From positions 434,001 to 498,000 of the forward strand of contig JAIYCV010000042.1 of NCBI GenBank assembly GCA_027487845.1: DNA of 64,000 nt, written 5' to 3'. Shown piece after piece: positions 1 to 64,000 of this stretch. Each line of letters starts with the position of its first letter. The stretch's first letter is position 1. Source of the stretch: Flammeovirgaceae bacterium. GTDB taxonomy: Bacteria; Bacteroidota; Bacteroidia; Cytophagales; Cyclobacteriaceae. A program made the position numbers and the translations under genes. The notes beneath the pieces are model-generated. The model did not search any database. It had not been told where the DNA came from and worked only from the letters and a program-made list of their open reading frames with translations.

Positions 1-960
1 ATCGCCTGTTTTAGTAACGCTCAGATGAAGTGTTTCAGCGATCACATCGACTATCGTTTCCAGTCGATCGTTGTTGAAGTTTACAGTCAGTCTACATTTT
101 CTGATAACCTCATTAGCTATAGAAATTTTAGCATCATACGCGTCATTCAATGAAGTGACTATGCTCTCCAAATCAGAATTTTTAAATGTGAACGTTTTCG
201 TTTTGTAAGCGAGCACATTTGTATCTCGTTTAAGAATTTTTGAAAATGCTTTCAACGCCTTATCGTAAATTCCTTTTTCACCCGCTTTCAGGTGAAGGCC
301 CGGATTGTTTGCCGTATAAAATTGGACTTCACCACTTGAAACATTTACTACCACAATGGAGTCTTCAGGGTAAGCTTTCACATTAAATTCTGTTCCAATA
401 TCTTTTATTAACACTTCTTCAGCTTCAATAATAAAAGGCTTTTTGATGTCGTGCTTTACTGTAAAAAAAGCTTCGCCATTCAGAGTTACTTTTCTAACAT
501 TCTTTTTTGCATCGTAAGTAAAAACAAGTTTGCTTTTTTTATTGATGAAGGCTGTACTTCCATCAAGCAGTGTGTCTTGTTCTGTTTGCTTATCCGTTTT
601 TATAACAAGTCGTTGATTCTGTTCTTCCAATACTCTGTTTTGGAAAAACATAAAAACAAGAAAGCCTAGCCAAACAATGCCTGCCGCAATTTTCAAAACA
701 GTCCAATAGTTTGTTGGTTCTTTAGGGGTTGGTTGCCGCAATTGTATTTTCACTTTTTGCCAGGCGGCATCGGCATCTACCTGCAATTGAATGTTCTTCG
801 ATGACGCCTTGTCAAAAATTAGTTGTAAATGTTCGAAGTATGCTCTGTTGTGGTCGCTTTGATTTATCCATTGCGCAACGCTTTCTTTTTCATCGGCCGT
901 TGCCTCGCCTGCAAGTACATTGCCGATTAAGTTATCAATATCTTCTGTTTCGTGTGCCAC
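1..960 (-). CDS. FecR family anti-sigma factor (3' end outside window)
   Basis: This is a partial gene of 320 codons, open to the left edge. It reads from a GTG at 958-960, three bases after the stop of the ECF sigma gene, so the two form an operon. The N-terminal part resembles the short FecR N-domain that binds sigma (residues about 1-60, with WINQSDHNRAYF). One membrane segment follows at about residues 87-102 (YWTVLKIAAGIVWLGFLVFMF). A periplasmic FecR domain comes next (LLDGSTAFINKKS, LNGEAFFTVKHD, IGTEFNVKAYPE), and then a secretin/TonB-like C-terminal portion. Family knowledge: such proteins pass a signal from a TonB-dependent outer-membrane transporter to the ECF sigma factor. The transporter is expected beyond the left edge, so the substrate is unknown. 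Confidence 0.88.
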   Translation of the reverse strand, partial: MAHETEDIDNLIGNVLAGEATADEKESVAQWINQSDHNRAYFEHLQLIFDKASSKNIQLQVDADAAWQKVKIQLRQPTPKEPTNYWTVLKIAAGIVWLGFLVFMFFQNRVLEEQNQRLVIKTDKQTEQDTLLDGSTAFINKKSKLVFTYDAKKNVRKVTLNGEAFFTVKHDIKKPFIIEAEEVLIKDIGTEFNVKAYPEDSIVVVNVSSGEVQFYTANNPGLHLKAGEKGIYDKALKAFSKILKRDTNVLAYKTKTFTFKNSDLESIVTSLNDAYDAKISIANEVIRKCRLTVNFNNDRLETIVDVIAETLHLSVTKTGD

Positions 961-963
961 TTT

Positions 964-1542
964 TTAATCGATAAAGTTTCCTAAAAAAAGTATGAACAAA
1001 GGCAGGTAGTCTTTCAGCTCTTCTCGCATAATTTTTAGCGCTTTGCCTATATGGTTCTCCACTGTTTTCACAGAAATACTCAGTTGATCGGCTATCTCTT
1101 GATATTTCAATTCTTCAAATCGGCTAAGTTGAAAAACAAGGCGGCACTGTTCGGGTAGCACTTGAATGGCATTTAAAATCCTAGTCTCCAGTTCAGTTGT
1201 CAAAAGCCCCTCACTTACTGCTTCATGTATTGGTTCTCCTGTCAACTTCTCTTGGTCTGCATACAATTTTTTTACCTTTTCATGTTTGATTGTATTGAGG
1301 CACGCATTGCGAACCATGCGATAGAGGTATGACTTAAAAGATGTTTGTATTGAAATGGTATCGCGCTTTTCCCACAACGAGATAAAAGACGATTGCACCA
1401 CCTCCTCGGCTTCGTCCTTGTCGTTCAAAAACGAATATGCATAACTGCATAGTGGCTTGTAATGCGTTTTAAAAATCATTTCTAGAGCCGTTTGGTTCCC
1501 CTTTTTAAGCCCTAACCATAAATTTTGATCTAATAAATCCAC
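964..1542 (-). CDS. RNA polymerase ECF-type sigma-70 factor
   Basis: The protein has 192 residues, a normal length for a Bacteroidota ECF sigma factor. Region 2 lies near residues 20-90 (DEAEEVVQSSFISLWEKR, then FKSYLYRMVRNACLN). Region 4 with its helix-turn-helix lies near 120-175 (LPEQCRLVFQLSRFEELKYQ, then ISVKTVENHIGKAL). There is no region 1 or 3, as expected for ECF factors. It is followed after three bases by the FecR gene. It probably directs transcription of a TonB/SusCD-type uptake locus outside the window, under FecR control. The family call is firm; the regulon is unknown. Confidence 0.93.
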   Translation of the reverse strand: MDLLDQNLWLGLKKGNQTALEMIFKTHYKPLCSYAYSFLNDKDEAEEVVQSSFISLWEKRDTISIQTSFKSYLYRMVRNACLNTIKHEKVKKLYADQEKLTGEPIHEAVSEGLLTTELETRILNAIQVLPEQCRLVFQLSRFEELKYQEIADQLSISVKTVENHIGKALKIMREELKDYLPLFILFLGNFID

Positions 1543-1647
1543 TGCAACAAGTTAAGCAATGCAATTTACGGTTTTAGGGCGTTGAGGTTATGACAACCAG
1601 AAAAACAATTACCCCTACCAAGGCTGAAAATATTTTTCCCTAGTTCC

Positions 1648-3255
1648 TTAATTCGATCCGATGATTAAATCTGCGCCTTTTTCAGCAATCATAATAGTGG
1701 GGGCATTTGTGTTGCCACTGGAAATTTGTGGCATTATAGAGGCATCCACTACGCGCAGCTTTTCTATTCCATGAACTCTTAATTCGGGATCAACGACCGC
1801 CAGTTCATCTACTCCCATTTTGCAAGTTCCAACGGGATGGTAAACACACTCAGCATGATGTTGAATATGATGCACTAGTTCGTCATCTGAGTTTCGCTTG
1901 GAGGGTATGTGGGTTCGTAATCGCATGGATGAAAAGGCATCTGCCTCTAACACTTCTAACGCCTTCTTTGCTCCTTTCAACAAAATTTCTCTATCCAATT
2001 CTGCGGATAAATACTTAGGGTCAATCACTGGCACTTCCGTGGGATTATTAGACTTTAACGTAACAAAGCCCCTACTGGTAGGTCTGACTTGCGTAGGCAA
2101 AATCGTATAACCATCCTTGTGGGAAAACGAATTCAAGTCATACATATCCGAAACCGCGTCATCACCCGAATTAGTGGGCGTAAAATGAAATTGAAGGTCT
2201 GGCGTTGCCTCTTTTTCTGAGGACTTAAAAAATGCGACCGCTTCCAACGGCCCGATAGAAAGCGGGCCACTTTTAGTAACCAAGAAATTGATAGCTTGAA
2301 TTGCTTGCTGATGTAATGGAAGGTAATGATTATTGCTTGGCTCGTTGCACAATGCGCTCACCGGAAAGAAAATATGATCGTGTAGATTTTTTCCTACTCC
2401 TTGTAACTCTCTTTTTAACTCGACAGAATTTTTCTTCAATTCGTCTTTTGATCCAACACCTGACAACATCAAAATTTTCGGAGATTCAAATGCTCCAGCA
2501 CACAAAATTACCTCGCGCTTGGCTCTGGCTACCAAAGTGGCACTCGCCTTGGTCATAAACTCAATACCTTTGGCAACATCATTTTCAATAATTATTTTTT
2601 TACATGTGGCGCCTGTAATCACTTTAAGATTAGTTCTATTCAACGCAGGCAACAAGAAAGCTTTGGCGGCACTCATGCGTTTGGAATCTTTCATAGTGTA
2701 TTGAAACCACCCCGCCCCTTCTTGACTATTGCCATTTACATCATTGTTCAAAGGGATTCCTTTTTCATGGCATGCCTTGATAAAAGCTTCACCGAGTTTG
2801 GTATGATACCAATACGTTTGGGTTACATTTAGCAAGCCTCCCTTAGCATGATGGTCGTTTTCAAATTGTTCGTTGTTTTCCGATTTTTTAAAGTGAGGGA
2901 GCACATCCTCAAAACCCCATCCTGTGTTTCCTAATTGTTTCCAATGGTCATAGTCTTCCTTTTGTCCTCGAATGTAGGCCAAGGCATTTGTAGAACTGCT
3001 TCCGCCAAGTACCTTACCCCGCGGATGGTAAATTTTTCTGTTGGCAAGAAAGGGCTGCGGTTCTGTGTAATAACAATTCCAATCTACAGCACTGTGGTGA
3101 AGTTTCATGTACCCTCCCGGAAGATGAATCAACGGGTTTGAATCTTTACCACCCGCCTCAACTAGTAAAACATTTCTACTTGGATTTTCTGACAGCCTGT
3201 TGGCCAGCACGCAGCCTGCGGAGCCTGCACCGATAATGATGTAATCGTAGTTCAT
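1648..3255 (-). CDS. GMC family FAD-dependent oxidoreductase (choline dehydrogenase-like)
   Basis: The 535-residue length is typical of bacterial GMC enzymes such as BetA and alcohol dehydrogenases. The N-terminal Rossmann FAD motif is IIIGAGSAGCVLANRL (about residues 6-21). The GMC signature 1 follows (PRGKVLGGSSSTNA, about 79-92). Near the C-terminus are HPVGTCKMG with the active-site His, and NTNAPTIMIAEKGADLI. The family oxidises alcohols or related substrates using FAD. The substrate cannot be read from the sequence, and no betaine aldehyde dehydrogenase or transporter lies next to it, so a choline role is not supported. It seems to be a single transcription unit. Confidence 0.9.
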   Translation of the reverse strand: MNYDYIIIGAGSAGCVLANRLSENPSRNVLLVEAGGKDSNPLIHLPGGYMKLHHSAVDWNCYYTEPQPFLANRKIYHPRGKVLGGSSSTNALAYIRGQKEDYDHWKQLGNTGWGFEDVLPHFKKSENNEQFENDHHAKGGLLNVTQTYWYHTKLGEAFIKACHEKGIPLNNDVNGNSQEGAGWFQYTMKDSKRMSAAKAFLLPALNRTNLKVITGATCKKIIIENDVAKGIEFMTKASATLVARAKREVILCAGAFESPKILMLSGVGSKDELKKNSVELKRELQGVGKNLHDHIFFPVSALCNEPSNNHYLPLHQQAIQAINFLVTKSGPLSIGPLEAVAFFKSSEKEATPDLQFHFTPTNSGDDAVSDMYDLNSFSHKDGYTILPTQVRPTSRGFVTLKSNNPTEVPVIDPKYLSAELDREILLKGAKKALEVLEADAFSSMRLRTHIPSKRNSDDELVHHIQHHAECVYHPVGTCKMGVDELAVVDPELRVHGIEKLRVVDASIMPQISSGNTNAPTIMIAEKGADLIIGSN

Positions 3256-3305
3256 TTAACAAGGTAAAAAGAAATTTCGTTGGGCTTCCTAATTGCCATA
3301 GGAAA

Positions 3306-3800
3306 TTACTTTATCAGCTCTTTCACTTTCTGCCAAACCAATTCGGATTCATATCCTTTGGCAATTAAGAATTTGGCAACAGAGTCTCGTTTTTTGAATA
3401 GGTTTTCTTCTGTCGACTGAACCGATTTCTTTTCGATCAACCCCTCCAATGTCCTTTTATAGTCAGCTTGATCAAGTTCTTTTAGTCCAGCTTCTATGCA
3501 CCTTTTGGTTAGTCCTTGTGACTCTAACTGATTTATAATCTTGTTTCGTCCCCATTTTTTAATCCTGAACTTTCCACCAGCGTATGCTTTGGCAAAGCGC
3601 TCTTCATTGATAAAACCTTCGGAAATTAATCGGGAAAGGATTTCATCTACGTCAGATGAATATAAACCATACGAATATAATTTACGCTTTACCTCTAGGT
3701 GAGATCGTTCTTGATAAGCGCAATATTTGTAGGCCTTGCTTAAGGCTTCTGCTGGTGTTAATCTCTTAATGTAGCCCTCAGAATCTCCCTCGGTATACAT
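3306..3800 (-). CDS. recX: Regulatory protein RecX
   Basis: RecX binds RecA filaments and modulates recombination and SOS activity. The 164-residue protein shows the RecX repeat pattern of three-helix units: an early YCAYQERSHLEVKRKL block, then FINEERFAKAYAGGKFRIKKWG, and a C-terminal block ending AKFLIAKGYESELVWQKVKEL. I start it at the ATG at 3798-3800; an upstream TTG at 3804-3806 would add two residues. It lies 9 bases after the preceding membrane-protein gene, so the two may be co-transcribed. recA is not in the window. Confidence 0.9.
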   Translation of the reverse strand: MYTEGDSEGYIKRLTPAEALSKAYKYCAYQERSHLEVKRKLYSYGLYSSDVDEILSRLISEGFINEERFAKAYAGGKFRIKKWGRNKIINQLESQGLTKRCIEAGLKELDQADYKRTLEGLIEKKSVQSTEENLFKKRDSVAKFLIAKGYESELVWQKVKELIK

Positions 3801-3809
3801 TAGCAATGA

Positions 3810-4283
3810 CTATTTTAATAAACCTTTGTTTCGTAAAATGCTCGTTAAAAACTTACGCTCGTTTTCAGAATTGAAAATTTTAAACGGTAAATGAATAAGT
3901 TGGGCTTTGTTTACAAATAGTAGAAAATAGTCTTTCCCGATTTGAGCACTTTTTATTTGTTCCCATTTCATGGGCATGCCTTCACGGGCATTTAACTTCA
4001 TAATAATTTGTTGACTGGTAATTTCATAACTGAATTTCTCAAACAACATTTTGCCCTGCTCAAGTTGGGTAACTCCATAAAATTGAATCCACCAAAACAA
4101 TAAATATAACCCTCCACCTAAAATAGCGAAAATGAACCACCAAATGCTTTGAATCCACACAAAACCAAGGCAAATGGCAAGCACTATTAAACTAACCCAC
4201 CATTGTTTTTTTAAAATATTTATTAAAGCCAGCTTTCTGTATTCTTTTTTGTCGAGTTTGTAGTTTCGTGTTTTTACAATCAT
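3810..4283 (-). CDS. YcxB-like membrane protein of unknown function
   Basis: The protein has 157 residues. Two adjacent hydrophobic segments (about residues 29-44 and 48-66) sit behind a basic N-terminus, followed by a soluble domain of about 85 residues. The layout and the pattern of the second half (FSYEITSQQIIMKLNAREG, MKWEQIKSAQIGKDYFLLFV) resemble the YcxB-like C-terminal domain, a family with no assigned activity. It lies upstream of recX in the same direction with a 9-base gap. The family assignment is moderate and no function is inferred. Confidence 0.7.
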   Translation of the reverse strand: MIVKTRNYKLDKKEYRKLALINILKKQWWVSLIVLAICLGFVWIQSIWWFIFAILGGGLYLLFWWIQFYGVTQLEQGKMLFEKFSYEITSQQIIMKLNAREGMPMKWEQIKSAQIGKDYFLLFVNKAQLIHLPFKIFNSENERKFLTSILRNKGLLK

Positions 4284-4362
4284 GGTCTAATATCTTGAAT
4301 CAAAGGACGGTAAAATTAAACTGGAATAGCTTCATTTTCTTGATTCAGTCGATTTAAAATTT

Positions 4363-5226
4363 TCAATGAACTACTTTAAGGCTTAAGTCTAAACTCTTCA
4401 CCGAGTGGGTAAGAGCACCTATCGAAATAAAATCTACCCCCGTATTGGCAACCGCCAACAGGTTAGACTCTGTTATTCCGCCACTGGCTTCTATTTTGCA
4501 TTTACCATCAATTGTTAATACTGCTTCTTTCATTTCAACCAAACTCATGTTATCTAGCATTATTACGTCAATCGCATCAATGTTTATCGATTCCCTCACT
4601 TCTGCTAGGGTCCTTGTCTCTACTTCTATCTTCAACGTTTTTCCAATCGCTCGCAGATAGGCTTTTGTGTTGGCTACCGCCTCCATGATTCCACCAGCAA
4701 TGTCGATGTGGTTATCTTTTAACATAATCATGTCGTACAGTGCAAAGCGATGGTTTACACCTCCTCCAATCGCCACCGCCCACTTTTCAGCGATTCGAAA
4801 ATTGGGGGTGGTTTTACGAGTGTCAATTAGAGTGGCAGCAGTGCCTGCAATAATTTTCTTTAATCTGCTGGTATAAGTAGCTATTCCGCTCATGCGTTGC
4901 ATGCAATTCAGTACCACTCGCTCAGTGGATAAAATGGATCTAGCAGAGCCGCTGACCTCAAAGGCGATATCACCTTTGTTGATCATGTCTCCATCTTTTT
5001 TCAAAATTCTTAATTCAAGTTTGGGGTCGAATGTGTTGAAAATTCTTTCGGCTAATTCAACCCCAGCCAAAACGCCTACATCTTTTACCAATAGTCGTGC
5101 TGTTGCCTGCTTTTGTTGTGGAATCGCCCCTAAGGTAGAATGGTCACCTTCACCTACATCTTCTTCCAACGAACGCTCAATAAACTGCTGAATTGCAATT
5201 TCAGTCAGATACGGGAGAGCATTCAT
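4363..5226 (-). CDS. nadC: Nicotinate-nucleotide pyrophosphorylase (carboxylating)
   Basis: NadC converts quinolinate and PRPP to nicotinate mononucleotide, CO2 and pyrophosphate in de novo NAD synthesis. The 287-residue length is normal. Visible motifs are EDVGEGDHST near the N-terminus, the substrate-binding segment IDTRKTTPNFR then GGGVNHRFALYD, the LKDNH motif, and the C-terminal barrel phosphate site IEASGGI followed by VDFISIGALTHSV. Its ATG overlaps the stop of the upstream DUF4783 gene as ATGA, so the two are co-transcribed. nadA and nadB are not in the window. Confidence 0.95.
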   Translation of the reverse strand: MNALPYLTEIAIQQFIERSLEEDVGEGDHSTLGAIPQQKQATARLLVKDVGVLAGVELAERIFNTFDPKLELRILKKDGDMINKGDIAFEVSGSARSILSTERVVLNCMQRMSGIATYTSRLKKIIAGTAATLIDTRKTTPNFRIAEKWAVAIGGGVNHRFALYDMIMLKDNHIDIAGGIMEAVANTKAYLRAIGKTLKIEVETRTLAEVRESINIDAIDVIMLDNMSLVEMKEAVLTIDGKCKIEASGGITESNLLAVANTGVDFISIGALTHSVKSLDLSLKVVH

Positions 5227-5624
5227 TCTTTTATAAAACTGATTTCATTTACCAGAAAACTGCCACCAACTTCCCGTGTTCTGATAGTAACAATAAAATT
5301 CTCGCTGGCACAAATGTATTTGCCGATAGCGTACTGCAAACCGCCTTTTGAAGCACCTGTGTGTACAATTGTGAAATCATTCAACGGGTGTTTTTTAAAA
5401 AAATCTCTAAGCACAAACTCTGCCTGAACTTTGCTATGTGTATTAATTGCGCCTTCCAGATTAATATCTACCGATTGATTAAAGTACTTTACAACTTCCT
5501 TGGCATTGCTAGCTTTGATTGCCTCTTTGATTGGGTTGAACGTTTCATTTTGAGCGGCCAATGAGGTTGGCGACAAAAGAAAACTAAGCAAAAAACAGGA
5601 AATCAGATAAGTTATCTTTTTCAT
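5223..5624 (-). CDS. Exported DUF4783 family protein
   Basis: I start this at the ATG at 5622-5624, where a good signal peptide begins (KKITYLISCFLLSFLLSPTS, cleavage after LAAQ, residue about 25); an upstream start would bury the signal. The 133-residue product continues with an NTF2-like body (AIKASNAKEVVKYFNQSVDI, then HTGASKGGLQYAIGKY), which matches the DUF4783 family of Bacteroidota. No activity is known to me for that family. It overlaps nadC by four bases. A -7-like element lies 18 bases upstream of the start. Confidence 0.8.
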   Translation of the reverse strand: MKKITYLISCFLLSFLLSPTSLAAQNETFNPIKEAIKASNAKEVVKYFNQSVDINLEGAINTHSKVQAEFVLRDFFKKHPLNDFTIVHTGASKGGLQYAIGKYICASENFIVTIRTREVGGSFLVNEISFIKE

Positions 5625-5641
5625 ACAAAAGTATAAACGTC

Positions 5642-5649
5642 CAAAATTA
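5642..5649 (-). promoter_or_regulatory. Candidate -7 element for the DUF4783-nadC operon
   Basis: On the minus strand this reads TAATTTTG, a match to the Bacteroidota TAnnTTTG -7 consensus, with about 17 bases between it and the ATG at 5624. A TTTG lies 16 bases further upstream, slightly closer than the usual 19-21. A second TAnnTTTG match, TACTTTTG, overlaps the leader immediately before the ATG. The call is based on pattern only. Confidence 0.4.
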
Positions 5650-5745
5650 TGCCATAAAAGAGCCACAAACTATTAGTTTACCTCTTTTTTATATTAAAAC
5701 GAATTGTTTCACGCCTAGCGGTAACCTGTAACTTTCAAATCAGCC

Positions 5746-5753
5746 TATATTTG
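5746..5753 (+). promoter_or_regulatory. Candidate -7 element for gpmI
   Basis: TATATTTG matches TAnnTTTG exactly and ends 18 bases before the gpmI ATG at 5772. I see no convincing -33 TTTG at the usual spacing. Its position supports the ATG start over the TTG at 5751, which overlaps the element. Confidence 0.4.
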
Positions 5754-5771
5754 CAATCAAAACTGTTTGCT

Positions 5772-7298
5772 ATGGAAAAGAAAGTAGTACTGATGATACT
5801 AGATGGTTGGGGCATCGCTAAGAATCTCAGTGTTTCGGCAGTGGATGCTGCCAAAACGCCATATATTAAATCGCTTTATGAAAAATATCGTCACTGTACA
5901 TTAGAAGCTTCCGGACTGGCGGTGGGATTGCCCGCTGGGCAGATGGGCAACAGCGAAGTTGGCCACATGAACATCGGGGCGGGGCGGGTTGTTTATCAGG
6001 ATCTGGTAAGAATCAATAAGGCAATTGACGAAAAAGAATTGGATCAGAATCCTGTTTTACAAAGTGCTATCAACTATGCCAAAGAAAAAAAGAAATCGAT
6101 TCACCTCATCGGGCTGGTTTCCGATGGCGGAGTTCATTCTCACATCGATCATTTGAAAGGGATTGTTACCATTATGCATAATCAAGGCATCGACAATCTT
6201 TATGTACATGCTTTTACTGATGGGCGAGATACTGATCCGAAAGGAGGGTTGGCCTATCTCACCGATTTGCAAAATCATTTAACAAAAACAACTGGAAAAA
6301 TAGCGAGTGTTATTGGGCGATACTATGCCATGGACCGTGACAAACGGTGGGAGCGAATAAAGCTTGCTTACGATCTTTTGGTGGATGGAATCGGTGAAAA
6401 GTCGCAAGACCTATTGAAGTCAATTGAAGCATCGTACAACACTGGCGTAACGGATGAGTTTATAAAACCGATTTTAGCCGTTGACGCTGCTGCCGCGCCT
6501 GTAGCTACCATAAAAGAAGGAGATGTGGTGCTGTGTTTTAATTTTAGAACCGACCGTGGCCGCGAAATAACAGTCGCTTTAACACAGCAGGATTTTCCGG
6601 AGCAACAAATGAAAGCACTTGACCTGTATTACGTTACGCTCACCAACTACGATGATTCTTTCAAAAACGTAAAGCTTATTTTTGATAAAGATAACCTTGA
6701 AAATACACTCGGTGAGGTGATCTCTAAAGAAGGAAAACGACAAATACGGATTGCCGAAACGGAAAAGTACCCTCATGTTACGTTCTTTTTTTCTGGAGGT
6801 AGAGAAGAAGCATTTGCGGGTGAGGCGAGAATAATGTGCCCCTCGCCAAAAGTGGCCACTTACGATTTGCAACCTGAAATGAGTGCGTTTGATTTGAGAG
6901 ATAAAATTATTCCAGAACTTAATAAAAAAGAGGCAGACTTTATCTGCTTAAATTTTGCAAACCCAGACATGGTGGGTCATACGGGTGTCTTTGAGGCTGC
7001 TGTTAAAGCGGTAGAAACCGTGGATGCATGTAATCAGGCTGTAACGGAAGCTGCTCGGAGCAACGGATATAGCGTAATCATAATTGCTGACCATGGTAAT
7101 GCCGAGCTAATGATAAATGAAGACGGTAGCCCAAATACGGCACACACTACCAACTTAGTTCCCTGTATTTTAGTGGATGATACTTACAAAGGAAAGCTAA
7201 CAAACGGAAAATTAGGAGATTTGGCCCCCACCATTTTGGCACTTATGGGGCTGAAACAGCCAGCTGAAATGACGGGAAAAAAATTGATAGAGGTTTAA
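5772..7298 (+). CDS. gpmI: 2,3-bisphosphoglycerate-independent phosphoglycerate mutase
   Basis: GpmI interconverts 3- and 2-phosphoglycerate in glycolysis and gluconeogenesis using two Mn ions and a phosphoserine intermediate. The 508-residue length is standard. Visible are the N-terminal metal site LMILDGWGIA, the catalytic serine in GNSEVGHMNIGAGR (about residue 62), the substrate motif TDGRDTDPKGG, the arginine-rich NFRTDRGREI, and the C-terminal metal motifs FANPDMVGHTG and IADHGNAELM. I chose the ATG at 5772 because the upstream TTG (5751) lies inside a probable promoter element. The gene is monocistronic. Confidence 0.96.
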   Translation: MEKKVVLMILDGWGIAKNLSVSAVDAAKTPYIKSLYEKYRHCTLEASGLAVGLPAGQMGNSEVGHMNIGAGRVVYQDLVRINKAIDEKELDQNPVLQSAINYAKEKKKSIHLIGLVSDGGVHSHIDHLKGIVTIMHNQGIDNLYVHAFTDGRDTDPKGGLAYLTDLQNHLTKTTGKIASVIGRYYAMDRDKRWERIKLAYDLLVDGIGEKSQDLLKSIEASYNTGVTDEFIKPILAVDAAAAPVATIKEGDVVLCFNFRTDRGREITVALTQQDFPEQQMKALDLYYVTLTNYDDSFKNVKLIFDKDNLENTLGEVISKEGKRQIRIAETEKYPHVTFFFSGGREEAFAGEARIMCPSPKVATYDLQPEMSAFDLRDKIIPELNKKEADFICLNFANPDMVGHTGVFEAAVKAVETVDACNQAVTEAARSNGYSVIIIADHGNAELMINEDGSPNTAHTTNLVPCILVDDTYKGKLTNGKLGDLAPTILALMGLKQPAEMTGKKLIEV

Positions 7299-7454
7299 GA
7301 AAACGTTTAATTCAGAGCAATTTAAGATCTCTGTTTCCAAAAAAAAGCTGATTTGCTAAATTTTTCAATTTTAATTCGTAATTTTAACCTTTAACTTACA
7401 TCAAAATTTTGAGTTCTATACATCTTATATCTTTTAAACTTCCCGTCTACTAAG

Positions 7455-8471
7455 ATGCTTCTTTTTAAGCTATTCCAGTTTCAGGTTAATGATGAGACTT
7501 TTTTATACAGTATTTTTGGAATAGTCATCGTGGTTTTTTTGATGGCGGATTTGGGTTTTTTCAATAAGAATCCGCATAAAATTTCTACGAAATCTGCCTT
7601 GTATCAGTCGATTTTTTGGGTATTCATAAGTACTCTTTTTGGGTACATGATATATCTTAATGGCCCCTACGAAGACGCACTAGATCCTACTGCTGCGCCT
7701 ATTGTTGGCTCAAAGGCATCTCTGGAATATTTTTCTGCTTACCTCACTGAATACGCTCTTTCGGTGGACAATATATTTGTTATCCTATTGATTCTAAAGT
7801 ATTTCTCGATCAAAGAAGAGTACTATCATAAGATCCTTTTTTGGGGAATTCTTGGTGCGGTATTTTTTAGGGGCTTTTTCATCTTTGTCGGAGCAATTCT
7901 AATCCATCAATTTCATTGGATTCTTTACATTTTTGGCGTGTTTTTAATTTATTCGGGAATAAAAATATATTTCGAGGAAAGCGATGAGAAGGTTGATCCC
8001 GAAAAAAATATGATTTTGAAGCTTGGCCGCAAATACCTGCCAATAACAAAGGAAGACATGGGTGGTAAATTTTTGGTGAAACTCGATGGTAAGCTCTTCT
8101 TTACCCCTCTTTTTTTAGTGATCATATTGATTGAGACTACCGATCTTATTTTTGCAGTAGATTCCATACCCGCAGCATTCGCGATTACACAAAACGAATT
8201 CCTGATCTACACCTCGAACATCTTTGCAGTTATGGGTCTCCGATCAATGTTCTTCTTGTTAGCCGGAGTAATTGATAAGTTTTATTTGTTACAGAAGGGA
8301 CTTTCAATCATTCTCTTCTTTATTGGCGCTAAGATGTTGCTAGAAATATTTGATATTGAACTTTCTCCGCTACTCTCTTTCACAGTAATAATTGCAACAC
8401 TCACCTTATCCATTGTTTTCTCGATCTTAATTCCGCAGAAGATAGATGAAAAAAATATCCACAAGGGTTAA
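7455..8471 (+). CDS. TerC family integral membrane protein
   Basis: The 338-residue polytopic protein has about eight to nine hydrophobic segments. It carries the TerC hallmark acidic motifs in membrane segments: EYALSVDNIFVILL near residue 95 and IETTDLIFAVDSIPA near residue 225. TerC/Alx proteins are linked to metal (manganese) homeostasis and tellurite resistance; the transported ion is not settled for most members. No other ter operon genes are adjacent. Its end overlaps the end of the convergent LETM1-like gene by four bases. Confidence 0.9.
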   Translation: MLLFKLFQFQVNDETFLYSIFGIVIVVFLMADLGFFNKNPHKISTKSALYQSIFWVFISTLFGYMIYLNGPYEDALDPTAAPIVGSKASLEYFSAYLTEYALSVDNIFVILLILKYFSIKEEYYHKILFWGILGAVFFRGFFIFVGAILIHQFHWILYIFGVFLIYSGIKIYFEESDEKVDPEKNMILKLGRKYLPITKEDMGGKFLVKLDGKLFFTPLFLVIILIETTDLIFAVDSIPAAFAITQNEFLIYTSNIFAVMGLRSMFFLLAGVIDKFYLLQKGLSIILFFIGAKMLLEIFDIELSPLLSFTVIIATLTLSIVFSILIPQKIDEKNIHKG

Positions 8472-9733
8472 GCTGAAACTTCGTTAAAAAAGTTACTTGG
8501 CAAAATTCTTAATAACATAGGTAAAGCCAGAAATCTTTCAGGTAGAGGGGTAATTGAAAATGTTGGTATTTTTTTCAGTGATTGAATGAGAATGTCTTGC
8601 ATTGCCGCTGCTTCTAACTCGTCCAATTGCCCCGCTTTCGCCTTTGTTATAAGAGCCTGTGACTTTCTGTTCTCTCTAACGTCTCTAATCAACCTATTTT
8701 TGTTGCGATCGATGATTTTAGAAATTCGCTTAACGAATTGTTCACTAACTTCATTATAATCTTTTTTATTCTGCAGCATACTTAGCTGATCCCAATGTTC
8801 CAATACAAACCCCTCGATAGCCATTAGGCTATTCTCCATATCGTCTTCATTAAAGTTGAAGTAAGCGCACAGTTCCCGGAGAAAATTTATTTCAACTTCA
8901 TCGACTTTCTTATCTGCCCATAGTGTTAAAATAGCCATCTCAAGGAAATATTTTTTCAAAATCCAGCTATTATTAGTGGGCAAATTCATGGCTTTAATTT
9001 CAATCCCCTGATCAAAAATCACTTGAGCTTGCTTTCTCTTTTCCGGAGAAAGGCCAGAGCTGTTCAAAAAATATTCGAGCAGTTTGCGCTCCTCAAATTC
9101 AACCGTAACGTTAGAGTGGGCCGCGCCTGCAATAATTTTTACAACTGAAAATCGTAGCTCTTCCCGTTCGTACTTGAAAAAGTCGGCCACTATTCTGTCG
9201 GCATTAGTATGAATCCATTGGCCGAAAATGAAAACATCTAAAAAAAGTAAACTGTTATGGAAAAATTGAGCCCAAAAATTATTTCGGTTTTCAACGGTAA
9301 ACTCAACTCGCTTTTCAATTATTCGTTCGGCAATCTCGATCGGCTGTTTTTTTCTGCCGAACATGGTTTTAGCCGGAATTGAAATTTCTGGGAAAACACT
9401 GTTGTAAAAATCCCCAATGTTTTCGAGTGTTTTCTCAATTACCTTATTTAGGTCTTCTTGCTTTTTTATGGGTTTATCAAAAAAAAGAACGGAGCTAGTA
9501 ATAAGGCACTCCGCTAAAAGAATCTTCATTTTTTCCCTCTCCGTCCAATTTTTTGATGTTGAACTTTCTAGCGAACCAACTGACTGTCCATACATCAATC
9601 CGGTTGGTTGAATAATTCTATAAAGCGAAAATTCTGGATGGGTTGATTTAGTGCCTTCATAACTAAGATCTTCAAATTGAGATCTCCGAGATTCTATAAA
9701 GTCTTTCAGCCAACCTGGTTCACTTGGATTCAT
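8468..9733 (-). CDS. LETM1/TerB-like protein of unknown function
   Basis: The 421-residue protein has no signal peptide. A central segment (about residues 265-330, EMAILTLWADKKVDEVEINF then LCAYFNFNEDDME) has the helical acidic pattern of TerB-like domains. The last 40 residues (ITPLPERFLALPMLLRILP then SNFF) resemble the proline and hydrophobic motif of the LETM1 ribosome-binding domain. From memory, similar Bacteroidota proteins are annotated as LETM1-related. I start at the ATG at 9731-9733; a TTG one codon upstream is possible. The function is unknown. Its convergent partner is TerC, so a TerB-like domain next to TerC may be more than chance. Confidence 0.72.
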   Translation of the reverse strand: MNPSEPGWLKDFIESRRSQFEDLSYEGTKSTHPEFSLYRIIQPTGLMYGQSVGSLESSTSKNWTEREKMKILLAECLITSSVLFFDKPIKKQEDLNKVIEKTLENIGDFYNSVFPEISIPAKTMFGRKKQPIEIAERIIEKRVEFTVENRNNFWAQFFHNSLLFLDVFIFGQWIHTNADRIVADFFKYEREELRFSVVKIIAGAAHSNVTVEFEERKLLEYFLNSSGLSPEKRKQAQVIFDQGIEIKAMNLPTNNSWILKKYFLEMAILTLWADKKVDEVEINFLRELCAYFNFNEDDMENSLMAIEGFVLEHWDQLSMLQNKKDYNEVSEQFVKRISKIIDRNKNRLIRDVRENRKSQALITKAKAGQLDELEAAAMQDILIQSLKKIPTFSITPLPERFLALPMLLRILPSNFFNEVSA

Positions 9734-9804
9734 CAAGATCTATCTTTATCGGGAAATGAAATTTCGACAATATAGATTAATGTGTCAAAATTTCATGTAA
9801 TGTT

Positions 9805-10305
9805 TTATAATTTTTGTTTTGCAAGTTCAATTGCCGACTTCAAAACAGCTTTCTCTTGTGCTTTTCTGAACTCAACTAAAGCTTTATCAATTTTTTTATC
9901 GAAACTAGCGATAATCTGAGCCGCCAGGATACCGGCATTTTTGGCTCCGTTTAGCGCAACAGTGGCGACTGGAATCCCATTTGGCATTTGAAGAATAGAG
10001 AGAATAGAATCCCAACCATCTATGGAATTTGAAGATCTTATTGGGACACCGATTACGGGAAGGGTGGTGAGTGATGCAACCATGCCTGGCAGGTGGGCCG
10101 CTCCTCCCGCTCCTGCGATAATTACCTTAATTCCACGTGATTTAGCCGCCTGAGAATATTCGAACATTCTTTTTGGCGTCCTGTGCGCGGAAACGATAGT
10201 CAGTTCGTAGTTGATCCCCATCTCATTTAACAGTTCAGCTGCCTGTTTCATGACATTCAGGTCTGATTGGCTTCCCATTATGATTCCTACTAAAGGCTTA
10301 TTCAT
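9805..10305 (-). CDS. purE: N5-carboxyaminoimidazole ribonucleotide mutase
   Basis: PurE moves the carboxylate of N5-CAIR to give CAIR in purine synthesis. The 166-residue protein shows [16 protein letters not shown] at the N-terminus, the catalytic histidine segment [12 protein letters not shown], and [16 protein letters not shown], all typical of class I PurE. The ATG at 10303-10305 gives the usual start ([15 protein letters not shown]); the TTG three codons earlier is less likely. It follows purK after 78 bases in the same direction, a normal purK-purE pairing. Confidence 0.96.
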
Positions 10306-10383
10306 TTTTAGCAATTGTTTTTGATAGAAAACTGGATGGCATGATTGATCTAATCACACAACTCAATATTCCTTGGTTGGAAG

Positions 10384-11517
10384 CTAGGCTATCACTTTTA
10401 AGTTCTCTTTTATAAATTTTGCTTTGTCCTTTAACGAATCAATATGCTCATCCATTACAGTCACATGCCCCATTTTTCTAAAAGGTTTTGTTTCCTTTTT
10501 TCCATATAAGTGTACAAACGCTCCGTCTACTTTCAGTGTATCTTCTAATCCTTCGAAAATAGCAACGCCCGAAAAACCAGGTTGGCCAAGCACGTTGACC
10601 ATGGCACTCGGTTGAATTGTTTTAGTGGAACCCAAAGGCAAGTTAAGTATCGCCCTTAAGTGCTGCTCATACTGCGAGGTTATGTTTGCTTCTATAGTTT
10701 GATGGCCACTGTTGTGGGGTCGTGGAGCAATTTCATTTACTAACACTTGGCCGTCTTTGGTAACAAACATCTCCACGGCTAAAATGCCCACTAGCTCCAT
10801 TCGCTCAATCAGCTGAAGCGCAATACGGTTGGCTTGTTCGGCAATTTCTGCCACGATTTGAGCAGGTGAAAAAAGATATTCCACGAGATTAGCTTCAGGA
10901 TGAAAAACCATTTCTACCGGTGGGTAGCTGGCCGTTTCTCCTTTTTCATTTCGCGCCACTATTACAGAAATCTCTTTTTCAAAATCAATGAGTTTTTCGA
11001 GTAGCCCAGGTGCATTAAAGGCGTTGGAAATATCTTTTTCGATCTTGACAATAGCTACTCCTTTGCCATCATAGCCTTCCCTTGCTAACTTATTTACTGC
11101 TGGTAAGAAATTTATGTTTTTTCTGATATCATCTTGATTTTCGACCAAGACAAAATCAGCGGTTGGTATATTATGGTCTTTAAAAAATTGTTTTTGGGTT
11201 CGCTTATTCTGTATTAGCTCAATCAAATGCGGTTGTGGGTAAACTTGTTTACCCTTTTTTTCTAAGAATTTCAGGGCTTCGGTATTCACGCTTTCGATCT
11301 CAATGGTTACCAAATCGCACTTTTTCCCAAATTCTAATACAGTCTCATAATCGTTTAGATTACCTACATCAAAAGCGGCTATGGACTTGCAAGGCGAATT
11401 AATGTCTGGATCTAATACGCTAAAATCCAGATTCAAGTCTAACCCAGCCTGGATGAGCATTCTTCCTAATTGTCCGCCACCCAAAATCCCTATTTTGATA
11501 TTTTGAATTGACGACAT
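10384..11517 (-). CDS. purK: 5-(carboxyamino)imidazole ribonucleotide synthase
   Basis: PurK is an ATP-grasp enzyme that carboxylates AIR to N5-CAIR. The 377-residue length fits. The N-terminal pre-ATP-grasp domain starts KIGILGGGQLGRMLIQAG. The ATP-grasp region carries NKLAREGYDGKGVAIV and FEKEISVIVARNEKGE. The metal/ATP site is ILAVEMFVTKDGQVLVNEIA, followed by PRPHNSGHQTIEA. It is upstream of purE. The TerB-like gene precedes it by 12 bases, so the three may share a transcript. Confidence 0.96.
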   Translation of the reverse strand: MSSIQNIKIGILGGGQLGRMLIQAGLDLNLDFSVLDPDINSPCKSIAAFDVGNLNDYETVLEFGKKCDLVTIEIESVNTEALKFLEKKGKQVYPQPHLIELIQNKRTQKQFFKDHNIPTADFVLVENQDDIRKNINFLPAVNKLAREGYDGKGVAIVKIEKDISNAFNAPGLLEKLIDFEKEISVIVARNEKGETASYPPVEMVFHPEANLVEYLFSPAQIVAEIAEQANRIALQLIERMELVGILAVEMFVTKDGQVLVNEIAPRPHNSGHQTIEANITSQYEQHLRAILNLPLGSTKTIQPSAMVNVLGQPGFSGVAIFEGLEDTLKVDGAFVHLYGKKETKPFRKMGHVTVMDEHIDSLKDKAKFIKENLKVIA

Positions 11518-11529
11518 TCAACAGTCAGT

Positions 11530-11913
11530 TTAAAGATTTTTCGTATTATTTGCCAATTCTACCACATCCGAAAACTCAATATTCACCATCTTAATGGAAT
11601 AGAGCAAAAGTCTAACTTCTTTTACGTGGATATGGCCATCGACCTCAGTCATCTTGTAAAGGTGAACAAAAGCTTTTAGTTTTTCTTGATCATTGCATTG
11701 GTTAATCAAATGGATACCTTGTTCATATATTTCTCGCTGTTTTTTTAACTTAACGCCATCAGTAAACTCGTCAAACACATCGTCTGGTATTTGTTCTGAA
11801 AGTTTTAACCTTACCAAGGCCTGTTTTTCATTATCATCGATAACTCCATCAGCATTCATTAATAAATGAACCAGACTTAATAATCCCAATTGATAGTTTT
11901 TATTCGTATTCAT
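11530..11913 (-). CDS. TerB-like small helical protein
   Basis: The 127-residue protein has no signal peptide. It has the TerB-like fold signature of paired acidic helical segments: LLSLVHLLMNADGVIDDNEK near residues 10-29 and FVHLYKMTEVDGHIHVKEVR near residues 83-102. The DG(V/H)ID-type acidic motifs could bind metal. It lies 12 bases upstream of purK, in the same direction. The function is unknown; the link to purine genes may be only transcriptional. It is the second TerB-like domain within 4 kb. Confidence 0.7.
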   Translation of the reverse strand: MNTNKNYQLGLLSLVHLLMNADGVIDDNEKQALVRLKLSEQIPDDVFDEFTDGVKLKKQREIYEQGIHLINQCNDQEKLKAFVHLYKMTEVDGHIHVKEVRLLLYSIKMVNIEFSDVVELANNTKNL

Positions 11914-11963
11914 TTGATCATTTAATTACCCTAAAGATAATAGAAATCACTAATTGAACAGAA

Positions 11964-14075
11964 TCAAGAGAATATTTGAAAGACAATCAGGGCAAAAATA
12001 TAGGCTAAACTGCTCATGTAAATCAGCTGAATAACAGGCCATTTCCAGCTCTTGGTTTCTCTTTTAACCACTGCCAAAGTGCTGGCACACTGCATTGCAA
12101 ACGTGTAAAAAATCAATAAGGAAAAACCAACCGCGGGGGTAAATCGTTGTTCTCCTGTTTCAGGGTTTACCTCAGACTGAAGACGTGCTTTAATGGTGGG
12201 CTGCTCAGTTGTGCTTCCAAGGCTATAGATAGTAGCTATCGTCCCCACAAATACTTCACGGGCGGCAAAAGAGGTGATAAGGGCTATTCCTATTTTCCAA
12301 TCGTAACCTAAGGGTCTGATAACAGGCTCTATTGTTTTTCCGATTATCCCAGCATAAGAATGTTCAAGTTTGTAAGCAGCTACTTGGTTGCTAAATTCTT
12401 CTTTAGAAACAATCTTACCACTGTTTTGCTGCTCGACTGAGACTTTTGCGTTGTTCATTACCTCTGCTGGCCCATAGCTTGCCAGCACCCAAAGAATAAT
12501 GGATACCGCCAAAATCACCTTACCTGCTTCAAAAACAAAGGTTCTGGTCTTTTCCACAATAGTATAACCAATGTTAGACCATTTGGGCATACGATAGCTC
12601 GGCATTTCCATAATTAGGAAGCTACGCTCTTTAGCTTTCAAAATGATTTTTAATGCCCAGGCCGATAATATGGCCGCAAAAAAACCCAATAAATAGAGAC
12701 CCATTAGTGCAATGCCTTGCAGATTAAAGAAACCAAGCACCTTGTTATCTGGCACAATAAGAGCCACCAGTATAGCAAAAACAGGTAGCCTTGCAGAACA
12801 ACTCATAAACGGAATTACAAAAATTGTAATGAGGCGGTCTTTCCAACTTTCGATAGTTCGAGTTGCCATAATAGCTGGTATTGCGCAAGCCCAGCCAGAC
12901 ATGAGCGGAACAACACTTTTTCCGTTTAATCCAAATTGGCGCATGATCTTGTCCATCAAGAAAACCACCCGAGCCATGTATCCTGTTTCTTCTAAAATGG
13001 CTATAAATGCAAATAGGATTGCGATTTGAGGTATAAAAATTACTATTCCTCCAATTCCGGGCACGATACCACTCGCTATCATTTCAAAAAATGGCCCATC
13101 TGGTAAATGTTCATTTAGGTAATTTGATAGCATCGCAAAAGTACCATCAATAAAATCCATGGGTAGTTGCGCAAGCGTAAAAATGGACTGAAAAATCAAA
13201 AACAAAACGGTGAAGAAAATCGCATAGCCCCAAACCCTATGGGTAAATACCTTATCCAACTGGTGGGTTCGTTTGTTCCATTCCGGATCAGCCGACCTCA
13301 TTACGATTTTGTTGAGAATTTCCTGAATTACTCCATACCTAAGGATCGTTTCCGCGCCTTGATATTTTCCCGGAAAAAAGTTGAACTCTTTGCTCAAATT
13401 ATTGATGAAACTTTTCTGGTCGTTATTCAAGAAAGCGAAGTGCTCTTTTTGTTGCAACAATTGATAGCTTTGATAATCAGAGGTCAATTGAAGTTTATCT
13501 TTTATTTTATCAATTGCGGGTTTAATTTCTTGATCGATCGAAAAGATTTTCTTTGTGGAAGGTTTTAACGGCAGTGCTAGTAGTTTCTTGAGCTTTTCTA
13601 TGCCTTGTCCTTTCCGGGCATTGATAAAAACCACGGGCACATCCATTAAAAAAGAAAGCTGTTTTATGTCGATACTCATACCCGACTTAGCCGCCATGTC
13701 AACCATGTTAAGGGCAACTACGGTGGGAATCTGCAAGTCTATAAGCTGAGTGAGCAGCAGAAAGCAATTTTTTAAGTTGGTTGTATCCGCCACTAACACC
13801 ACCTTGTCGGGAAAATAAATTCCGTTTCTATCTGCAAATACTTCGGCTACAATTTTTTCGTCTAACGACCTTGGGTACAAACTGTAGGTTCCTGGAAGGT
13901 CAAGAATTTCTGCAGAAGTGTTTTCGTCTAGGTCGCAAGTTCCCGTTTTCTTATCCACGGTAACGCCTGGAAAATTTCCTACTTTTTGATTTAATCCTGT
14001 TAATTGGTTGAATAGAGAGGATTTACCTGAATTAGGTTTACCTGCTAGCGCGATTTTTATTTTGGGATGACTCAT
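11964..14075 (-). CDS. feoB: Ferrous iron transport protein B
   Basis: FeoB is the inner-membrane Fe(II) transporter with a fused G domain. The 703-residue protein shows G1 AGKPNSGKSSLFNQL, G3 EILDLPGTYSLYP and G4 VALNMVD in the first 160 residues. A helical spacer follows, then a polytopic region with the gate motifs (GIGGIVIFIPQIAILF and the cysteine-containing PFMSCSARLPVFAIL). Its start is the ATG at 14073-14075, which overlaps the feoA stop as TGATG. A TTG one codon upstream is an alternative. With feoA it forms a two-gene iron uptake operon; no FeoC is visible. Confidence 0.96.
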   Translation of the reverse strand: MSHPKIKIALAGKPNSGKSSLFNQLTGLNQKVGNFPGVTVDKKTGTCDLDENTSAEILDLPGTYSLYPRSLDEKIVAEVFADRNGIYFPDKVVLVADTTNLKNCFLLLTQLIDLQIPTVVALNMVDMAAKSGMSIDIKQLSFLMDVPVVFINARKGQGIEKLKKLLALPLKPSTKKIFSIDQEIKPAIDKIKDKLQLTSDYQSYQLLQQKEHFAFLNNDQKSFINNLSKEFNFFPGKYQGAETILRYGVIQEILNKIVMRSADPEWNKRTHQLDKVFTHRVWGYAIFFTVLFLIFQSIFTLAQLPMDFIDGTFAMLSNYLNEHLPDGPFFEMIASGIVPGIGGIVIFIPQIAILFAFIAILEETGYMARVVFLMDKIMRQFGLNGKSVVPLMSGWACAIPAIMATRTIESWKDRLITIFVIPFMSCSARLPVFAILVALIVPDNKVLGFFNLQGIALMGLYLLGFFAAILSAWALKIILKAKERSFLIMEMPSYRMPKWSNIGYTIVEKTRTFVFEAGKVILAVSIILWVLASYGPAEVMNNAKVSVEQQNSGKIVSKEEFSNQVAAYKLEHSYAGIIGKTIEPVIRPLGYDWKIGIALITSFAAREVFVGTIATIYSLGSTTEQPTIKARLQSEVNPETGEQRFTPAVGFSLLIFYTFAMQCASTLAVVKRETKSWKWPVIQLIYMSSLAYIFALIVFQIFS

Positions 14076-14308
14076 CAATTAAGAATAGAGATTACCGAAG
14101 CCTCATCTACTCGCAATGATAAATCATAACCAGAAACACTTACACAAACGGGATCGCCCAGCGGTGCTGTAAAGTTAAAGCGTATAGAAGTACCTGGTAG
14201 AAACCCCATTTCCAGTAATTTGATGGCGATTTGCTCATCTGAAAATCCTACAATAAAGGCTGTTTCACCTGCCCTCATATCTGCAACTGTCCTACTTTTG
14301 ACAACCAC
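14075..14308 (-). CDS. feoA: FeoA family protein
   Basis: The 77-residue, SH3-like cytosolic protein has the FeoA pattern: FSDEQIAIKLLEMGFLPGTS, then an FNFTAPLGDPVCVSVSGYDL block, then LSLRVDEAS. FeoA supports FeoB in ferrous iron uptake, probably by direct contact with it. Its stop overlaps the feoB start, so translation is probably coupled. The divergent small gene at 14410 shares the roughly 100-base upstream region. Confidence 0.93.
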   Translation of the reverse strand: MVVKSRTVADMRAGETAFIVGFSDEQIAIKLLEMGFLPGTSIRFNFTAPLGDPVCVSVSGYDLSLRVDEASVISILN

Positions 14309-14393
14309 GCTTATTTAGATTAATTTTAAATTACGCGAATATAGAATCAGAAATTATCTGAAACAATGATTTACGTTGGCAGTTGCTATTTTT

Positions 14394-14401
14394 TATATTC
14401 G
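14394..14401 (+). promoter_or_regulatory. Candidate -7 element for the 45-residue gene
   Basis: TATATTCG is one mismatch from TAnnTTTG and ends 8 bases before the ATG at 14410. A TTG lies 15 bases upstream, closer than usual. This is weak pattern evidence that the small ORF is expressed. Confidence 0.3.
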
Positions 14402-14409
14402 CATTCTTC

Positions 14410-14547
14410 ATGAAGAAAAAGAAAAGCAAAACGAAGAAAATAAAGGAGGAAGTTTTAAAGCCTTCATCATTGCCTAGCGAAGAGCCCAATTTTGATTTCG
14501 GTGGCTTAGGTGTGCGCGATCTCAAAAAAAATCTTGGTTGTGGTTGA
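14410..14547 (+). CDS. Small lysine-rich protein (45 residues) ending in LGCG
   Basis: This ORF is below usual annotation cut-offs. It encodes a highly basic N-terminus (MKKKKSKTKKIKEE), a short linker (VLKPSSLPSEEP) and a compact tail (NFDFGGLGVRDLKKNLGCG) with a cysteine two residues from the end. It stands alone between feoA (divergent) and murF-alr (convergent; stops one base apart). There is a possible -7 element 8 bases upstream. I have the impression that Bacteroidota genomes carry small proteins with a similar DLKKNLGCG tail, but I cannot verify that. The function is unknown. The C-terminal cysteine could be a metal or thiol site. Confidence 0.55.
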   Translation: MKKKKSKTKKIKEEVLKPSSLPSEEPNFDFGGLGVRDLKKNLGCG

Positions 14548-14548
14548 G

Positions 14549-16999
14549 TCAAAGCGACTCAGCAAAAAAGACTCTTTTGACGCGCTCGCTGGTATTTGTT
14601 AGTATCTCGTATGGAATTGTATTTATGGAGTCGGCTACTTGCTCTATTGGGTTACCCCGACCAAAAATTATCACTTCATCATTTTCTTTGGCTGTTACAT
14701 CCGAAATGTCAACCATCGTCATGTCCATACAAACATTACCAATTACAGGTGCCAATTTCCCATTGATGAGTACTTTCCCTCTTCCTTTGCTAAACGCTCT
14801 GCTAAATCCATCTGCATAACCAATAGCGATAGTTGCCATAGTTACTGGGTAGTCATCCGCTTTTCCCGCTCTGCCATACCCCACTGTTTCTCCCCTATTG
14901 ACTGTCTTAACCTGTGAAATGATTGTTTTTAGCGTTGCAACTGGTTTGAGGTTAGCATCTTGGCTTGTAGGGTTGATTCCATATAAACCAATGCCAAGCC
15001 TAACCATGTTAAATTGATAATCGGCAAACCTCAACAAACCAGAAGAATTTAAAATGTGTAAAAGAGGATCTATGCCCAGCTCCTTTCTGATCTTGTTTGT
15101 GATTCTTATAAAGGCATCAACTTGGTTTTTTGTAAAGTCATCGTGTTTTTGTTCATCGGCTCCCGCCAAATGTGAAAATATCGATGCTACTTTAATGTTT
15201 TTGTTTTCTTGTAAAATGGATATTATTTCATCTACATCACTTTCTATCAAGCCCAAGCGATGCATGCCGGTGTCTAGCTTTAAATGAATCTTGATCTGTT
15301 TCCCACCTAAAAAGAGGGCAAGCGATTTTGCTATTCTTAAGCTATAAACTTCCGGTTCAAGCTCATAATCAAGCAGTGTTTGGTAGCTTTCAATGGACGG
15401 ATTCATAACCATAATAGGCAATGTGATTCCGTTCTTTCTTAGTTCTACTCCTTCATCTGCGTAAGCAACTCCCAAATAGTCCGCTTTGTGATATTGCAGT
15501 AAACTCGCCACCTGTACAGCCCCACTTCCATAGGCAAAAGCCTTCACCATTACCATTAATTTTACCTTCGGCTTTAAGCACGATTTAAAAAAATTCAGGT
15601 TAGAAACCATAGCTCCCAAATCTAGTTCCAAAACAGTACCGTGTATTTTGTTCTCTAGGCGCTGGGCTATTTTTTCAAATTGAAAATTTCTTGCTCCCTT
15701 TAGCAAAATAGCTTCATCGCGAAAGGTATTCCAACGCCCTGAATCAAGGTATTGTTCTGTAGTTAAAAAAAACTCGGCCTGGTCAATTTCTGCTTTTACA
15801 ATCTCAGCATGACTAAAGAGGGTTGCCCCGATCCCGACCAGTGAATCGACTTCCGCATCTTTCAACTGATGGGTGATTTCAAGTACCATATTTCGATCGT
15901 CCAAACCAGATTGAAAAATATCCGATAAAATGACTGCTCGTTTCTTCTTTGGCGATCCTAATAAAAAATTTAATCCGATCTGAAGGCCGGCCAGATCGTT
16001 GTTATACGAGTCGTCAACTAATTCGCAATTATTAATGCCCTGTTTTAGTTCGAGCCTCATTGGCACTGTCTTCAACAAACTAATTTGTTGCTGAATGTAG
16101 ACTGGATGGCACTTTAGAGCAAGCATTGCCGCAACACAATGACCAACGTTTTCAACAGAAGCCCTATCTTTAAATGGCAAGTGAAGTTGGAAATGAATAG
16201 TGTTCCAAGAGATTTTATAGGTAGAATCTGACGTTTGCGACCAAAAAATTTTGGCCGTTTTTGTTGTTCCCCAGCTAATCAGTTTCGGGTCGTCAAAACT
16301 GTTTTCAATACATCGAGAAAGTAATGGATGATCTTTACAGTAAATAATTTGGCGGCTCCCTTTAAACAACTTTAGTTTTTCATAAATCTTTTGCTCTTGC
16401 GATTTGAATCCCTCGGCATGAGCCGTGCCAATGTTGCTAAAAATACCAATGGTAGGTTTTATAATGGCTTGCAAGCGATCCATTTCATCGGTGGTCGAAA
16501 TACCTGCTTCAAAAATGCCGAGTGTATGATGATCGGCCATTTGCCAAACAGATAGCGGAACTCCAAGTTGTGAATTATAACTTCCAGGGCTTTTAACCAG
16601 ATTAAAATCCTTGCTTAACAATCCAGATAACCACTCTTTAATAATTGTTTTGCCATTACTGCCTGTAATGCCAATTACAGGAAAAAGAAATTGTTGCCGA
16701 TGAAACCCTACCAATGCCTGAAGGGCTGAAATAGAGGAGGTAACAGAAAGGAAATTCGCTTTGGGATAATGCCCGTAATCTATTGGCCGTTCGACCACAA
16801 ATAGTCTCATCCCTTTCTGGTATAACTCATCGAGGTAGTCATGTCCATCATTTCGCTCTCCAGAAATCGCAAAAAAAATGGTTCCGTGCACCGCACCTAA
16901 TTTGCGACTATCAACCAAGAGGGCTTTTAGTTCACTATCGTGAAAAATTGAAACAACTTTTCCTTGACATATCGCGCTTAGATTAGAAAAAAATATCAT
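14549..16999 (-). CDS. murF-alr: Bifunctional MurF ligase / alanine racemase
   Basis: The 816-residue fusion joins two peptidoglycan precursor enzymes. Residues about 1-435 are MurF, which adds D-Ala-D-Ala to UDP-MurNAc-tripeptide. It has the ATP loop ITGSNGKTIIKEWL, the SPGSYNSQLGVPLS segment and DDSYNNDLAG. Residues about 445-816 are an alanine racemase: LELDLGAMVSNL, the PLP-lysine region MVMVKAFAYGSGA, the catalytic tyrosine region near VGYGRAGKADDYPV, and GNVCMDMTMVD. The usual PLP motif is VKANAYG; here it is VKAFAYG, a mild change. Such fusions are known in Bacteroidota. It starts at the ATG at 16997-16999, 11 bases after the csaA-like gene. Confidence 0.94.
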   Translation of the reverse strand: MIFFSNLSAICQGKVVSIFHDSELKALLVDSRKLGAVHGTIFFAISGERNDGHDYLDELYQKGMRLFVVERPIDYGHYPKANFLSVTSSISALQALVGFHRQQFLFPVIGITGSNGKTIIKEWLSGLLSKDFNLVKSPGSYNSQLGVPLSVWQMADHHTLGIFEAGISTTDEMDRLQAIIKPTIGIFSNIGTAHAEGFKSQEQKIYEKLKLFKGSRQIIYCKDHPLLSRCIENSFDDPKLISWGTTKTAKIFWSQTSDSTYKISWNTIHFQLHLPFKDRASVENVGHCVAAMLALKCHPVYIQQQISLLKTVPMRLELKQGINNCELVDDSYNNDLAGLQIGLNFLLGSPKKKRAVILSDIFQSGLDDRNMVLEITHQLKDAEVDSLVGIGATLFSHAEIVKAEIDQAEFFLTTEQYLDSGRWNTFRDEAILLKGARNFQFEKIAQRLENKIHGTVLELDLGAMVSNLNFFKSCLKPKVKLMVMVKAFAYGSGAVQVASLLQYHKADYLGVAYADEGVELRKNGITLPIMVMNPSIESYQTLLDYELEPEVYSLRIAKSLALFLGGKQIKIHLKLDTGMHRLGLIESDVDEIISILQENKNIKVASIFSHLAGADEQKHDDFTKNQVDAFIRITNKIRKELGIDPLLHILNSSGLLRFADYQFNMVRLGIGLYGINPTSQDANLKPVATLKTIISQVKTVNRGETVGYGRAGKADDYPVTMATIAIGYADGFSRAFSKGRGKVLINGKLAPVIGNVCMDMTMVDISDVTAKENDEVIIFGRGNPIEQVADSINTIPYEILTNTSERVKRVFFAESL

Positions 17000-17010
17000 G
17001 GTCTTGCTTT

Positions 17011-17343
17011 CTAATGTAATTTGCCTCCATTAGGCACCTTCTTTGCCAGCGAGCACAACACCACGTTTCCTTCGTGATCATTAACCCCTGTTACTAAAAC
17101 TTCCGACACAAAATCTGCAATTTTTCGAGGAGGTAAATTAACAATGCAAAGAACTTGAACGCCTCTTAGGGTTTCAGGCGTGTAATTTTTTGTTATTTGG
17201 GCACTTGATTTTTTTATTCCTATCGGGTCACCAAAGTCTATCCACAACTTGTAGGCAGGTTTCTTGGCTTTGTCAAAAAGTTGGCAATCCGTAATTGTGC
17301 CAATCCTAAAATCAATTTTTTCGAACTCTTCAATTGTAGTCAT
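17011..17343 (-). CDS. csaA: CsaA-like tRNA-binding protein
   Basis: The 110-residue length matches stand-alone tRNA-binding (EMAP-II/Trbp111-like OB-fold) proteins. The motifs FEKIDFRIGTITDCQLFDKA, WIDFGDPIGIKKSSAQIT and VLCIVNLPPRKIADFVSEVL are characteristic of CsaA. These proteins bind tRNA and have been proposed to have chaperone activity. It is 11 bases upstream of murF-alr in the same direction. It is divergent from the small exported-protein gene at 17393, with 49 bases between the starts. Confidence 0.9.
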   Translation of the reverse strand: MTTIEEFEKIDFRIGTITDCQLFDKAKKPAYKLWIDFGDPIGIKKSSAQITKNYTPETLRGVQVLCIVNLPPRKIADFVSEVLVTGVNDHEGNVVLCSLAKKVPNGGKLH

Positions 17344-17392
17344 TCAAAAATTTTTTATACCTTACTGTTTCAAAGGGTTGAAAGTTAATTCA

Positions 17393-17716
17393 ATGAAAGT
17401 AACGTTTGCTGTTTTACTGCTAATTTTTATTCTTCCCAACTTTTCCGCGAAAGCTCAGGAAAATGAAATTCCAGTTATGGAGGTAATATCTCCAAATGGG
17501 AACGTTGATAGTAATTTAAATGAAGATAAACCGTTACTTTTTGAACAAGATTCAAAAGTAATTAAAAGAGACTCCATCCAACTTAAAGGAACAGCACCGC
17601 AAAAATCCAAAACTGATCAAAAGTCGGCTTCATCCAAAAATGAGGACGCGTTGTCGTTCAACTTTCTCTATTACATCATCCAGAAATTCAAGATTTCTGA
17701 CCTCGTTGATAACTAA
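17393..17716 (+). CDS. Small exported protein of unknown function
   Basis: The 107-residue product starts with a clear signal peptide (MKVTFAVLLLIFILPNFSAK, cleavage after AKA). A low-complexity, charged middle rich in Ser, Lys and Asp follows (KRDSIQLKGTAPQKSKTDQK). The short C-terminus is FNFLYYIIQKFKISDLVDN. The ATG at 17393 gives the natural signal peptide; an upstream in-frame start would bury it. No domain is recognised. It sits 107 bases before uppS, but uppS has its own promoter element. Confidence 0.65.
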   Translation: MKVTFAVLLLIFILPNFSAKAQENEIPVMEVISPNGNVDSNLNEDKPLLFEQDSKVIKRDSIQLKGTAPQKSKTDQKSASSKNEDALSFNFLYYIIQKFKISDLVDN

Positions 17717-17808
17717 CCGTTTTCTTCGGCCCACGTAAAACTTTTTTGGCGTTCGCCCAATCTTAGGGGTCTGTTTACTTCGTCTGCAATTAGTATTAAA
17801 AAATAGGC

Positions 17809-17816
17809 TACTTTTG
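17809..17816 (+). promoter_or_regulatory. -7 element immediately upstream of uppS
   Basis: TACTTTTG is a perfect TAnnTTTG. It ends 7 bases before the GTG start at 17824, so the predicted transcript would have almost no leader. I see no good -33 element at 19-20 bases. Confidence 0.5.
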
Positions 17817-17823
17817 CGGTCTT

Positions 17824-18567
17824 GTGGCCACATTGAAAGAAAATATTGACCTAACTAATTTGCCGAGTCACATTGCTGTTATTATGGACGGCAATGGAAG
17901 ATGGGCCAAGCAAAAAGGAGCAGCAAGGATATTTGGGCACAGAAACGCGATAGGAGCTGTTAAAGATATTACTGAGGCTTGTGCCGAAATTGGTATCAAA
18001 TACTTAACACTGTACGCTTTCAGCACAGAAAACTGGGGCAGGCCTAAAGATGAAGTAGATGGATTGATGGAGTTATTGGTAAATACCCTTCAAAAGGAAT
18101 TAAAGACTCTTTTAAAAAATAATGTGCGGCTAATGACGATTGGAGGTATTGATCATTTGCCATTAGCCTGCCAACGAAATTTAATGGAAGCCAAAGAGGC
18201 AACAAAAACAAACCAAGGGCTAACCTTACTTCTGGCGTTGAATTACAGCGGCAGGTGGGAAATTGCAAAGGCAGCTATGCAGATGGCGGAAGCTGTGGAA
18301 TCAGGAAAATTGAAGCTTTCATCGATTGACGAGGTATCGTTTTCGTCCTATTTAGATACGGCAGGAATACCCGATCCCGAATTGGTGATTCGCACAAGCG
18401 GAGAAATGAGGATTAGTAATTTTCTATTGTGGCAAATGGCTTACTCAGAGTTTTACTTCACAAAAACACTTTGGCCCGATTTCGGAAAAGAGAACCTCTA
18501 TGAAGCCATTTGTGACTACCAGAAAAGAGAACGAAGATTTGGAAAAGTGTTGATCCCAACTGCATAA
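17824..18567 (+). CDS. uppS: Isoprenyl transferase (undecaprenyl diphosphate synthase)
   Basis: UppS condenses isopentenyl units onto farnesyl diphosphate to make the lipid carrier for cell-wall synthesis. The 247-residue protein shows the cis-prenyltransferase motifs VIMDGNGRWAKQKG (catalytic Asp near residue 23), YAFSTENWGRPKDEV, and RTSGEMRISNFLLWQ followed by AYSEFYFT. The start is a GTG; a TTG three codons later is possible. It is followed two bases after its stop by bamA, giving an envelope operon uppS-bamA-ompH-ompH ending at the terminator at 22451. Confidence 0.96.
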   Translation: MATLKENIDLTNLPSHIAVIMDGNGRWAKQKGAARIFGHRNAIGAVKDITEACAEIGIKYLTLYAFSTENWGRPKDEVDGLMELLVNTLQKELKTLLKNNVRLMTIGGIDHLPLACQRNLMEAKEATKTNQGLTLLLALNYSGRWEIAKAAMQMAEAVESGKLKLSSIDEVSFSSYLDTAGIPDPELVIRTSGEMRISNFLLWQMAYSEFYFTKTLWPDFGKENLYEAICDYQKRERRFGKVLIPTA

Positions 18568-18569
18568 AA

Positions 18570-21308
18570 ATGAAGAAGTCACTATTACTTGCTTTGCTTG
18601 GTCTTTTATTCTGCTTCCAAACTTCGGGACAATTCAGAAAAAGCAGAGGAAAAGCCACCGTGCAAGCCCCAGCGGCCGACCCTAGTGTGTTGAATTATGC
18701 AAACCCTACCGAGTATTTCGTTGGAGGAATTGAAATTACTGGCCTTCAGGTGCTTGACAAAAACGCAATGATTTCCCTTACGGGATTAAAAGTAGGAGAT
18801 AAAATAAAAATACCAGGCGATGCCATAACCGGAGCGATCCGCAAACTTTGGAAGCACGGCCTCGTTGGTGACGTTTCGATTCTTGTAGATAGAATTGAAG
18901 GGCAAAATGTTTTTTTGGTGGTAAACCTTGCCGAGCGCCCTCGCTTAACTGACTATTATTTTACTGGAATAACAAAAGGTAGACAGGGCTCTTTAAAGGA
19001 TGATTTAAAGCTGATACGTGGGAAAATCGTGAATGATGCTTCGATTAGAAACGCTGAACTTTCAGTGAAGAAACACTTTGTGAAAAAAGGGTTTCTTAAC
19101 ACAACTGTAAAAATAAACCCAGAATCTGACTCGCTGAACCGCGGTGGTATCAGATTACGGATTGATGTCGATCTAAAATCGAAAGTGAGGATCAACGAAA
19201 TTCAGTTTGAAGGAAATGAAAATATTTCTTCAGCTAAACTTAAGAAGCAATTTAAAAAGACACACGAACACGCCCGCATTTCACTCCATCGCACATTGCT
19301 AAAGGGCATTTTGAATTTTAGACCCCGACAGGTGAAAGAATTTTTCGATTCGAGCTATAAAGTTACGCCCCGAGGGTTAAAAGAATTCTTAAACAAAAAT
19401 GTGAAGCTAAATTTCTTTGCAGGATCGAAATTTATTAAAAGCGAATTTGACGCAGACAAAACTAAACTCATTGACTTCTATAACACACAGGGATTTAGGG
19501 ATGCAGACATCATTACCGATACCATTGTGAGGCACGGCTCCAATTCCATAGATGTGAAAGTGAAACTTGCGGAGGGTAAGAAGTACTATTTTAGAAACAT
19601 CACTTGGTCTGGCAATTATGTGCATACTGTTAACACATTGAATAAGATCCTCGATATTAAAAAAGGAGATGTGTACAACAATGAAATGCTTGAAAAGAAA
19701 ACCTCGTTCAACCCTAAAGGGGCAGACATCAGCGGGCTTTACATGGATGATGGGTATCTTTTCTTCAGGGTTGTGCCTGTGGAAGTGGCGGTAGAAGGCG
19801 ATTCGATTGACGTAGAAATGCGAATGACCGAAGGTGATCAAGCGACTATAGATGAAGTTATAATAAGCGGCAATGAACGAACAAGTGACCATGTAATAAG
19901 AAGGGAATTGAATACCGTGCCCGGTCAAAAGTTTAGAAGGTCAGATATCATTCGCACCCAACAGCAACTTTCACAAATGGGGTATTTTAATCCTCAAAAA
20001 ATTGAACAAGACATTCGTCCAAATCCCGCCAACGGAACCGTAAATATCGAATGGAAGCTGCAAGAACAATCGAATGACCAAGTAGAGTTATCGGGCGGAT
20101 GGGGAGGTTTTTACGGATTTGTGGGTACTGTCGGCTTGGCCTTTAATAATTTTTCATTGCGCAATGTTCCACATCTTAAAAAGTGGAGGCCGCTTCCTGT
20201 TGGCGATGGCCAGAAGCTTTCGATCCGTGCTCAGGCAAATGGCCAGTCTTTCCAAAGCTATACGTTTTCATTTACCGAGCCTTGGCTAGGAGGCAAAAAG
20301 CCAAATTCGCTGACGGTAAGCTTAAACCATTCTATCACTAGACAGCCGGCTGGCTTTACCAACTCTAGAACGTTGGATTTCAGTAACCCCAATTCTCCGT
20401 CCTTAAAGCAAATAGGAATTACGGTAGGTCTTGGCCGAAGATTGGAGTGGCCCGATAGCTATTTTGTCCTTACCAATGCGCTATCTTACTTAGTGTATGA
20501 TTATCGCAATTACTTTGGCATAGGCGGCCCGCTCCCGGTAATTGGGCAGTCTACTAGCATAAAACTAAATACCACACTTTCTAGAAATAGCATTGACAAT
20601 CCCATGTATCCTACATCAGGATCCACCATTTCGTTGAGTTTAGACTTAACACCACCGTATTCGCTGTTTAGAAACAAAGACTATTTGAATAATCCTGACG
20701 AGCGATACAAATGGATTGAACTGCACAAGTGGATGTTTGACGCTAAATATTATGTAAAAATATTTGGGAGCAAAAAACCAGATGGCAGAAGTTTAGTACT
20801 AGAAACAAAAGCTCATTTTGGATATATCGGCACTTACTCTAGCGATGTCGGCCCTGGCCCTTTTGAACGATTCCTCATGGGCGGTGCTGGTTTGGCTGGC
20901 GGGTTTAACTCGTTTGTACTGGGTCAAGATATTATTGGCTTAAGGGGCTATCAAGATAATTTAGTTACCCCTCCTCTCTATTCTCAGCGCGGAACAAGAC
21001 AGGTAAGTGGAATAGAAGGCGGCACTATCTATAATAAATTCGGGATGGAGCTCCGCTACCCCGTAACAACTGGCCAAACAGCTACTATCTATGCTTTACT
21101 ATACAGCGAGGCGGGTAACAACTGGAACAATATTGAGGAATTTAACCCGTTTAACCTTTACAAATCAGCTGGGTTTGGCGCAAGAATCTTTATGCCAGCC
21201 TTTGGATTAATTGGATTAAACTGGGGATATGGCTTTGATAAATTACCAGGAGCAACAGATAAAAGTGGAGCTCAGTTTCACTTTACCATCGGCCAACAGA
21301 TCAGGTAA
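18570..21308 (+). CDS. bamA: Outer membrane protein assembly factor BamA
   Basis: BamA inserts beta-barrel proteins into the outer membrane. The 912-residue product begins with a signal peptide (KKSLLLALLGLLFCFQTSG). A series of POTRA domains follows to about residue 500 (VGGIEITGLQVLDKNAMI; VRINEIQFEGNENISSAKL; ATIDEVIISGNERTSDHVIR). The 16-strand barrel comes last, with LRGYQDN as the conserved loop 6 RGF/RGY-type motif and an aromatic-rich end (FHFTIGQQIR). A charged insertion around residues 220-280 within the POTRA region is common in Bacteroidota homologues. It sits between uppS and two ompH genes. Confidence 0.95.
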   Translation: MKKSLLLALLGLLFCFQTSGQFRKSRGKATVQAPAADPSVLNYANPTEYFVGGIEITGLQVLDKNAMISLTGLKVGDKIKIPGDAITGAIRKLWKHGLVGDVSILVDRIEGQNVFLVVNLAERPRLTDYYFTGITKGRQGSLKDDLKLIRGKIVNDASIRNAELSVKKHFVKKGFLNTTVKINPESDSLNRGGIRLRIDVDLKSKVRINEIQFEGNENISSAKLKKQFKKTHEHARISLHRTLLKGILNFRPRQVKEFFDSSYKVTPRGLKEFLNKNVKLNFFAGSKFIKSEFDADKTKLIDFYNTQGFRDADIITDTIVRHGSNSIDVKVKLAEGKKYYFRNITWSGNYVHTVNTLNKILDIKKGDVYNNEMLEKKTSFNPKGADISGLYMDDGYLFFRVVPVEVAVEGDSIDVEMRMTEGDQATIDEVIISGNERTSDHVIRRELNTVPGQKFRRSDIIRTQQQLSQMGYFNPQKIEQDIRPNPANGTVNIEWKLQEQSNDQVELSGGWGGFYGFVGTVGLAFNNFSLRNVPHLKKWRPLPVGDGQKLSIRAQANGQSFQSYTFSFTEPWLGGKKPNSLTVSLNHSITRQPAGFTNSRTLDFSNPNSPSLKQIGITVGLGRRLEWPDSYFVLTNALSYLVYDYRNYFGIGGPLPVIGQSTSIKLNTTLSRNSIDNPMYPTSGSTISLSLDLTPPYSLFRNKDYLNNPDERYKWIELHKWMFDAKYYVKIFGSKKPDGRSLVLETKAHFGYIGTYSSDVGPGPFERFLMGGAGLAGGFNSFVLGQDIIGLRGYQDNLVTPPLYSQRGTRQVSGIEGGTIYNKFGMELRYPVTTGQTATIYALLYSEAGNNWNNIEEFNPFNLYKSAGFGARIFMPAFGLIGLNWGYGFDKLPGATDKSGAQFHFTIGQQIR

Positions 21309-21309
21309 A

Positions 21310-21843
21310 ATGCGATTTCAATTAATTTTGCTTGCAATACTATGTTTCGGCTTGACTTTTGCACAAGCTCAGAAGTTCGGCTACATGGATTCCGATTTCA
21401 TATTGAACAAAATGCCCGATTATAGTAAAGCGCAAGCCGAAATAGAGCAGCTTTCGGCAGCATGGCAAAAAGAGATAGAGGAGATGCAAAAAAAAATAGA
21501 GACTTCGTATAGTACTTTTCAGTCAGAGCAAGTACTCTTGACAGAGGAAATGAAGCAAGAACGATTGACCGAAATAAAAAAGAAGGAAAGTGAATTAAAA
21601 GATTACCAAAAAAAAGTATTTGGTTTTGGAGGTCTCTTTTTTTTGAAAAAACAGGAATTGATTAAACCTTTGCAGGATAAAGTTTTTGATGCCGCAGGAA
21701 AAGTAGCGAAGATGAAAAGATTAGCAATTATCTTTGATAAAGCTGGAGAGTTGGTGATGATTTATACCGATCCAATACATGACTATACGGATTTTGTACT
21801 TGAAGAACTTGGACTAGGTGACCCAAACGATAAAATTAAATAA
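21310..21843 (+). CDS. OmpH/Skp family periplasmic chaperone
   Basis: The 177-residue protein starts one base after the bamA stop, at the ATG at 21310. The signal peptide is MRFQLILLAILCFGLTFAQA. The mature N-terminus KFGYMDSDFILNKMPDYSKA is the OmpH signature strand, and a long coiled-coil helix follows (about residues 45-115). OmpH/Skp proteins are trimeric jellyfish-shaped chaperones that guard unfolded outer-membrane proteins on the way to BamA. It is the first of two adjacent paralogues, with a longer C-terminal end (GLGDPNDKIK) than the second. Confidence 0.9.
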   Translation: MRFQLILLAILCFGLTFAQAQKFGYMDSDFILNKMPDYSKAQAEIEQLSAAWQKEIEEMQKKIETSYSTFQSEQVLLTEEMKQERLTEIKKKESELKDYQKKVFGFGGLFFLKKQELIKPLQDKVFDAAGKVAKMKRLAIIFDKAGELVMIYTDPIHDYTDFVLEELGLGDPNDKIK

Positions 21844-21867
21844 CTAAATAAACTACCCCTTACTTAC

Positions 21868-22428
21868 ATGAGAACTACGCTTTTACTAATTCTGCTTGGC
21901 TGTTTTGCTTTCGCTACTCAAGCACAGACTCAAAAAATTGGCTATGCAGATACTGAATATATTTTCAGCCAAATGCCCGAAATGAAACAACTTGAAAATG
22001 ATCTAAAAACCCACGGCACACAGTTAGAAAATCAATTGAAGGCAAAATATCAAGAGTATCAAACAAAATTGACTGCCTACAACAATATGCCGGCTACAAC
22101 TCCTGATGCTATAAAAAAAGATAAGGAAACTGAATTGGCTCAATTGCAAGAAAATATTCAAAAGTTTCAACAAGATGCTCAAGCGTCCATCCAAAAGAAG
22201 CAAACCGATTTGATGGAACCACTTTACGCCAAAGTGCATAAGGCCATTGAAGAGGTTGCCAAAGAAAATGCTTATAGCTTTGTAATTAACTCTCAACTTG
22301 GCGCTGGCGCGGATGTGCTTCTATACAACGATGAGAATTATGACATTTCGAAGCTTGTGTTAAAGAAAATGGGTGTAACTCCGAGTGCCACAGCCTCGCC
22401 AACAACAACACCTGTTAAAAAGAATTAA
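21868..22428 (+). CDS. OmpH/Skp family periplasmic chaperone, second copy
   Basis: The 186-residue paralogue of the preceding gene lies 24 bases downstream. The signal peptide is MRTTLLLILLGCFAFATQAQ. The OmpH strand is KIGYADTEYIFSQMPEMKQL, then a Gln/Lys-rich coiled coil (about residues 45-120), then YSFVINSQLGAGADVLLYND, a typical OmpH C-terminal sheet. The tail is Thr/Pro-rich. It is the last gene before a strong terminator, so it closes the uppS-bamA operon. Confidence 0.92.
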   Translation: MRTTLLLILLGCFAFATQAQTQKIGYADTEYIFSQMPEMKQLENDLKTHGTQLENQLKAKYQEYQTKLTAYNNMPATTPDAIKKDKETELAQLQENIQKFQQDAQASIQKKQTDLMEPLYAKVHKAIEEVAKENAYSFVINSQLGAGADVLLYNDENYDISKLVLKKMGVTPSATASPTTTPVKKN

Positions 22429-22450
22429 ATTTTAATTGTTTACAGAATTT

Positions 22451-22475
22451 AAACCCCAGCATCTGGGGTTTTTTT
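22451..22475 (+). terminator. Rho-independent terminator of the uppS-bamA-ompH operon
   Basis: A perfect 9-bp stem (AAACCCCAG / CTGGGGTTT) with a CAT loop is followed by a run of T. It lies 23 bases after the second ompH stop. The convergent lipoprotein gene ends just downstream, so the hairpin may serve both directions. Confidence 0.9.
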
Positions 22476-22480
22476 ATTTG

Positions 22481-22960
22481 TTATTCCTTTATCGATAGCA
22501 CAACAATTTTCTTAGGTATTGTAACTCCAATGGCGTAGTTGAATCGTTTTGATCCATCAGGAAGCGTCTTGGTTATTGGTTTAGTGTAAAGAATTGAGTC
22601 TTTCCCAGCCCGCTGGACATTGTCTGTTAATTCGGTATTGGCGGGTGCATTAACATAGGCGTCAAGGAGTTGAGTCTCCGTTTCGCTTTTAAATTTGCTC
22701 GTTGTGCTAAGCATCGTTATTCTTGACTGATACTTGCTTTGCAAAGAATCCAATACAACAGAAGAGCTGACAGATTTCCCCTCTAAAAATTTTGCAATTG
22801 TTCTTCCCAACAAAAATGCAGATTCAGTTATCTGAGCCTCAGTTACTTTCTTTAAGGCATGATCGGCCATATCTTTTTTTGCCTTTTTTCGCTGCTCGTC
22901 AGTAAGAGTTCCTCCGCATCCAAACAAGATTATCAATCCAACTGTCAAGCACCTGTTCAT
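22481..22960 (-). CDS. Putative lipoprotein of unknown function
   Basis: The 159-residue protein has a short lipoprotein signal (MNRCLTVGLIILFGCGG, lipidated Cys about residue 15). The mature part is helical and basic (TDEQRKKAKKDMADHALKKV), ending with a small beta-rich section (NYAIGVTIPKKIVVLSIKE). No domain is recognised. Its start overlaps the upstream oxygenase stop as ATGA, so the two genes are co-transcribed. Confidence 0.75.
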   Translation of the reverse strand: MNRCLTVGLIILFGCGGTLTDEQRKKAKKDMADHALKKVTEAQITESAFLLGRTIAKFLEGKSVSSSVVLDSLQSKYQSRITMLSTTSKFKSETETQLLDAYVNAPANTELTDNVQRAGKDSILYTKPITKTLPDGSKRFNYAIGVTIPKKIVVLSIKE

Positions 22961-23583
22961 TTTATATCAATTAGTTGATCTAACATCCATCCGGTAACAC
23001 TTAATCTTTCACGCGAAGCGGGCAAAACTTCGTGTTCAATTAAATCACTTCTCATACACACGAGCCTGCCAGCCACTGGAAAAATGTCTATTTCATTGCT
23101 TTGTGAGTAAACGCGAAGTTGACCTCCCTGTTCAGATCTCCAGTCTCGATTTAAATATAAGATTACTGAAATTTTTCGATGGTCTTGTTGTTTAAACTGA
23201 TCAACGTGGCGCCTGTAGTAACTTCCAACTGGATAGGAAGTTAAGTGCAACTCTATGTCTTTTAAGCTTAAAAAAAGTGTTTTGTTCAAATAGACCTGTA
23301 AGGCATTGAGTCTATTGACGTAAACTGAAATACTTAAATGCGCCTTTTTAGTGTCTAGCCAAGAGATATAATCTCCTCTTACACTTTCGTTAATTTTCAA
23401 ACTGGCAGAATTGCCAATGCCTGCCTTTTTAAAGTGTAACATTTTATTTTTAAACTCGTCAACACTCAAAATGGCTTCTATTTCGCGATCGTCTAAAAAA
23501 CTATCTGTTACCGAAAATCCTTTTTCAGCTAAATCATCAACAATTTGTTCAAATACAATACTTTCGCGCGAAATCACACTCAA
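22957..23583 (-). CDS. 2OG-Fe(II) oxygenase family protein (prolyl 4-hydroxylase-like)
   Basis: The 208-residue protein carries the double-stranded beta-helix iron site: YYRRHVDQFKQQDHRKISVI supplies the first His and Asp, and LIEHEVLPASRERLSVTGW supplies the second His and the 2-oxoglutarate-binding Arg. The intervening strand LYLNRDWRSEQGGQLRVYS is typical of the family. It uses O2 and 2-oxoglutarate to hydroxylate an unknown substrate. The start is ambiguous between the TTG at 23581-23583 and a GTG two codons later. It is translationally coupled to the lipoprotein gene. Confidence 0.88.
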   Translation of the reverse strand: MSVISRESIVFEQIVDDLAEKGFSVTDSFLDDREIEAILSVDEFKNKMLHFKKAGIGNSASLKINESVRGDYISWLDTKKAHLSISVYVNRLNALQVYLNKTLFLSLKDIELHLTSYPVGSYYRRHVDQFKQQDHRKISVILYLNRDWRSEQGGQLRVYSQSNEIDIFPVAGRLVCMRSDLIEHEVLPASRERLSVTGWMLDQLIDIK

Positions 23584-23677
23584 ATTTAATTATTGATTTT
23601 AGTATTCAAGCTCTTTTAAATTTACACTGGCCAATGGTTTGGCTCAAAGATTGCAACTTGCCAATGAAATCAACGCT

Positions 23678-24121
23678 ATGAAAAATATTATTTTATTTTC
23701 TGTTTTTATGATCATGATCTCATGTCTTCCAAAGGAGGAGATCGTTCTTAAAGACATACAAAATATTGAAATGAAAACGGCTGCAAATGGCGACCCCTTG
23801 CTTAGCGGAAACGCGATTTTCCACAATCCGAATAAGACAAAAATGATGTTGCGGCAAATCAATATAGAGATCTTCGTTGATGGGAAAAAAGCAGCTCATT
23901 CAGACCAGAAACTTGACGCCAACATTCCGGCCAGGAATGATTTTACGGTTCCATTAGAGGTAAAACTAAATCTTCAAGAGATTGGCCTCAATACCCTGTT
24001 CGGTTTTTTAACAGGCAAAAAACACGAAGTTCGATTTTTAGGCTCTGTTCGTGTTAAAGTTCATGGTGTTGTGGTTAAAATACCGGTCGACTATAAAAGC
24101 AATTTAAAGCTTAATATCTAG
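23678..24121 (+). CDS. LEA type 2 family lipoprotein
   Basis: The 147-residue protein starts at the ATG at 23678, where a lipoprotein signal begins (MKNIILFSVFMIMISC, Cys about residue 16). The mature domain is a beta-sandwich of the water-stress/LEA type 2 kind: SGNAIFHNPNKTKMMLRQIN, IEIFVDGKKA, NDFTVPLEVKLNL. It is probably anchored to a membrane facing the periplasm. Its role is unknown. It is a single gene, divergent from the oxygenase. Confidence 0.78.
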   Translation: MKNIILFSVFMIMISCLPKEEIVLKDIQNIEMKTAANGDPLLSGNAIFHNPNKTKMMLRQINIEIFVDGKKAAHSDQKLDANIPARNDFTVPLEVKLNLQEIGLNTLFGFLTGKKHEVRFLGSVRVKVHGVVVKIPVDYKSNLKLNI

Positions 24122-24173
24122 CCAATGCGTAATTCGCGATAAGAATTAGCCTAAATTCGCTTATGCTAATCTT

Positions 24174-25019
24174 ATGGCAACAATCGTAATTCTTGTTTGT
24201 GCTTTGCTTGCGTTAATGGTTGCTCTTCAGATTAGGGGGTATCAAAAGCTCAAAAGCCAGACGAAGCTTCTAGTTCGCCAGAACCAAGAGCAAGAGAAGC
24301 AAAAAAAATTGTTACAGGGTTTGATCAGCGAAAAAGAACAGCTAATAAGTTTGGTCTCTCACGATCTAAAAGGCCCTTTTAATCGGATCTATGCCCTCGT
24401 ACAGCTGTTATCCATGTCCTCGTCTAATCTCACAAATGAACAATTAGACTATATAAGCAAGATCCATCAAATTTCTAATGACGGGCTCGCCCTGTTGAAA
24501 AACCTGCTTGACAATAGAAGACTTGAAGATAAAGGAATAGACCTATTTATAGAAAAAGTAAATCTAACTCTTCTCGTTTCAAACTTAGTAAAGAGCTACA
24601 CGGTACTTGCAGACAAAAAACGGATTCGCGTGCATTTTGAAAAACAATCGGGTTTGGTAGTAAACTCAGATAAAATTACACTCAATAGGATCGTTGAAAA
24701 CCTGTTGTCGAATGCTTTGAAATTTACTCCATCGGGAAAGAGCATTTTTGTTTATCTTTTCCAAAACGGAGAAAATTTCGAATTAACAATAATTGATGAA
24801 GGCCCCGGAATAAGCCTTGAAGATCAACAAAAATTGTTTGTTAAATATCAACGCTTAAGTGCAAGACCAACCGGAGGGGAGAGCTCAACAGGGCTGGGGC
24901 TTTTTTTAGTAAAAAGTATGATAGAAAAAATAAACGGAACTGTTAGCTATGAAGGCGGCTTGGGGCGAGGATCGCAATTCAAGATAGCAATAAAGAATAC
25001 ATCCCTATTGGTCAAATAA
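24174..25019 (+). CDS. Sensor histidine kinase with minimal sensor region
   Basis: The 281-residue kinase has one N-terminal membrane segment (about residues 3-20), a coiled coil (21-55), the HisKA box LVSHDLKGPFNRI with His63, the N box NRIVENLLSNALKF, the G1 box DEGPGI, and the G2 region STGLGLFLVKSMIE. There is no periplasmic domain, PAS or HAMP, so the signal is not obvious. Its last 15 bases overlap the last 15 of a convergent response regulator gene. That protein is a plausible partner, although the two cannot share a promoter. Confidence 0.93.
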   Translation: MATIVILVCALLALMVALQIRGYQKLKSQTKLLVRQNQEQEKQKKLLQGLISEKEQLISLVSHDLKGPFNRIYALVQLLSMSSSNLTNEQLDYISKIHQISNDGLALLKNLLDNRRLEDKGIDLFIEKVNLTLLVSNLVKSYTVLADKKRIRVHFEKQSGLVVNSDKITLNRIVENLLSNALKFTPSGKSIFVYLFQNGENFELTIIDEGPGISLEDQQKLFVKYQRLSARPTGGESSTGLGLFLVKSMIEKINGTVSYEGGLGRGSQFKIAIKNTSLLVK

Positions 25020-25388
25020 ATAATAGTCCTCTTCTTTTCCTTCTAAAATTGCAATTAGCGAGTCGATAACATTTTCATCTTTGATAACATAATCACGCAC
25101 TCCTTTTTGAATGAAGCTTAAAACCATATTACCATCATCAATAGCACTTAACATGATTACCTTTTGCTCGTCTTTTAATTTTGATTTGATTGATTCATAA
25201 AACTCTATTCCTGTCATACCAGGGAGTTTATAATCGACAATCATAACATCAGGCAAGTTTGTTGAAAGTGCCTTTACAGCGTCTTCGCCAGCAGAAAAAA
25301 CATTCACTTTATAGGAAGAATTTTGACTGAGCGACTTTTTAATGAACTCCGCGTAAATTCCGTCATCTTCTATCACAAAAATATTCAT
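25005..25388 (-). CDS. Single-domain response regulator
   Basis: The 127-residue protein is a receiver domain only, CheY-like. It has the acidic pair ED8-D9 in FVIEDDGIY, phospho-acceptor Asp52 in VMIVDYKLPGMTG, the Ser switch in VIMLSAIDDG and the Lys in YVIKDENV. I start at the ATG at 25386-25388, since the first beta strand begins there. There is no DNA-binding domain, so the output must be through another protein. It is convergent with and overlaps the histidine kinase gene. Confidence 0.92.
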   Translation of the reverse strand: MNIFVIEDDGIYAEFIKKSLSQNSSYKVNVFSAGEDAVKALSTNLPDVMIVDYKLPGMTGIEFYESIKSKLKDEQKVIMLSAIDDGNMVLSFIQKGVRDYVIKDENVIDSLIAILEGKEEDYYLFDQ

Positions 25389-25526
25389 GGCTACGATCCT
25401 TTTCATCTGCAATATACTAAGGTTCTAAAATTTTCAGATATGCTGTAAATAAGTTTTGAGTAATATTTACCGCCAAAATGAATGTGTGAATACAGACATT
25501 TCCCTCAATTTTTATTTCAGAAGCGT

Positions 25527-25534
25527 TATTTTTG
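25527..25534 (+). promoter_or_regulatory. Candidate -7 element for mtgA
   Basis: TATTTTTG matches TAnnTTTG and ends 16 bases before the ATG at 25551. Because it lies inside the longer possible ORF starting at 25482, it supports the downstream start. Confidence 0.4.
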
Positions 25535-25550
25535 GCCACTTGATGAATTT

Positions 25551-26261
25551 ATGACCATTGTCAAAAACAAAACCCTTTTTAAGCTGTGGCGAATCTTAAA
25601 GAAGTTTTTCATTGGCTTAGTTATCGTTCAGTTTCTTTATATTCTGGTTCTCAAATGGGTTTACCCACCCATTACAATAACACAAATTTCAAGTATTGCT
25701 AGCGGATATGGCCTTAAAAGGGACTACGTTTCTTGGAAAGAAATATCGCCCAATGCGGGCCTGGCAGTAATGGCTTCTGAAGACCAGCTTTTTTATATGC
25801 ACAATGGGTTTGATTGGAAGCGGATTGAGGAAGCAATGGAGTATAACAAAAAGAAAAAGAAGAAGGTAAGAGGTGCATCTACCATAAGCCAACAGGTGGC
25901 AAAAAATGTTTTTTTATGGCAAGGGCGAAGTTGGTTTCGAAAAGGATTAGAGGTGTATTTTACGTTTATGATAGAACTCGTGTGGGGTAAAGAAAGAATT
26001 TTGGATGTTTACCTTAACGTAATCGAAATGGGCAAAGGCGTATTCGGTATAGAGGCGGCATCACAGCAATACTTTAAAAAGCCTGCTAAAAAACTAACCC
26101 AAGCGGAGGCCGCAATGATTGCTTCTTGTTTGCCTAATCCAAAAAAATTGATCGTCAAGCCACTGTCCAACTACATAAGCAGGCGATACCCCGCTGTAAT
26201 GCAGCAAATGCGTTTCATTAAGGATGTACCCGAAATTAAACTCTTACTAAACCTAAAATAA
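25551..26261 (+). CDS. mtgA: Monofunctional biosynthetic peptidoglycan transglycosylase
   Basis: The enzyme polymerises lipid II into glycan strands and belongs to glycosyltransferase family 51. The 236-residue product has one N-terminal membrane anchor (about residues 18-37). The GT51 motifs follow: MASEDQLFYMHNGFDW (catalytic Glu in the EDxxFxxHxG pattern), RGASTISQQVAKNVFL, KERILDVYLNVIEMG (second Glu) and GIEAASQQYFKKPAKKLT. There is no transpeptidase domain. The ATG at 25551 is preferred over an in-frame upstream start because of the promoter element and the normal family length. Confidence 0.95.
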   Translation: MTIVKNKTLFKLWRILKKFFIGLVIVQFLYILVLKWVYPPITITQISSIASGYGLKRDYVSWKEISPNAGLAVMASEDQLFYMHNGFDWKRIEEAMEYNKKKKKKVRGASTISQQVAKNVFLWQGRSWFRKGLEVYFTFMIELVWGKERILDVYLNVIEMGKGVFGIEAASQQYFKKPAKKLTQAEAAMIASCLPNPKKLIVKPLSNYISRRYPAVMQQMRFIKDVPEIKLLLNLK

Positions 26262-26263
26262 GT

Positions 26264-26977
26264 TTACTTCAACTGCCTCAAGTAAAGTTGAATGGCATTT
26301 TCAAGCCCTAAGTACAACGCATCGCATATCAAAGCATGCCCTATCGAAACTTCGTGCAAATGAGAAATTGATTGCTTTAGATAGTGAAGATTATTTAGGT
26401 CTAGGTCATGACCGGCATTTATACCCAACCCTAATTTTGTTGCCAGGGTTGCGGCCTTGATATAAGGTTTTATTGCTGTTAGTTTATCCACCTTGAAAAA
26501 ACTTGCGTAGGGCTCGGTGTATAACTCTATATGATCGGCTCCAATTTTGTGTGCGGCTTCCACCATGCTTTCCTCTGGATCAACAAAAATGGAGACTCTT
26601 ACGCCCAATAACTTAATTCGCTCGGTCATCTTTTTTAAGAATTCGAAATGGCTAATAGTATCCCAACCAGCATTTGAGGTAATCGCTTGCGGGCCGTCCG
26701 GAACCAACGTGGCTTGAGCCGGCCTTGTCTGTTCTATTAGTTTTAGGTACCGATCATCGGGATAGCCTTCAATATTGAACTCGGTTGTGAGTACTTTCTT
26801 TAGATCAACAACATCTGAAAAGCGAATATGCCGCTCATCTGGCCTTGGATGCACAGTTATTCCTTCCGCTCCAAATCGTTCGCAATCCAAGGCAACTTGA
26901 ATAAGATTGGGGTTATTTCCACCGCGCGCATTTCGCAGCGTTGCCACTTTGTTGATATTTACACTTAACCTGGTCAC
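26264..26977 (-). CDS. pdxJ: Pyridoxine 5'-phosphate synthase
   Basis: PdxJ joins 3-amino-2-oxopropyl phosphate and 1-deoxyxylulose 5-phosphate to form pyridoxine 5'-phosphate. The 237-residue length is typical. Motifs are [18 protein letters not shown] at the N-terminus, [12 protein letters not shown] (active-site His), FNIEGYPD and the C-terminal [13 protein letters not shown] then [12 protein letters not shown]. The start is a GTG. It is convergent with mtgA, two bases apart. It is divergent from the yqeY-cvpA-nadK block that often neighbours it in this phylum. Confidence 0.95.
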
Positions 26978-27053
26978 AGAAATGAGATTATTTGTTTAGT
27001 TAAGAATTCTATTGATAATTTTGTTTCGAAGTTAAGACTAACCAACAATTATT

Positions 27054-27506
27054 ATGAGCTTAAAAGAACAAATTGATGGCGATATAAAAAAAGCGATGCT
27101 TGCAAAAAGTAAAGATGAGCTGATGGCACTTAGAAGTATTAAATCGTTGATCTTGCTGGCGGAGACTGAAAAATCGGCTTCGACCGAGTTAAGTGGAGAT
27201 GCTGAAGGAAAAATTTTAATGAAAGCCGCCAAGCAGCGCAAAGAATCGGCAGAAATCTTTCAAAAAGAAGGTAGGCAAGAATTGGCTGATAAAGAATTGC
27301 TAGAGTTGGAGGTAATAAGTAGGTATTTGCCAAAACAACTTTCTGACACTGAAATTGAAGCTGAAATAAAAACTATCATCGCAACAGTAGGTGCCGTTGG
27401 GTTGCAAGATATTGGGAAGGTAATGGGGGTTGCCACCAAACAATTAGCAGGAAAAGCCGATGGCAAAAAGATTTCAGAGATGGCGAGAAAATTGTTGGCC
27501 TCTTGA
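27054..27506 (+). CDS. GatB/YqeY domain-containing protein
   Basis: The 150-residue protein matches the YqeY family: SLKEQIDGDIKKAMLAKSKD at the N-terminus, ILMKAAKQRKESAEIFQKEG in the middle, and a C-terminal helical domain related to the tail of GatB (LQDIGKVMGVATKQLAGKAD). YqeY-like domains may bind tRNA, but a precise role is not established. Its stop overlaps the TTG start of the cvpA-like gene. Confidence 0.92.
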   Translation: MSLKEQIDGDIKKAMLAKSKDELMALRSIKSLILLAETEKSASTELSGDAEGKILMKAAKQRKESAEIFQKEGRQELADKELLELEVISRYLPKQLSDTEIEAEIKTIIATVGAVGLQDIGKVMGVATKQLAGKADGKKISEMARKLLAS

Positions 27507-28009
27507 GTAAGATAGATATTGTAATTGCCATCATTTTCTTAATAGGTGGCTATTTTGGTTATAAAAGAGGTTTCCTTCTCGGCCTATTTTTTTTATTAGC
27601 CATCATAGCTGGCGTATTTCTCGGTTTCAAATTGATGAGCGTGGGTGTCAGTTATCTGCATAAGGCCGTGAACGCTGACCTTGTTTACCTGCCTTATATT
27701 TCGTTCTTTATTATTTTTATTGGGGTTATTCTTTTCGTAATGTTCATTGGCAATCGTTTCAAAAATTCAATGGACAAAACTTTTCTTGGCAAGTTAGATG
27801 CAATTGCTGGTGCACTTTTAGGAATTGCAAAATATGCCTTTTGCCTAAGCGTGTTGTTTTGGCTGCTTTCGTCATTAACCATCCGCTTTCCCAGTAATTG
27901 GACAGCCAATTCTTTCCTCTATCCGCAAACCGTCAAGTTTGCCAAACAAGTGAATTATTCAGTCAGTAAAGTCGTTCCTTTTTTGAAAGGTGTTTTTAAA
28001 GAATTTTAA
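27503..28009 (+). CDS. CvpA family membrane protein
   Basis: The 168-residue protein has four hydrophobic segments (about residues 4-18, 24-44, 62-84 and 103-122). It starts SKIDIVIAIIFLIGGYFGYK then RGF, the typical CvpA opening. It starts at a TTG that overlaps the yqeY stop as TTGA. No ATG is available near the conserved N-terminus. CvpA-like proteins have been linked to colicin V production and envelope stress; the molecular role is unclear. Confidence 0.88.
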   Translation: MSKIDIVIAIIFLIGGYFGYKRGFLLGLFFLLAIIAGVFLGFKLMSVGVSYLHKAVNADLVYLPYISFFIIFIGVILFVMFIGNRFKNSMDKTFLGKLDAIAGALLGIAKYAFCLSVLFWLLSSLTIRFPSNWTANSFLYPQTVKFAKQVNYSVSKVVPFLKGVFKEF

Positions 28010-28048
28010 GTTCAATTTTTTTTACTTACTTATAGGAAATTTGGGTTT

Positions 28049-28807
28049 ATGAGCCTGCAGATAAAAGAGGAAAGTGGCTTTAGATATGTAGATGAAGGCA
28101 GTGGCCAAGTAATAATGCTTTTGCATGGATTATTTGGGGCACTAAGCAATTGGCAAGCCGTGGTCGATCGATTTTCCAGCCATTATAGGGTTGTTATACC
28201 CATGCTGCCGATATATGAAATGCCGATAAAAGAAGCAGGGTTGGGTGGGCTTCAAAAATTTGTGGAAGATTTTGTCGCCTTGAAAAGGCTCACTGATATG
28301 GTGGTGATGGGGAACTCCCTTGGTGGCCATGTGGGTATACTTTACACACTTAGCAATCCTGAAAAAGTGAATAAGCTAATACTTACCGGAAGCTCTGGCC
28401 TGTTTGAAAATACAATGGGCGGCTCTTACCCAAGAAGAGGCAGCTATGAATACATAAAAGAGCGCGTTGCGTATACCTTTTATGACCCAGCCGTGGCCTC
28501 AAAAGAATTGGTAGATGAGGTGTTTGAAACAACCAAAAGCATTCCCAAATGCATGCGTATTGTTGCGATCGCCAAATCTGCCCAACGAAATAACTTGGCT
28601 TTAGAGTTGGGTAAGATAGCAGTTCCCACATTGCTCATCTGGGGTCTGAACGACACCATTACCCCGCCCATGGTAGGCCATGAATTTAACAGGCTCATTC
28701 CTCACTCAACGTTGCACTTCATCGATCAATGTTGCCATGCGCCCATGATGGAACATCCAGAAAAATTCAATGAATTGGTGGAAGATTTTTTAACCCCAAC
28801 GCCATGA
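28049..28807 (+). CDS. Alpha/beta hydrolase
   Basis: The 252-residue protein has the alpha/beta hydrolase fold: oxyanion segment LLHGLFGALSNWQ, nucleophile elbow VVMGNSLGGHVG (Ser about residue 92), acid LLIWGLNDTITP, and base His in CCHAPMMEHPEKFN. There is no signal peptide. The substrate is unknown. Its stop overlaps the start of the CBS gene as ATGA. It belongs to the yqeY-cvpA-hydrolase-CBS-nadK run. Confidence 0.92.
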   Translation: MSLQIKEESGFRYVDEGSGQVIMLLHGLFGALSNWQAVVDRFSSHYRVVIPMLPIYEMPIKEAGLGGLQKFVEDFVALKRLTDMVVMGNSLGGHVGILYTLSNPEKVNKLILTGSSGLFENTMGGSYPRRGSYEYIKERVAYTFYDPAVASKELVDEVFETTKSIPKCMRIVAIAKSAQRNNLALELGKIAVPTLLIWGLNDTITPPMVGHEFNRLIPHSTLHFIDQCCHAPMMEHPEKFNELVEDFLTPTP

Positions 28808-29469
28808 TAGCCGAAGAACTGATTAATCACATGATTCCTCCCCTCAAACCATCTGATGACGGACACAAGGCAATTGTTTGGATGGACGAATTTAGATGTA
28901 ACCATTTGCCCGTAGTAGCGGAAAGAGAATTACTTGGTTTCATTTCGGAAGAAATCATACTCGAATCGAACGACATTGAAAAAAGCGTGGTGGAATTTGA
29001 TTTGGTAGGGAAACATGCTACCGTAGAGCTGAACTCCCACTTCTATGATATCTTAAGAGTTGCAGGAGAAAATAAATTGGAGATTGTTGCCGCTATTGAT
29101 GCCGATGGCAACTACGTTGGAGTTATTACCGTGCAGGAAATAATGACCTCGTTTGCTCAGACCGCATCCGTTCAAATGCCGGGAAGCATACTTGTTTTAT
29201 CTGTTGATTTGATTGATTATTCGCTTGCCGAAATTGCTCGTTTCGTAGAAGAAAACAATGCCAAAATAATAAGCAGCACCATTGTTGAAGACACGCTCGA
29301 TGCTGGAAAAATAAAGGTAACCATAAAAATCAACCAGCTCGAAATCTCTCGAATAGTGGCCACATTGGAGCGGTTTGGATATACTGTAATAGGCCGGTAT
29401 CAAGACCAACAACCAGAAGATGCCGGAAAAGAACGGATAGACATGCTAATGCGCTATTTGAATATCTAA
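28804..29469 (+). CDS. CBS domain-containing protein
   Basis: The 221-residue protein has a CBS pair over about residues 1-120 (EFRCNHLPVVAERELLGFIS; NKLEIVAAIDADGNYVGVIT). A C-terminal ACT-like domain follows over about residues 128-200 (GSILVLSVDLIDYSLAEIAR, then KVTIKINQLEISRIVATLER). CBS pairs bind adenine nucleotides and ACT domains bind small ligands, so this looks like a metabolite sensor. It lies between the hydrolase (4-base overlap) and NAD kinase (15-base gap), so its ligand could relate to NAD(P). That link is an inference from position only. Confidence 0.88.
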   Translation: MIAEELINHMIPPLKPSDDGHKAIVWMDEFRCNHLPVVAERELLGFISEEIILESNDIEKSVVEFDLVGKHATVELNSHFYDILRVAGENKLEIVAAIDADGNYVGVITVQEIMTSFAQTASVQMPGSILVLSVDLIDYSLAEIARFVEENNAKIISSTIVEDTLDAGKIKVTIKINQLEISRIVATLERFGYTVIGRYQDQQPEDAGKERIDMLMRYLNI

Positions 29470-29484
29470 CGGAGTAGAAATACA

Positions 29485-30360
29485 ATGAATGTTGGCATAC
29501 ACGGGCGAGATTTTCAACAAAAATCAAATCTATTTATTGAAAAACTACTCGATGTTTTAGTAGGATACAATGCGTCCATATCAGCTTCATCAAAGTTTTT
29601 AAAACACGTCAAGTCATCAACCATAAGCACGCATCACCTCAAATCATTCGATGTAGGTGATTCTTTAAAAGGGTTAGATTTTTTTATTTCCCTTGGCGGG
29701 GATGGCACATTGCTTGAGTCAGTAACTTACATTGGCAAGGCGGAAGTTCCCATTCTGGGGATAAACACCGGAAGACTAGGCTTTTTGGCAACAATCAGTC
29801 GCGAAGATGTTGAAAAATCGTTGGAAACGATATTCAAAGGAAATTACAAAATTGATGCCCGTACTGTTTTAAGATTAAATTCTGATCCCCCCCTGTTTCA
29901 AGGTTTGAATTTCGCCTTGAATGATTTTACGATCATGAAGAAAGATACCTCTTCAATGATAACGGTGCATGTTTATGTGGACGGTGAACTTCTTAACTCC
30001 TATTGGTCCGATGGTGTTATAGTAGCTACACCCACAGGCTCTACCGGCTATTCGCTAAGTTGTGGTGGCCCTTTGGTTTATCCTAAATCCGAAAGTTTTA
30101 TTATCACCCCGGTAAGTCCACACAATCTTACCGCGAGACCGATCGTTTTATCAGACAGTTCTGAAATTAGCTTTCAAATTGAAGGGAGAAGTAAAAAATT
30201 TTTAATTTCGATGGATTCACGACTTGAAACAATAGACGATTCGGTAAAACTGAAACTGAAAAAAGAAAAATTTAAAGTGAAGTTGATTCAGCCAAATGGC
30301 TACCATTACTTCAATACGCTAAGGCAGAAACTAAATTGGGGTATTGACGTCAGAAATTAA
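29485..30360 (+). CDS. nadK: NAD kinase
   Basis: NadK phosphorylates NAD to NADP. The 291-residue length is typical. Key motifs are the GGDG loop in FISLGGDGTLLESVTYI, INTGRLGFLATIS, NDFTIMKKDTSSMI and the C-terminal ATPTGSTGYSLSCGGPLVYP. It is co-directional with and close to the CBS and DUF6089 genes. Confidence 0.96.
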   Translation: MNVGIHGRDFQQKSNLFIEKLLDVLVGYNASISASSKFLKHVKSSTISTHHLKSFDVGDSLKGLDFFISLGGDGTLLESVTYIGKAEVPILGINTGRLGFLATISREDVEKSLETIFKGNYKIDARTVLRLNSDPPLFQGLNFALNDFTIMKKDTSSMITVHVYVDGELLNSYWSDGVIVATPTGSTGYSLSCGGPLVYPKSESFIITPVSPHNLTARPIVLSDSSEISFQIEGRSKKFLISMDSRLETIDDSVKLKLKKEKFKVKLIQPNGYHYFNTLRQKLNWGIDVRN

Positions 30361-30366
30361 GCCTAA

Positions 30367-31056
30367 ATGATGCGACTAGTTAGAAATATTGCGTTTTTCG
30401 TTATCATCAGCAACTCAGTTGCATTCAGTCAGGTTGAGCTAAAATCGGAAATTGGCTTTGGCGTGGGTACCCTCAATTATACAGGCGATTTGGTGAGGTC
30501 ATATGATTTCGCGAATTCGCAACCCGCTGCAACAGTTTTCTATAGAACCAATATTAGTAAGGTGATTAGCATGCGAACCTCGTTAACGGGTGGCAAGCTA
30601 TCGGGTAGCGACTCAAATCCGATAGATGTATTTGCTTCTAAAAGATCGAGTTCCTTTAACATTTTTTTGCTGGAAGCCTCTGCTGGCTTTGAATATCATT
30701 TTCTAGATTGGCGAGACACTAAACGACCCCTTCGATTTACTCCGTACATTTTCGCGGGTGCTGCCATGTTTATTATTTCTGGCAATAGCTCTAAAACCGC
30801 TCCTTATAGCAATGTCCAACCTGCTATTCCTTTTGGCGTTGGCGCAAAATATGTTTTAAATCCTAACTGGTATGTTTCGCTGGAGTTTGCGATTCGGAAA
30901 ACTTTCTTTGACTATCTCGATAATGTTTCAGATGGAAACGTTGTCTTGAAAAACTATAAATACGGAAACACTTTTGACAACGATAATTATTATTCTTTCG
31001 GATTTGCTGTTACTCGAACGCTCTATAATATTCCTTGCGCGCGATCTCCTTATTGA
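30367..31056 (+). CDS. DUF6089 family exported outer-membrane-like protein
   Basis: The 229-residue protein starts with a signal peptide (residues about 1-22, ending VAFSQ). Its body is beta-rich with alternating aromatic residues (EIGFGVGTLNYTGDL, RFTPYIFAGAAMFI, YYSFGFAVTRTLYNI), suggesting a small outer-membrane barrel. The pattern fits DUF6089, usually found near nadK and bamA in Bacteroidota. The function is unknown. A second Met one codon later is an equally good start. It ends the nadK block. Confidence 0.82.
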   Translation: MMRLVRNIAFFVIISNSVAFSQVELKSEIGFGVGTLNYTGDLVRSYDFANSQPAATVFYRTNISKVISMRTSLTGGKLSGSDSNPIDVFASKRSSSFNIFLLEASAGFEYHFLDWRDTKRPLRFTPYIFAGAAMFIISGNSSKTAPYSNVQPAIPFGVGAKYVLNPNWYVSLEFAIRKTFFDYLDNVSDGNVVLKNYKYGNTFDNDNYYSFGFAVTRTLYNIPCARSPY

Positions 31057-31059
31057 TTT

Positions 31060-31797
31060 TTATTTTTTGACTAAGAATTTTTCGAGATCCTTCAGTTTCA
31101 AAACGCCCTCATAATACGCCTTCCCGAAAATAACAGCAAAAATCCCCATGTCATTTAGTTGGTCTATATCGCCTATACCTCTTACGCCACCGCTCGCCAA
31201 TATCTTATACTCTGGAAATTTGTCGATGACTTCTTGATAGAAAGAAAATGCCGGGCCTTCTAACACTCCATCTCGAGAGATATCGGTGCATTTAACATAT
31301 TTTAGTCCCCTATCATAAAAATACTGGATGTGATCAAAGAACATAAGATCAGATTTTACCTGCCATCCTCGGAAAGCAATTTTCTTTGACACTATGTCGG
31401 TAACATCAGCACCCAACGTCATTTTTTCTCTTCCGTGAGAAATAATCCATGACGCAAATAGCGCGGGGTTAGTAACGGCAATACTGGAGGCGGTTATGTA
31501 ATCGGCTCCATATTCGTAGGCGTTTTGTATATCACCATCTGTGCATATTCCACCTGTAAAATCCACCTTTAGGTTGGTGTGCCCAGCAATTGTTTCCAAG
31601 GCAAAATAATTCTGCGGGCTACCTTTTTCAGCGCCATCTAAGTCGACTAGGTGAACCACTTCAATTCCATGATCCTCAAACCGCTTAGCAAGGTCAAGTA
31701 TGTTTTCATCGTATGCTTTCTCACTAGAAGGGTCGCCCTTTCGCATTTTTACAACTTTGCCACTTCTTACTGCTATTGACGGTATTACTTGTATCAT
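31060..31797 (-). CDS. HisA-like TIM-barrel protein lacking the first catalytic Asp
   Basis: The 245-residue protein aligns along its length with HisA (ProFAR isomerase): HLVDLDGAEKGSPQN, GGICTDGDIQNAYEYGADYI, ASGGVRGIGDID, VIFGKAYYEG. The second catalytic Asp (D131) and the Thr in CTDISRDG (T171) are present. At the position of the first catalytic Asp (PAID in HisA) it reads PSIA, with Ala9. The Arg of the GGGIR phosphate motif is Cys85. No other his gene is nearby. It may be a diverged paralogue with another sugar-phosphate substrate; HisA activity should not be assumed. Confidence 0.8.
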   Translation of the reverse strand: MIQVIPSIAVRSGKVVKMRKGDPSSEKAYDENILDLAKRFEDHGIEVVHLVDLDGAEKGSPQNYFALETIAGHTNLKVDFTGGICTDGDIQNAYEYGADYITASSIAVTNPALFASWIISHGREKMTLGADVTDIVSKKIAFRGWQVKSDLMFFDHIQYFYDRGLKYVKCTDISRDGVLEGPAFSFYQEVIDKFPEYKILASGGVRGIGDIDQLNDMGIFAVIFGKAYYEGVLKLKDLEKFLVKK

Positions 31798-31818
31798 CTA
31801 TCTATTCTTAAAAAAATA

Positions 31819-32364
31819 TCACTTAGAAAAAGGTACAGCAACAAGTGTCTTATCCCACAAAAAAATGATTTCCGCATCCTCTGCGCCTTGTTCCACTGAA
31901 ATTGTAAACTCTTCAAACTCCTTCTCTTGTATTAACGCTGGAACATCCACCAGCAACACATCGTTTTTTGTTTCTCTGGTTGTTTGGCGATTGAAGTTGA
32001 CACCCCAGAAGGGTGTTTTCGAATTAAATATTACTGTCCACGCATTCTGATTGGGAATGGTCCAAAGCGAATAAGTGCCTTTCGGCAATTTTTTGCCTTG
32101 AATCGTAATTTCTTCATTCGTCTCGAAAATAGTTGGCTCATTTGCTCCCGTTCGCCAAACCTTTCCATACGGCACGAGGCCCCCAAAAATTTCTCTTCCC
32201 CTTTTTGACGGGCTGTTATAAGTAACTTTTATTTTCAATCCGTCTTTTTCGTAAAAAGAAGTTTTTTCAGGGCTAATTGTTTTCATCCTGTTAAACCCAA
32301 CATAAACCAAAACCGCTAGTATGGCTACTAATGCACCTGCTGATATAATTAAAATTCTCTTCAT
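31819..32364 (-). CDS. DUF2911 domain-containing protein
   Basis: The 181-residue protein has one N-terminal membrane segment (residues about 4-24). The DUF2911 domain follows, with KIKVTYNSPSKRGREIFGGL, VPYGKVWRTGANEPTIFETN, LPKGTYSLWTIP and AWTVIFN. The family is common and exported in Bacteroidota, with no assigned activity. It is 21 bases upstream of the HisA-like gene, in the same direction. Confidence 0.9.
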   Translation of the reverse strand: MKRILIISAGALVAILAVLVYVGFNRMKTISPEKTSFYEKDGLKIKVTYNSPSKRGREIFGGLVPYGKVWRTGANEPTIFETNEEITIQGKKLPKGTYSLWTIPNQNAWTVIFNSKTPFWGVNFNRQTTRETKNDVLLVDVPALIQEKEFEEFTISVEQGAEDAEIIFLWDKTLVAVPFSK

Positions 32365-32478
32365 TCTTAATATTTAATGCCTTTTTGCAAGATAAGTTTC
32401 GAGTTTAACATTTTTAAATGGCTTTTTGAAAATTATTTACTGACAACCCTTAATTTTACTACTTCAATTTACAAATCT

Positions 32479-32586
32479 ATGGTAGTATTTGGTGTAGTTC
32501 TCGCCCTTTTTGCTTTGGCAATTGTTTCTATTTGGATATTCCCAAACAGCAAAGTAAGCAACAACGAGCACGACATCAAGCATTGA
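32479..32586 (+). CDS. Possible small membrane peptide (35 residues)
   Basis: This short ORF encodes one membrane helix (VVFGVVLALFALAIVSIWIF) and a polar tail (NSKVSNNEHDIKH). It ends 12 bases before the LOG gene in the same direction. A TTTG and a TAATTTTA, 22 bases apart, lie upstream (32425 and 32451) and could form a promoter. The longer ORF from 32377 has no sensible N-terminus. The evidence is composition and position only. Confidence 0.4.
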   Translation: MVVFGVVLALFALAIVSIWIFPNSKVSNNEHDIKH

Positions 32587-32598
32587 TCTTCTTGATCG

Positions 32599-33132
32599 AT
32601 GAAGGTGTGTGTGTTCTGCGGGGCTTCCTTCGGCAACGCGCCCGATTATCAAACCTATGCAAAGGAAATTGGTGCCTTAATTGGTTCTTCTGACTCCACG
32701 TTAGTTTATGGAGGTGGAAAAGTTGGTTTGATGGGCATTGTTGCAGATTCTGTTCTTGCCCATAGTGGCAAAGTAATTGGCATTATCCCTGATTTTTTGC
32801 ACAAGAGGGAAGTAGCTCATGAAGGATTGACGGAACTTTATATAGTTGCCAGTATGCATGAGCGTAAAATGCGTATGGCAGATCTGGCGGATGCTTTCAT
32901 CGTTCTGCCGGGGGGGCTCGGCACCCTTGACGAGCTGGTAGAAATTTTAACTTGGAAACAGCTTTCTTTAATTGATAAACCGGTCGCAGTTCTTAATGTC
33001 AAGGATTATTTTGACCCTTTCATCTCCCTGCTAAAACAGATGATTTCGGAAGGCTTTTTAAACGAAAATAGCCTGAATGAACTTCGGATTTCAGATAATC
33101 CTAAAGAACTTTTCGCCTCTTTAAGAAATTAA
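32599..33132 (+). CDS. LOG family protein (putative nucleoside monophosphate phosphoribohydrolase)
   Basis: The 177-residue protein opens with KVCVFCGASFGNAPDYQTYA. It has GGGKVGLMGIVADSVL and the LOG signature ERKMRMADLADAFIVLPGG then GTLDELVEILTW (PGGxGTxxE). LOG enzymes release a free base from nucleoside 5'-monophosphates, producing cytokinins in plants and some bacteria; TIGR00730-type members are widespread. The substrate here is unknown. Confidence 0.93.
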   Translation: MKVCVFCGASFGNAPDYQTYAKEIGALIGSSDSTLVYGGGKVGLMGIVADSVLAHSGKVIGIIPDFLHKREVAHEGLTELYIVASMHERKMRMADLADAFIVLPGGLGTLDELVEILTWKQLSLIDKPVAVLNVKDYFDPFISLLKQMISEGFLNENSLNELRISDNPKELFASLRN

Positions 33133-33185
33133 GCGTTAGTACCATTTGATCCTTGTGGAAAAGTATTCCTATTTTTAAAGGAACT

Positions 33186-34421
33186 ATGGGTAGATTTTAC
33201 GTGCTGGCTTTTTTGGGGCTTCTTCCGAACTTCGTTGCCGGTCAGCAACTTGGCTTTTCATTGAATGATGGCCGACATAAGATTAAAATACCTATTGAGG
33301 TTCAGAATAACCTGGTTATCGTTCCTGTTATTTTAAACAACCAACTCCCCCTAAAATTCATACTCGACACGGGTGTTAGAACAACCATTTTGACTGAAAA
33401 AACCTATTCAGATATTCTTCAGCTTGAGTACACCAAAAAGTACACGATTGCTGGCCCTGGTGGAGAAAAGTTGATTGAAGCCTTTATCACTAATAATGTA
33501 ACCATTGACATGCCTGGAGTTCATGGAGAAGGTCATACAATGCTCGTTTTAGAAACAGACTACCTAGAGCTTAGAAATTTTCTAGGAGCGGACATTCATG
33601 GTGTGCTGGGGTACGAGATATTCAGTCGTTTTATTGTTGAAATAGACTACGTCAATAAATGGCTCACTTTAACTCACTCAAATCAGTTTAATCCAAGCCG
33701 AAGATATCAGGCTATGAAAATGGTAGTGGAAGACACAAAACCTTACGTAACTACGGAAGTGGATATGAACGACAGCACTAAAGTAAAATTGAAACTGTTG
33801 GTTGACAGTGGCGCCAGTCACGGCTTAATACTTGAACCTGAAACCGATAGTAGAATAATAATCCCTCCCAAACAGCTGGAAAGCATTATAGGTAGGGGCT
33901 TGGGCGGCATTATTACTGGCAAAGTAGCGCGGATTAAGTCGTTAAAAATAGGCAAATACCAAATCCACAACTTGATTGCGAACTTTCCTGATGTTAACAG
34001 CTATAATGATACCCTTAAGATTGGCGGTTACGATGCATCAAGAAACGGTGCGATTGGCGGAGAAGTGTTAAGTAGGTTCACTATAATTTTTGATTTCCCC
34101 AATGAAAAGCTATATCTAAAGAAGAACAGTGACTTTAAAAAAAGCTTCTATTTCAACCTGAGTGGCTTAGATATAAAGGCGAAGGGGGCAAGCTTGCGCA
34201 GGTACGAAGTAAGTGAAGTTCGAAAAGACTCTCCAGGTGCGAGGGCAGATGTCAAAGTGGGAGATCAACTTATCTCCATAAATGGGTTACCCGCAAATGG
34301 GCTAGACCTTAACAACATTAATGGCTATTTCAACTCTAAGCCAAACCGAAAAATAACGTTGGAGATACTACGAGATGGCGTTAAAGTGAAAAAAGTTTTT
34401 CGCTTAGAAAGCCAAATCTAG
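33186..34421 (+). CDS. Exported retropepsin-like aspartyl protease with PDZ domain
   Basis: The 411-residue product starts at the ATG at 33186 with a signal peptide (GRFYVLAFLGLLPNFVAG). A TTG at 33153 would extend it unhelpfully. Two aspartyl protease-like lobes each carry a catalytic-type triad: KFILDTGVRTTILTE (about residue 58) and LLVDSGASHGLILE (about residue 212). A C-terminal PDZ domain spans about residues 340-411 (RRYEVSEVRKDSPGARADVK, VGDQLISINGLPANGL). Having both triads in one chain suggests an intramolecular pseudo-dimer. The cleavage target is unknown; the site is probably periplasmic. Confidence 0.88.
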   Translation: MGRFYVLAFLGLLPNFVAGQQLGFSLNDGRHKIKIPIEVQNNLVIVPVILNNQLPLKFILDTGVRTTILTEKTYSDILQLEYTKKYTIAGPGGEKLIEAFITNNVTIDMPGVHGEGHTMLVLETDYLELRNFLGADIHGVLGYEIFSRFIVEIDYVNKWLTLTHSNQFNPSRRYQAMKMVVEDTKPYVTTEVDMNDSTKVKLKLLVDSGASHGLILEPETDSRIIIPPKQLESIIGRGLGGIITGKVARIKSLKIGKYQIHNLIANFPDVNSYNDTLKIGGYDASRNGAIGGEVLSRFTIIFDFPNEKLYLKKNSDFKKSFYFNLSGLDIKAKGASLRRYEVSEVRKDSPGARADVKVGDQLISINGLPANGLDLNNINGYFNSKPNRKITLEILRDGVKVKKVFRLESQI

Positions 34422-34476
34422 CGTTTGATAAGATATTGTTTAAAACTATGATTGAGCTATCAATTTTCAACAAAAC

Positions 34477-35589
34477 ATGAAGGGAATTATCATTATTGGA
34501 GGTGGGCTTGCAGGCCTTATCGCGTCAATTCGGCTTGCTTCTGAGGGATTTATATCTACCGTTATCGAAAAAAAGAAATATCCGTTTCATCGTGTGTGCG
34601 GGGAATACATATCAAACGAAACGGTGCCGTTTTTAAAAACTTTTGGGCTGTTTCCCGAAAAATTTGATCCGCCCAACGTAAACCAGCTTCAGCTTACCTC
34701 AGTGAATGGAAAAGAGGCAATACTAGGCCTTGATTTGGGTGGTTTCGGTGTTAGCCGATTTTCGTTTGACCAATTCCTTTATGAAAAAGCGGTCGGCTTG
34801 GGCGTAAGCTTTCTTTTAGAGGAAGAAGCTATAAAAGTATCTTTTGAAGGTGATAACTTTTCGATTACGACAAATAAACGAACGCTTACTGCGGACCTAG
34901 TGATGGGCTGTTATGGAAAGCGGTCAAAATTAGATATTGTGCTCAACCGATCGTTTGTTAAGAAACGGTCGCCTTACATCGGAGTTAAGTATCACATTCG
35001 CACAGACCATCCCTCCAACAGAATTTCATTACACAATTTTAAAGACGGTTACTGTGGTGTAAGTAATATCGAGAATGGCAAAACGAATCTATGTTACCTG
35101 AGCCACCGTGAAAACATTAAGAAGTTTGGAAATCTGCCAGACCTTGAGCGCGCTGTTTTATATAAGAATCCTTATCTAAAATACTTATTCAACAATTCTG
35201 AATTTCTTTTTGACAGGCCAGAAACGATCAATGAAATTTCGTTCGAGACAAAGCTGCCAGTGGAAAATCATATTCTGATGTTGGGCGATGCGGCTGGCAT
35301 GATAACGCCCCTTTGCGGGAATGGGATGGCACTAGCAATCCATTCCGCGAAAATTGCAAGCGAGCTGGTAATTAAGCACCTTAAGCAAGTTAATTTTAAT
35401 AGGAATTTATTGGAAACAGAATACTCTACACAATGGAGAAGTTCGTTTAAAAACCGATTACGGGCAGGTAGACAGATACAAAGACTATTTGGCAGCGAAT
35501 GGGCATCTAATTTAGCCGTAAATTTGGCTAGGTACTCTAAACCAGTTGCTAGTTTTTTAGTCGCTCAAACGCACGGCAATCCTTTCTAG
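34477..35589 (+). CDS. FAD-dependent oxidoreductase of the geranylgeranyl reductase/monooxygenase type
   Basis: The 370-residue flavoprotein shows the dinucleotide motif IIIIGGGLAGLIASIRLASE (residues 4-23), the second motif YPFHRVCGEYISNETVPFLK, and the GD motif LMLGDAAGMITPLCGNGMAL. The HRVCGE segment is typical of this subfamily. Such enzymes hydroxylate aromatics or reduce isoprenoid double bonds. It stands at the left of a group with UbiA, type III PKS and a methyltransferase, so a tailoring role on a phenolic polyketide is plausible. It is convergent with the UbiA gene, four bases apart. Confidence 0.87.
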   Translation: MKGIIIIGGGLAGLIASIRLASEGFISTVIEKKKYPFHRVCGEYISNETVPFLKTFGLFPEKFDPPNVNQLQLTSVNGKEAILGLDLGGFGVSRFSFDQFLYEKAVGLGVSFLLEEEAIKVSFEGDNFSITTNKRTLTADLVMGCYGKRSKLDIVLNRSFVKKRSPYIGVKYHIRTDHPSNRISLHNFKDGYCGVSNIENGKTNLCYLSHRENIKKFGNLPDLERAVLYKNPYLKYLFNNSEFLFDRPETINEISFETKLPVENHILMLGDAAGMITPLCGNGMALAIHSAKIASELVIKHLKQVNFNRNLLETEYSTQWRSSFKNRLRAGRQIQRLFGSEWASNLAVNLARYSKPVASFLVAQTHGNPF

Positions 35590-35593
35590 TCTT

Positions 35594-36484
35594 TTATAGG
35601 TATTGACCTAAATGGCTAATCGAAAAAAAGAAATAAATAAAAAATGCGTTCAGACAAATTGCTGAGATGAAGTTGAGCCGCATTGTATTTGAGTAGTTCG
35701 CTTTTGTTTCATCTCTCCAAACCGTATAGAACCAGGTACTAAAAAATAATAGCACGGGGGCTAATGCAATTAAAAATGCCAGGGAATAATGATGAGAATA
35801 GAATGAATTAAAATATAGGATAAAGCCTATGGCGGCCATTCCGAATACAGCTTGCACAAAGAAAAAAGTTCCTCTTATTCCAAGCATAATGCTCAATGTT
35901 CTATCGCCATGCTTTGTGTCTTCCTCATGCTGATATATTTGTGTCATCGGGTAATTGCCCCAAAGCATAATACTTGTAAGTGTAGCTGGTATTAGCACTT
36001 CTTCCTTCAAGAGATTCTCAACCCCAAAATTGTTAATTGCAACATAGCACATCAGAAAAGTAAAAAAGCCCTGAAAAAGCCCCGTTACCAACCACCCGGC
36101 AATGGCATGCTTTTTTAAGCGGATAGATGGGTGGCTATACGCTTTTGAAACAAGCCCATAGATAAGTAACATGACAGAGAATAACGGACTGATCATTAGC
36201 CATCCAAGCACAACTGCAGTTAGATCGAATAATAATGAAACATAGTACAGCCCTTTTGTAACAGGTGGTGGGCTTTTTAATCCGCCAATACTTTTCTCGT
36301 CTTTATCGAAATAGCTGTTGTAGCCGTTGCTTGCTGGATATAGAAGTAAATGAATTATCAAAAACGACCAAAGAATAGTGTGTTCACCAAAGTTGGGAGA
36401 AATTGCCAAAGCGAAAAGATAAACGGGCATCAGAAAAAATGAAAAAGGAATTCTCAAGTGCAACCAGGTGGATCGTGAAAACAT
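35594..36484 (-). CDS. UbiA family prenyltransferase
   Basis: The 296-residue polytopic protein has about eight membrane segments. The first prenyl-diphosphate motif is NSYFDKDEKSIGG (N56, D60, D62). The second is YQHEEDTKHGDRT (residues about 188-200), with its acidic ligands for Mg. UbiA enzymes attach polyprenyl groups to aromatic rings or related acceptors. menA or ubiA quinone neighbours are absent; the divergent neighbour is a type III PKS (87 bases between starts), suggesting the PKS product as acceptor. This is inferred from context. Confidence 0.88.
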   Translation of the reverse strand: MFSRSTWLHLRIPFSFFLMPVYLFALAISPNFGEHTILWSFLIIHLLLYPASNGYNSYFDKDEKSIGGLKSPPPVTKGLYYVSLLFDLTAVVLGWLMISPLFSVMLLIYGLVSKAYSHPSIRLKKHAIAGWLVTGLFQGFFTFLMCYVAINNFGVENLLKEEVLIPATLTSIMLWGNYPMTQIYQHEEDTKHGDRTLSIMLGIRGTFFFVQAVFGMAAIGFILYFNSFYSHHYSLAFLIALAPVLLFFSTWFYTVWRDETKANYSNTMRLNFISAICLNAFFIYFFFSISHLGQYL

Positions 36485-36571
36485 AAGAATCAGTTGGATT
36501 TTTTCTGGTCAAGTTAATGAAATGCCAGACTAAATGAGCTAATAGGACTAATTTTTCGTTATACTTGGACA

Positions 36572-37675
36572 ATGAGTTATATTTTATCTATCGGCACGGC
36601 CAATCCACAAACAAAAGTAAGTCAGACGGCAATTTCCGAGTTTATGGTGAACGCTATGGGGCTCACGGACTATGATGCAAGAAAACTTCGAACGATTTTT
36701 AAAGCATCTACCATTCAGTCGCGCTATTCGGTAATTGAGGACTACAATCAACGCGAAGACTTCACCTTCTATCCTAATACCAGCGATTTTAATCCCTTTC
36801 CGTCTACCAAGGCAAGAATGAGCCTGTTCAAAGAATGTGCTTTGCCTTTGGCCTTGAAAGCCATTGAAAATTGCTTGCAAAGAGCAACGGAAGTCGATTC
36901 AATGGAAATTACTCATTTGATAACCGTAAGCTGCACTGGAATGTATGCCCCCGGCTTGGACATTGATATTGTGAAAGCGCTACATCTTTCTAATTCAATA
37001 GAGCGAACATCAATAAATTTCATGGGCTGCTACGCTGCTTTCAATGGAATGAAGCTGGCAAACGCTATCTGCGAAAGCAATAAAAAAGCCACTGTGTTGG
37101 TGGTCTGTTTAGAGCTGTGCAGCATTCATTTTCAACGCGAAGTAACGGACGATAATTTGTTGGCCAACGCTCTGTTTGGCGATGGTGCCGCGGCTCTTCT
37201 AATTCAGTCGAAAAAACACACTGGCATAAATCTAAAAATGGAAAGTTTCTTTTGTGAAATAGCGAGAGACGGTGAAAAGGAAATGGCTTGGGCAATTGGC
37301 GATCAAGGCTTCGAAATGAAGCTTTCTTCTTACGTTCCCAACATCATTCAGTCGGGTATAAAAACGCTAACCACTTCATTGCTTGGCAAAATTAATGGCA
37401 CCCTAAATGACATTTCATTTTTTGCTATTCATCCGGGAGGCAAGCGAATTTTGGAAGTGATTGAAACAGAACTCGGGCTTACCAAAGAACAAAACAAATT
37501 TGCTTATTCTGTTTTACAAAATTTTGGAAATATGTCTTCGCCAACTGTTCTTTTTGTGCTGAACGAGATTTGTAGGTCACTCGAACAGAACGATGATAAC
37601 AAACGAATTATGAGTTTTGCATTTGGCCCTGGCCTAACGATGGAAAGTATGATTTTAAGAATAGAATATCAATAA
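36572..37675 (+). CDS. Type III polyketide synthase
   Basis: The 367-residue chalcone/stilbene synthase-like enzyme has the complete Cys-His-Asn triad: C121 in TVSCTGMYAPGLD, H287 in FFAIHPGGKRILE and N320 in QNFGNMSSPTVLF. It condenses malonyl-CoA units on an acyl-CoA starter to give pyrones, resorcinols or phloroglucinols. The starter cannot be read from the sequence; long fatty acyl starters are usual in bacterial relatives. Its stop overlaps the ATG of the methyltransferase gene by one base, so they are coupled. Confidence 0.95.
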   Translation: MSYILSIGTANPQTKVSQTAISEFMVNAMGLTDYDARKLRTIFKASTIQSRYSVIEDYNQREDFTFYPNTSDFNPFPSTKARMSLFKECALPLALKAIENCLQRATEVDSMEITHLITVSCTGMYAPGLDIDIVKALHLSNSIERTSINFMGCYAAFNGMKLANAICESNKKATVLVVCLELCSIHFQREVTDDNLLANALFGDGAAALLIQSKKHTGINLKMESFFCEIARDGEKEMAWAIGDQGFEMKLSSYVPNIIQSGIKTLTTSLLGKINGTLNDISFFAIHPGGKRILEVIETELGLTKEQNKFAYSVLQNFGNMSSPTVLFVLNEICRSLEQNDDNKRIMSFAFGPGLTMESMILRIEYQ

Positions 37676-38379
37676 TGCTTTCATTTCAAAAACGTTCAAG
37701 TCAAGTTGAAATAATGGATGATCTTCTTTGCGATGGAGAGGTTGTTCATCAAACATTGCGTGAACTGGAAATAATCAATCGGTTGCTTGGTGGCAATTAC
37801 GTTACCGTTAGTGGGGTCAAAAAGTTACTTGCAAATAAATCGCAAAAAGAAATTTCGATAGCCGATTTGGGCTGTGGCGGTGGCGATATTCTTAAACTTA
37901 TTTCGACCTGGGGAAAACGCAACCATTTTGAATTTCAATTGATTGGAATTGATGCTAACCCGCACATTATCGAGTTTGCAAAAGCCAATTCCAAAGAATA
38001 TCCATCCATCGAATACAAATCCATCAACGTTTTTTCAGATTCGTTTAAAGCGTTGTCGTTTGATATTGTGGTAGCCACCTTATTTACACATCATTTTTCT
38101 GATGCAGAACTGGTGCAGCTAATTAAAACATTAAAATCACAAACAAGCATTGGTATTGTGATCAATGATATTCATCGTCATTGGTTTGCTTTTCATTCCA
38201 TTAGACTTCTTACAAAGTTCTTTTCAAAATCAACCATGGTGAAATACGATGCGCCCTTGTCAGTTTTGCGGGCTTTCAAAAAGAGAGAGCTTATTTCAGT
38301 GCTTGCTCAAGCAGGTGTTGAGAAATATTCATTAAAATGGAAATGGGCTTTTAGATGGCAGTTAGTTATTGAGTGTTGA
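37675..38379 (+). CDS. Class I SAM-dependent methyltransferase
   Basis: The 234-residue protein has motif I IADLGCGGGDILKLIS (about residues 62-77), the acidic end of strand 2 in LIGIDANPHIIEFAK and motif IV-like FDIVVATLFTHHFSD. Translation is coupled to the type III PKS (TAATG). Methyltransferases in such pairs usually O- or C-methylate the polyketide ring, as described for SrsB in Streptomyces. The exact target here is unknown. Confidence 0.9.
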   Translation: MLSFQKRSSQVEIMDDLLCDGEVVHQTLRELEIINRLLGGNYVTVSGVKKLLANKSQKEISIADLGCGGGDILKLISTWGKRNHFEFQLIGIDANPHIIEFAKANSKEYPSIEYKSINVFSDSFKALSFDIVVATLFTHHFSDAELVQLIKTLKSQTSIGIVINDIHRHWFAFHSIRLLTKFFSKSTMVKYDAPLSVLRAFKKRELISVLAQAGVEKYSLKWKWAFRWQLVIEC

Positions 38380-38435
38380 TGGCATCGGGCATACTTGGCA
38401 CAATTTTTATTATTTTTAGGATCTAAAAACATGGT

Positions 38436-38981
38436 ATGAGAAAATCAATCAGTCTTTTCGCGTTAGTTTTTACTTTGAGCTCGTGCGGTAGTAGCATTTT
38501 TGGCACCAAGGTTAAAGAACCGTTTAGTGGAGCTAGTTACCAATCTAACAATCGCTTCTTTAGGGCTTCTGGTAAAGGCGAGAGTTCATCCGACAACGTT
38601 GCGTTGGGCAAAGCCGATCTGGAAGCAAAATCTCAATTAGCCGGCCAGGTAAACACTACCATGAAACAAGTTGCAGACCAGTACCTTGGCCAAACTGAAA
38701 ATGAAAAAGCGGCCGATGTTGCGGATAAATTTCAAAGTTTGGTTAGGCAAGTGATGAACACTTCTATTGCAGAGGTGCGTAAAATTGGTCAGGAAAAATA
38801 TTTCGATAAGAAAGCCAACAAATACACTGTTTTCATTGCCTATGAAATAAAGAAAAACGCAATGTTCCGTTTTATGAAAAAGCAAGCGGCTGTCGATAAA
38901 ACCATAAACGAAAAACAACTTGCCCTCATTCAAAAAATATTGGATGAAGAGGAAAAAAAAGCGGATGCCGATGATAAATAG
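38436..38981 (+). CDS. LPP20-like lipoprotein
   Basis: The 181-residue lipoprotein has the signal RKSISLFALVFTLSSCGSS (Cys about residue 17). The mature part contains FRASGKGESSSDNVALGKAD then LEAKSQLAGQVNTTMKQVAD, and KYTVFIAYEIKKNAMFRFMK, a pattern of LPP20-type domains. The C-terminus is charged and helical. The role is unknown. It is downstream of the methyltransferase by 56 bases and may or may not be part of that unit. Confidence 0.75.
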   Translation: MRKSISLFALVFTLSSCGSSIFGTKVKEPFSGASYQSNNRFFRASGKGESSSDNVALGKADLEAKSQLAGQVNTTMKQVADQYLGQTENEKAADVADKFQSLVRQVMNTSIAEVRKIGQEKYFDKKANKYTVFIAYEIKKNAMFRFMKKQAAVDKTINEKQLALIQKILDEEEKKADADDK

Positions 38982-39038
38982 CTGGTGAAACTTATAGCCC
39001 CTGCAGCCTCTAATCAACAAATCTTAAAATTTTCAAAA

Positions 39039-40109
39039 TCAATTACCGCTATTTGCCATCTTTTCGGCCGTTTCAGCAATTTTTAATTGATTTATAAACT
39101 CCTCCACCTCGCCATTCATAACCGCTGGAAGGTTATGTTGCGTATAGCCTATGCGATGATCGGTAACACGACTTTGGGGATAATTATACGTTCTTATTTT
39201 TTCGGAACGATCGCCACTGCGTACTTGACTTTTGCGTGATGCGCCAACAGCGGCATTTTTTTTCTCCACTTCAAGTTCATAAAGTTTGGCGCGCAACATC
39301 ACCATTGCCCGGGCGCGGTTACCATGCTGTGATCGCTCTACCTGGCAGGTAATTACGATGCCCGAAGGCTTATGTGTCATCTGTACTTTTGTCTCGACTT
39401 TGTTTACGTTCTGTCCACCAGCACCTCCTGAGCGTGAGGTGATCACTTCTATATCGGCTGGATTAATTTCAACATCTACGTCTTCGGCTTCGGGCAACAC
39501 AATTACGGAGGCTGCAGATGTATGTACTCGCCCTTGTGTTTCCGTATCTGGCACCCGTTGCACCCTATGCACGCCCGATTCGTATTTGAAAATTCCATAT
39601 GCGCCATCTCCCTCTACACTGCTAATCACCTCTTTATATCCACCGGCAGTGCCTTCTGTTACATCCAAAACAGACATTTTCAAACCCACCCGATCGCAAT
39701 AACGTTGGTACATGCGCCACAAATCTCCGGCAAAAATCGCGGCCTCATCTCCACCTGTGCCAGCCCTTATCTCTAGGATACAATTTTTAAAATCAGTAGG
39801 GTCTTTGGGCATTAAAAGCTCTTTAATATCAGCTTCCAATGCGTCTCTCTTTGGCGTTAGCTCCTCTAACTCCATTTTTGCCATTTCGCGAAGTTCTGCT
39901 TCTTTTTCCGTTTCTAATACTTCCTTGGCTTGCTGTAAGTTGTTCAACACCAGGGAATATTCATCGAATTTCTTTACCACCTTTTCTAAATCGCGGTATT
40001 CTTTGCTTAGCTCCATGAATTTCTTCATATCACTCATTACCGATTGCTGACCCAGCAATTGCCCAACTTCTTCAAATCGTAGCTTAATCTCAACTAATTT
40101 ATCAATCAT
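39039..40109 (-). CDS. prfA: Peptide chain release factor 1
   Basis: RF1 terminates translation at UAA and UAG. The 356-residue length is standard. The catalytic motif is [16 protein letters not shown] (GGQ near residue 226). The stop-codon recognition region lies in the preceding domain ([20 protein letters not shown] includes the conserved PxT context). I start at the ATG at 40107-40109. The TTG at 40128-40130 overlaps the -7 promoter element. Confidence 0.96.
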
Positions 40110-40127
40110 AGTCCTTACAAAAGGCCA

Positions 40128-40135
40128 CAAAGTTA
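40128..40135 (-). promoter_or_regulatory. -7 element for prfA
   Basis: The minus strand reads TAACTTTG, a perfect TAnnTTTG, 18 bases before the prfA ATG. A TCTG lies 19 bases further upstream as a possible -33 element. This supports the 40109 start. Confidence 0.5.
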
Positions 40136-40164
40136 CTAAAACTTAAATGCATGACAGATGTCGA

Positions 40165-40196
40165 ATTGCTATGTTAACCTTATGTTCCTAATTTTG
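40165..40196 (+). promoter_or_regulatory. Promoter of fumC
   Basis: The -7 element TAATTTTG at 40189-40196 is a perfect TAnnTTTG. A -33-like ATTG at 40165-40168 is spaced 20 bases upstream. The fumC ATG is at 40223, giving a leader of about 20 bases. It is divergent from the prfA promoter. Confidence 0.55.
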
Positions 40197-40222
40197 GCTA
40201 CCATATTAAACTAAGCTATTGT

Positions 40223-41608
40223 ATGAGTTATCGAATTGAGAAAGACACCATGGGAGAGGTGCAAGTTCCCGCAGACAAGTATTGGGGGGCACAAACGGAG
40301 CGTTCAAGAAATAATTTTAAAATCGGGCCCGAGGCCAGCATGCCGAAGGAAATTATTTATGCGTTCGGCTATTTAAAAAAGGCGGCCGCACAGGCCAATT
40401 GTGAACTAGGTGTGCTTTCTGCTGAAAAGCGTGATTTGATAAGTGCGGTATGCGATGAGGTAATTGCTGGGAAATTAGATGACCAGTTTCCGTTGGTCAT
40501 CTGGCAAACTGGCTCTGGCACGCAAAGCAATATGAATGCAAACGAGGTGATTGCGTATCGCGCACACGTTTTATCTGGCGGGAAATTGACTGACGAAAAG
40601 AAAGTTCTTCACCCAAATGATGATGTGAACAAGTCGCAATCATCAAATGATACGTTTCCCACAGCCATGCACATTGCGGCTTATAAGCAGGTAGTAGAAA
40701 TTACCCTTCCGGGAATTACAAAGCTGCGCGATACGCTTTCCGCGAAAGCGGAGTCATTTAAGTCAATCGTAAAAACGGGCAGAACCCATTTTATGGATGC
40801 CACTCCGCTTACATTGGGTCAGGAGTTCTCAGGATATGTCCAGCAGCTTTCCAACAGCATTCGCGCGATTAACAATGCCTTAGAAATGATTAAAGAATTG
40901 GCACTCGGTGGCACCGCGGTGGGTACCGGTTTAAATACTCCAAAGGGCTACGATGTGCTTGTAGCTAAAAAGATTGCTGAGTTAACTGGCTATCCTTTTG
41001 TTACTGCCCCAAATAAATTTGAAGCCCTGGCCGCGCATGACGCAATGGTAGAACTTTCGGGAGCCTTGAAACGCAGCGCTGTTTCTCTAATGAAAATCGG
41101 AAACGATATCAGGATGCTAAGTTCAGGCCCCAGAAGCGGCATTGGAGAAATTGTTATTCCAGACAATGAACCTGGATCATCCATTATGCCTGGCAAAGTT
41201 AATCCAACCCAACCAGAAGCGCTGACAATGGTTTGTGCCCAGGTTATTGGAAACGATGTGGCAGTCTCTTTTGGTGGCGCAACTGGTCACTTTGAATTAA
41301 ATGTTTTCAAGCCTGTAATTGCTTCTAATGTACTTCAATCTGCCCGTTTGATTGGCGATGCGTGTGTTTCATTTACTGAAAAATGTGCCGTGGGTATTGA
41401 GCCTAACCTTCCAGTAATTAAACAACACATGGAAAACTCATTAATGCTAGTAACTTCGTTAAATACCCATATTGGTTATGAAAACGCAGCAAAAATCGCC
41501 AAGAAGGCGCACAAAGAAAATAAAACATTGCGCGAAGCGGCTGTTGAACTTGGCTTAGTTACCTCGCAACAATTTGATGAATGGGTAAGGCCAGAAAAGA
41601 TGGTTTAG
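40223..41608 (+). CDS. fumC: Class II fumarate hydratase
   Basis: FumC interconverts fumarate and L-malate in the TCA cycle without an iron-sulfur cluster. The 461-residue protein shows [56 protein letters not shown] and the superfamily signature [15 protein letters not shown] with the catalytic Ser. It is monocistronic with a well-formed promoter. Confidence 0.96.
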
Positions 41609-41675
41609 CTCAAATTTGCTTCTCTAACACATTGAATCAAAGAATTTTATTACTTTTAACGTTGAATTAACCAAC

Positions 41676-42314
41676 ATGCAAATGCGAAACAACGTCATCC
41701 TTCTCTGCCTCGTTCTTGTTTTCTCTCAACTAAACACATATGGGCAGTTGTCCAAAAAGGAAAAGAAAGAGTGGAAGAAAAAAGCAAAAGAGTTTTCCAA
41801 AAATCCGGATAATCTAAAAGCGTTAATCGATCAAAAGCAAACCGCAGAAAACACGGTAACCACGCTAAAGGGCGATGTGGCTAAGTTTCAAACATCACTG
41901 TCGGAGAAAGACTCTAAAATTGCTGAATTGGAAAGCCAGTTGACCAAGGTAAGATCGGAATTGACAACTACCAAGGCCGAGTTGGCTCAGCTAAAAGAAG
42001 TTCCACCCGCGCCAAGCCCGATGGACTTTTCTAAAGGTCTAGTTTTTAAAGTGCAGGTAGGCGCATTCAAGAACAAGAATCTCGCAAAATATTTTGACAA
42101 CAATCCAAACTTTGGTGGCGAAGCAAAAGAAGGTGAGCCTCAAAAAGTAACAATCGGGATTTTTAGAGATTATTGGGAAGCCGATACTTTTAAGAAATAT
42201 TTGCGCGAAATGGGAGTAAGTGATGCTTGGATAGTGCCTTATAAAGACGCTCAAAGGGTGGATATTAAAGACGTTCTGGAAGGGGTAGTAACAGATAAAC
42301 CAAAAACAAAGTAG
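41676..42314 (+). CDS. Exported coiled-coil protein with SPOR-like C-terminus
   Basis: The 212-residue protein has a signal peptide (NNVILLCLVLVFSQLNTYG) and a basic stretch (KKEKKEWKKKAKEF). A long coiled coil spans about residues 55-110. A C-terminal domain over about 123-190 resembles SPOR: GLVFKVQVGAFKNKNLAKYF and IFRDYWEADTFKKYLREMG. From memory, Cytophagales homologues are labelled ezrin/radixin/moesin-like, a name based on the coiled coil. SPOR domains bind denuded peptidoglycan, so an envelope role is plausible. Met1 and Met3 are both possible starts. A terminator follows. Confidence 0.75.
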   Translation: MQMRNNVILLCLVLVFSQLNTYGQLSKKEKKEWKKKAKEFSKNPDNLKALIDQKQTAENTVTTLKGDVAKFQTSLSEKDSKIAELESQLTKVRSELTTTKAELAQLKEVPPAPSPMDFSKGLVFKVQVGAFKNKNLAKYFDNNPNFGGEAKEGEPQKVTIGIFRDYWEADTFKKYLREMGVSDAWIVPYKDAQRVDIKDVLEGVVTDKPKTK

Positions 42315-42333
42315 CAGTTAATTTTTATTCATT

Positions 42334-42362
42334 AAAAAGCAGCACCACAGGCTGCTTTTTTT
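42334..42362 (+). terminator. Rho-independent terminator after the coiled-coil protein gene
   Basis: A 10-bp perfect stem AAAAAGCAGC / GCTGCTTTTT with a 7-base loop is followed by more T. It lies 20 bases after the stop of the upstream gene and 11 bases before the ATG of the glycine-rich protein, so it separates the two. Confidence 0.88.
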
Positions 42363-42373
42363 GTTCCATACCT

Positions 42374-43147
42374 ATGCCGAAGTTGCTCATTCTATCGTGC
42401 TTTTTTCTTTCTACTAGTTGCTTTTCACAAATACGTTTGAGTGCCCTTGTTCTAAAGCCTAAAGAATCATTTAGGATCATTAATTCGGACATTTTAGTGT
42501 TAGATACGTTGGTCATGGCCGATTCCTCGAACATAATTTTAGACGAGTTTTCCAAGGAAAATTTTATTCATGTAAAGTGGGCAAAAATTGGATATAGATG
42601 CACAATTGACGGGTCGGGCAAAAATGGCCTAAAAGGTATGCCCGGGAGACACGGCTTAAATGGAAATTCACTTTGCGCTAATGGTAGAGACGGAAAAAAT
42701 GGCGAAAATGGATCTGCTGGAGAGGATGGAAAAAATCTGTCTTTATACTTAAATGAGATTCTGATCAATGGAAGTTTAATAGTTTACCTCCAAGGCGGGG
42801 ATGGAGGAAATGGAGGAGATGGGGGAGACGGAGGAAACGGGTCTCCAAAAAGCAAAAATTGTACGGGCGGTAGTGGAGGGAATGCCGGCAATGCCGGCAA
42901 TGGGGGCGATGGGGGTAAAGGTGGAACACTGAGTGTATTTGGAGAGCGAGAACTGGATCTTTTCGCATTTAGTAAGAATTTAGTTTGCGTCAACCTGGGT
43001 GGGAAAATGGGGCTTGGCGGCAAAAGAGGTTTTGCGGGCAAAACTGGCTACGACCCAACTAAAGACGATATCTTAAAACACAACGGAAATAGTGGGGAAA
43101 ATGGTGTCCGTGGCATCCAAGGATCTTTAATTATCGAGATCAAATGA
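42374..43147 (+). CDS. Secreted glycine-rich repeat protein (collagen/PGRS-like)
   Basis: The 257-residue protein starts with a signal peptide (PKLLILSCFFLSTSCFSQ; a lipoprotein reading at Cys16 is less likely). Beta-type sequence to about residue 75 precedes Gly-rich blocks: a GxxGxxG block at about 76-120 (KNGLKGMPGRHGLNGN), a (GG[DN]) run at about 138-185 (GGDGGNGGDGGDGGNG), and a third block near 210-250. Such repeats form polyproline-like or stacked left-handed helices. There are five or six Cys. The function is unknown; a surface role is a guess. Its start is 11 bases after a terminator and it ends 4 bases before recJ. Confidence 0.75.
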   Translation: MPKLLILSCFFLSTSCFSQIRLSALVLKPKESFRIINSDILVLDTLVMADSSNIILDEFSKENFIHVKWAKIGYRCTIDGSGKNGLKGMPGRHGLNGNSLCANGRDGKNGENGSAGEDGKNLSLYLNEILINGSLIVYLQGGDGGNGGDGGDGGNGSPKSKNCTGGSGGNAGNAGNGGDGGKGGTLSVFGERELDLFAFSKNLVCVNLGGKMGLGGKRGFAGKTGYDPTKDDILKHNGNSGENGVRGIQGSLIIEIK

Positions 43148-43151
43148 TACT

Positions 43152-44861
43152 ATGAATCGATTGTGGATTCAAAAATCTCAGGTTCCAAACGAGAAAATTG
43201 AGGAGCTTAGCAGGGCGTTAAATCTCAATTCTTTTTTAACAGCAATTCTAATTCAGCGGGGTATTTCAACCTTTGATGAGGCTAAGAGTTTCTTTCGGCC
43301 TTCTTTAGATCAATTGCACGACCCATTTCTGTTGAAAGGGATGGAAGTTGCCATAAAAAGAATAAAAGTGGCAGTCGAAAGAGCTGAAAAAATTTTGGTT
43401 TTTGGAGACTATGATGTGGACGGCACAACTGCAGTTGCCTTGGTTTTTGGATTCTTCAAGACCTTCTACCAAAATATTGATTACTACATCCCTGACCGAT
43501 ATTCCGAGGGATATGGCGTTTCAGTAGAAGGAATTGAGTTTGCGGCAAAAAATGATTTCAAACTTGTAATTACACTTGACCTCGGCATAAAAGCAACATC
43601 GATGGTCAGTTTGGCAAGCGAAAAGGGTATTGATTTCATTATTTGCGACCACCATCTTCCAGGAACTACGATCCCCCTAGCCGTTTCAGTGCTTGATCCG
43701 AAACAACCTGATTGCAACTACCCATATGACGAGTTAAGTGGGTGCGGTTTGGGTTTTAAACTGATACAAGCTTATTCTCAAAGGTATTTCCCCGCTGCCA
43801 ATATTTATCAATACCTGGATTTAGTGTGCGTGAGCATTGCGTCTGACATAGTACCGATTACGGGTGAAAACCGAATTTTGGCCTTCCATGGACTTAAAAA
43901 GCTCAATGAAAATCCGTGTCCGGGGCTGAAGGCACTGAAAGAGGTGTCGGGCATTAGAAATGAGCTCGATATTGCAGGCATTGTGTTCACCCTTGGGCCC
44001 CGTATAAATTCTGCGGGGCGAGTAGCACATGCCAATTCAGCGGTGTCTTTATTAACAGCTTCCACAGAAGCCGAAGCGCTCGAATTGGCTAACAAACTAA
44101 ACCTTAAAAATGATTTAAGGAGAAGCTTCGATTCGGCCACCACCGAAGAAGCATTGGCCTTGATTGAGGGCGATCGTAACCAAAAATCGAAAAAAACAAC
44201 TGTTTTATTTAAAGAGACTTGGCACAAAGGAGTAATTGGCATAGTTGCTGCTAGGTGTATTGAAAAATACTACAGGCCAACTGTTATTTTAACAGAATCA
44301 GATGGGAAAATAACTGGTTCGGCTAGAAGCATTGAAGGCTTTGACCTTTATGCGGCTTTATTAGAATGCAGTGACTTATTTGAGAAATTTGGCGGGCATA
44401 AATATGCCGCTGGTTTAACAATGGACAAAAGTAAACTCCCCGAGTTTGAAGTCAGATTTGAAGAAATTGCAGCACGGATAATTTCAGATGAGATGCTAAT
44501 TCCGAAAATTGAGATCGATCAGCAGTTAGATTTTGATGCTATTACACCAAAATTTATAAGCGTGTTAAAACAAATGGCGCCTTTTGGCCCTCAAAACCTT
44601 GCTCCCGTTTTTGAATCTAGGAATGTGGTAATCGTTAATTCATTATCGAGCTTAAAAGATAGGCATGTTCGTTTTGTAGCGGGGCAACAGAATAATTCTT
44701 CCTTTTTCAACTCGATTGGCTTTGACTTAATACATCATTATGAACGGCTAAAAAGCGCAGCACCGTTCAGAATTGTATATTCAATAGAAGAAAATGTGTA
44801 CAACGGAAACATCACCATTCAGCTTAGAATAAAAGACATTAAATTTGACCTTTCTATTTGA
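43152..44861 (+). CDS. recJ: Single-stranded-DNA-specific exonuclease RecJ
   Basis: RecJ degrades single-stranded DNA 5' to 3' in recombination and repair. The 569-residue protein has the DHH-family metal motifs: [40 protein letters not shown] (DHH), [18 protein letters not shown]. The DHHA1 region has [14 protein letters not shown] and [13 protein letters not shown], and a C-terminal OB-like domain follows. It begins 4 bases after the glycine-rich gene and overlaps the leader of lptB. Confidence 0.95.
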
Positions 44862-44872
44862 TTCAACAGAAA

Positions 44873-45631
44873 ATGAAATTAAGAGCAGAAAACCTGATAA
44901 AAAAATACAAGAAGCGCACCGTTGTAAATGACGTAACCGTTGAAGTGGAACAAGGTGAAATAGTGGGGTTGCTTGGGCCAAATGGTGCTGGCAAAACAAC
45001 CAGTTTTTACATGATTGTGGGTTTAATTAAACCAAACTCTGGCAATATTTTCCTCGAAAATGAAAACATCACCCAATTGCCAATGTACCAAAGAGCAAAA
45101 TTAGGAATTGGATACCTTGCGCAAGAGGCATCGGTTTTTAGAAAACTAACCGTAGAAGAAAATATTCTGGCCCCTCTGGAGATGCGCGATATAACTTCGA
45201 AGGATCGCAAAGAAAAAGTAGAACAGCTGCTAGAAGAGTTCAGCCTCACGCATGTGCGAAAAAACCTTGGAATTGTTCTTTCTGGTGGCGAGAGGCGGAG
45301 GACGGAAATCGCGAGAGCTTTAGCGGTAGATCCTAAATTTGTTTTGTTGGACGAACCTTTTGCTGGTGTTGATCCTATTGCGGTGGAAGAAATCCAGTCC
45401 ATTGTAGCAAAGCTCAAAAAAAAGAACATCGGCATATTAATTACAGACCATAATGTGGACGAAACTCTATCAATTACTGATCGAGCCTATTTAATGGTTG
45501 ACGGCAAGCTGTTTAGGTCAGGTTCGTCTGAAGATTTGGCGAATGATCCAATGGTTCGCAAAGTCTATTTAGGTCAAAATTTCCAACTCAAAAAATCAAG
45601 AGCGCAAAGTCAAATTGTCTCAAATGAATAA
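44873..45631 (+). CDS. lptB: LPS export ABC transporter ATP-binding protein
   Basis: LptB powers extraction of lipopolysaccharide from the inner membrane with LptFG. The 252-residue protein shows Walker [18 protein letters not shown]-loop [20 protein letters not shown], signature [16 protein letters not shown], Walker [17 protein letters not shown] and the H-loop [12 protein letters not shown]. These are highly typical of LptB (formerly YhbG). I start at the ATG at 44873 rather than the TTG at 44858, which lies in the recJ stop. lptFG and lptA/C are elsewhere. Confidence 0.95.
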
Positions 45632-45647
45632 CTTGTAAATAAAGGAG

Positions 45648-45679
45648 TTTGACATATCTGCTTTAACACGCTACTTTTA
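45648..45679 (+). promoter_or_regulatory. Promoter of the GH3-family gene
   Basis: TTTG at 45648-45651 and TACTTTTA at 45672-45679 are spaced 20 bases, close to the Bacteroidota TTTG-N19-TAnnTTTG consensus with one mismatch in the -7 element. The ATG is 20 bases downstream at 45700. Confidence 0.5.
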
Positions 45680-45699
45680 CCTATTGTGTTCAAGGCAAA

Positions 45700-47214
45700 A
45701 TGCAGATAATAAATTCTATCCTCACATGGGTAATGAAAAAGCGAATCCACCAGATTGAGCTATTCATGAAATACCCCTTCGATGTGCAAGATGAAACACT
45801 GAAGAAACTATTAAACACAGCCCGTTACACTGAATTTGGCCAGCGGTATTCATTTGAAGACATCGTAAATTTTGAAGACTTTAAAAGGCGCGTTCCAGTT
45901 CATACCTACGAGCAGCTTTTTCCCTATATCGAAAGGCTATTAAGAGGCGAACAAAATATTCTATGGCCCTCGGAGATTAAATGGTTTGCCAAATCTTCTG
46001 GCACCACTAATGCACGCAGCAAGTTCATACCTGTTTCGTGGGAGGCAATCGAAGAATGTCATTACAAAGGGGGCAAAGATTTACTCTCCATTTATGTAAA
46101 TAATTACCCCTCGACAAAAATATTTAGTGGCAAAGGCCTTGGAGTCGGAGGTAGCTTCCACGTAAATGAGTTTGATCCTACGGCCTCCTCGCATTATGGC
46201 GATGTCTCGGCACTAATCATGCAAAACCTGCCACCTTGGGCTGAGTTTATAAGAACGCCTAGTCTGGAAGTGGCTTTGATGGATAATTGGGAAGAAAAGA
46301 TTGATAAAATTGCTCTAGAAACTTCTAAAGTAAATGTGGCACATATTTCTGGTGTGCCCACGTGGACTGTGCTGCTGCTGCAACGCATCCTTGAATTAGA
46401 AAAAAAGAAGAGCATTTTAGAGGTTTGGCCGAATTTGGAGGTCTTTTTCCATGGCGCGGTAGCGTTTGCGCCTTACAGAAATCTCTTTAAGAGTCTCATC
46501 CCCAGCGATCAGATGAACTATTGGGAAACGTACAATGCCAGTGAGGGCTTTTTTGGCATTCAAGATCAAAAAAACTCGGAAGATTTGCTGCTAATGCTTG
46601 ACTATGGCATTTTCTACGAATTCATACCAATGGAAGAATTTGATAAAGAATTTCCCGTAACAATTGGGCTGAGCGAAGTAGAATTAGGCAAAAATTATGC
46701 GATGGTGATTTCTACCAACTCGGGATTGTGGCGATATAATATTGGTGACACTATAAAATTCACAAGCAAATCTCCCTACCGAATTCGAATAACTGGTAGA
46801 ACTAAACACTTTATCAATGCTTTTGGCGAAGAAATTATCATCGAAAATGCAGAGGTTGCAATAATGAACGCCTGTGAAAGAACAGGTGCAGAAATTGATA
46901 ACTATACCGCTGCACCCATTTATCTTGAAAAAGATAAGCGTGGAGGCCATGAATGGCTTGTTGAATTTAGAAAAAAACCCAACAGCCTTGAAGATTTCAC
47001 TCTTTTTCTAGATCAAACATTGCGCAAAGTAAATTCCGATTACGATGCAAAACGTTCGCAAGATTTAGCGTTAGTGCTCCCTAAAATTCATTCCGTTGCC
47101 GAAGGCACATTTTATAATTGGATGAAAAAACGAGGCAAACTTGGTGGGCAAAACAAAGTGCCCCGCCTAAGTAATTCAAGAGAGTATGTTGACGAAATTC
47201 TAACCATGCTTTAA
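45700..47214 (+). CDS. GH3 auxin-responsive promoter family protein (acyl-adenylate-forming)
   Basis: The 504-residue protein belongs to the GH3 branch of the ANL adenylating superfamily. Motifs are FAKSSGTTNARSKFIPVSW (ATP-binding loop), WETYNASEGFFGIQDQ and LWRYNIGDTIKFTSKSPYRI then RITGRTKHFINAFGEE. Plant GH3 enzymes conjugate amino acids to hormone carboxylates. Bacterial members are common in Bacteroidota but their substrates are not known to me. It has its own promoter and no obvious pathway neighbours. Its end overlaps the convergent thioredoxin-like gene by four bases. Confidence 0.92.
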   Translation: MQIINSILTWVMKKRIHQIELFMKYPFDVQDETLKKLLNTARYTEFGQRYSFEDIVNFEDFKRRVPVHTYEQLFPYIERLLRGEQNILWPSEIKWFAKSSGTTNARSKFIPVSWEAIEECHYKGGKDLLSIYVNNYPSTKIFSGKGLGVGGSFHVNEFDPTASSHYGDVSALIMQNLPPWAEFIRTPSLEVALMDNWEEKIDKIALETSKVNVAHISGVPTWTVLLLQRILELEKKKSILEVWPNLEVFFHGAVAFAPYRNLFKSLIPSDQMNYWETYNASEGFFGIQDQKNSEDLLLMLDYGIFYEFIPMEEFDKEFPVTIGLSEVELGKNYAMVISTNSGLWRYNIGDTIKFTSKSPYRIRITGRTKHFINAFGEEIIIENAEVAIMNACERTGAEIDNYTAAPIYLEKDKRGGHEWLVEFRKKPNSLEDFTLFLDQTLRKVNSDYDAKRSQDLALVLPKIHSVAEGTFYNWMKKRGKLGGQNKVPRLSNSREYVDEILTML

Positions 47215-47822
47215 GCATCTTTCCACCCAATACCGCAGCCAATAGCCTTCGTTTTTGTAATTGAGAAGGGTTGATTTTTTAACAATGCATCTACAGCATT
47301 TTCAACGTATTTTTTTTCTGCCTTCGATTCATCGCGTGCATTATTATCAATTGCGCCAATATAGGCAACCTTTAACGCAGCGTCTTTTTTTACCAAAATA
47401 AAGGCTTGGGGCGTATTCGTAGCTCCAAAGGCATGAGCAACTTCTTGGCTTTGGTCATATAGGTAGGCAAATTCATATTCTTTTGCTTTTGCTTCTTTTA
47501 CCATTTGCTCGTAAGAATCTTCTGGCGATTTTTCAGCGTCATTTGCATTAATAGCCACCACCGGAAAGCCGCTTGAGCTATATTTTTTATGAAGCGCTTG
47601 GATTCTTTTATTGTAAAGCTTGGATACTGGGCACGAATTGCAATCGAATATTACAATAAAGCCCTTCGCATCTTTGTAATTCGATAGTGAAACTTGTTTC
47701 CCCTCCACATTTTTCAAGTTGAAATCGCGCACAACATCTCCCACCTCATATCCTTTTTTCGTGGATTGAATACTCGCCATCGCGATTACTAGTATCATTA
47801 ATTTTAAACCAAGGTTTTTCAT
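47211..47822 (-). CDS. Exported thioredoxin-fold (redoxin/AhpC-TSA-like) protein
   Basis: The 203-residue protein has a signal peptide (KNLGLKLMILVIAMASIQS). A redoxin domain follows: VGDVVRDFNLKNVEGKQVSL, the active-site FDCNSCPVSKLYNKRIQALH with CxxC, and the cis-Pro region ATNTPQAFILVKKD. It probably acts in the periplasm on disulfides or peroxides. It lies 11 bases downstream of the TlpA-like gene in the same direction, so the pair forms an operon. The target is unknown. Confidence 0.88.
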   Translation of the reverse strand: MKNLGLKLMILVIAMASIQSTKKGYEVGDVVRDFNLKNVEGKQVSLSNYKDAKGFIVIFDCNSCPVSKLYNKRIQALHKKYSSSGFPVVAINANDAEKSPEDSYEQMVKEAKAKEYEFAYLYDQSQEVAHAFGATNTPQAFILVKKDAALKVAYIGAIDNNARDESKAEKKYVENAVDALLKNQPFSITKTKAIGCGIGWKDA

Positions 47823-47833
47823 TCTTTCTTTTG

Positions 47834-48313
47834 CTATTTGACCGTTGCTATTAGACTTTCCAACTCACCCTCCACCAACTCATGTTCTACAAATTGCCTT
47901 TTTCCCGTTTTGGTGTTTAAAACGAGGGTGGCGGGCAATGCGCCTGACCACCGTTTATCTATTTTGTCTATCCAAAAGTTAGGATCTGGTTCATCCAGTA
48001 AAAAAACAGTGGATGCCAGCTTTTTTCTTTCTATAAAACGATATACTTTTTCGGGTGCGGGATCCAAATTTAAATCCAAACTTATTAGCGTAACCTTTGC
48101 TTCAGTTATGTCAATGTTAGCCTTTTCAAAAATAGGCATTTCTTTGACACAAGGGGCACACCACGTTGCCCAAAAATTGATTACTTGAATTTTATCTGTT
48201 TTGGCCTTTAGGATGGCTTCCAATTCCGAAACCTTTATCGTTCTGGCATTTTGTGCAACCAAAGAATCCTGGCATAAAAAAATTAGAACAATACAAGCTA
48301 AAATTTGCTTCAT
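47834..48313 (-). CDS. TlpA family thiol-disulfide reductase
   Basis: The 159-residue protein has a signal peptide (KQILACIVLIFLCQDSLVA), and the thioredoxin fold carries the active site NFWATWCAPCVKEMPIFEKA (WCAPC). The cis-Pro lies in WSGALPATLVLNTKTG. TlpA-like proteins keep periplasmic thiols reduced, for example for cytochrome c maturation. It is the first gene of a two-gene unit with the redoxin-like protein. Confidence 0.92.
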   Translation of the reverse strand: MKQILACIVLIFLCQDSLVAQNARTIKVSELEAILKAKTDKIQVINFWATWCAPCVKEMPIFEKANIDITEAKVTLISLDLNLDPAPEKVYRFIERKKLASTVFLLDEPDPNFWIDKIDKRWSGALPATLVLNTKTGKRQFVEHELVEGELESLIATVK

Positions 48314-48601
48314 TTTTTCACGTTAAATCTGTTCAAATTCAAGTAGTTATATAATTGCAAGCAAATATGAAAATAGTAATCCACAAATTTTATCATTTAT
48401 CAACATTACGAGAAGGTTAACATTTAAATTACTGATAAACAGATAATTAGATTAAAGAACAAACGATGCGAAGTTGTGGACAACTTTTTGGTGACCCTCG
48501 CCAAGTCTCTGAATTACACAAGAATAGGAAAAAGTTCAACCACTTTTAACCGAAAAACTTACGGTTTAACTCTTTGGGGGCATTGCCCAATTAGAACAGC
48601 A
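48314..48601. other. AT-rich intergenic region (288 bases)
   Basis: This is the longest gene-free stretch in the window. I see no ORF with coding character, tRNA or terminator that fits a neighbouring gene. It contains a 7-bp inverted repeat (48471-48486) and a weak pair AACCG/CGGTT near 48548-48565. It serves as the upstream region of tlpA and the downstream region of the 90-residue hypothetical gene. A small RNA cannot be excluded. Confidence 0.5.
48471..48486. repeat. Perfect inverted repeat, possible operator
   Basis: AAGTTGT-GG-ACAACTT is a perfect 7-bp inverted repeat with a two-base spacer, 158 bases upstream of the tlpA start. The size suits a dimeric regulator. It is followed by TTTTT on the plus strand, but no plus-strand gene ends nearby, so a terminator role is unlikely. 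Confidence 0.4.
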
Positions 48602-48874
48602 CTAACCAAGAACTTTTCTGGCCTTAAATGAGGGCAACAAAAGGCCTCTTTTCAAAAGCGGCTTGGAAGGAGCAATTTCAACTTTGAAGTTCTTTGCGTA
48701 CCACTCGGAATAGTCGGAAAACTGAATACAATCTTTTATGAGTTCAGATCCTTTCAAAATTTTGATAATTCGGCTTTTGCTGAAATTAGTCTCTAGTTTT
48801 TGCCTTTGGTCTTCCGGCAAGCAAGAAATGCGTATAAATTCTATTCCTTTGTAGTTTTCAGCTGGTAGTTTCAT
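48602..48874 (-). CDS. Small cytosolic protein of unknown function
   Basis: The 90-residue protein starts MKLPAENYKGIEFIRISCLP and has a basic C-terminus (PLLKRGLLLPSFKARKVLG). There is no signal peptide or membrane segment. The composition is balanced and the reading frame uses codons like its neighbours, so I take it as real. No family is recognised. It is divergent from the EamA transporter gene, with 128 bases between the starts. Confidence 0.6.
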   Translation of the reverse strand: MKLPAENYKGIEFIRISCLPEDQRQKLETNFSKSRIIKILKGSELIKDCIQFSDYSEWYAKNFKVEIAPSKPLLKRGLLLPSFKARKVLG

Positions 48875-49002
48875 AATTACTAACTAATTGACCCCAATAT
48901 ATCTTTCGTTAACTCTTTTGGTAACCATGTTTATTTGGGGATACAAAAATACATCTTTTACGTGAGGAGAAATGCTAGTAAGGCTATTAATAAATTAATA
49001 AC

Positions 49003-49926
49003 GTGAAGCGTAGGCAGTTTTTGATTGGGTTTGCAATCTGTTTTGTTGGTGCAATCTGTTTTTCCTCAAAAGCCATTCTAGTTAAGTTAGCTTATCGCGA
49101 TACTTCAATCGATTCCGTAACTCTTTTAACGTTAAGGATGGTATTCTCACTGCCTTTTTTCATTCCTTCGGCACTTTTTCTTTCGGGTAAAAAAAACAAT
49201 ATAAAGTTCACCAGCAGGGAGTGGTTAAAAATTGCTTTTGTGGGCTGTCTTGGATATTACGTTAGCAGTCTGCTTGATTTTATTGGGCTTCAATACATTT
49301 CCGCAGGAATGGAGCGGTTAATTCTTTTTATCTATCCTACACTTGTTCTTTTACTATCGTTAATTATTTATAAGAGCAAGATCAACCTAAGGCAGTGGTT
49401 AGCTATAGCCTTGTGTTATGCTGGCCTTGTAATCGCATTTTCGAGAGAACTATTTTTAAAAGAAAATGTACATGATGAGTTTTACCTTGGCGCACTAGCC
49501 ATATTTGCGTGTGCGTTCACGTATGCAGCCTATATTGTTGGTAGTGGAAGATTAATTCCGCTGGTGGGAGCAGCCAAGTTTAATAGCTATGCCATGAGCT
49601 TTGCTGCTTTCGGGGTAATCATCCACTTTGTGGTGGTAACTCACGTATCGCTTTCTAATTTGCCGATGCAAGTCTATCTCTGTAGCGCACTCATGGCGGT
49701 TATTGCTACCGTAATTCCTTCTTATCTTGTTTCAGAAGCAATAAAGCGGATTGGCGCCAACAACACTGCTATAATTAGCAGCATAGGCCCTATATCAACA
49801 ATTTTTCAAGCATTTATTTTCCTTGGCGAGCCTGTTTCTTTCCTACAATTAGTGGGCACTACATTTATTCTCACGGGGGTCTTGCTAATCAGTGTTAAAG
49901 GAAAAATCAAAACAGAGCCCTTGTAA
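49003..49926 (+). CDS. EamA/DMT family transporter
   Basis: The 307-residue protein has ten hydrophobic segments arranged as two EamA repeats: the first over about residues 5-145 (FAICFVGAICFSSKAILVKL), the second over about 158-300 (AIFACAFTYAAYIVGSGRLI; NTAIISSIGPISTIFQAFIF). It starts at a GTG. The family exports metabolites or drugs; the substrate is unknown. Confidence 0.92.
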   Translation: MKRRQFLIGFAICFVGAICFSSKAILVKLAYRDTSIDSVTLLTLRMVFSLPFFIPSALFLSGKKNNIKFTSREWLKIAFVGCLGYYVSSLLDFIGLQYISAGMERLILFIYPTLVLLLSLIIYKSKINLRQWLAIALCYAGLVIAFSRELFLKENVHDEFYLGALAIFACAFTYAAYIVGSGRLIPLVGAAKFNSYAMSFAAFGVIIHFVVVTHVSLSNLPMQVYLCSALMAVIATVIPSYLVSEAIKRIGANNTAIISSIGPISTIFQAFIFLGEPVSFLQLVGTTFILTGVLLISVKGKIKTEPL

Positions 49927-49939
49927 TGCTTGCCCAGAA

Positions 49940-50506
49940 TTATATTGAGAGATCAAGTTGATGGATTATCTCCCAGTGATTACCAGCATATTTCAATAGC
50001 GTAATTTTAGTACACAAGAAAGTCGCTGAAAATTTTCTTGTCATAAATTCTTCCCATGCTTTATAGAACATAGGCTTCTTTAAATCGCGAAAGGCGAGCG
50101 TAACGTGTGGATGGAAGGGTAGCGCCTTGAAATTTGCATTGAATAGATTTAGCTCCGTCTTACAAAATTTGAATAGTTTTTTTTGAAGCTCTGTCATGGC
50201 ATCATTTTTTTCGATAGCTGTGTAAATCACACGGGGTTCAAAACAACCGAAATCACGAAGGGTGACTTCAAATGGTTTCGCGGAACAGAATAAATCAGTC
50301 AATTTATCTTTTAATAACTTCTCCTTTTTTACTTTCCATTCAAATGGCATATGAAGAGTTATATGGGGTGGAGAATTCAACGATGCTTTGCTTGAAAATC
50401 TATCTTTAAAAAGAAACTTCAATTGGTGTAACTCCTCGCAAATTGGTTCAGGCGGTATAATAGCAATGAAATACCGATTTGATTCAGGCGAGATAACTGG
50501 CCTCAT
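49940..50506 (-). CDS. 2'-5' RNA ligase/phosphodiesterase family protein
   Basis: The 188-residue 2H phosphoesterase-like protein has two HxT motifs, PPHITLHMPFEW (about residue 50) and FHPHVTLAFRDL (about residue 141). These form the active site for 2'-phosphate or 2',3'-cyclic phosphate chemistry in RNA. The N-terminus NRYFIAIIPPEPICEELHQL is typical (LigT/YjcG-type). Its ATG overlaps the upstream TPR gene stop. Confidence 0.9.
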   Translation of the reverse strand: MRPVISPESNRYFIAIIPPEPICEELHQLKFLFKDRFSSKASLNSPPHITLHMPFEWKVKKEKLLKDKLTDLFCSAKPFEVTLRDFGCFEPRVIYTAIEKNDAMTELQKKLFKFCKTELNLFNANFKALPFHPHVTLAFRDLKKPMFYKAWEEFMTRKFSATFLCTKITLLKYAGNHWEIIHQLDLSI

Positions 50507-51330
50507 TGTTTCGCGCGCCAGCGTTTAGCCAACCCTAAATAATGCAAAGAGTCAGTTGCGTCTATGTTTGCCAGCCGCTCATAAATTTCAACTCTACTGC
50601 TATCGAGGCCTACTGCTTCCTTGTAATATTTTTTTGCTTGGTCAACGTCTTGTTTTGAGTCAAATAAATAACCAAGCCAATGGCATAGTTGCGCATTGCG
50701 CTCGCCTTGCTCATAAGCTATTTCATAATAGAAAAGGGCAGAGTCTTGTTTTTCTTGAACGGAGTAACAATCTCCCAGCAATTGTTTAGCTGTGCCATAA
50801 TCGTCATATTTTTTGATGCACTGATTGACGATGGTGACGGCTTTGGGATATTCTTTCTGATCGTAGTAAATGAGTGCCTTATTGTAGAGCGCTTCTTTAA
50901 ACTCCTCGCTTGATGGATCTATGGAATTATAACAGGTCAGCGCTGAATCATATTGTTGGGTTTGGTAAAATTGTATTCCTTTCTCAAGATTTATTTTATC
51001 TCGGCTAACTAATTCTTGGATTGAACCCATCTCGCTTAGTTGCTTAAAAAGAACCAAAGATATTCCTACAGCTGCCATCACAACCATAAAAATTGCTCGC
51101 TTCTTATTAAAGCCGGGGAATAAAAATTTTTTAGCGTTTGCTGACAATGGCGTTCTTTTTGGCGCTACCATTTTCAAGAAGTAGATCCGCAAAAAAACAA
51201 AGTAAACAGCCGTGCCTACAAATAACCATCCAATGAAGGGGCTTATGGGCCAGGTAATGGCAACAAGGTAAGTGCTTACAGTTGCGACAATGGTTACTCG
51301 CTTGATTCGTCTTTCAACAAAATCACTCAT
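50503..51330 (-). CDS. Membrane-anchored tetratricopeptide repeat protein
   Basis: The 275-residue protein has three hydrophobic segments in the first 95 residues (about 12-28, 33-52 and 79-95). About five TPR units follow from residue 115 onward (GIQFYQTQQYDSALTCYNSI; ALYNKALIYYDQKEYPKAVT; LLGDCYSVQEKQDSALFYYE; WLGYLFDSKQDVDQAKKYYK). TPR domains mediate protein contacts; the partner is unknown. It overlaps the 2'-5' ligase-like gene by four bases and follows the S9 peptidase by 13 bases, so the three may form one operon. Confidence 0.85.
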   Translation of the reverse strand: MSDFVERRIKRVTIVATVSTYLVAITWPISPFIGWLFVGTAVYFVFLRIYFLKMVAPKRTPLSANAKKFLFPGFNKKRAIFMVVMAAVGISLVLFKQLSEMGSIQELVSRDKINLEKGIQFYQTQQYDSALTCYNSIDPSSEEFKEALYNKALIYYDQKEYPKAVTIVNQCIKKYDDYGTAKQLLGDCYSVQEKQDSALFYYEIAYEQGERNAQLCHWLGYLFDSKQDVDQAKKYYKEAVGLDSSRVEIYERLANIDATDSLHYLGLAKRWRAKQ

Positions 51331-51343
51331 GGTTTACACGCAA

Positions 51344-53506
51344 TTATAAATTCTTTAACAGAAAGTTGAACATCATATTATACAAATGCACTCTTGATTT
51401 TGTGCCGGGAGCCATTCCATGATTTTTATCAGGATAATAAAAAGATTGAAATTGCTTGCCCGCAGCAACTAAGCCCTCTTGGAGTGCCACTGAGTTTTGA
51501 AAATGCACGTTGTCATCTCCCGTGCCATGAATCAGTAGAAAACTTCCGGTCAGTTTATGAGCATACGTGGTGGGCGAGTTGTCATCATAACCAGCAGCAT
51601 TTTCTTGTGGCCGTTGCATAAATCGCTCGGTGTAAATGTTATCATAATACCGCCAGTTAGTAACGGGGGCTACTGCCACACCTGTTTTAAATGCACCGGC
51701 TCCTTTCGTCATAGCAAGCGATGACATATAACCGCCATAACTCCAGCCCCAAATACCTAGCCGATTGGCATCGACATAACTTAAACTGCTTAAGTATCGC
51801 GCTCCTTCAATATGATCTTCCAACTCATATTTACCAAGTTGTTTATAGGTAATCTTCTTAAACTTTTCACCCCGAAAGCCTGTGCCGCGCGGGTCAATGA
51901 TTGCTATGATAAAGCCTTGTTGCGTAAGCATTTGATGAAAGTAATAATGCCCTCCGCCCCAGCGGTTCGCACCTTCTTGCGATCCTGGCCCACTATATTG
52001 ATAAACTAGTACAGGGTATTTTTTAGAGGCATCAAACGCTGCGGGTTTAAGTAGGTAACCATTTAAAAGAGTGCCGTCTGTTGTTTTGAATGAAAAGAAC
52101 TCTTTAGCCGACAAGTTATAATCTTGTAAGGTATTTATTAAACTTTCATTTTTTTCCAAGGATTTTATCAACTCGTTCGCTTTTGTTTTGTAAAGAGTTA
52201 CCTGCAATGGTAACGAAGCACTACTAAAGTTGTCGATATAAAACTGAAAGTCTTTGCTAAGGTTGATCGAATGCGTTCCTGCCTGTGCTGAAAGTTTCGT
52301 CTTGTTTTTACCATCAAATGAAATTGAATAAAAATGTCTTTCTAGCGGTGACATTTCGGTGGAGGAATAGTAGAGTGTTTTATTCTTTTCGTCTAACCCA
52401 TAAAAATCGGTTATTTCAAAATCGCCTGCTGTAAGGGCCCTAACCAATTGACCTTCCATGGTGTACAGATAGAGATGATAAAATCCTTTTTGTTCACTTC
52501 CGTGGATAAACTGCTTGCCATCGACCAGATACGTTAAGTCATCATTAACATCCACGTAAGTATCGCTCTTCTCGGTAAGAATGGTTTTTGATTCACCGGT
52601 GGAAGCGTTGGTGTGGATAATGTCGAGTGTGTTTTGAAGTCGGTTTAGTCTACGTATAGATAGCACGTTCGGGTTCTGGCTCCATTGCACCCTAGGAATG
52701 TAAACATCTTTCTCTTGGCCTAGGTCCGCTTTTATTTTTTGTTTTGAAACAACATCATACATCCATATTTCAATCGCTGAATTATCTTCGCCTGCTTTCG
52801 GATACTTATATCGATAATCAGTTGGATATAGCTTTCCACCCTCCCACTTCTGTAAATTATATTCTTTAACATTGGTTTCATCGAAACGATAATAAGCTAA
52901 TTTTTTCCCGTCAGGGCTCCAAAAGAATGCTTGGGCGAAACTGAATTCTTCTTCATACACCCAATCGCAACTGCCATTTATTATAAAATTGAATTTTCCA
53001 TCGGTGGTGATTTGCACTTCACTTAGATCAGAAAGGTTGACAACAAACAAATTGTTGTCACGTGTGAAGGCGACCTTCGATCCATCGGGCGAAAAAGTAG
53101 CATACTGTTGCTTGCCTTTGGTAGAGAGCTTGTTTATCGATTTTGTGGAAACATCATACACATAATATTCTGCTTTGAAAGACCTGCGGTATATTCCTTC
53201 GTGCTCCGTGAGTAACAAAATCTTTCTTTCGTCTTCACTGAGCGTGTATTCTTGTATATTCAATTTGATGGGAAGTGTGGCGGCATCAAGCAAGGTTTCG
53301 GCAATTTCGCCTGAGGTTACATTGTACTTAGAAATCTTATTCCCCGAAAGGGTAGAATAGAATTTGCCGTCTTTCATCCATCTAATTCCTGAAACTGATT
53401 TTTGTGCAAAGGTGTTTTTCGTGGTGAAATCCTCAACGGTGATCTTCTTTTGACCAATTGAAGAGGATGTTATGAGTAAAAAAGAAATTAAAATGAGTTT
53501 GTTCAT
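51344..53506 (-). CDS. S9 family peptidase (dipeptidyl peptidase IV-like)
   Basis: The 720-residue exported enzyme has a signal peptide (NKLILISFLLITSSSIG), a DPP IV-type beta-propeller (about residues 40-460, with CDWVYEEEFSFAQAFFWSPD carrying the EE motif that binds the substrate N-terminus), and a catalytic alpha/beta hydrolase domain. The catalytic Ser is in GIWGWSYGGYMSSLAMT, Asp in LLIHGTGDDNVHF and His in YPDKNHGMAPG. It removes X-Pro dipeptides from peptides, probably in the periplasm. It is the first gene of a probable three-gene unit. Confidence 0.93.
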   Translation of the reverse strand: MNKLILISFLLITSSSIGQKKITVEDFTTKNTFAQKSVSGIRWMKDGKFYSTLSGNKISKYNVTSGEIAETLLDAATLPIKLNIQEYTLSEDERKILLLTEHEGIYRRSFKAEYYVYDVSTKSINKLSTKGKQQYATFSPDGSKVAFTRDNNLFVVNLSDLSEVQITTDGKFNFIINGSCDWVYEEEFSFAQAFFWSPDGKKLAYYRFDETNVKEYNLQKWEGGKLYPTDYRYKYPKAGEDNSAIEIWMYDVVSKQKIKADLGQEKDVYIPRVQWSQNPNVLSIRRLNRLQNTLDIIHTNASTGESKTILTEKSDTYVDVNDDLTYLVDGKQFIHGSEQKGFYHLYLYTMEGQLVRALTAGDFEITDFYGLDEKNKTLYYSSTEMSPLERHFYSISFDGKNKTKLSAQAGTHSINLSKDFQFYIDNFSSASLPLQVTLYKTKANELIKSLEKNESLINTLQDYNLSAKEFFSFKTTDGTLLNGYLLKPAAFDASKKYPVLVYQYSGPGSQEGANRWGGGHYYFHQMLTQQGFIIAIIDPRGTGFRGEKFKKITYKQLGKYELEDHIEGARYLSSLSYVDANRLGIWGWSYGGYMSSLAMTKGAGAFKTGVAVAPVTNWRYYDNIYTERFMQRPQENAAGYDDNSPTTYAHKLTGSFLLIHGTGDDNVHFQNSVALQEGLVAAGKQFQSFYYPDKNHGMAPGTKSRVHLYNMMFNFLLKNL

Positions 53507-53559
53507 GCTGGCTTTACTTTTAAGAGCTTAAATTTTCTCATTATTGTTGAATAATCATA

Positions 53560-54537
53560 ATGGATACTTTACAAACGGATTTTGATGCAGTAGTTATTGG
53601 CGCGGGGCCCATAGGACTAGCGTGTGGCATTGAACTGAAAAAAGCGGGATTGAGCTACACGATAATTGATAAGGGTTGCCTTGTGAACTCTTTGTACAAC
53701 TATCCAAGTAACATGACTTTCTTTTCTACTTCAGAAAAGTTAGAGATAGGCGATGTGCCGTTTGTTTGCAATAGCCCCAAACCAACGCGCCCTGAGGCGT
53801 TGGAATATTACCGTAGGGTTGCCACCAGCTGGAAGCTTAATTTAAAGCTTTACGAACAGGTGAAAGAAGTTACAAACCGGGGATATTTTAACATTGAAAC
53901 AAGCAAAGCAAACTATTCTGCAAAAGCGGTGATATTAGCACTTGGGTTTTACGATTTGCCTTATCTGCTCAATGTGCCTGGCGAGGAATTGCCGAAGGTA
54001 AAACATTACTACCACGAGCCTCATCCCTACTTTGCACAAAAGGTGGTAGTGGTGGGTGGTGCCAACTCTGCTGTTGATGTAGCTTTAGAAACATGGCGCA
54101 AAGGGGCAGAGGTAACCATGGTAATTCGCGAAGAGGGCATTCGCGAAAGCGTAAAGTATTGGGTGCGACCCGATATTGAAAACAGGATAAAAGAAGGATC
54201 CATTAAGGCCTATTTCAATTCTGTTCTTCATGAAATAACACCACACCATGTAAAAATTCAAACGCCAGATGGAATTGTTGAACAAGAAAATGATTTTGTA
54301 ATGGCCATGACAGGTTACAAACCACCTTTCGAGTTTATGCGGAATGCGGGGATTTCCTTCCAGAACGACCACTGGCATACGCCCGTTTATAATGAGCAAA
54401 CAATGGAAAGTAGTGTACAAAACCTTTATTTAGCAGGCGTTGTATGTGGCGGTTTGAAAACAAATAAGTGGTTTATCGAAAACTCGCGCGTGCACGCTGC
54501 AATGATTGTGAGTGATTTGAAAACAAAAATTGCATGA
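53560..54537 (+). CDS. ypdA: YpdA-type putative bacillithiol disulfide reductase
   Basis: The 325-residue flavoprotein shows the FAD motif VVIGAGPIGLACGIELKKAG, YNYPSNMTFFSTSEKLEIGD, and the second nucleotide motif VVVVGGANSAVDVALETWRK. These features are specific to the YpdA/Bdr family, which reduces oxidised bacillithiol using NADPH. There is no CxxC dithiol motif of thioredoxin reductase. The genes for bacillithiol synthesis (bshABC) are not in this window. The start is the ATG at 53560. Confidence 0.92.
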   Translation: MDTLQTDFDAVVIGAGPIGLACGIELKKAGLSYTIIDKGCLVNSLYNYPSNMTFFSTSEKLEIGDVPFVCNSPKPTRPEALEYYRRVATSWKLNLKLYEQVKEVTNRGYFNIETSKANYSAKAVILALGFYDLPYLLNVPGEELPKVKHYYHEPHPYFAQKVVVVGGANSAVDVALETWRKGAEVTMVIREEGIRESVKYWVRPDIENRIKEGSIKAYFNSVLHEITPHHVKIQTPDGIVEQENDFVMAMTGYKPPFEFMRNAGISFQNDHWHTPVYNEQTMESSVQNLYLAGVVCGGLKTNKWFIENSRVHAAMIVSDLKTKIA

Positions 54538-54538
54538 T

Positions 54539-56599
54539 TTAAAGTTGTTTGAAGTTAATAGTGCTGCTAATGCCCACGTAAAAACCCCTCCCCGCGGCTG
54601 CGTTATAATACCTTCCCCCTGCTGCATTTAAATCGTTGCCTAGACTATAGCGTTGGTTAAATGCATTGTCAATGCCCGCAAAAAAATCAAATGGCAATTT
54701 TGTGGGATTTGTTTTGTATCCGAATCGGCATCCGAACAAATAATACTCATTAGCAAAATCTGTGTTAGCATCATTAAGTGCAATGTTGCTTGTATAGTTA
54801 AAAGTCGCATTCATATAAAATCTATTCCGGCTAACGTCTATTCCGGCTACTAGCGTGTTTATGGCTGTGCCGGTAAGTCGATTGCCCGAATAGTCTTTTC
54901 CAGTGGTTACATAGTTCACAAACTTGTACGGATTAAGTGTGTAGCTACTCCATACATTAAAGGCATTGTTCTCTGTGTTTAGAATAGTGGGCACCCATTT
55001 TACAGACGCCTCCATGCCGCGTTGCAGTGTGCCTCCAGAATTAATGTAAAAATCTGCACCATCGGCAGTTCGTTGAATAACAATCGCCTGATTTAATTTA
55101 AACTGATATGCAACTAACTCAAAGGTGAGCTTTCCGCTAAGTGTCGATCCTTTGATTCCAGCCTCTAAATTATTTCCCTGTTCTGAATTAAGTGAGTTGT
55201 TATAGGTATTAGTGGAAGGTCTTACTTCAGCAAGCGTTGGTGTAGAAAATCCTTGACTGTAACTTCCATAAATAGAAATAGTGGGTGTCATCCTTTTCAA
55301 TAAGGCGATACGGGGTGAGAAGACGGGGTTAAAATTTCGCGTTTGTTTTGAGGGCTGGGTATCAGACAACCGTTCAAAACGGTATTGAAGCGTGTTGACG
55401 CTCGCACCGAGTGTAAAAAAAAATTCATGAGGTAAATGAATATCAGTTTGTCCAAAAACTAGGGCCTGTGTTGAGCCAAGTTTATCGTCTGCTTGAAGGT
55501 TGCCTTGTGTGCCGAAGTTGTTATCGAAGTTTGTGACGGGCGATGTAAAGTATTGATATTCTCCACCAAACGTGAGTTTGCTATTTGCCGCTGCACCGAA
55601 TGAGTAAGCGGTTTCACTCCTCGCGCTATAATTGGTTTCCTTTCGTATTTCAAAATTGCGGATGGCTGGATTTACAAAAGCTGTATACGATCCATAAATT
55701 CCCGTCTGGTTAACCCAGCGCTCATTAAACTGATACTCATGCATCAAACCGATATAACTTGTTTTATTACTTACTCTTGCTTGCTTGGCAATCGCTCCAA
55801 CAGAAGCGCCAACGGTTGGTCTGGCTTGCGAAGGATCGAGGTCATATTCCGTTTTGGTCAATCCCCCAGGGGTTTGATAAAATAAGTCGGAGTATAAAAA
55901 GGTGGTGGCCAGATTACTTTTTGATGATAAGTCAAAAGACCAATCTAGGTTTATTCCATCGCGCGTCATGTTGGATTGTTCGCGGTAGCCGCTCGCCTGC
56001 TGGTGGGCATAACTAATTCTGCCCGTGTTTGTCTTATTTTTTATTTGAGCCGAGCCTTGATAACGAACCAAGCCAAAGCTACCCGCTACCGATGAAAATT
56101 GAAATCCGCTTGACTTCACCTTTGCGCTGCTCAATAAAACCACTCCACCGGTGCCCGCGCCATATAAGCTAGCCCCCGGGCCTTTAATTATTTCGAGTTT
56201 ATCAACGGCATCAAAATCAATCAAATTTAGATAGGTGTTGCCTCCACCATCTGTAAGAGGTAAGCCATTCCAATACATCTTTACATTTCTTATACCGAAA
56301 GGAGACCGCAACGAACTTCCTCGAATAGAGAGGCGATAACTTCCCGGGGAACGCTCTTCAAAGCGAACTCCCGGAATTGTATTTACTGCGGGAAGTAAAT
56401 TCGTGTTGTTAAATCGGCTCAGCATTTTTGAATCAATAGGGCCAACAGCAGCCGGCACATCTAGTAATGGTCGATCATAAGAAAATGCGCGAACCACCGC
56501 CTCGGTTAATACGATGGTGGAATCTTTTGACTCTTGCGAAAAGGCGTTACAAAAAATCAGTAGCCCACACATGGGAGCCAACAAGCGCAACAAAAACAT
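54539..56599 (-). CDS. TonB-dependent outer-membrane receptor
   Basis: The 686-residue protein has a signal peptide (FLLRLLAPMCGLLIFCNAFS). The plug domain spans about residues 30-150 (LTEAVVRAFSYDRPLLDVPA; RLSIRGSSLRSPFGIRNVKM; EIIKGPGASLYGAGTGGVVL), and the 22-strand barrel ends AAGRGFYVGISSTINFKQL. No CarboxypepD_reg or SusC-type N-terminal extension is present, so it resembles siderophore, cobalamin or metal receptors rather than SusC. The ligand is unknown. Its promoter region abuts the HigBA operator. Confidence 0.93.
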   Translation of the reverse strand: MFLLRLLAPMCGLLIFCNAFSQESKDSTIVLTEAVVRAFSYDRPLLDVPAAVGPIDSKMLSRFNNTNLLPAVNTIPGVRFEERSPGSYRLSIRGSSLRSPFGIRNVKMYWNGLPLTDGGGNTYLNLIDFDAVDKLEIIKGPGASLYGAGTGGVVLLSSAKVKSSGFQFSSVAGSFGLVRYQGSAQIKNKTNTGRISYAHQQASGYREQSNMTRDGINLDWSFDLSSKSNLATTFLYSDLFYQTPGGLTKTEYDLDPSQARPTVGASVGAIAKQARVSNKTSYIGLMHEYQFNERWVNQTGIYGSYTAFVNPAIRNFEIRKETNYSARSETAYSFGAAANSKLTFGGEYQYFTSPVTNFDNNFGTQGNLQADDKLGSTQALVFGQTDIHLPHEFFFTLGASVNTLQYRFERLSDTQPSKQTRNFNPVFSPRIALLKRMTPTISIYGSYSQGFSTPTLAEVRPSTNTYNNSLNSEQGNNLEAGIKGSTLSGKLTFELVAYQFKLNQAIVIQRTADGADFYINSGGTLQRGMEASVKWVPTILNTENNAFNVWSSYTLNPYKFVNYVTTGKDYSGNRLTGTAINTLVAGIDVSRNRFYMNATFNYTSNIALNDANTDFANEYYLFGCRFGYKTNPTKLPFDFFAGIDNAFNQRYSLGNDLNAAGGRYYNAAAGRGFYVGISSTINFKQL

Positions 56600-56618
56600 A
56601 CCAGACTATTTTACCAAG

Positions 56619-56626
56619 CAAAAGTA
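56619..56626 (-). promoter_or_regulatory. -7 element for the TonB-dependent receptor gene
   Basis: The minus strand reads TACTTTTG, a perfect TAnnTTTG, 19 bases before the ATG at 56599. A TTG sits 21 bases upstream (56648-56650), at the edge of the HigBA operator palindrome. Confidence 0.5.
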
Positions 56627-56649
56627 AGTCAATTAATAACCTCCCTACA

Positions 56650-56668
56650 AGTTTCCTTTTTGGAAACT
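56650..56668. promoter_or_regulatory. Operator palindrome of the higBA operon
   Basis: AGTTTCC-TTTTT-GGAAACT is a perfect 7-bp inverted repeat with a five-base spacer. It covers the -33 region of the higB promoter (TTTC at 56652, then TACATTTG at 56675). HigA antitoxins bind such palindromes to repress their own operon, so this is the expected operator. The assignment is by position and symmetry. Confidence 0.65.
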
Positions 56669-56682
56669 AATTCATACATTTG
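56652..56682 (+). promoter_or_regulatory. Promoter of higBA
   Basis: TTTC (56652-56655), a 19-base spacer and TACATTTG (56675-56682) fit the Bacteroidota consensus. The GTG start of higB is only 8 bases after the -7 element, so the transcript would have a very short leader. Confidence 0.6.
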
Positions 56683-56689
56683 ATGCCTC

Positions 56690-56986
56690 GTGAAAAGAAT
56701 TTTGGCCAAGAGCACACTCCGATCATTTTGGGAAAAACATCCTGACTGCGAGCAAAATTTGAAAACTTGGTATAAAACGGCAAGTGAGATTGACTGGAAA
56801 TCACCTCATGATGTAAAACTAACATATTCAAATGCAAGCATAGTTGCGAACAATAGGATTGTCTTTAACATTAAAGGCAATAGCTATCGACTCGTAGTTC
56901 AATTTAACTTTGAGAGGAGTTGGGCATTTGTTCGATTTATTGGAACACACAAAGCGTATGATGCTATAGATGTAAACACGATATGA
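56690..56986 (+). CDS. higB: HigB family toxin (mRNA interferase)
   Basis: The 98-residue RelE-fold protein opens RILAKSTLRSFWEKHPDCEQ. It has WYKTASEIDWKSPHDVKLTY, the core ASIVANNRIVFNIKGNSYRL and the end FVRFIGTHKAYDAIDVNTI, all typical of the HigB subgroup. HigB cuts mRNA on the ribosome. The start is a GTG. The stop overlaps the higA ATG as ATGA. Toxin first, antitoxin second is the usual hig order. Confidence 0.93.
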   Translation: MKRILAKSTLRSFWEKHPDCEQNLKTWYKTASEIDWKSPHDVKLTYSNASIVANNRIVFNIKGNSYRLVVQFNFERSWAFVRFIGTHKAYDAIDVNTI

Positions 56987-57348
56987 TAAAACTAATTAAA
57001 ACTCAAAAAGAGTATAAAGCTGCCCTTAAAAGGCTCGAGCAGATTTTTGATGCTCCTGCTAATTCAAAAGATGGCGAAGAAGCCGAGGTACTAGCGCTTT
57101 TGATCGATAGTTATGAGTTAGCAAAATATCCTATTGAAGATCCTGATCCGGTTGAAGCGATAAAAATAAGAATGGCTGATCTCGGGATTAGACAAGCCGA
57201 TTTGATTGGCATAATTGGAGAGAAAGGCAAGGTTTCAGAAGTATTGAATAGAAAGCGAAAACTTAGTTTAACCATGATTAGAAACCTCAACAAAAAGTTG
57301 AATATCTCTACGTCTATTCTAATTCAAGATTATCCGCTCTCGGCTTAG
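56983..57348 (+). CDS. higA: HigA family antitoxin with helix-turn-helix
   Basis: The 121-residue protein has an N-terminal helical part (LIKTQKEYKAALKRLEQIFD) that contacts HigB. A Xre-type HTH spans about residues 62-108 (IKIRMADLGIRQADLIGIIG, KGKVSEVLNRKRKLSLTMIR). It neutralises HigB and should repress the operon through the palindrome at 56650. Its end overlaps the convergent ispH gene by four bases. Confidence 0.92.
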   Translation: MIKLIKTQKEYKAALKRLEQIFDAPANSKDGEEAEVLALLIDSYELAKYPIEDPDPVEAIKIRMADLGIRQADLIGIIGEKGKVSEVLNRKRKLSLTMIRNLNKKLNISTSILIQDYPLSA

Positions 57349-58562
57349 AAGCCGGCAATTGCCTCCTCCACCGATTTTGCCTTGGGGAAAAAATCAAGCA
57401 GCCTTAGGATTACCCGATCAACTAAAGTGTCTGGACAAGATGCCCCGCTGGTGAGTACAACCACCAAAGATGTTTTTTCAGGAATAAATGAATAGGTAAT
57501 TTCTTTTGTCTTCAACGGATAGTTGAAATGGTGTATTTCATTCAGCGATTTTATTTCGGTATCTGAATTGATAAAAAACGTTTTGAATTTACGTTCACAC
57601 AATTCTACAATATGTGAGGTGTTAGAACTATTATAACCACCAACTACAATTGCCAAATCGGCATTGGTATTCAGTAATTCATAGGTTGCTTCTTGATTAT
57701 CGTTAGTTGCATAGCAAAGCGTGTCGCGTGTGTCAGCAAAATGATTCTTTAGTTCCTGGCCGCTGTGCTTTTTAGCCATCACTTCTTTAAAAAAGTCGGC
57801 AATGGCCTGGGTTTCGGTTGCCAACATAGTGGTTTGGTTTACCACTCCAACGCTGTTAAAGTGCAGCTCCGGATCAAAACCATCAGAATATTTTCCCTTA
57901 AATGCTTCGTAAAATTCCGATTTTGATTTACTGTCTAATATAAAGTTGGAGAGTTCAATTGCCTCGTCCATATCAGTAACAATAACCGTGTGAGCATTTT
58001 TTGCGCTGTGCGAAAACGTTGCCCTTGTCTCTTCATGTTTTGGCTTTCCGTGGATAATCACAGTATGATTTTCCTTTCCTAATTTCTCAGCTCGGTTCCA
58101 CACCTTTTCTACAAACGGGCAGGTGGTGTTATACTTTTGAACCTCAATTTTCTTTTCCAGAAGCAAGTTTTCTATTTCAAGGGTGGTTCCAAATGCCGGG
58201 ATAATAACGATGTCTTCTTTGTCTATCGCGTCCCAAGGGATCAATTGAGAACCATCCGTGTCCATAATAAACCGAATCCCCTGACTTTGTAAATCATTAT
58301 TTACCTCTTGATTATGGATCATCTGGCTGAGCAGGTAAACCTTCTTGTCTGGGTTTTCTTGAATTGCCCTGTAACTTATTTCGATCGCATTCTCAACCCC
58401 ATAGCAAAACCCAAAATGGCGTGCTAGCACAAATTGAACGGGGCCAAAATCAAGCAGTGTAGGCGAGAAATCTTGTTTTCGGAGATCTTTTAGTCTGCGA
58501 TATTCTTTAATCCGTCCTGAAATAGACGATTTATAATGGGCTGGTATATCGAACTTTTTGAT
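57345..58562 (-). CDS. ispH: 4-hydroxy-3-methylbut-2-enyl diphosphate reductase, apparently with an ATC start
   Basis: IspH makes IPP and DMAPP in the last MEP step using a [4Fe-4S] cluster. Cluster cysteines are in HFGFCYGVENAI, NTTCPFVEKVW and SGASCPDTLVD. Codon-by-codon reading upstream of the GTG at 58430 keeps the frame open for 44 more codons: KKFDIPAHYKSSISGRIKEY, then a basic stretch, then FSPTLLDFGPVQFV. This matches the N-terminal extension I recall for Bacteroidota IspH. No ATG, GTG or TTG lies in it. The codon where the family has ATG is ATC (58560-58562), giving 405 residues. A GTG start at 58430 would cut the first core strand (VQFVLARHF). A promoter precedes the ATC. Confidence 0.85.
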   Translation of the reverse strand: MKKFDIPAHYKSSISGRIKEYRRLKDLRKQDFSPTLLDFGPVQFVLARHFGFCYGVENAIEISYRAIQENPDKKVYLLSQMIHNQEVNNDLQSQGIRFIMDTDGSQLIPWDAIDKEDIVIIPAFGTTLEIENLLLEKKIEVQKYNTTCPFVEKVWNRAEKLGKENHTVIIHGKPKHEETRATFSHSAKNAHTVIVTDMDEAIELSNFILDSKSKSEFYEAFKGKYSDGFDPELHFNSVGVVNQTTMLATETQAIADFFKEVMAKKHSGQELKNHFADTRDTLCYATNDNQEATYELLNTNADLAIVVGGYNSSNTSHIVELCERKFKTFFINSDTEIKSLNEIHHFNYPLKTKEITYSFIPEKTSLVVVLTSGASCPDTLVDRVILRLLDFFPKAKSVEEAIAGF

Positions 58563-58584
58563 GGCGCTTTTCTGATTATAACTG

Positions 58585-58615
58585 CAAAGCTAGTGGATTG
58601 TTTTTTGAATTTAAA
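58585..58615 (-). promoter_or_regulatory. Promoter of ispH
   Basis: On the minus strand TTTA, a 19-base spacer and TAGCTTTG (58592 to 58585) fit the Bacteroidota promoter consensus well. The -7 element ends 22 bases before the proposed ATC start at 58562, a normal leader length. The GTG at 58430 would leave a leader of about 150 bases. Confidence 0.55.
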
Positions 58616-58702
58616 TCTTGCCAAATTGGCTCACATATGTTCGGCATTAAGATTCTGCTCTAATCCACAGAAGGCGATGAGAAAAAAATATTTTAAAAAT
58701 AG

Positions 58703-58714
58703 TATGCATGCATA
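58703..58714. promoter_or_regulatory. Palindrome upstream of the marR-like gene, possible operator
   Basis: TATGCATGCATA is a perfect 12-bp palindrome. It overlaps the -33 region of a possible promoter whose -7-like TACCTTCG is at 58728-58735, 16 bases before the ATG at 58752. MarR dimers bind palindromes of this kind and often regulate their own operon. The site is inferred from symmetry and position. Confidence 0.45.
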
Positions 58715-58751
58715 ACAAATATTATTATACCTTCGTAACCGTTTGCAGAAA

Positions 58752-59201
58752 ATGAAAAAAGAAGAAACCATTGATTTTAATATTAAGAGTTCGTGGCATG
58801 CGATTTCAAGAATGTACAATCAGCAAGCGATGAGATATGGTGGCACCATGTCCATTGGATTTGCTCTTTTAAATATTCATTCGGAAGAAGGAACTCGGGC
58901 AACAAAAATCGCCCCGCTTATGGGGCTTGAAACGCGAAGCCTAACCAGGCTTTTAAAATCGATGGAGGAGAAAGGCTTGATCTTCAAACAAAACGATGAG
59001 GTGGATAAGCGGTCGGTTAAGATTTTTCTTACCAAAGACGGAAAAAAAATGAAAGAGAAATCGCGCGATACTGTTTTAAACTTTAATGCAGCGGTAAGAA
59101 GTGTTGTTAGCTCGGAAGAACTGGAAGTGTTTTTTGAAGTGATTAGAAATGTAAATAAAGTAATAGAAGGCAATTTGAATTACGAAAAAGTACCCGTATG
59201 A
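58752..59201 (+). CDS. MarR family transcriptional regulator of the beta-oxidation operon
   Basis: The 149-residue winged-helix protein has SSWHAISRMYNQQAMRYGGT at the N-terminus, the recognition region IAPLMGLETRSLTRLLKSME, and the wing KQNDEVDKRSVKIFLTKDGK with the conserved D-R motif. I start at the ATG at 58752; a TTG three codons earlier is possible. Its stop overlaps the fadN-like ATG as ATGA, so it is part of the operon. It probably senses acyl-CoA or a fatty acid, as other MarR regulators in such loci do. The ligand is an inference. Confidence 0.92.
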   Translation: MKKEETIDFNIKSSWHAISRMYNQQAMRYGGTMSIGFALLNIHSEEGTRATKIAPLMGLETRSLTRLLKSMEEKGLIFKQNDEVDKRSVKIFLTKDGKKMKEKSRDTVLNFNAAVRSVVSSEELEVFFEVIRNVNKVIEGNLNYEKVPV

Positions 59202-61597
59202 ATCGAACCATTCGCAAAGTAGCAGTATTAGGATCTGGCATTATGGGCTCACGCATTGCGTGCCACTTCGCCAACATTGGGGTTGATGTGTTGCTGTTAG
59301 ACATCGCTCCGAAAGAGTTAACAGACGATGAGAAAAAGAAGAATCTCACGCTCGATCATCCTGCCGTAAAAAACAGGATTGTGAACAGTGCCTTTGACGC
59401 CACCTTAAAAGCTAATCCCGCGCCCCTTTTCAGCAAGAAATTCGTGTCGCGCATTAAGCTGGGCAACTTCACGGACGACATGCCCAAAATTAAAAATGTT
59501 GACTGGACCATTGAAGTAGTGGTTGAAAACCTCGACATAAAAAAGAAAGTATATGAAGAGGTAGAGAAATACAGAACACCCGGCACGTTGGTAACTTCTA
59601 ATACCTCAGGTATTCCCATCCATTTAATGGGCGAAGGCCGAAGTGAGGACTTTCAGAAACATTTTGCCGGCACACACTTTTTCAATCCTCCGCGCTATTT
59701 AAAATTGTTGGAGATCATTCCTACAACTAAAACCGATTCGTCCGTAACTAAATTTCTGCTCAATTATGGCGATCTTTTCTTAGGTAAAACCACTGTTCTT
59801 TGTAAAGACACGCCAGCGTTTATTGGTAATCGCGTGGGTATTTATGGCATGTTGAAGGTAATCGACTCCATGCGCAAATTCGACCTAACCGTTGATGAAA
59901 TTGACAAACTTACCGGACCTGTTATCGGCAGACCAAAATCAGCCACTTTCAGAACCTCTGATGTGGTAGGATTAGATACAATGGTGAAGGTTTCTAACAA
60001 CTTGTATGCAGGCTTGCCCAACGATGAAAGTCGCGACATGTTTAAACTACCTGAAGTAGTATCGAAGTTAGAGGCAAACAAATGGCTTGGCGATAAAACC
60101 GGACAAGGTTTCTACAAGAAAACTAAAAATGCGAAGGGTGAAACTGAGATTTTGACGCTCGATCTTAAAACACTTGAATACAAATCAAAAGAGAAAGTAA
60201 AGTTTGCAACCCTTGAAACAACCAAAACGATCGATAATCTAAAAGATCGTTTTAAAGTTCTCCTTGCGGGAAAAGATAAGGCGGGTGATTTTTATAGAGA
60301 TTGCTTCTTCGACACGTTTAAATACGTTACCAATCGAATTCCAGAAATCAGCGATGAGTTGTTTAGAATTGATGATGCCCTTTGCGGTGGCTTCGGATGG
60401 GAAATCGGCCCTTTCGAAACGTGGGATGCCGTAGGTGTAGAGAAAAGCCTTCCCCTTATGGAAGCTGCGGGTTACAAGCCTAACCAATGGGTGTATGATA
60501 TGTTACATGCTGGCAACAAATCTTTCTATAAAGTAGAAGGCGGCCAACGAAAGTATTATGACATCCCTACCAAATCATACAAATCAATCCCTGGAAAGGA
60601 AAGCTTCATTATTCTTGAAAACAAGAGCGAGAATGTGGTGTGGAAAAATCCAGGCTCAAAAATTATCGATTTAGGCGATGGCATCTTAAACTTTGGCTGG
60701 CACACGAAAAGCTATACACTCGGCAGCGAAGTAATTGAAGGTCTTAACAAAGCCATCGACTTAGCAGAAAAAGATTACCGCGGGTTAGTAGTGGGCCACC
60801 AAGGTTCAGATTTCTCGTTAGGTGCAAATCTTGGTTTGGTATTCATGTATGCCATCGAGCAGGAATATGACGAGATCGATTTTATGATCAAGCATTTCCA
60901 AAACTCGGTAATGCGTTTGCGCTATTCATCCATTCCGGTAGTTGTTTGTCCGCAGAGCAGAACGTTGGGCGGTGGTTGCGAAATGACAATGCATGCCGAT
61001 GTAGCACAGGCCGCAGCGGAAACCTATATCGGCTTAGTTGAAGTGGGAGTTGGGCTAATTCCTGGAGGCGGTGGAACAAAAGAGTTTGCCAAACGCGTAA
61101 GCGATTCCTTCGAAGATGGCGATATTGAGTTGAACGCATTGCAAAACGCGTTTATGAACATTGCTACTGCAAAAGTTGCAACTTCAGCAGAGGAAGCACG
61201 CGAACTAGGCATTCTTAAAAAGTTAGATCGGATTTCAATGAATAAGGATCGCCAGATTTCTGATGCGAAAGAAACTGCCATCGAGCTTGCCAAAGCTGGC
61301 TATACGATGCCGCTACAAGTAAGGAACATTCGCGTTCAGGGCCGGTCTGGCCAAGCGTTATTCCTTGCGGGATTACAGGGCATGCTGATGGGCAGATATG
61401 CATCCGAGCATGATGTGAAAGTATCGAAGTGGATTGCAAACGTAATGTGTGGTGGCGATTTAACTTCACCTCAAGAAGTAAGTGAGCAATACTTACTTGA
61501 TCTAGAGCGCGAAGCATTTCTGTCACTTACGGGAGAAAAGAAAACATTGGAAAGAATTCAGGCAATATTAACAGGAGGGAAACCATTGAGGAATTAG
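59198..61597 (+). CDS. fadN: 3-hydroxyacyl-CoA dehydrogenase / enoyl-CoA hydratase (FadN-like)
   Basis: The 799-residue bifunctional beta-oxidation enzyme has the dehydrogenase first: NAD motif KVAVLGSGIMGSRIACHFAN, HFFNPPRYLKLLEIIPTTKT, and KDTPAFIGNRVGIYG. The hydratase comes last (about residues 490-700: HQGSDFSLGANLGLVFM, SRTLGGGCEMTMHADVAQAA, VGVGLIPGGGGTKEFA). This order is that of Bacillus FadN, the reverse of E. coli FadB. It is coupled to the MarR gene and followed by fadA after 114 bases that contain an inverted repeat. Confidence 0.93.
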   Translation: MNRTIRKVAVLGSGIMGSRIACHFANIGVDVLLLDIAPKELTDDEKKKNLTLDHPAVKNRIVNSAFDATLKANPAPLFSKKFVSRIKLGNFTDDMPKIKNVDWTIEVVVENLDIKKKVYEEVEKYRTPGTLVTSNTSGIPIHLMGEGRSEDFQKHFAGTHFFNPPRYLKLLEIIPTTKTDSSVTKFLLNYGDLFLGKTTVLCKDTPAFIGNRVGIYGMLKVIDSMRKFDLTVDEIDKLTGPVIGRPKSATFRTSDVVGLDTMVKVSNNLYAGLPNDESRDMFKLPEVVSKLEANKWLGDKTGQGFYKKTKNAKGETEILTLDLKTLEYKSKEKVKFATLETTKTIDNLKDRFKVLLAGKDKAGDFYRDCFFDTFKYVTNRIPEISDELFRIDDALCGGFGWEIGPFETWDAVGVEKSLPLMEAAGYKPNQWVYDMLHAGNKSFYKVEGGQRKYYDIPTKSYKSIPGKESFIILENKSENVVWKNPGSKIIDLGDGILNFGWHTKSYTLGSEVIEGLNKAIDLAEKDYRGLVVGHQGSDFSLGANLGLVFMYAIEQEYDEIDFMIKHFQNSVMRLRYSSIPVVVCPQSRTLGGGCEMTMHADVAQAAAETYIGLVEVGVGLIPGGGGTKEFAKRVSDSFEDGDIELNALQNAFMNIATAKVATSAEEARELGILKKLDRISMNKDRQISDAKETAIELAKAGYTMPLQVRNIRVQGRSGQALFLAGLQGMLMGRYASEHDVKVSKWIANVMCGGDLTSPQEVSEQYLLDLEREAFLSLTGEKKTLERIQAILTGGKPLRN

Positions 61598-61608
61598 TAG
61601 TTAGTCGA

Positions 61609-61705
61609 GAGTATTGAGTCTTGAGATTCTCTACTCTCCAACTAAGCAACATTCAGAAAACAAAAAAAGAAATAATGTGATCTTAATACTCACGACTCAA
61701 TACTC
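61609..61705. repeat. Inverted repeat in the fadN-fadA gap
   Basis: GAGTATTGAGTCTTGAG at 61609-61625 is repeated in reverse complement at 61689-61705 with one mismatch in 17. The 63 bases between have no coding potential. The core GAGTATTGAG is the same decamer as in the 25-bp repeat around the four-helix-bundle gene 1.2-1.7 kb downstream. The right arm ends 6 bases before the fadA ATG. Transcribed, the pair could form a hairpin. Confidence 0.8.
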
Positions 61706-61711
61706 AAATCT

Positions 61712-62887
61712 ATGACAAACGCATACATAATAGCCGGATTCCGCACCGCGGTAGGCAAAGCAAAAAAAGGAGGGTTTCGTTTTGTAAGGCCTGATGACCT
61801 TGCATCGGACGTGATTAAGCATTTGGTGAAATCGATACCAGGATTAGAAAACAAAATGGTGGATGATTTGATCGTGGGCAACGCGGTTCCGGAAGCGGAA
61901 CAAGGGATGCAAATGGGAAGAATGATCTCACTTTTGGCACTTGGCCTGGATACACCGGGTATGGTGATCAATCGCTATTGTGGATCGGGAGTGGAGGCTA
62001 TCGCCATCGCGAGTCATCGCATACAAGCGGGGCAAGCCGATGTGATCATCGCTGGTGGCACCGAATCGATGTCGCTCGTTCCTACAATGGGTTTTAAAAC
62101 CGCATTGAACTACACCATCGCCAAAGACAACCCAACTTATTACACCAGCATGGGGTTGACTGCCGAGGAAGTATCCAAACAATTTAAGATTTCGCGCCAG
62201 GAGCAAGACCAGTTCTCGGTTGAATCGCACGCAAAAGCTGCTGCCGCCTGGGCTGCTGGCAAATTTACAAGCGAAGTTGTTCCCATCACCGTAAAAGAAG
62301 TGTATGTAGATGAGAACATGAAAAAGAAAACGCGCGAATACGTTGTTGAAAAAGACGAAGGCATTCGCGCTGATACAACACTTGAAGGCTTATCAAAACT
62401 CCGTCCTGCTTTTGCGGCTGGCGGAAGTGTAACGGCTGGTAACTCTTCACAAACTTCTGACGGTGCTGCTTTCGTTGCCGTAATGAGTGAGAAGATGGTA
62501 AAACAATTGAACCTGACGCCCATCGCGCGCATGGTAAGTTATGCCACCGCTGGCGTTGATCCACGCATTATGGGCATCGGTCCGGTGGCAGCCGTTCCAA
62601 AAGCGTTGAAGATAGCAGGCTTGAAATTACAAGACATTGACCTGATTGAATTGAACGAAGCCTTCGCAGCGCAATCACTGGCGGTAGTAAAAGAGTTGGG
62701 CATCGATCGTGCTAAACTAAATGTAAATGGAGGTGCCATCGCGGTGGGTCATCCGCTTGGTTCGTCAGGCGCACGATTGTCGGTTCAGCTCTTCAACGAA
62801 CTCCGCAGACAAAATAAAAAATATGGAATGGTAACTGCTTGTGTTGGCGGAGGGCAGGGAGTGGCTGGGATTTATGAGTTACTTTAG
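61712..62887 (+). CDS. fadA: Acetyl-CoA C-acyltransferase (thiolase)
   Basis: The 391-residue thiolase cleaves 3-ketoacyl-CoA in beta-oxidation. The nucleophile is Cys90 in VINRYCGSGVEAIAIASH. The C-terminal motifs are NVNGGAIAVGHPLGSSGARL (His about 347) and VTACVGGGQGVAGIYEL (Cys about 377). The N-terminus AYIIAGFRTAVGKAKKGGFR is typical. It is second in the fadN-fadA-fadE order. Downstream lies the inserted four-helix-bundle cassette. Confidence 0.95.
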   Translation: MTNAYIIAGFRTAVGKAKKGGFRFVRPDDLASDVIKHLVKSIPGLENKMVDDLIVGNAVPEAEQGMQMGRMISLLALGLDTPGMVINRYCGSGVEAIAIASHRIQAGQADVIIAGGTESMSLVPTMGFKTALNYTIAKDNPTYYTSMGLTAEEVSKQFKISRQEQDQFSVESHAKAAAAWAAGKFTSEVVPITVKEVYVDENMKKKTREYVVEKDEGIRADTTLEGLSKLRPAFAAGGSVTAGNSSQTSDGAAFVAVMSEKMVKQLNLTPIARMVSYATAGVDPRIMGIGPVAAVPKALKIAGLKLQDIDLIELNEAFAAQSLAVVKELGIDRAKLNVNGGAIAVGHPLGSSGARLSVQLFNELRRQNKKYGMVTACVGGGQGVAGIYELL

Positions 62888-62895
62888 TTAAGATG

Positions 62896-62920
62896 TTAGA
62901 TTTGAGATATGAGTATTGAG
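62896..62920 (+). repeat. Left arm of 25-bp inverted repeat
   Basis: This begins 9 bases after the fadA stop. It matches the reverse complement of 63317-63341 at 24 of 25 positions. It contains the GAGTATTGAG core shared with the repeat in the fadN-fadA gap. It bounds the four-helix-bundle gene on the left. Confidence 0.88.
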
Positions 62921-62940
62921 AAATACAAATTCACAACTCC

Positions 62941-63294
62941 ATACACAATTTAAAGGAACTCAAAACATGGCACAAAGCAATTGCCCTCGCTACTGAAGTG
63001 TACAATTTAACGACCGACTTTCCCAAGGAGGAAAAATATGGATTGACTTCTCAGATTCGAAGGGCAGCAGTTTCAGTTCCTTCTAATATTGCTGAAGGCG
63101 CTGGAAGAAATACGGATAAGGAATTTAATCACTTTCTCGGAATTTCAAATGGCTCAGCTTACGAATTGCAAACGCAACTGATCATTTCAAAAAATCTTAA
63201 TTTAATAGATGATCGCGTAGACTTAATACTTGACGAAGTTGACCAAATTCAAAAGATGATTTACTCATTACAAAATAAATTGACACAACACTAA
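62941..63294 (+). CDS. Four-helix-bundle (23S rRNA intervening-sequence-like) protein without a standard start codon
   Basis: The conserved family core is complete: KELKTWHKAIALATEVYNLT, FPKEEKYGLTSQIRRAAVSV, PSNIAEGAGRNTDKEFNHFL and AYELQTQLIISKNLN. Family members usually begin M-x-N-(F/Y/L)-K-E-L; here the matching codon is ATA at 62941-62943. The first standard start in frame is a GTG at 62998, which would remove helix 1 residues. The frame is closed by a stop at 62917. It may therefore use ATA, or have lost its start. The 446-bp unit with inverted-repeat ends sits inside the fad operon. The family's molecular role is unclear. Confidence 0.75.
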   Translation: MHNLKELKTWHKAIALATEVYNLTTDFPKEEKYGLTSQIRRAAVSVPSNIAEGAGRNTDKEFNHFLGISNGSAYELQTQLIISKNLNLIDDRVDLILDEVDQIQKMIYSLQNKLTQH

Positions 63295-63316
63295 TCTCAT
63301 ATCTAAATACTCACAT

Positions 63317-63341
63317 CTCAATACTCATATCTCAAATCTTA
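63317..63341 (-). repeat. Right arm of 25-bp inverted repeat
   Basis: This is the reverse complement of 62896-62920 with one mismatch. It ends on the A of the fadE ATG. Just before it, 63296-63316 contains further imperfect copies of the same ATCTCA/TACTCA motifs, making a short internally repetitive block. Confidence 0.88.
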
Positions 63342-64000
63342 TGACAACAACAGAAACTAGAAAAGCAATTAAAGGCGGAGAATTTCTCATCCGCGAAACG
63401 CAGGCACATGAAATCTTCATACCCGAGGAATTCAATGAAGAGCAGCGAATGATCGCGCAAACGTGTAAAGATTTTCTAAAGCAAGAGGTATATCCCCGCT
63501 TAAATGAAATCGATTCGCAAAAAGATCCTAATCTAATGCCATCATTGCTCGATAAGGCAGGTGAGCTGGGGTTATTGGGTACATCTGTTCCGCAAGAGCT
63601 GGGCGGGTTCGGGATGGACTTCAATACTACCATGTTGGTGGCAGAAACCCTTGGTGCGGGTTACTCATTTGCGGTGGCTATCTCTGCCCACACGGGCATT
63701 GGCACATTGCCAATTTTGTATTATGGCAACGATGCACAAAAGAAAAAGTATATTCCCAATTTGGCCAGTGGCAAATGGAAAGCTGCCTACTGTTTAACGG
63801 AACCGGACTCTGGCAGCGATGCCAACTCTGGTAAAACAAAAGCCGTGCTCAGTGCTGATGGAAAGCACTATGTAATAAACGGACAAAAAATGTGGATCAC
63901 CAATGGTGGTTTCGCAGATGTTTTTATCGTGTTTGCAAAAATCGATAACGACAAAAACCTAAGTGCTTTTATCGTAGAGAAAACCTTTGGCGGCATTACC
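63341..64000 (+). CDS. fadE: Acyl-CoA dehydrogenase (3' end outside window)
   Basis: The 220 visible codons run to the right edge without a stop. Acyl-CoA dehydrogenase features are the N-terminal helical domain (FIPEEFNEEQRMIAQTCKDF), LGLLGTSVPQELGGFGMDFN, the FAD/substrate segment AAYCLTEPDSGSDANSGKTK and VINGQKMWITNGGFADVFIV. It carries out the first step of beta-oxidation. The MTTTETRKAIKGGEFLI start, with the GGEFL(I/V) motif, is common in Bacteroidota homologues. It follows the four-helix-bundle cassette and completes the fadNAE order. Confidence 0.94.
   Translation, partial: MTTTETRKAIKGGEFLIRETQAHEIFIPEEFNEEQRMIAQTCKDFLKQEVYPRLNEIDSQKDPNLMPSLLDKAGELGLLGTSVPQELGGFGMDFNTTMLVAETLGAGYSFAVAISAHTGIGTLPILYYGNDAQKKKYIPNLASGKWKAAYCLTEPDSGSDANSGKTKAVLSADGKHYVINGQKMWITNGGFADVFIVFAKIDNDKNLSAFIVEKTFGGIT

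Follow-up and report, generated by a model that had tools for sequence, protein, structure and literature searches.

A conserved locus joining a type III polyketide synthase to a distinct UbiA-superfamily prenyltransferase in Bacteroidota

Genes and features of the locus

The window, meaning the whole 64,000-nucleotide stretch of Flammeovirgaceae bacterium contig JAIYCV010000042.1 that was analysed, contains four adjoining intact genes, all of which were found to be open reading frames where a first-pass annotation had placed them. These encode a flavoprotein of the FAD monooxygenase-like/geranylgeranyl-reductase (GGR) superfamily (34477-35589, forward strand), a UbiA-superfamily prenyltransferase of a distinct subfamily (35594-36484, reverse strand), a type III polyketide synthase (PKS; 36572-37675, forward strand) and a class I SAM methyltransferase (37675-38379, forward strand). 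The PKS stop and methyltransferase start codons overlap in the sequence TAATG (37673-37677, forward strand), in agreement with the translational coupling initially proposed. The divergent starts of the UbiA and PKS genes are separated by an 87-bp gap (36485-36571), within which no match to TAnnTTTG, the Bacteroidota -7 box, was found; as this motif occurred at chance frequency in the window (75 observed versus 75.9 expected), promoters were left out of the argument. No Rfam match at the gathering score was obtained between positions 32000 and 40000.

The PKS matched the CHS-like N and C domains above cut-off (PF00195, 106.8 bits; PF02797, 90.9 bits). PKS18, a pyrone synthase, was among its closest solved relatives, and alignment paired residues C153, H287 and N320 with C175, H313 and N346 of PKS18, hence on sequence criteria the enzyme is a type III PKS. 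Of the catalytic triad originally given as C121-H287-N320, the histidine and asparagine stood, but C121 pairs with S143 of PKS18 and the nucleophile is instead C153. The active-site region holds W240 and M249; W240 aligns with Leu266 of PKS18, and its tentative assignment to Trp281 of ArsB was made by the spacing to M249 (G284 and M293 in ArsC) and the PKS18 alignment only; 3vs8 was absent among the matches listed for the PKS. According to PMC6274091, Trp281 of ArsB versus Gly284 of ArsC sways the outcome between resorcinol and pyrone, and PMC9927152 reports a Trp at the ArsB position in PkqA and in the MNU77 PKS. W240 was present in 143 of the 145 PKSs compared, so that it does not discriminate inside that set.

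A bulky residue, F187, occupies the tunnel position of A209 in PKS18, and was found in 78 of 82 PKSs from UbiA-containing sets (65 with UbiA in the locus and 17 from Hymenobacter-type loci, 5 of which were genome-tested). It was also found in 7 of 25 triads and in 7/7 of another group, both without UbiA in the locus, as well as in 9/10 far and 6/7 gammaproteobacterial alignment rows. The tunnel residues gave no clear guide to starter length and were not used for that purpose, F187 being frequent also in PKSs without UbiA in the locus.

The prenyltransferase belongs to the UbiA superfamily, with a PF01040 score of 70.6 bits (cut-off 34.2) and a predicted structure of the UbiA fold (pLDDT 96.0; fold matches 4tq4, 4od4 and 4od5), whilst all seven of its NCBIfam matches fell far under cut-off. 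The acidic motifs of this superfamily are NDxxDxxxD and DxxxD, both of which had initially been ascribed to the window protein. The first motif (N56-S-Y-F-D60-K-D62) does retain D60 and D62, and the second (Q185-x3-D189) retains D189, but the first Asp of the latter is replaced by Gln in 58/58 alignment rows. Thus, rather than the canonical pair, every row carries NSxxDxD and QxxxD, with a subfamily signature of NSxxDxD/QxxYQHxxD in which the H is found in most rows. The MenA of the same genome reads D-I-E-S-D at the motif 2 position, and owing to Gln185 the canonical Mg2+-diphosphate chemistry is not assured for the window enzyme. This separate MenA (L002; TIGR00751, 269.1 bits) means that the window UbiA, which has no TIGR00751 match, is not the genome's only MenA, the outcome that would have spoken against the first-pass reading, and looks dedicated, as previously supposed. 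Two polyprenyl diphosphate synthase genes indicate that prenyl donors exist in this organism.

The flavoprotein matched PF01494 above cut-off (46.8 bits), and its AlphaFold model (pLDDT 94.4) gave as best folds the PltA halogenase, 3nix, Mpy16 and 3-hydroxybenzoate 6-hydroxylase, with the GGR-like 3oz2 at rank 24. A halogenase identity was rejected, since the WxWxIP motif of flavin-dependent halogenases was absent from the translation when inspected by eye. Its best NCBIfam match was the GGR superfamily model TIGR02032; at 90.6 bits against a cut-off of 158.8, the designation geranylgeranyl reductase was not adopted, and the protein is most likely a ring hydroxylase. The methyltransferase matched PF13649 above cut-off (44.1 bits), and its nearest named kin appear to be UbiG/UbiE-like, under the respective cut-offs (NF004851, 148.3 bits versus 243; TIGR01983 UbiG, 35.4 bits versus 102.95).

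Co-occurrence and gene order

Among 148 sampled genomes of the Cyclobacteriaceae, the family of the window, 114 encoded both the PKS and the UbiA subfamily, three the PKS only (G032, G103 and G119, the last 60% complete), none the UbiA only and 31 neither (Fisher p = 8e-29, kinship ignored). The UbiA gene lay within 5 kb of the PKS gene in 99 genomes, at least 53 kb away on the same contig in nine, and on another contig in six. Among the matches listed, the flavoprotein gene was present in 115 of the 117 PKS genomes (missing in 2) and the methyltransferase gene in 104 (missing in 13). When mapped onto a PKS tree of 103 rows, the UbiA state required two changes, as compared with 23.3 in shuffles.

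The four-gene set recurs across a large branch of the Bacteroidota and in many genera, bearing out the conserved neighbourhood that the first-pass annotation had put forward for checking. A UbiA match was found in 25 of the 29 best PKS relatives (L007-L035), in each of which a short stretch around the PKS was searched, and the order FAD(+) UbiA(-) PKS(+) MT(+) was seen wherever the stretch covered all four genes. In Chitinophagaceae loci, the genes instead form a UbiA-PKS-MT-FAD run on one strand, in which mechanical ORF calling makes the ends of UbiA and PKS overlap at several loci.

Plasmids from Psychrobacter, Deinococcus, Methylobacterium and Roseomonas also carry triads of PKS, methyltransferase and flavoprotein genes; in a search covering the plasmids alone, no UbiA match was present on them. 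Gammaproteobacteria-labelled records carrying the same PKS clade gave a UbiA match in 0 of 7 cases, two of these records being only 1.1 and 1.3 Mb. In viral contigs, four stretches matched a pattern and none was a PKS relative. Neighbour clustering for extra pathway genes yielded, in the 22 largest clusters listed, groupings that follow taxonomy or look mixed. No neighbour was common to all 13 unlinked UbiA genes; a DsbA-like (CGWC) gene was near five of these (L183-L185, L189 and L193), and methyltransferases were near those of L187 and L192.

Proposed pathway and alternative readings

Alongside the observed gene integrity, conserved linkage, co-occurrence of UbiA with the PKS clade, separate MenA and predicted folds, we consider it fairly probable that the four genes constitute one dedicated pathway to a prenylated, methylated and hydroxylated resorcinol (quinol/quinone) lipid, of which the product and prenyl acceptor are inferred. 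The PKS would elongate an acyl starter using malonyl units, and aldol closure of the chain would give a 5-alkylresorcinol-type ring; the methyltransferase would methylate the ring or a phenol; the flavoprotein would hydroxylate, rather than reduce, yielding a hydroquinone oxidisable to a quinone; and the membrane UbiA would attach an isoprenyl chain to the aromatic polyketide, the order of these steps being putative. The product may serve a membrane redox or protective role. The earlier interpretation is therefore partly supported, and its 'possibly prenylated' can be strengthened because the presence of UbiA tracks the PKS so closely, although the product is still a predicted one.

It is conceivable, though we hold it unlikely, that the product is a prenylated quinone with a ring of polyketide rather than chorismate origin, in which case a large branch of the Bacteroidota would possess, in addition to menaquinone, another redox lipid with an isoprenoid tail. 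The PKS would then stand in place of UbiC, with UbiA-, UbiG- and UbiH-like partners, and a short starter chain would be complemented by a UbiA-supplied tail, which would fit the bulky F187, a residue also found in PKSs without UbiA.

Less probable still is that the flavoprotein saturates a UbiA-added polyprenyl chain, as prenyl reductases do in tocopherol or archaeal lipid biosynthesis. The TIGR02032 match, the presence of 3oz2 among the fold matches and genome G074, in which the flavoprotein and UbiA genes are ~1 kb apart with the PKS and methyltransferase ~105 kb away, are in keeping with such a role; however, halogenases and an aromatic hydroxylase rank above 3oz2, and the flavoprotein is kept together with a PKS and methyltransferase where this UbiA subfamily is absent (loci L093 and L095, 519 and 514 bits; flavobacterial genomes G364 and G457), and likewise in the plasmid sets within the plasmids searched. 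This retention makes ring hydroxylation likelier than prenyl-chain reduction.

There is a small chance that the UbiA is unrelated to the polyketide, serving for example another lipid, and is a mere neighbour of a phenolic-lipid triad. Triads without an adjoining UbiA in the compared loci, plasmids and literature clusters, the opposite strand of UbiA in the window, the unusual chemistry suggested by the conserved Gln185, and the other genes, including methyltransferases and the DsbA-like gene, near some unlinked UbiA genes would agree with this; against it are the absence of the UbiA from all 31 genomes without the PKS, its retention with the PKS in the nine genomes where they lie at least 53 kb apart, and the same-strand run in Chitinophagaceae. 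That the PKS forms alkylpyrones O-methylated by the methyltransferase, with no quinone, as in the comparison pair BpsA/BpsB, seems very doubtful despite the relationship to PKS18, given Trp240 at the position of Leu266 in that enzyme and at the presumed ArsB/ArsC switch, and a retained hydroxylase-like flavoprotein that fits a resorcinol better.

With the preferred pathway to a prenylated resorcinol lipid, a dedicated and unusual UbiA tied to type III PKS clusters predicts a specific product class, namely prenylated resorcinols or quinols, across many genera of Bacteroidota. Such a product may represent a novel type of membrane lipid. Menaquinone is usually regarded as the quinone of Bacteroidota, a view that would change if the product were a redox lipid.

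Comparison with known systems

The Streptomyces srsABC cluster is of the type III PKS-methyltransferase-flavoprotein type, and the analogy drawn with it at the outset holds, in that genes for a SAM methyltransferase and an FAD oxidoreductase accompany that of the window PKS. The same likeness extends to the Streptomyces and mycobacterial pkqABC polyketide-quinone operons, which are PKS-methyltransferase-oxidoreductase clusters (PMC9927152); these belong, however, to another phylum, and 'UbiA' appears nowhere in the available part of that paper. The cyanobacterial hidABC (hierridin) cluster (PMC8086630) and a planctomycete methyltransferase-oxidoreductase-PKS operon (PMC10896814) share the three enzyme types with the window, but in the parts of these sources available are described as three genes without UbiA. 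The planctomycete PKS was shown to make pentadecyl- and heptadecylresorcinols, whilst the role of its oxidoreductase was left open in the available text (PMC10896814). A single Raphidiopsis cluster with a prenyltransferase is noted as unique in the accessible portions of this cluster literature.

With regard to the prenyltransferase, Ubi-297/EboC are likewise UbiA-superfamily enzymes of Bacteroidota, including Algoriphagus, but reside in an ebo cluster with no adjoining type III PKS in the available part of PMC9235831, and the NCBIfam EboC model did not match the window UbiA at E <= 0.001. The window enzyme shares superfamily and fold with MenA, and weakly matched the DHNA polyprenyltransferase model NF004750 (24.6 bits, cut-off 346), but differs in lacking the first Asp of motif 2 and a TIGR00751 match. 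Type III PKS clusters without a characterised product have been flagged in Cytophagia genomes (PMC12565237 and PMC10752948, in the parts available), and no description of UbiA with a type III PKS in Bacteroidota was found in the literature searched. In its core of PKS, methyltransferase and flavoprotein, the locus has the established alkylresorcinol/polyketide-quinone triad of srs, pkq, hid and the planctomycetes, and the element that is new relative to these triads is the near-obligate UbiA.

Enzymes of the four-gene locus

The four genes proposed in the first-pass annotation were found intact at 34477-38379, with all reading frames open and family matches in agreement. An FAD flavoprotein (34477-35589, forward), a UbiA prenyltransferase (35594-36484, reverse), a type III polyketide synthase (PKS; 36572-37675, forward) and a methyltransferase (MT; 37675-38379, forward) are encoded. 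The divergently oriented UbiA and PKS genes are separated at their starts by 87 bp, and PKS and MT overlap at TAATG. Genes for an aspartyl-protease/PDZ protein (33153-34421) and a protein without a Pfam match (38436-38981) flank the locus; kin of both turn up beside it in close relatives, and these genes look like lineage synteny rather than pathway members. Another gene in the window (42374-43147) encodes a protein full of GGDGG/GNGG repeats.

Alignment with the solved type III PKS PKS18 placed the catalytic triad at C153, H287 and N320 (C175, H313 and N346 in PKS18); C121, previously named as the nucleophile, aligns instead with S143. W240, aligned with L266 of PKS18, and M249, nine residues on, would by their spacing correspond to the ArsB W281/ArsC G284 switch and ArsC M293 described in excerpts of PMC6274091. 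Tryptophan occupied this position in 143 of the 145 PKS compared, the remaining two, both flavobacterial, having phenylalanine; judged from sequence, W240 would favour aldol cyclisation, giving a resorcinol. In the flavobacterial-type FAD-MT-PKS sets at L093:8075-10965 and L095:6162-9052, the flavoprotein is 44-45% identical to that of the window and the PKS, with Phe at the W240 position, only about 27-30%, a pattern suggestive of replacement of the PKS.

Both acidic motifs had been ascribed to UbiA. The first holds, with N56, D60 and D62 invariant in a 58-row alignment of window-type UbiA (A2), but the first Asp of the second is Gln185 in 58/58 rows, where the genome's own MenA reads D-I-E-S-D. 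The AlphaFold model has a UbiA fold (pLDDT 96.0), best matched by A. fulgidus UbiA, then by archaeal DGGGP synthases, UBIAD1 and A. pernix UbiA, and we read the protein as a consistent distinct subfamily, not a decayed enzyme. PF01040 gave five matches in the genome, four above cut-off. An NCBIfam scan of the matched stretches identified a heme O synthase (TIGR01473, 233.5 bits, cut-off 210.3), MenA (TIGR00751, 269.1 bits, cut-off 102.15) and, below cut-off, proteins like prenyltransferases of the geranylgeranylglycerol-phosphate group and like LA_0991; the window UbiA reached no NCBIfam cut-off. The outcome named beforehand as refuting the proposal, that the window UbiA would prove to be the genome's only MenA, did not hold, in keeping with the dedicated role suggested for it. 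The boldest proposal is that it probably prenylates the aromatic product with donors from the genome's two polyprenyl synthases, to which Gln185 is a real reservation.

In fold, the flavoprotein best resembled PltA-type halogenases, 3nix from Cytophaga and 3-hydroxybenzoate 6-hydroxylase; a GGR-like protein ranked 24th among the matches. WxWxIP is the flavin halogenase motif, and the flavoprotein contains none. Two genomes without window-type UbiA (G364 and G457) retain it together with PKS and MT, and similar sets occur on plasmids of Psychrobacter, Deinococcus, Methylobacterium and Roseomonas, that of a Microvirga plasmid having an annotated NAD-binding protein where others have the flavoprotein. 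No window-type UbiA was found on plasmids bearing PKS-MT-FAD sets, in a search of plasmid sequences only. Given this retention without UbiA, the flavoprotein most likely acts on the ring. The MT is UbiG/UbiE-like, under model cut-offs, and both C- and O-methylation are possible, since planctomycete and cyanobacterial enzymes differ in this respect (PMC10896814, in part).

Co-occurrence and gene order

Among 148 genomes of the window's family, 117 encoded the PKS (E below 1e-60), and UbiA (E <= 1e-10) was present in 114 of these versus 0/31 others (Fisher p = 8e-29, ignoring kinship). By list comparison, the flavoprotein (E <= 1e-25) and MT (E <= 1e-15) were found in 115 and 104 of the 117, respectively. 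Among the 31, PKS matches were mostly weak (E of 1e-8 or higher) or absent, two (G004, G131) having a divergent PKS (E about 1e-35) along with FAD and MT. PKS without UbiA was confined to two genomes of one genus (G032, G103) and the 60% complete G119, whilst G094, of the window's genus, and G143, of genus g40, lack both genes held by their congeners. In 99 genomes UbiA and the PKS were within 5 kb of each other; nine had them 53 kb to 1.7 Mb apart on a single contig and six on separate contigs, which may partly reflect assembly breaks; UbiA fragments, mostly at contig ends, were seen in G021, G037, G038 and G058. Two genomes (G063 and G120; loci L044 and L042) harbour a divergent PKS and unlinked UbiA with no flavoprotein or MT at these thresholds, a hint that PKS and UbiA could form a minimal pair. 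Of 395 genomes sampled more widely across the phylum, 178 had a PKS (E <= 1e-20); thirty hand-chosen PKS-bearing genomes were searched for UbiA, which was present in nine (E <= 2.4e-52; PKS 46-53% identical to the window's), weakly matched at 29% identity in G345, and absent from 20.

The immediate surroundings of the PKS gene were inspected for its 29 best relatives (L007-L035): 25 showed a UbiA match (52-72% identity), and many of the stretches ended too soon to reveal the flavoprotein. Longer stretches were taken from 60 hand-chosen loci over the family and phylum (L036-L095) and the best 80 of 592 named loci (L096-L175). Chryseolinea, Algoriphagus and kin have FAD(+)UbiA(-)PKS(+)MT(+), with UbiA and PKS adjacent and, in a few cases, FAD at some kb distance; UbiA-PKS-MT-FAD on one strand is the arrangement of Chitinophagaceae and a Sphingobacterium MAG, Pedobacter has UbiA(-)PKS(+)MT(+)FAD(+), and Hymenobacter, Pontibacter and Adhaeribacter have FAD-PKS-MT with UbiA not nearby. 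All tested genomes of this last type encode window-type UbiA elsewhere (L100, L101, L106, G218, G309 and G527, of which G309 and G527 fall with Hymenobacter on the PKS tree). Several of the best 80 loci (L096-L175) showed only part of the set, either PKS alone or PKS and UbiA.

In Hymenobacter-like genomes a further gene adjoins the unlinked UbiA (L183:3870-5638, L184:4612-6318, L185:4633-6534), with a weak MT match in L183 (PF13649, 22.6 bits, under cut-off), none in L185, and no match in the window's genome in a search without positive control. Two lineages have a DsbA-like gene, its CGWC motif identified by eye, no more than about 3 kb from the unlinked UbiA (L183:6360-7082, L184:3140-3904, L185:3214-3885, L189:1627-2304, L193:1867-2544). 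Methyltransferases were also seen directly upstream of unlinked UbiA (L187:5583-6389; PF08241, 73.7 bits) and ~1.2 kb from it (L192:5437-6249; UbiE family PF01209, 223.7 bits).

Phylogeny of the PKS

A maximum-likelihood tree was inferred from 103 PKS, 77 UbiA-positive (window counted) and 26 UbiA-negative by genome search, leaving out 38 of the 140 loci of L036-L175 whose UbiA state was untested or weak. UbiA state required two changes (2-3 over bootstraps) versus 23.3 in shuffles, on a tree with some weakly supported deep forks and a program warning of long branches meeting. The most economical reading would have UbiA gained once and lost once, the loss falling in a lineage from records labelled Gammaproteobacteria. 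The PKS of seven records so labelled (L136, L152, L121, L124, L145, L160 and L147), including Legionella gratiana, L. jamestowniensis and a Legionellaceae MAG, fall inside the Bacteroidota clade; they are 46-51% identical to the window's and nested beside Sphingobacteriaceae (fork 97/87), which looks like horizontal transfer. UbiA was matched in 0/7 of these records, weak evidence of absence in two because they hold only 1.1 and 1.3 Mb. Ile replaces M249 in six of the seven.

Mislabelling or binning errors are possible for L125, L135 and L132: UbiA and PKS, joined by FAD and MT in L125 and L135, are present in MAG records labelled Anammoxibacter and Rickettsiales, and a record named Flavobacterium sp. 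SUN052 clusters with Spirosomataceae.

Relation to known systems

The literature searched, with subscription papers mostly outside its coverage, yielded no description of a UbiA and type III PKS pairing and no characterised product for the four-gene set. The terms type III, T3PKS and resorcinol are absent from the text of a Bacteroidetes-wide natural product survey (PMC9248904), and antiSMASH listings for Fulvivirga and Reichenbachiella, reported in parts of PMC12565237 and PMC10752948, include type III PKS with no characterised product. Among cyanobacteria, one hierridin-like cluster that includes a prenyltransferase is called unique in the relevant section of PMC8086630. Ubi-297 of Bacteroidota is a different case, being EboC within the ebo cluster, according to a portion of PMC9235831.

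There is good support for a functional link among these genes; the polyketide itself is probably prenylated, and the product may be a redox lipid. The four-gene set is real and conserved, its PKS, MT and flavoprotein core being of the kind found in the srs, pkq, hid and planctomycete clusters, from which it differs by a near-obligate UbiA.
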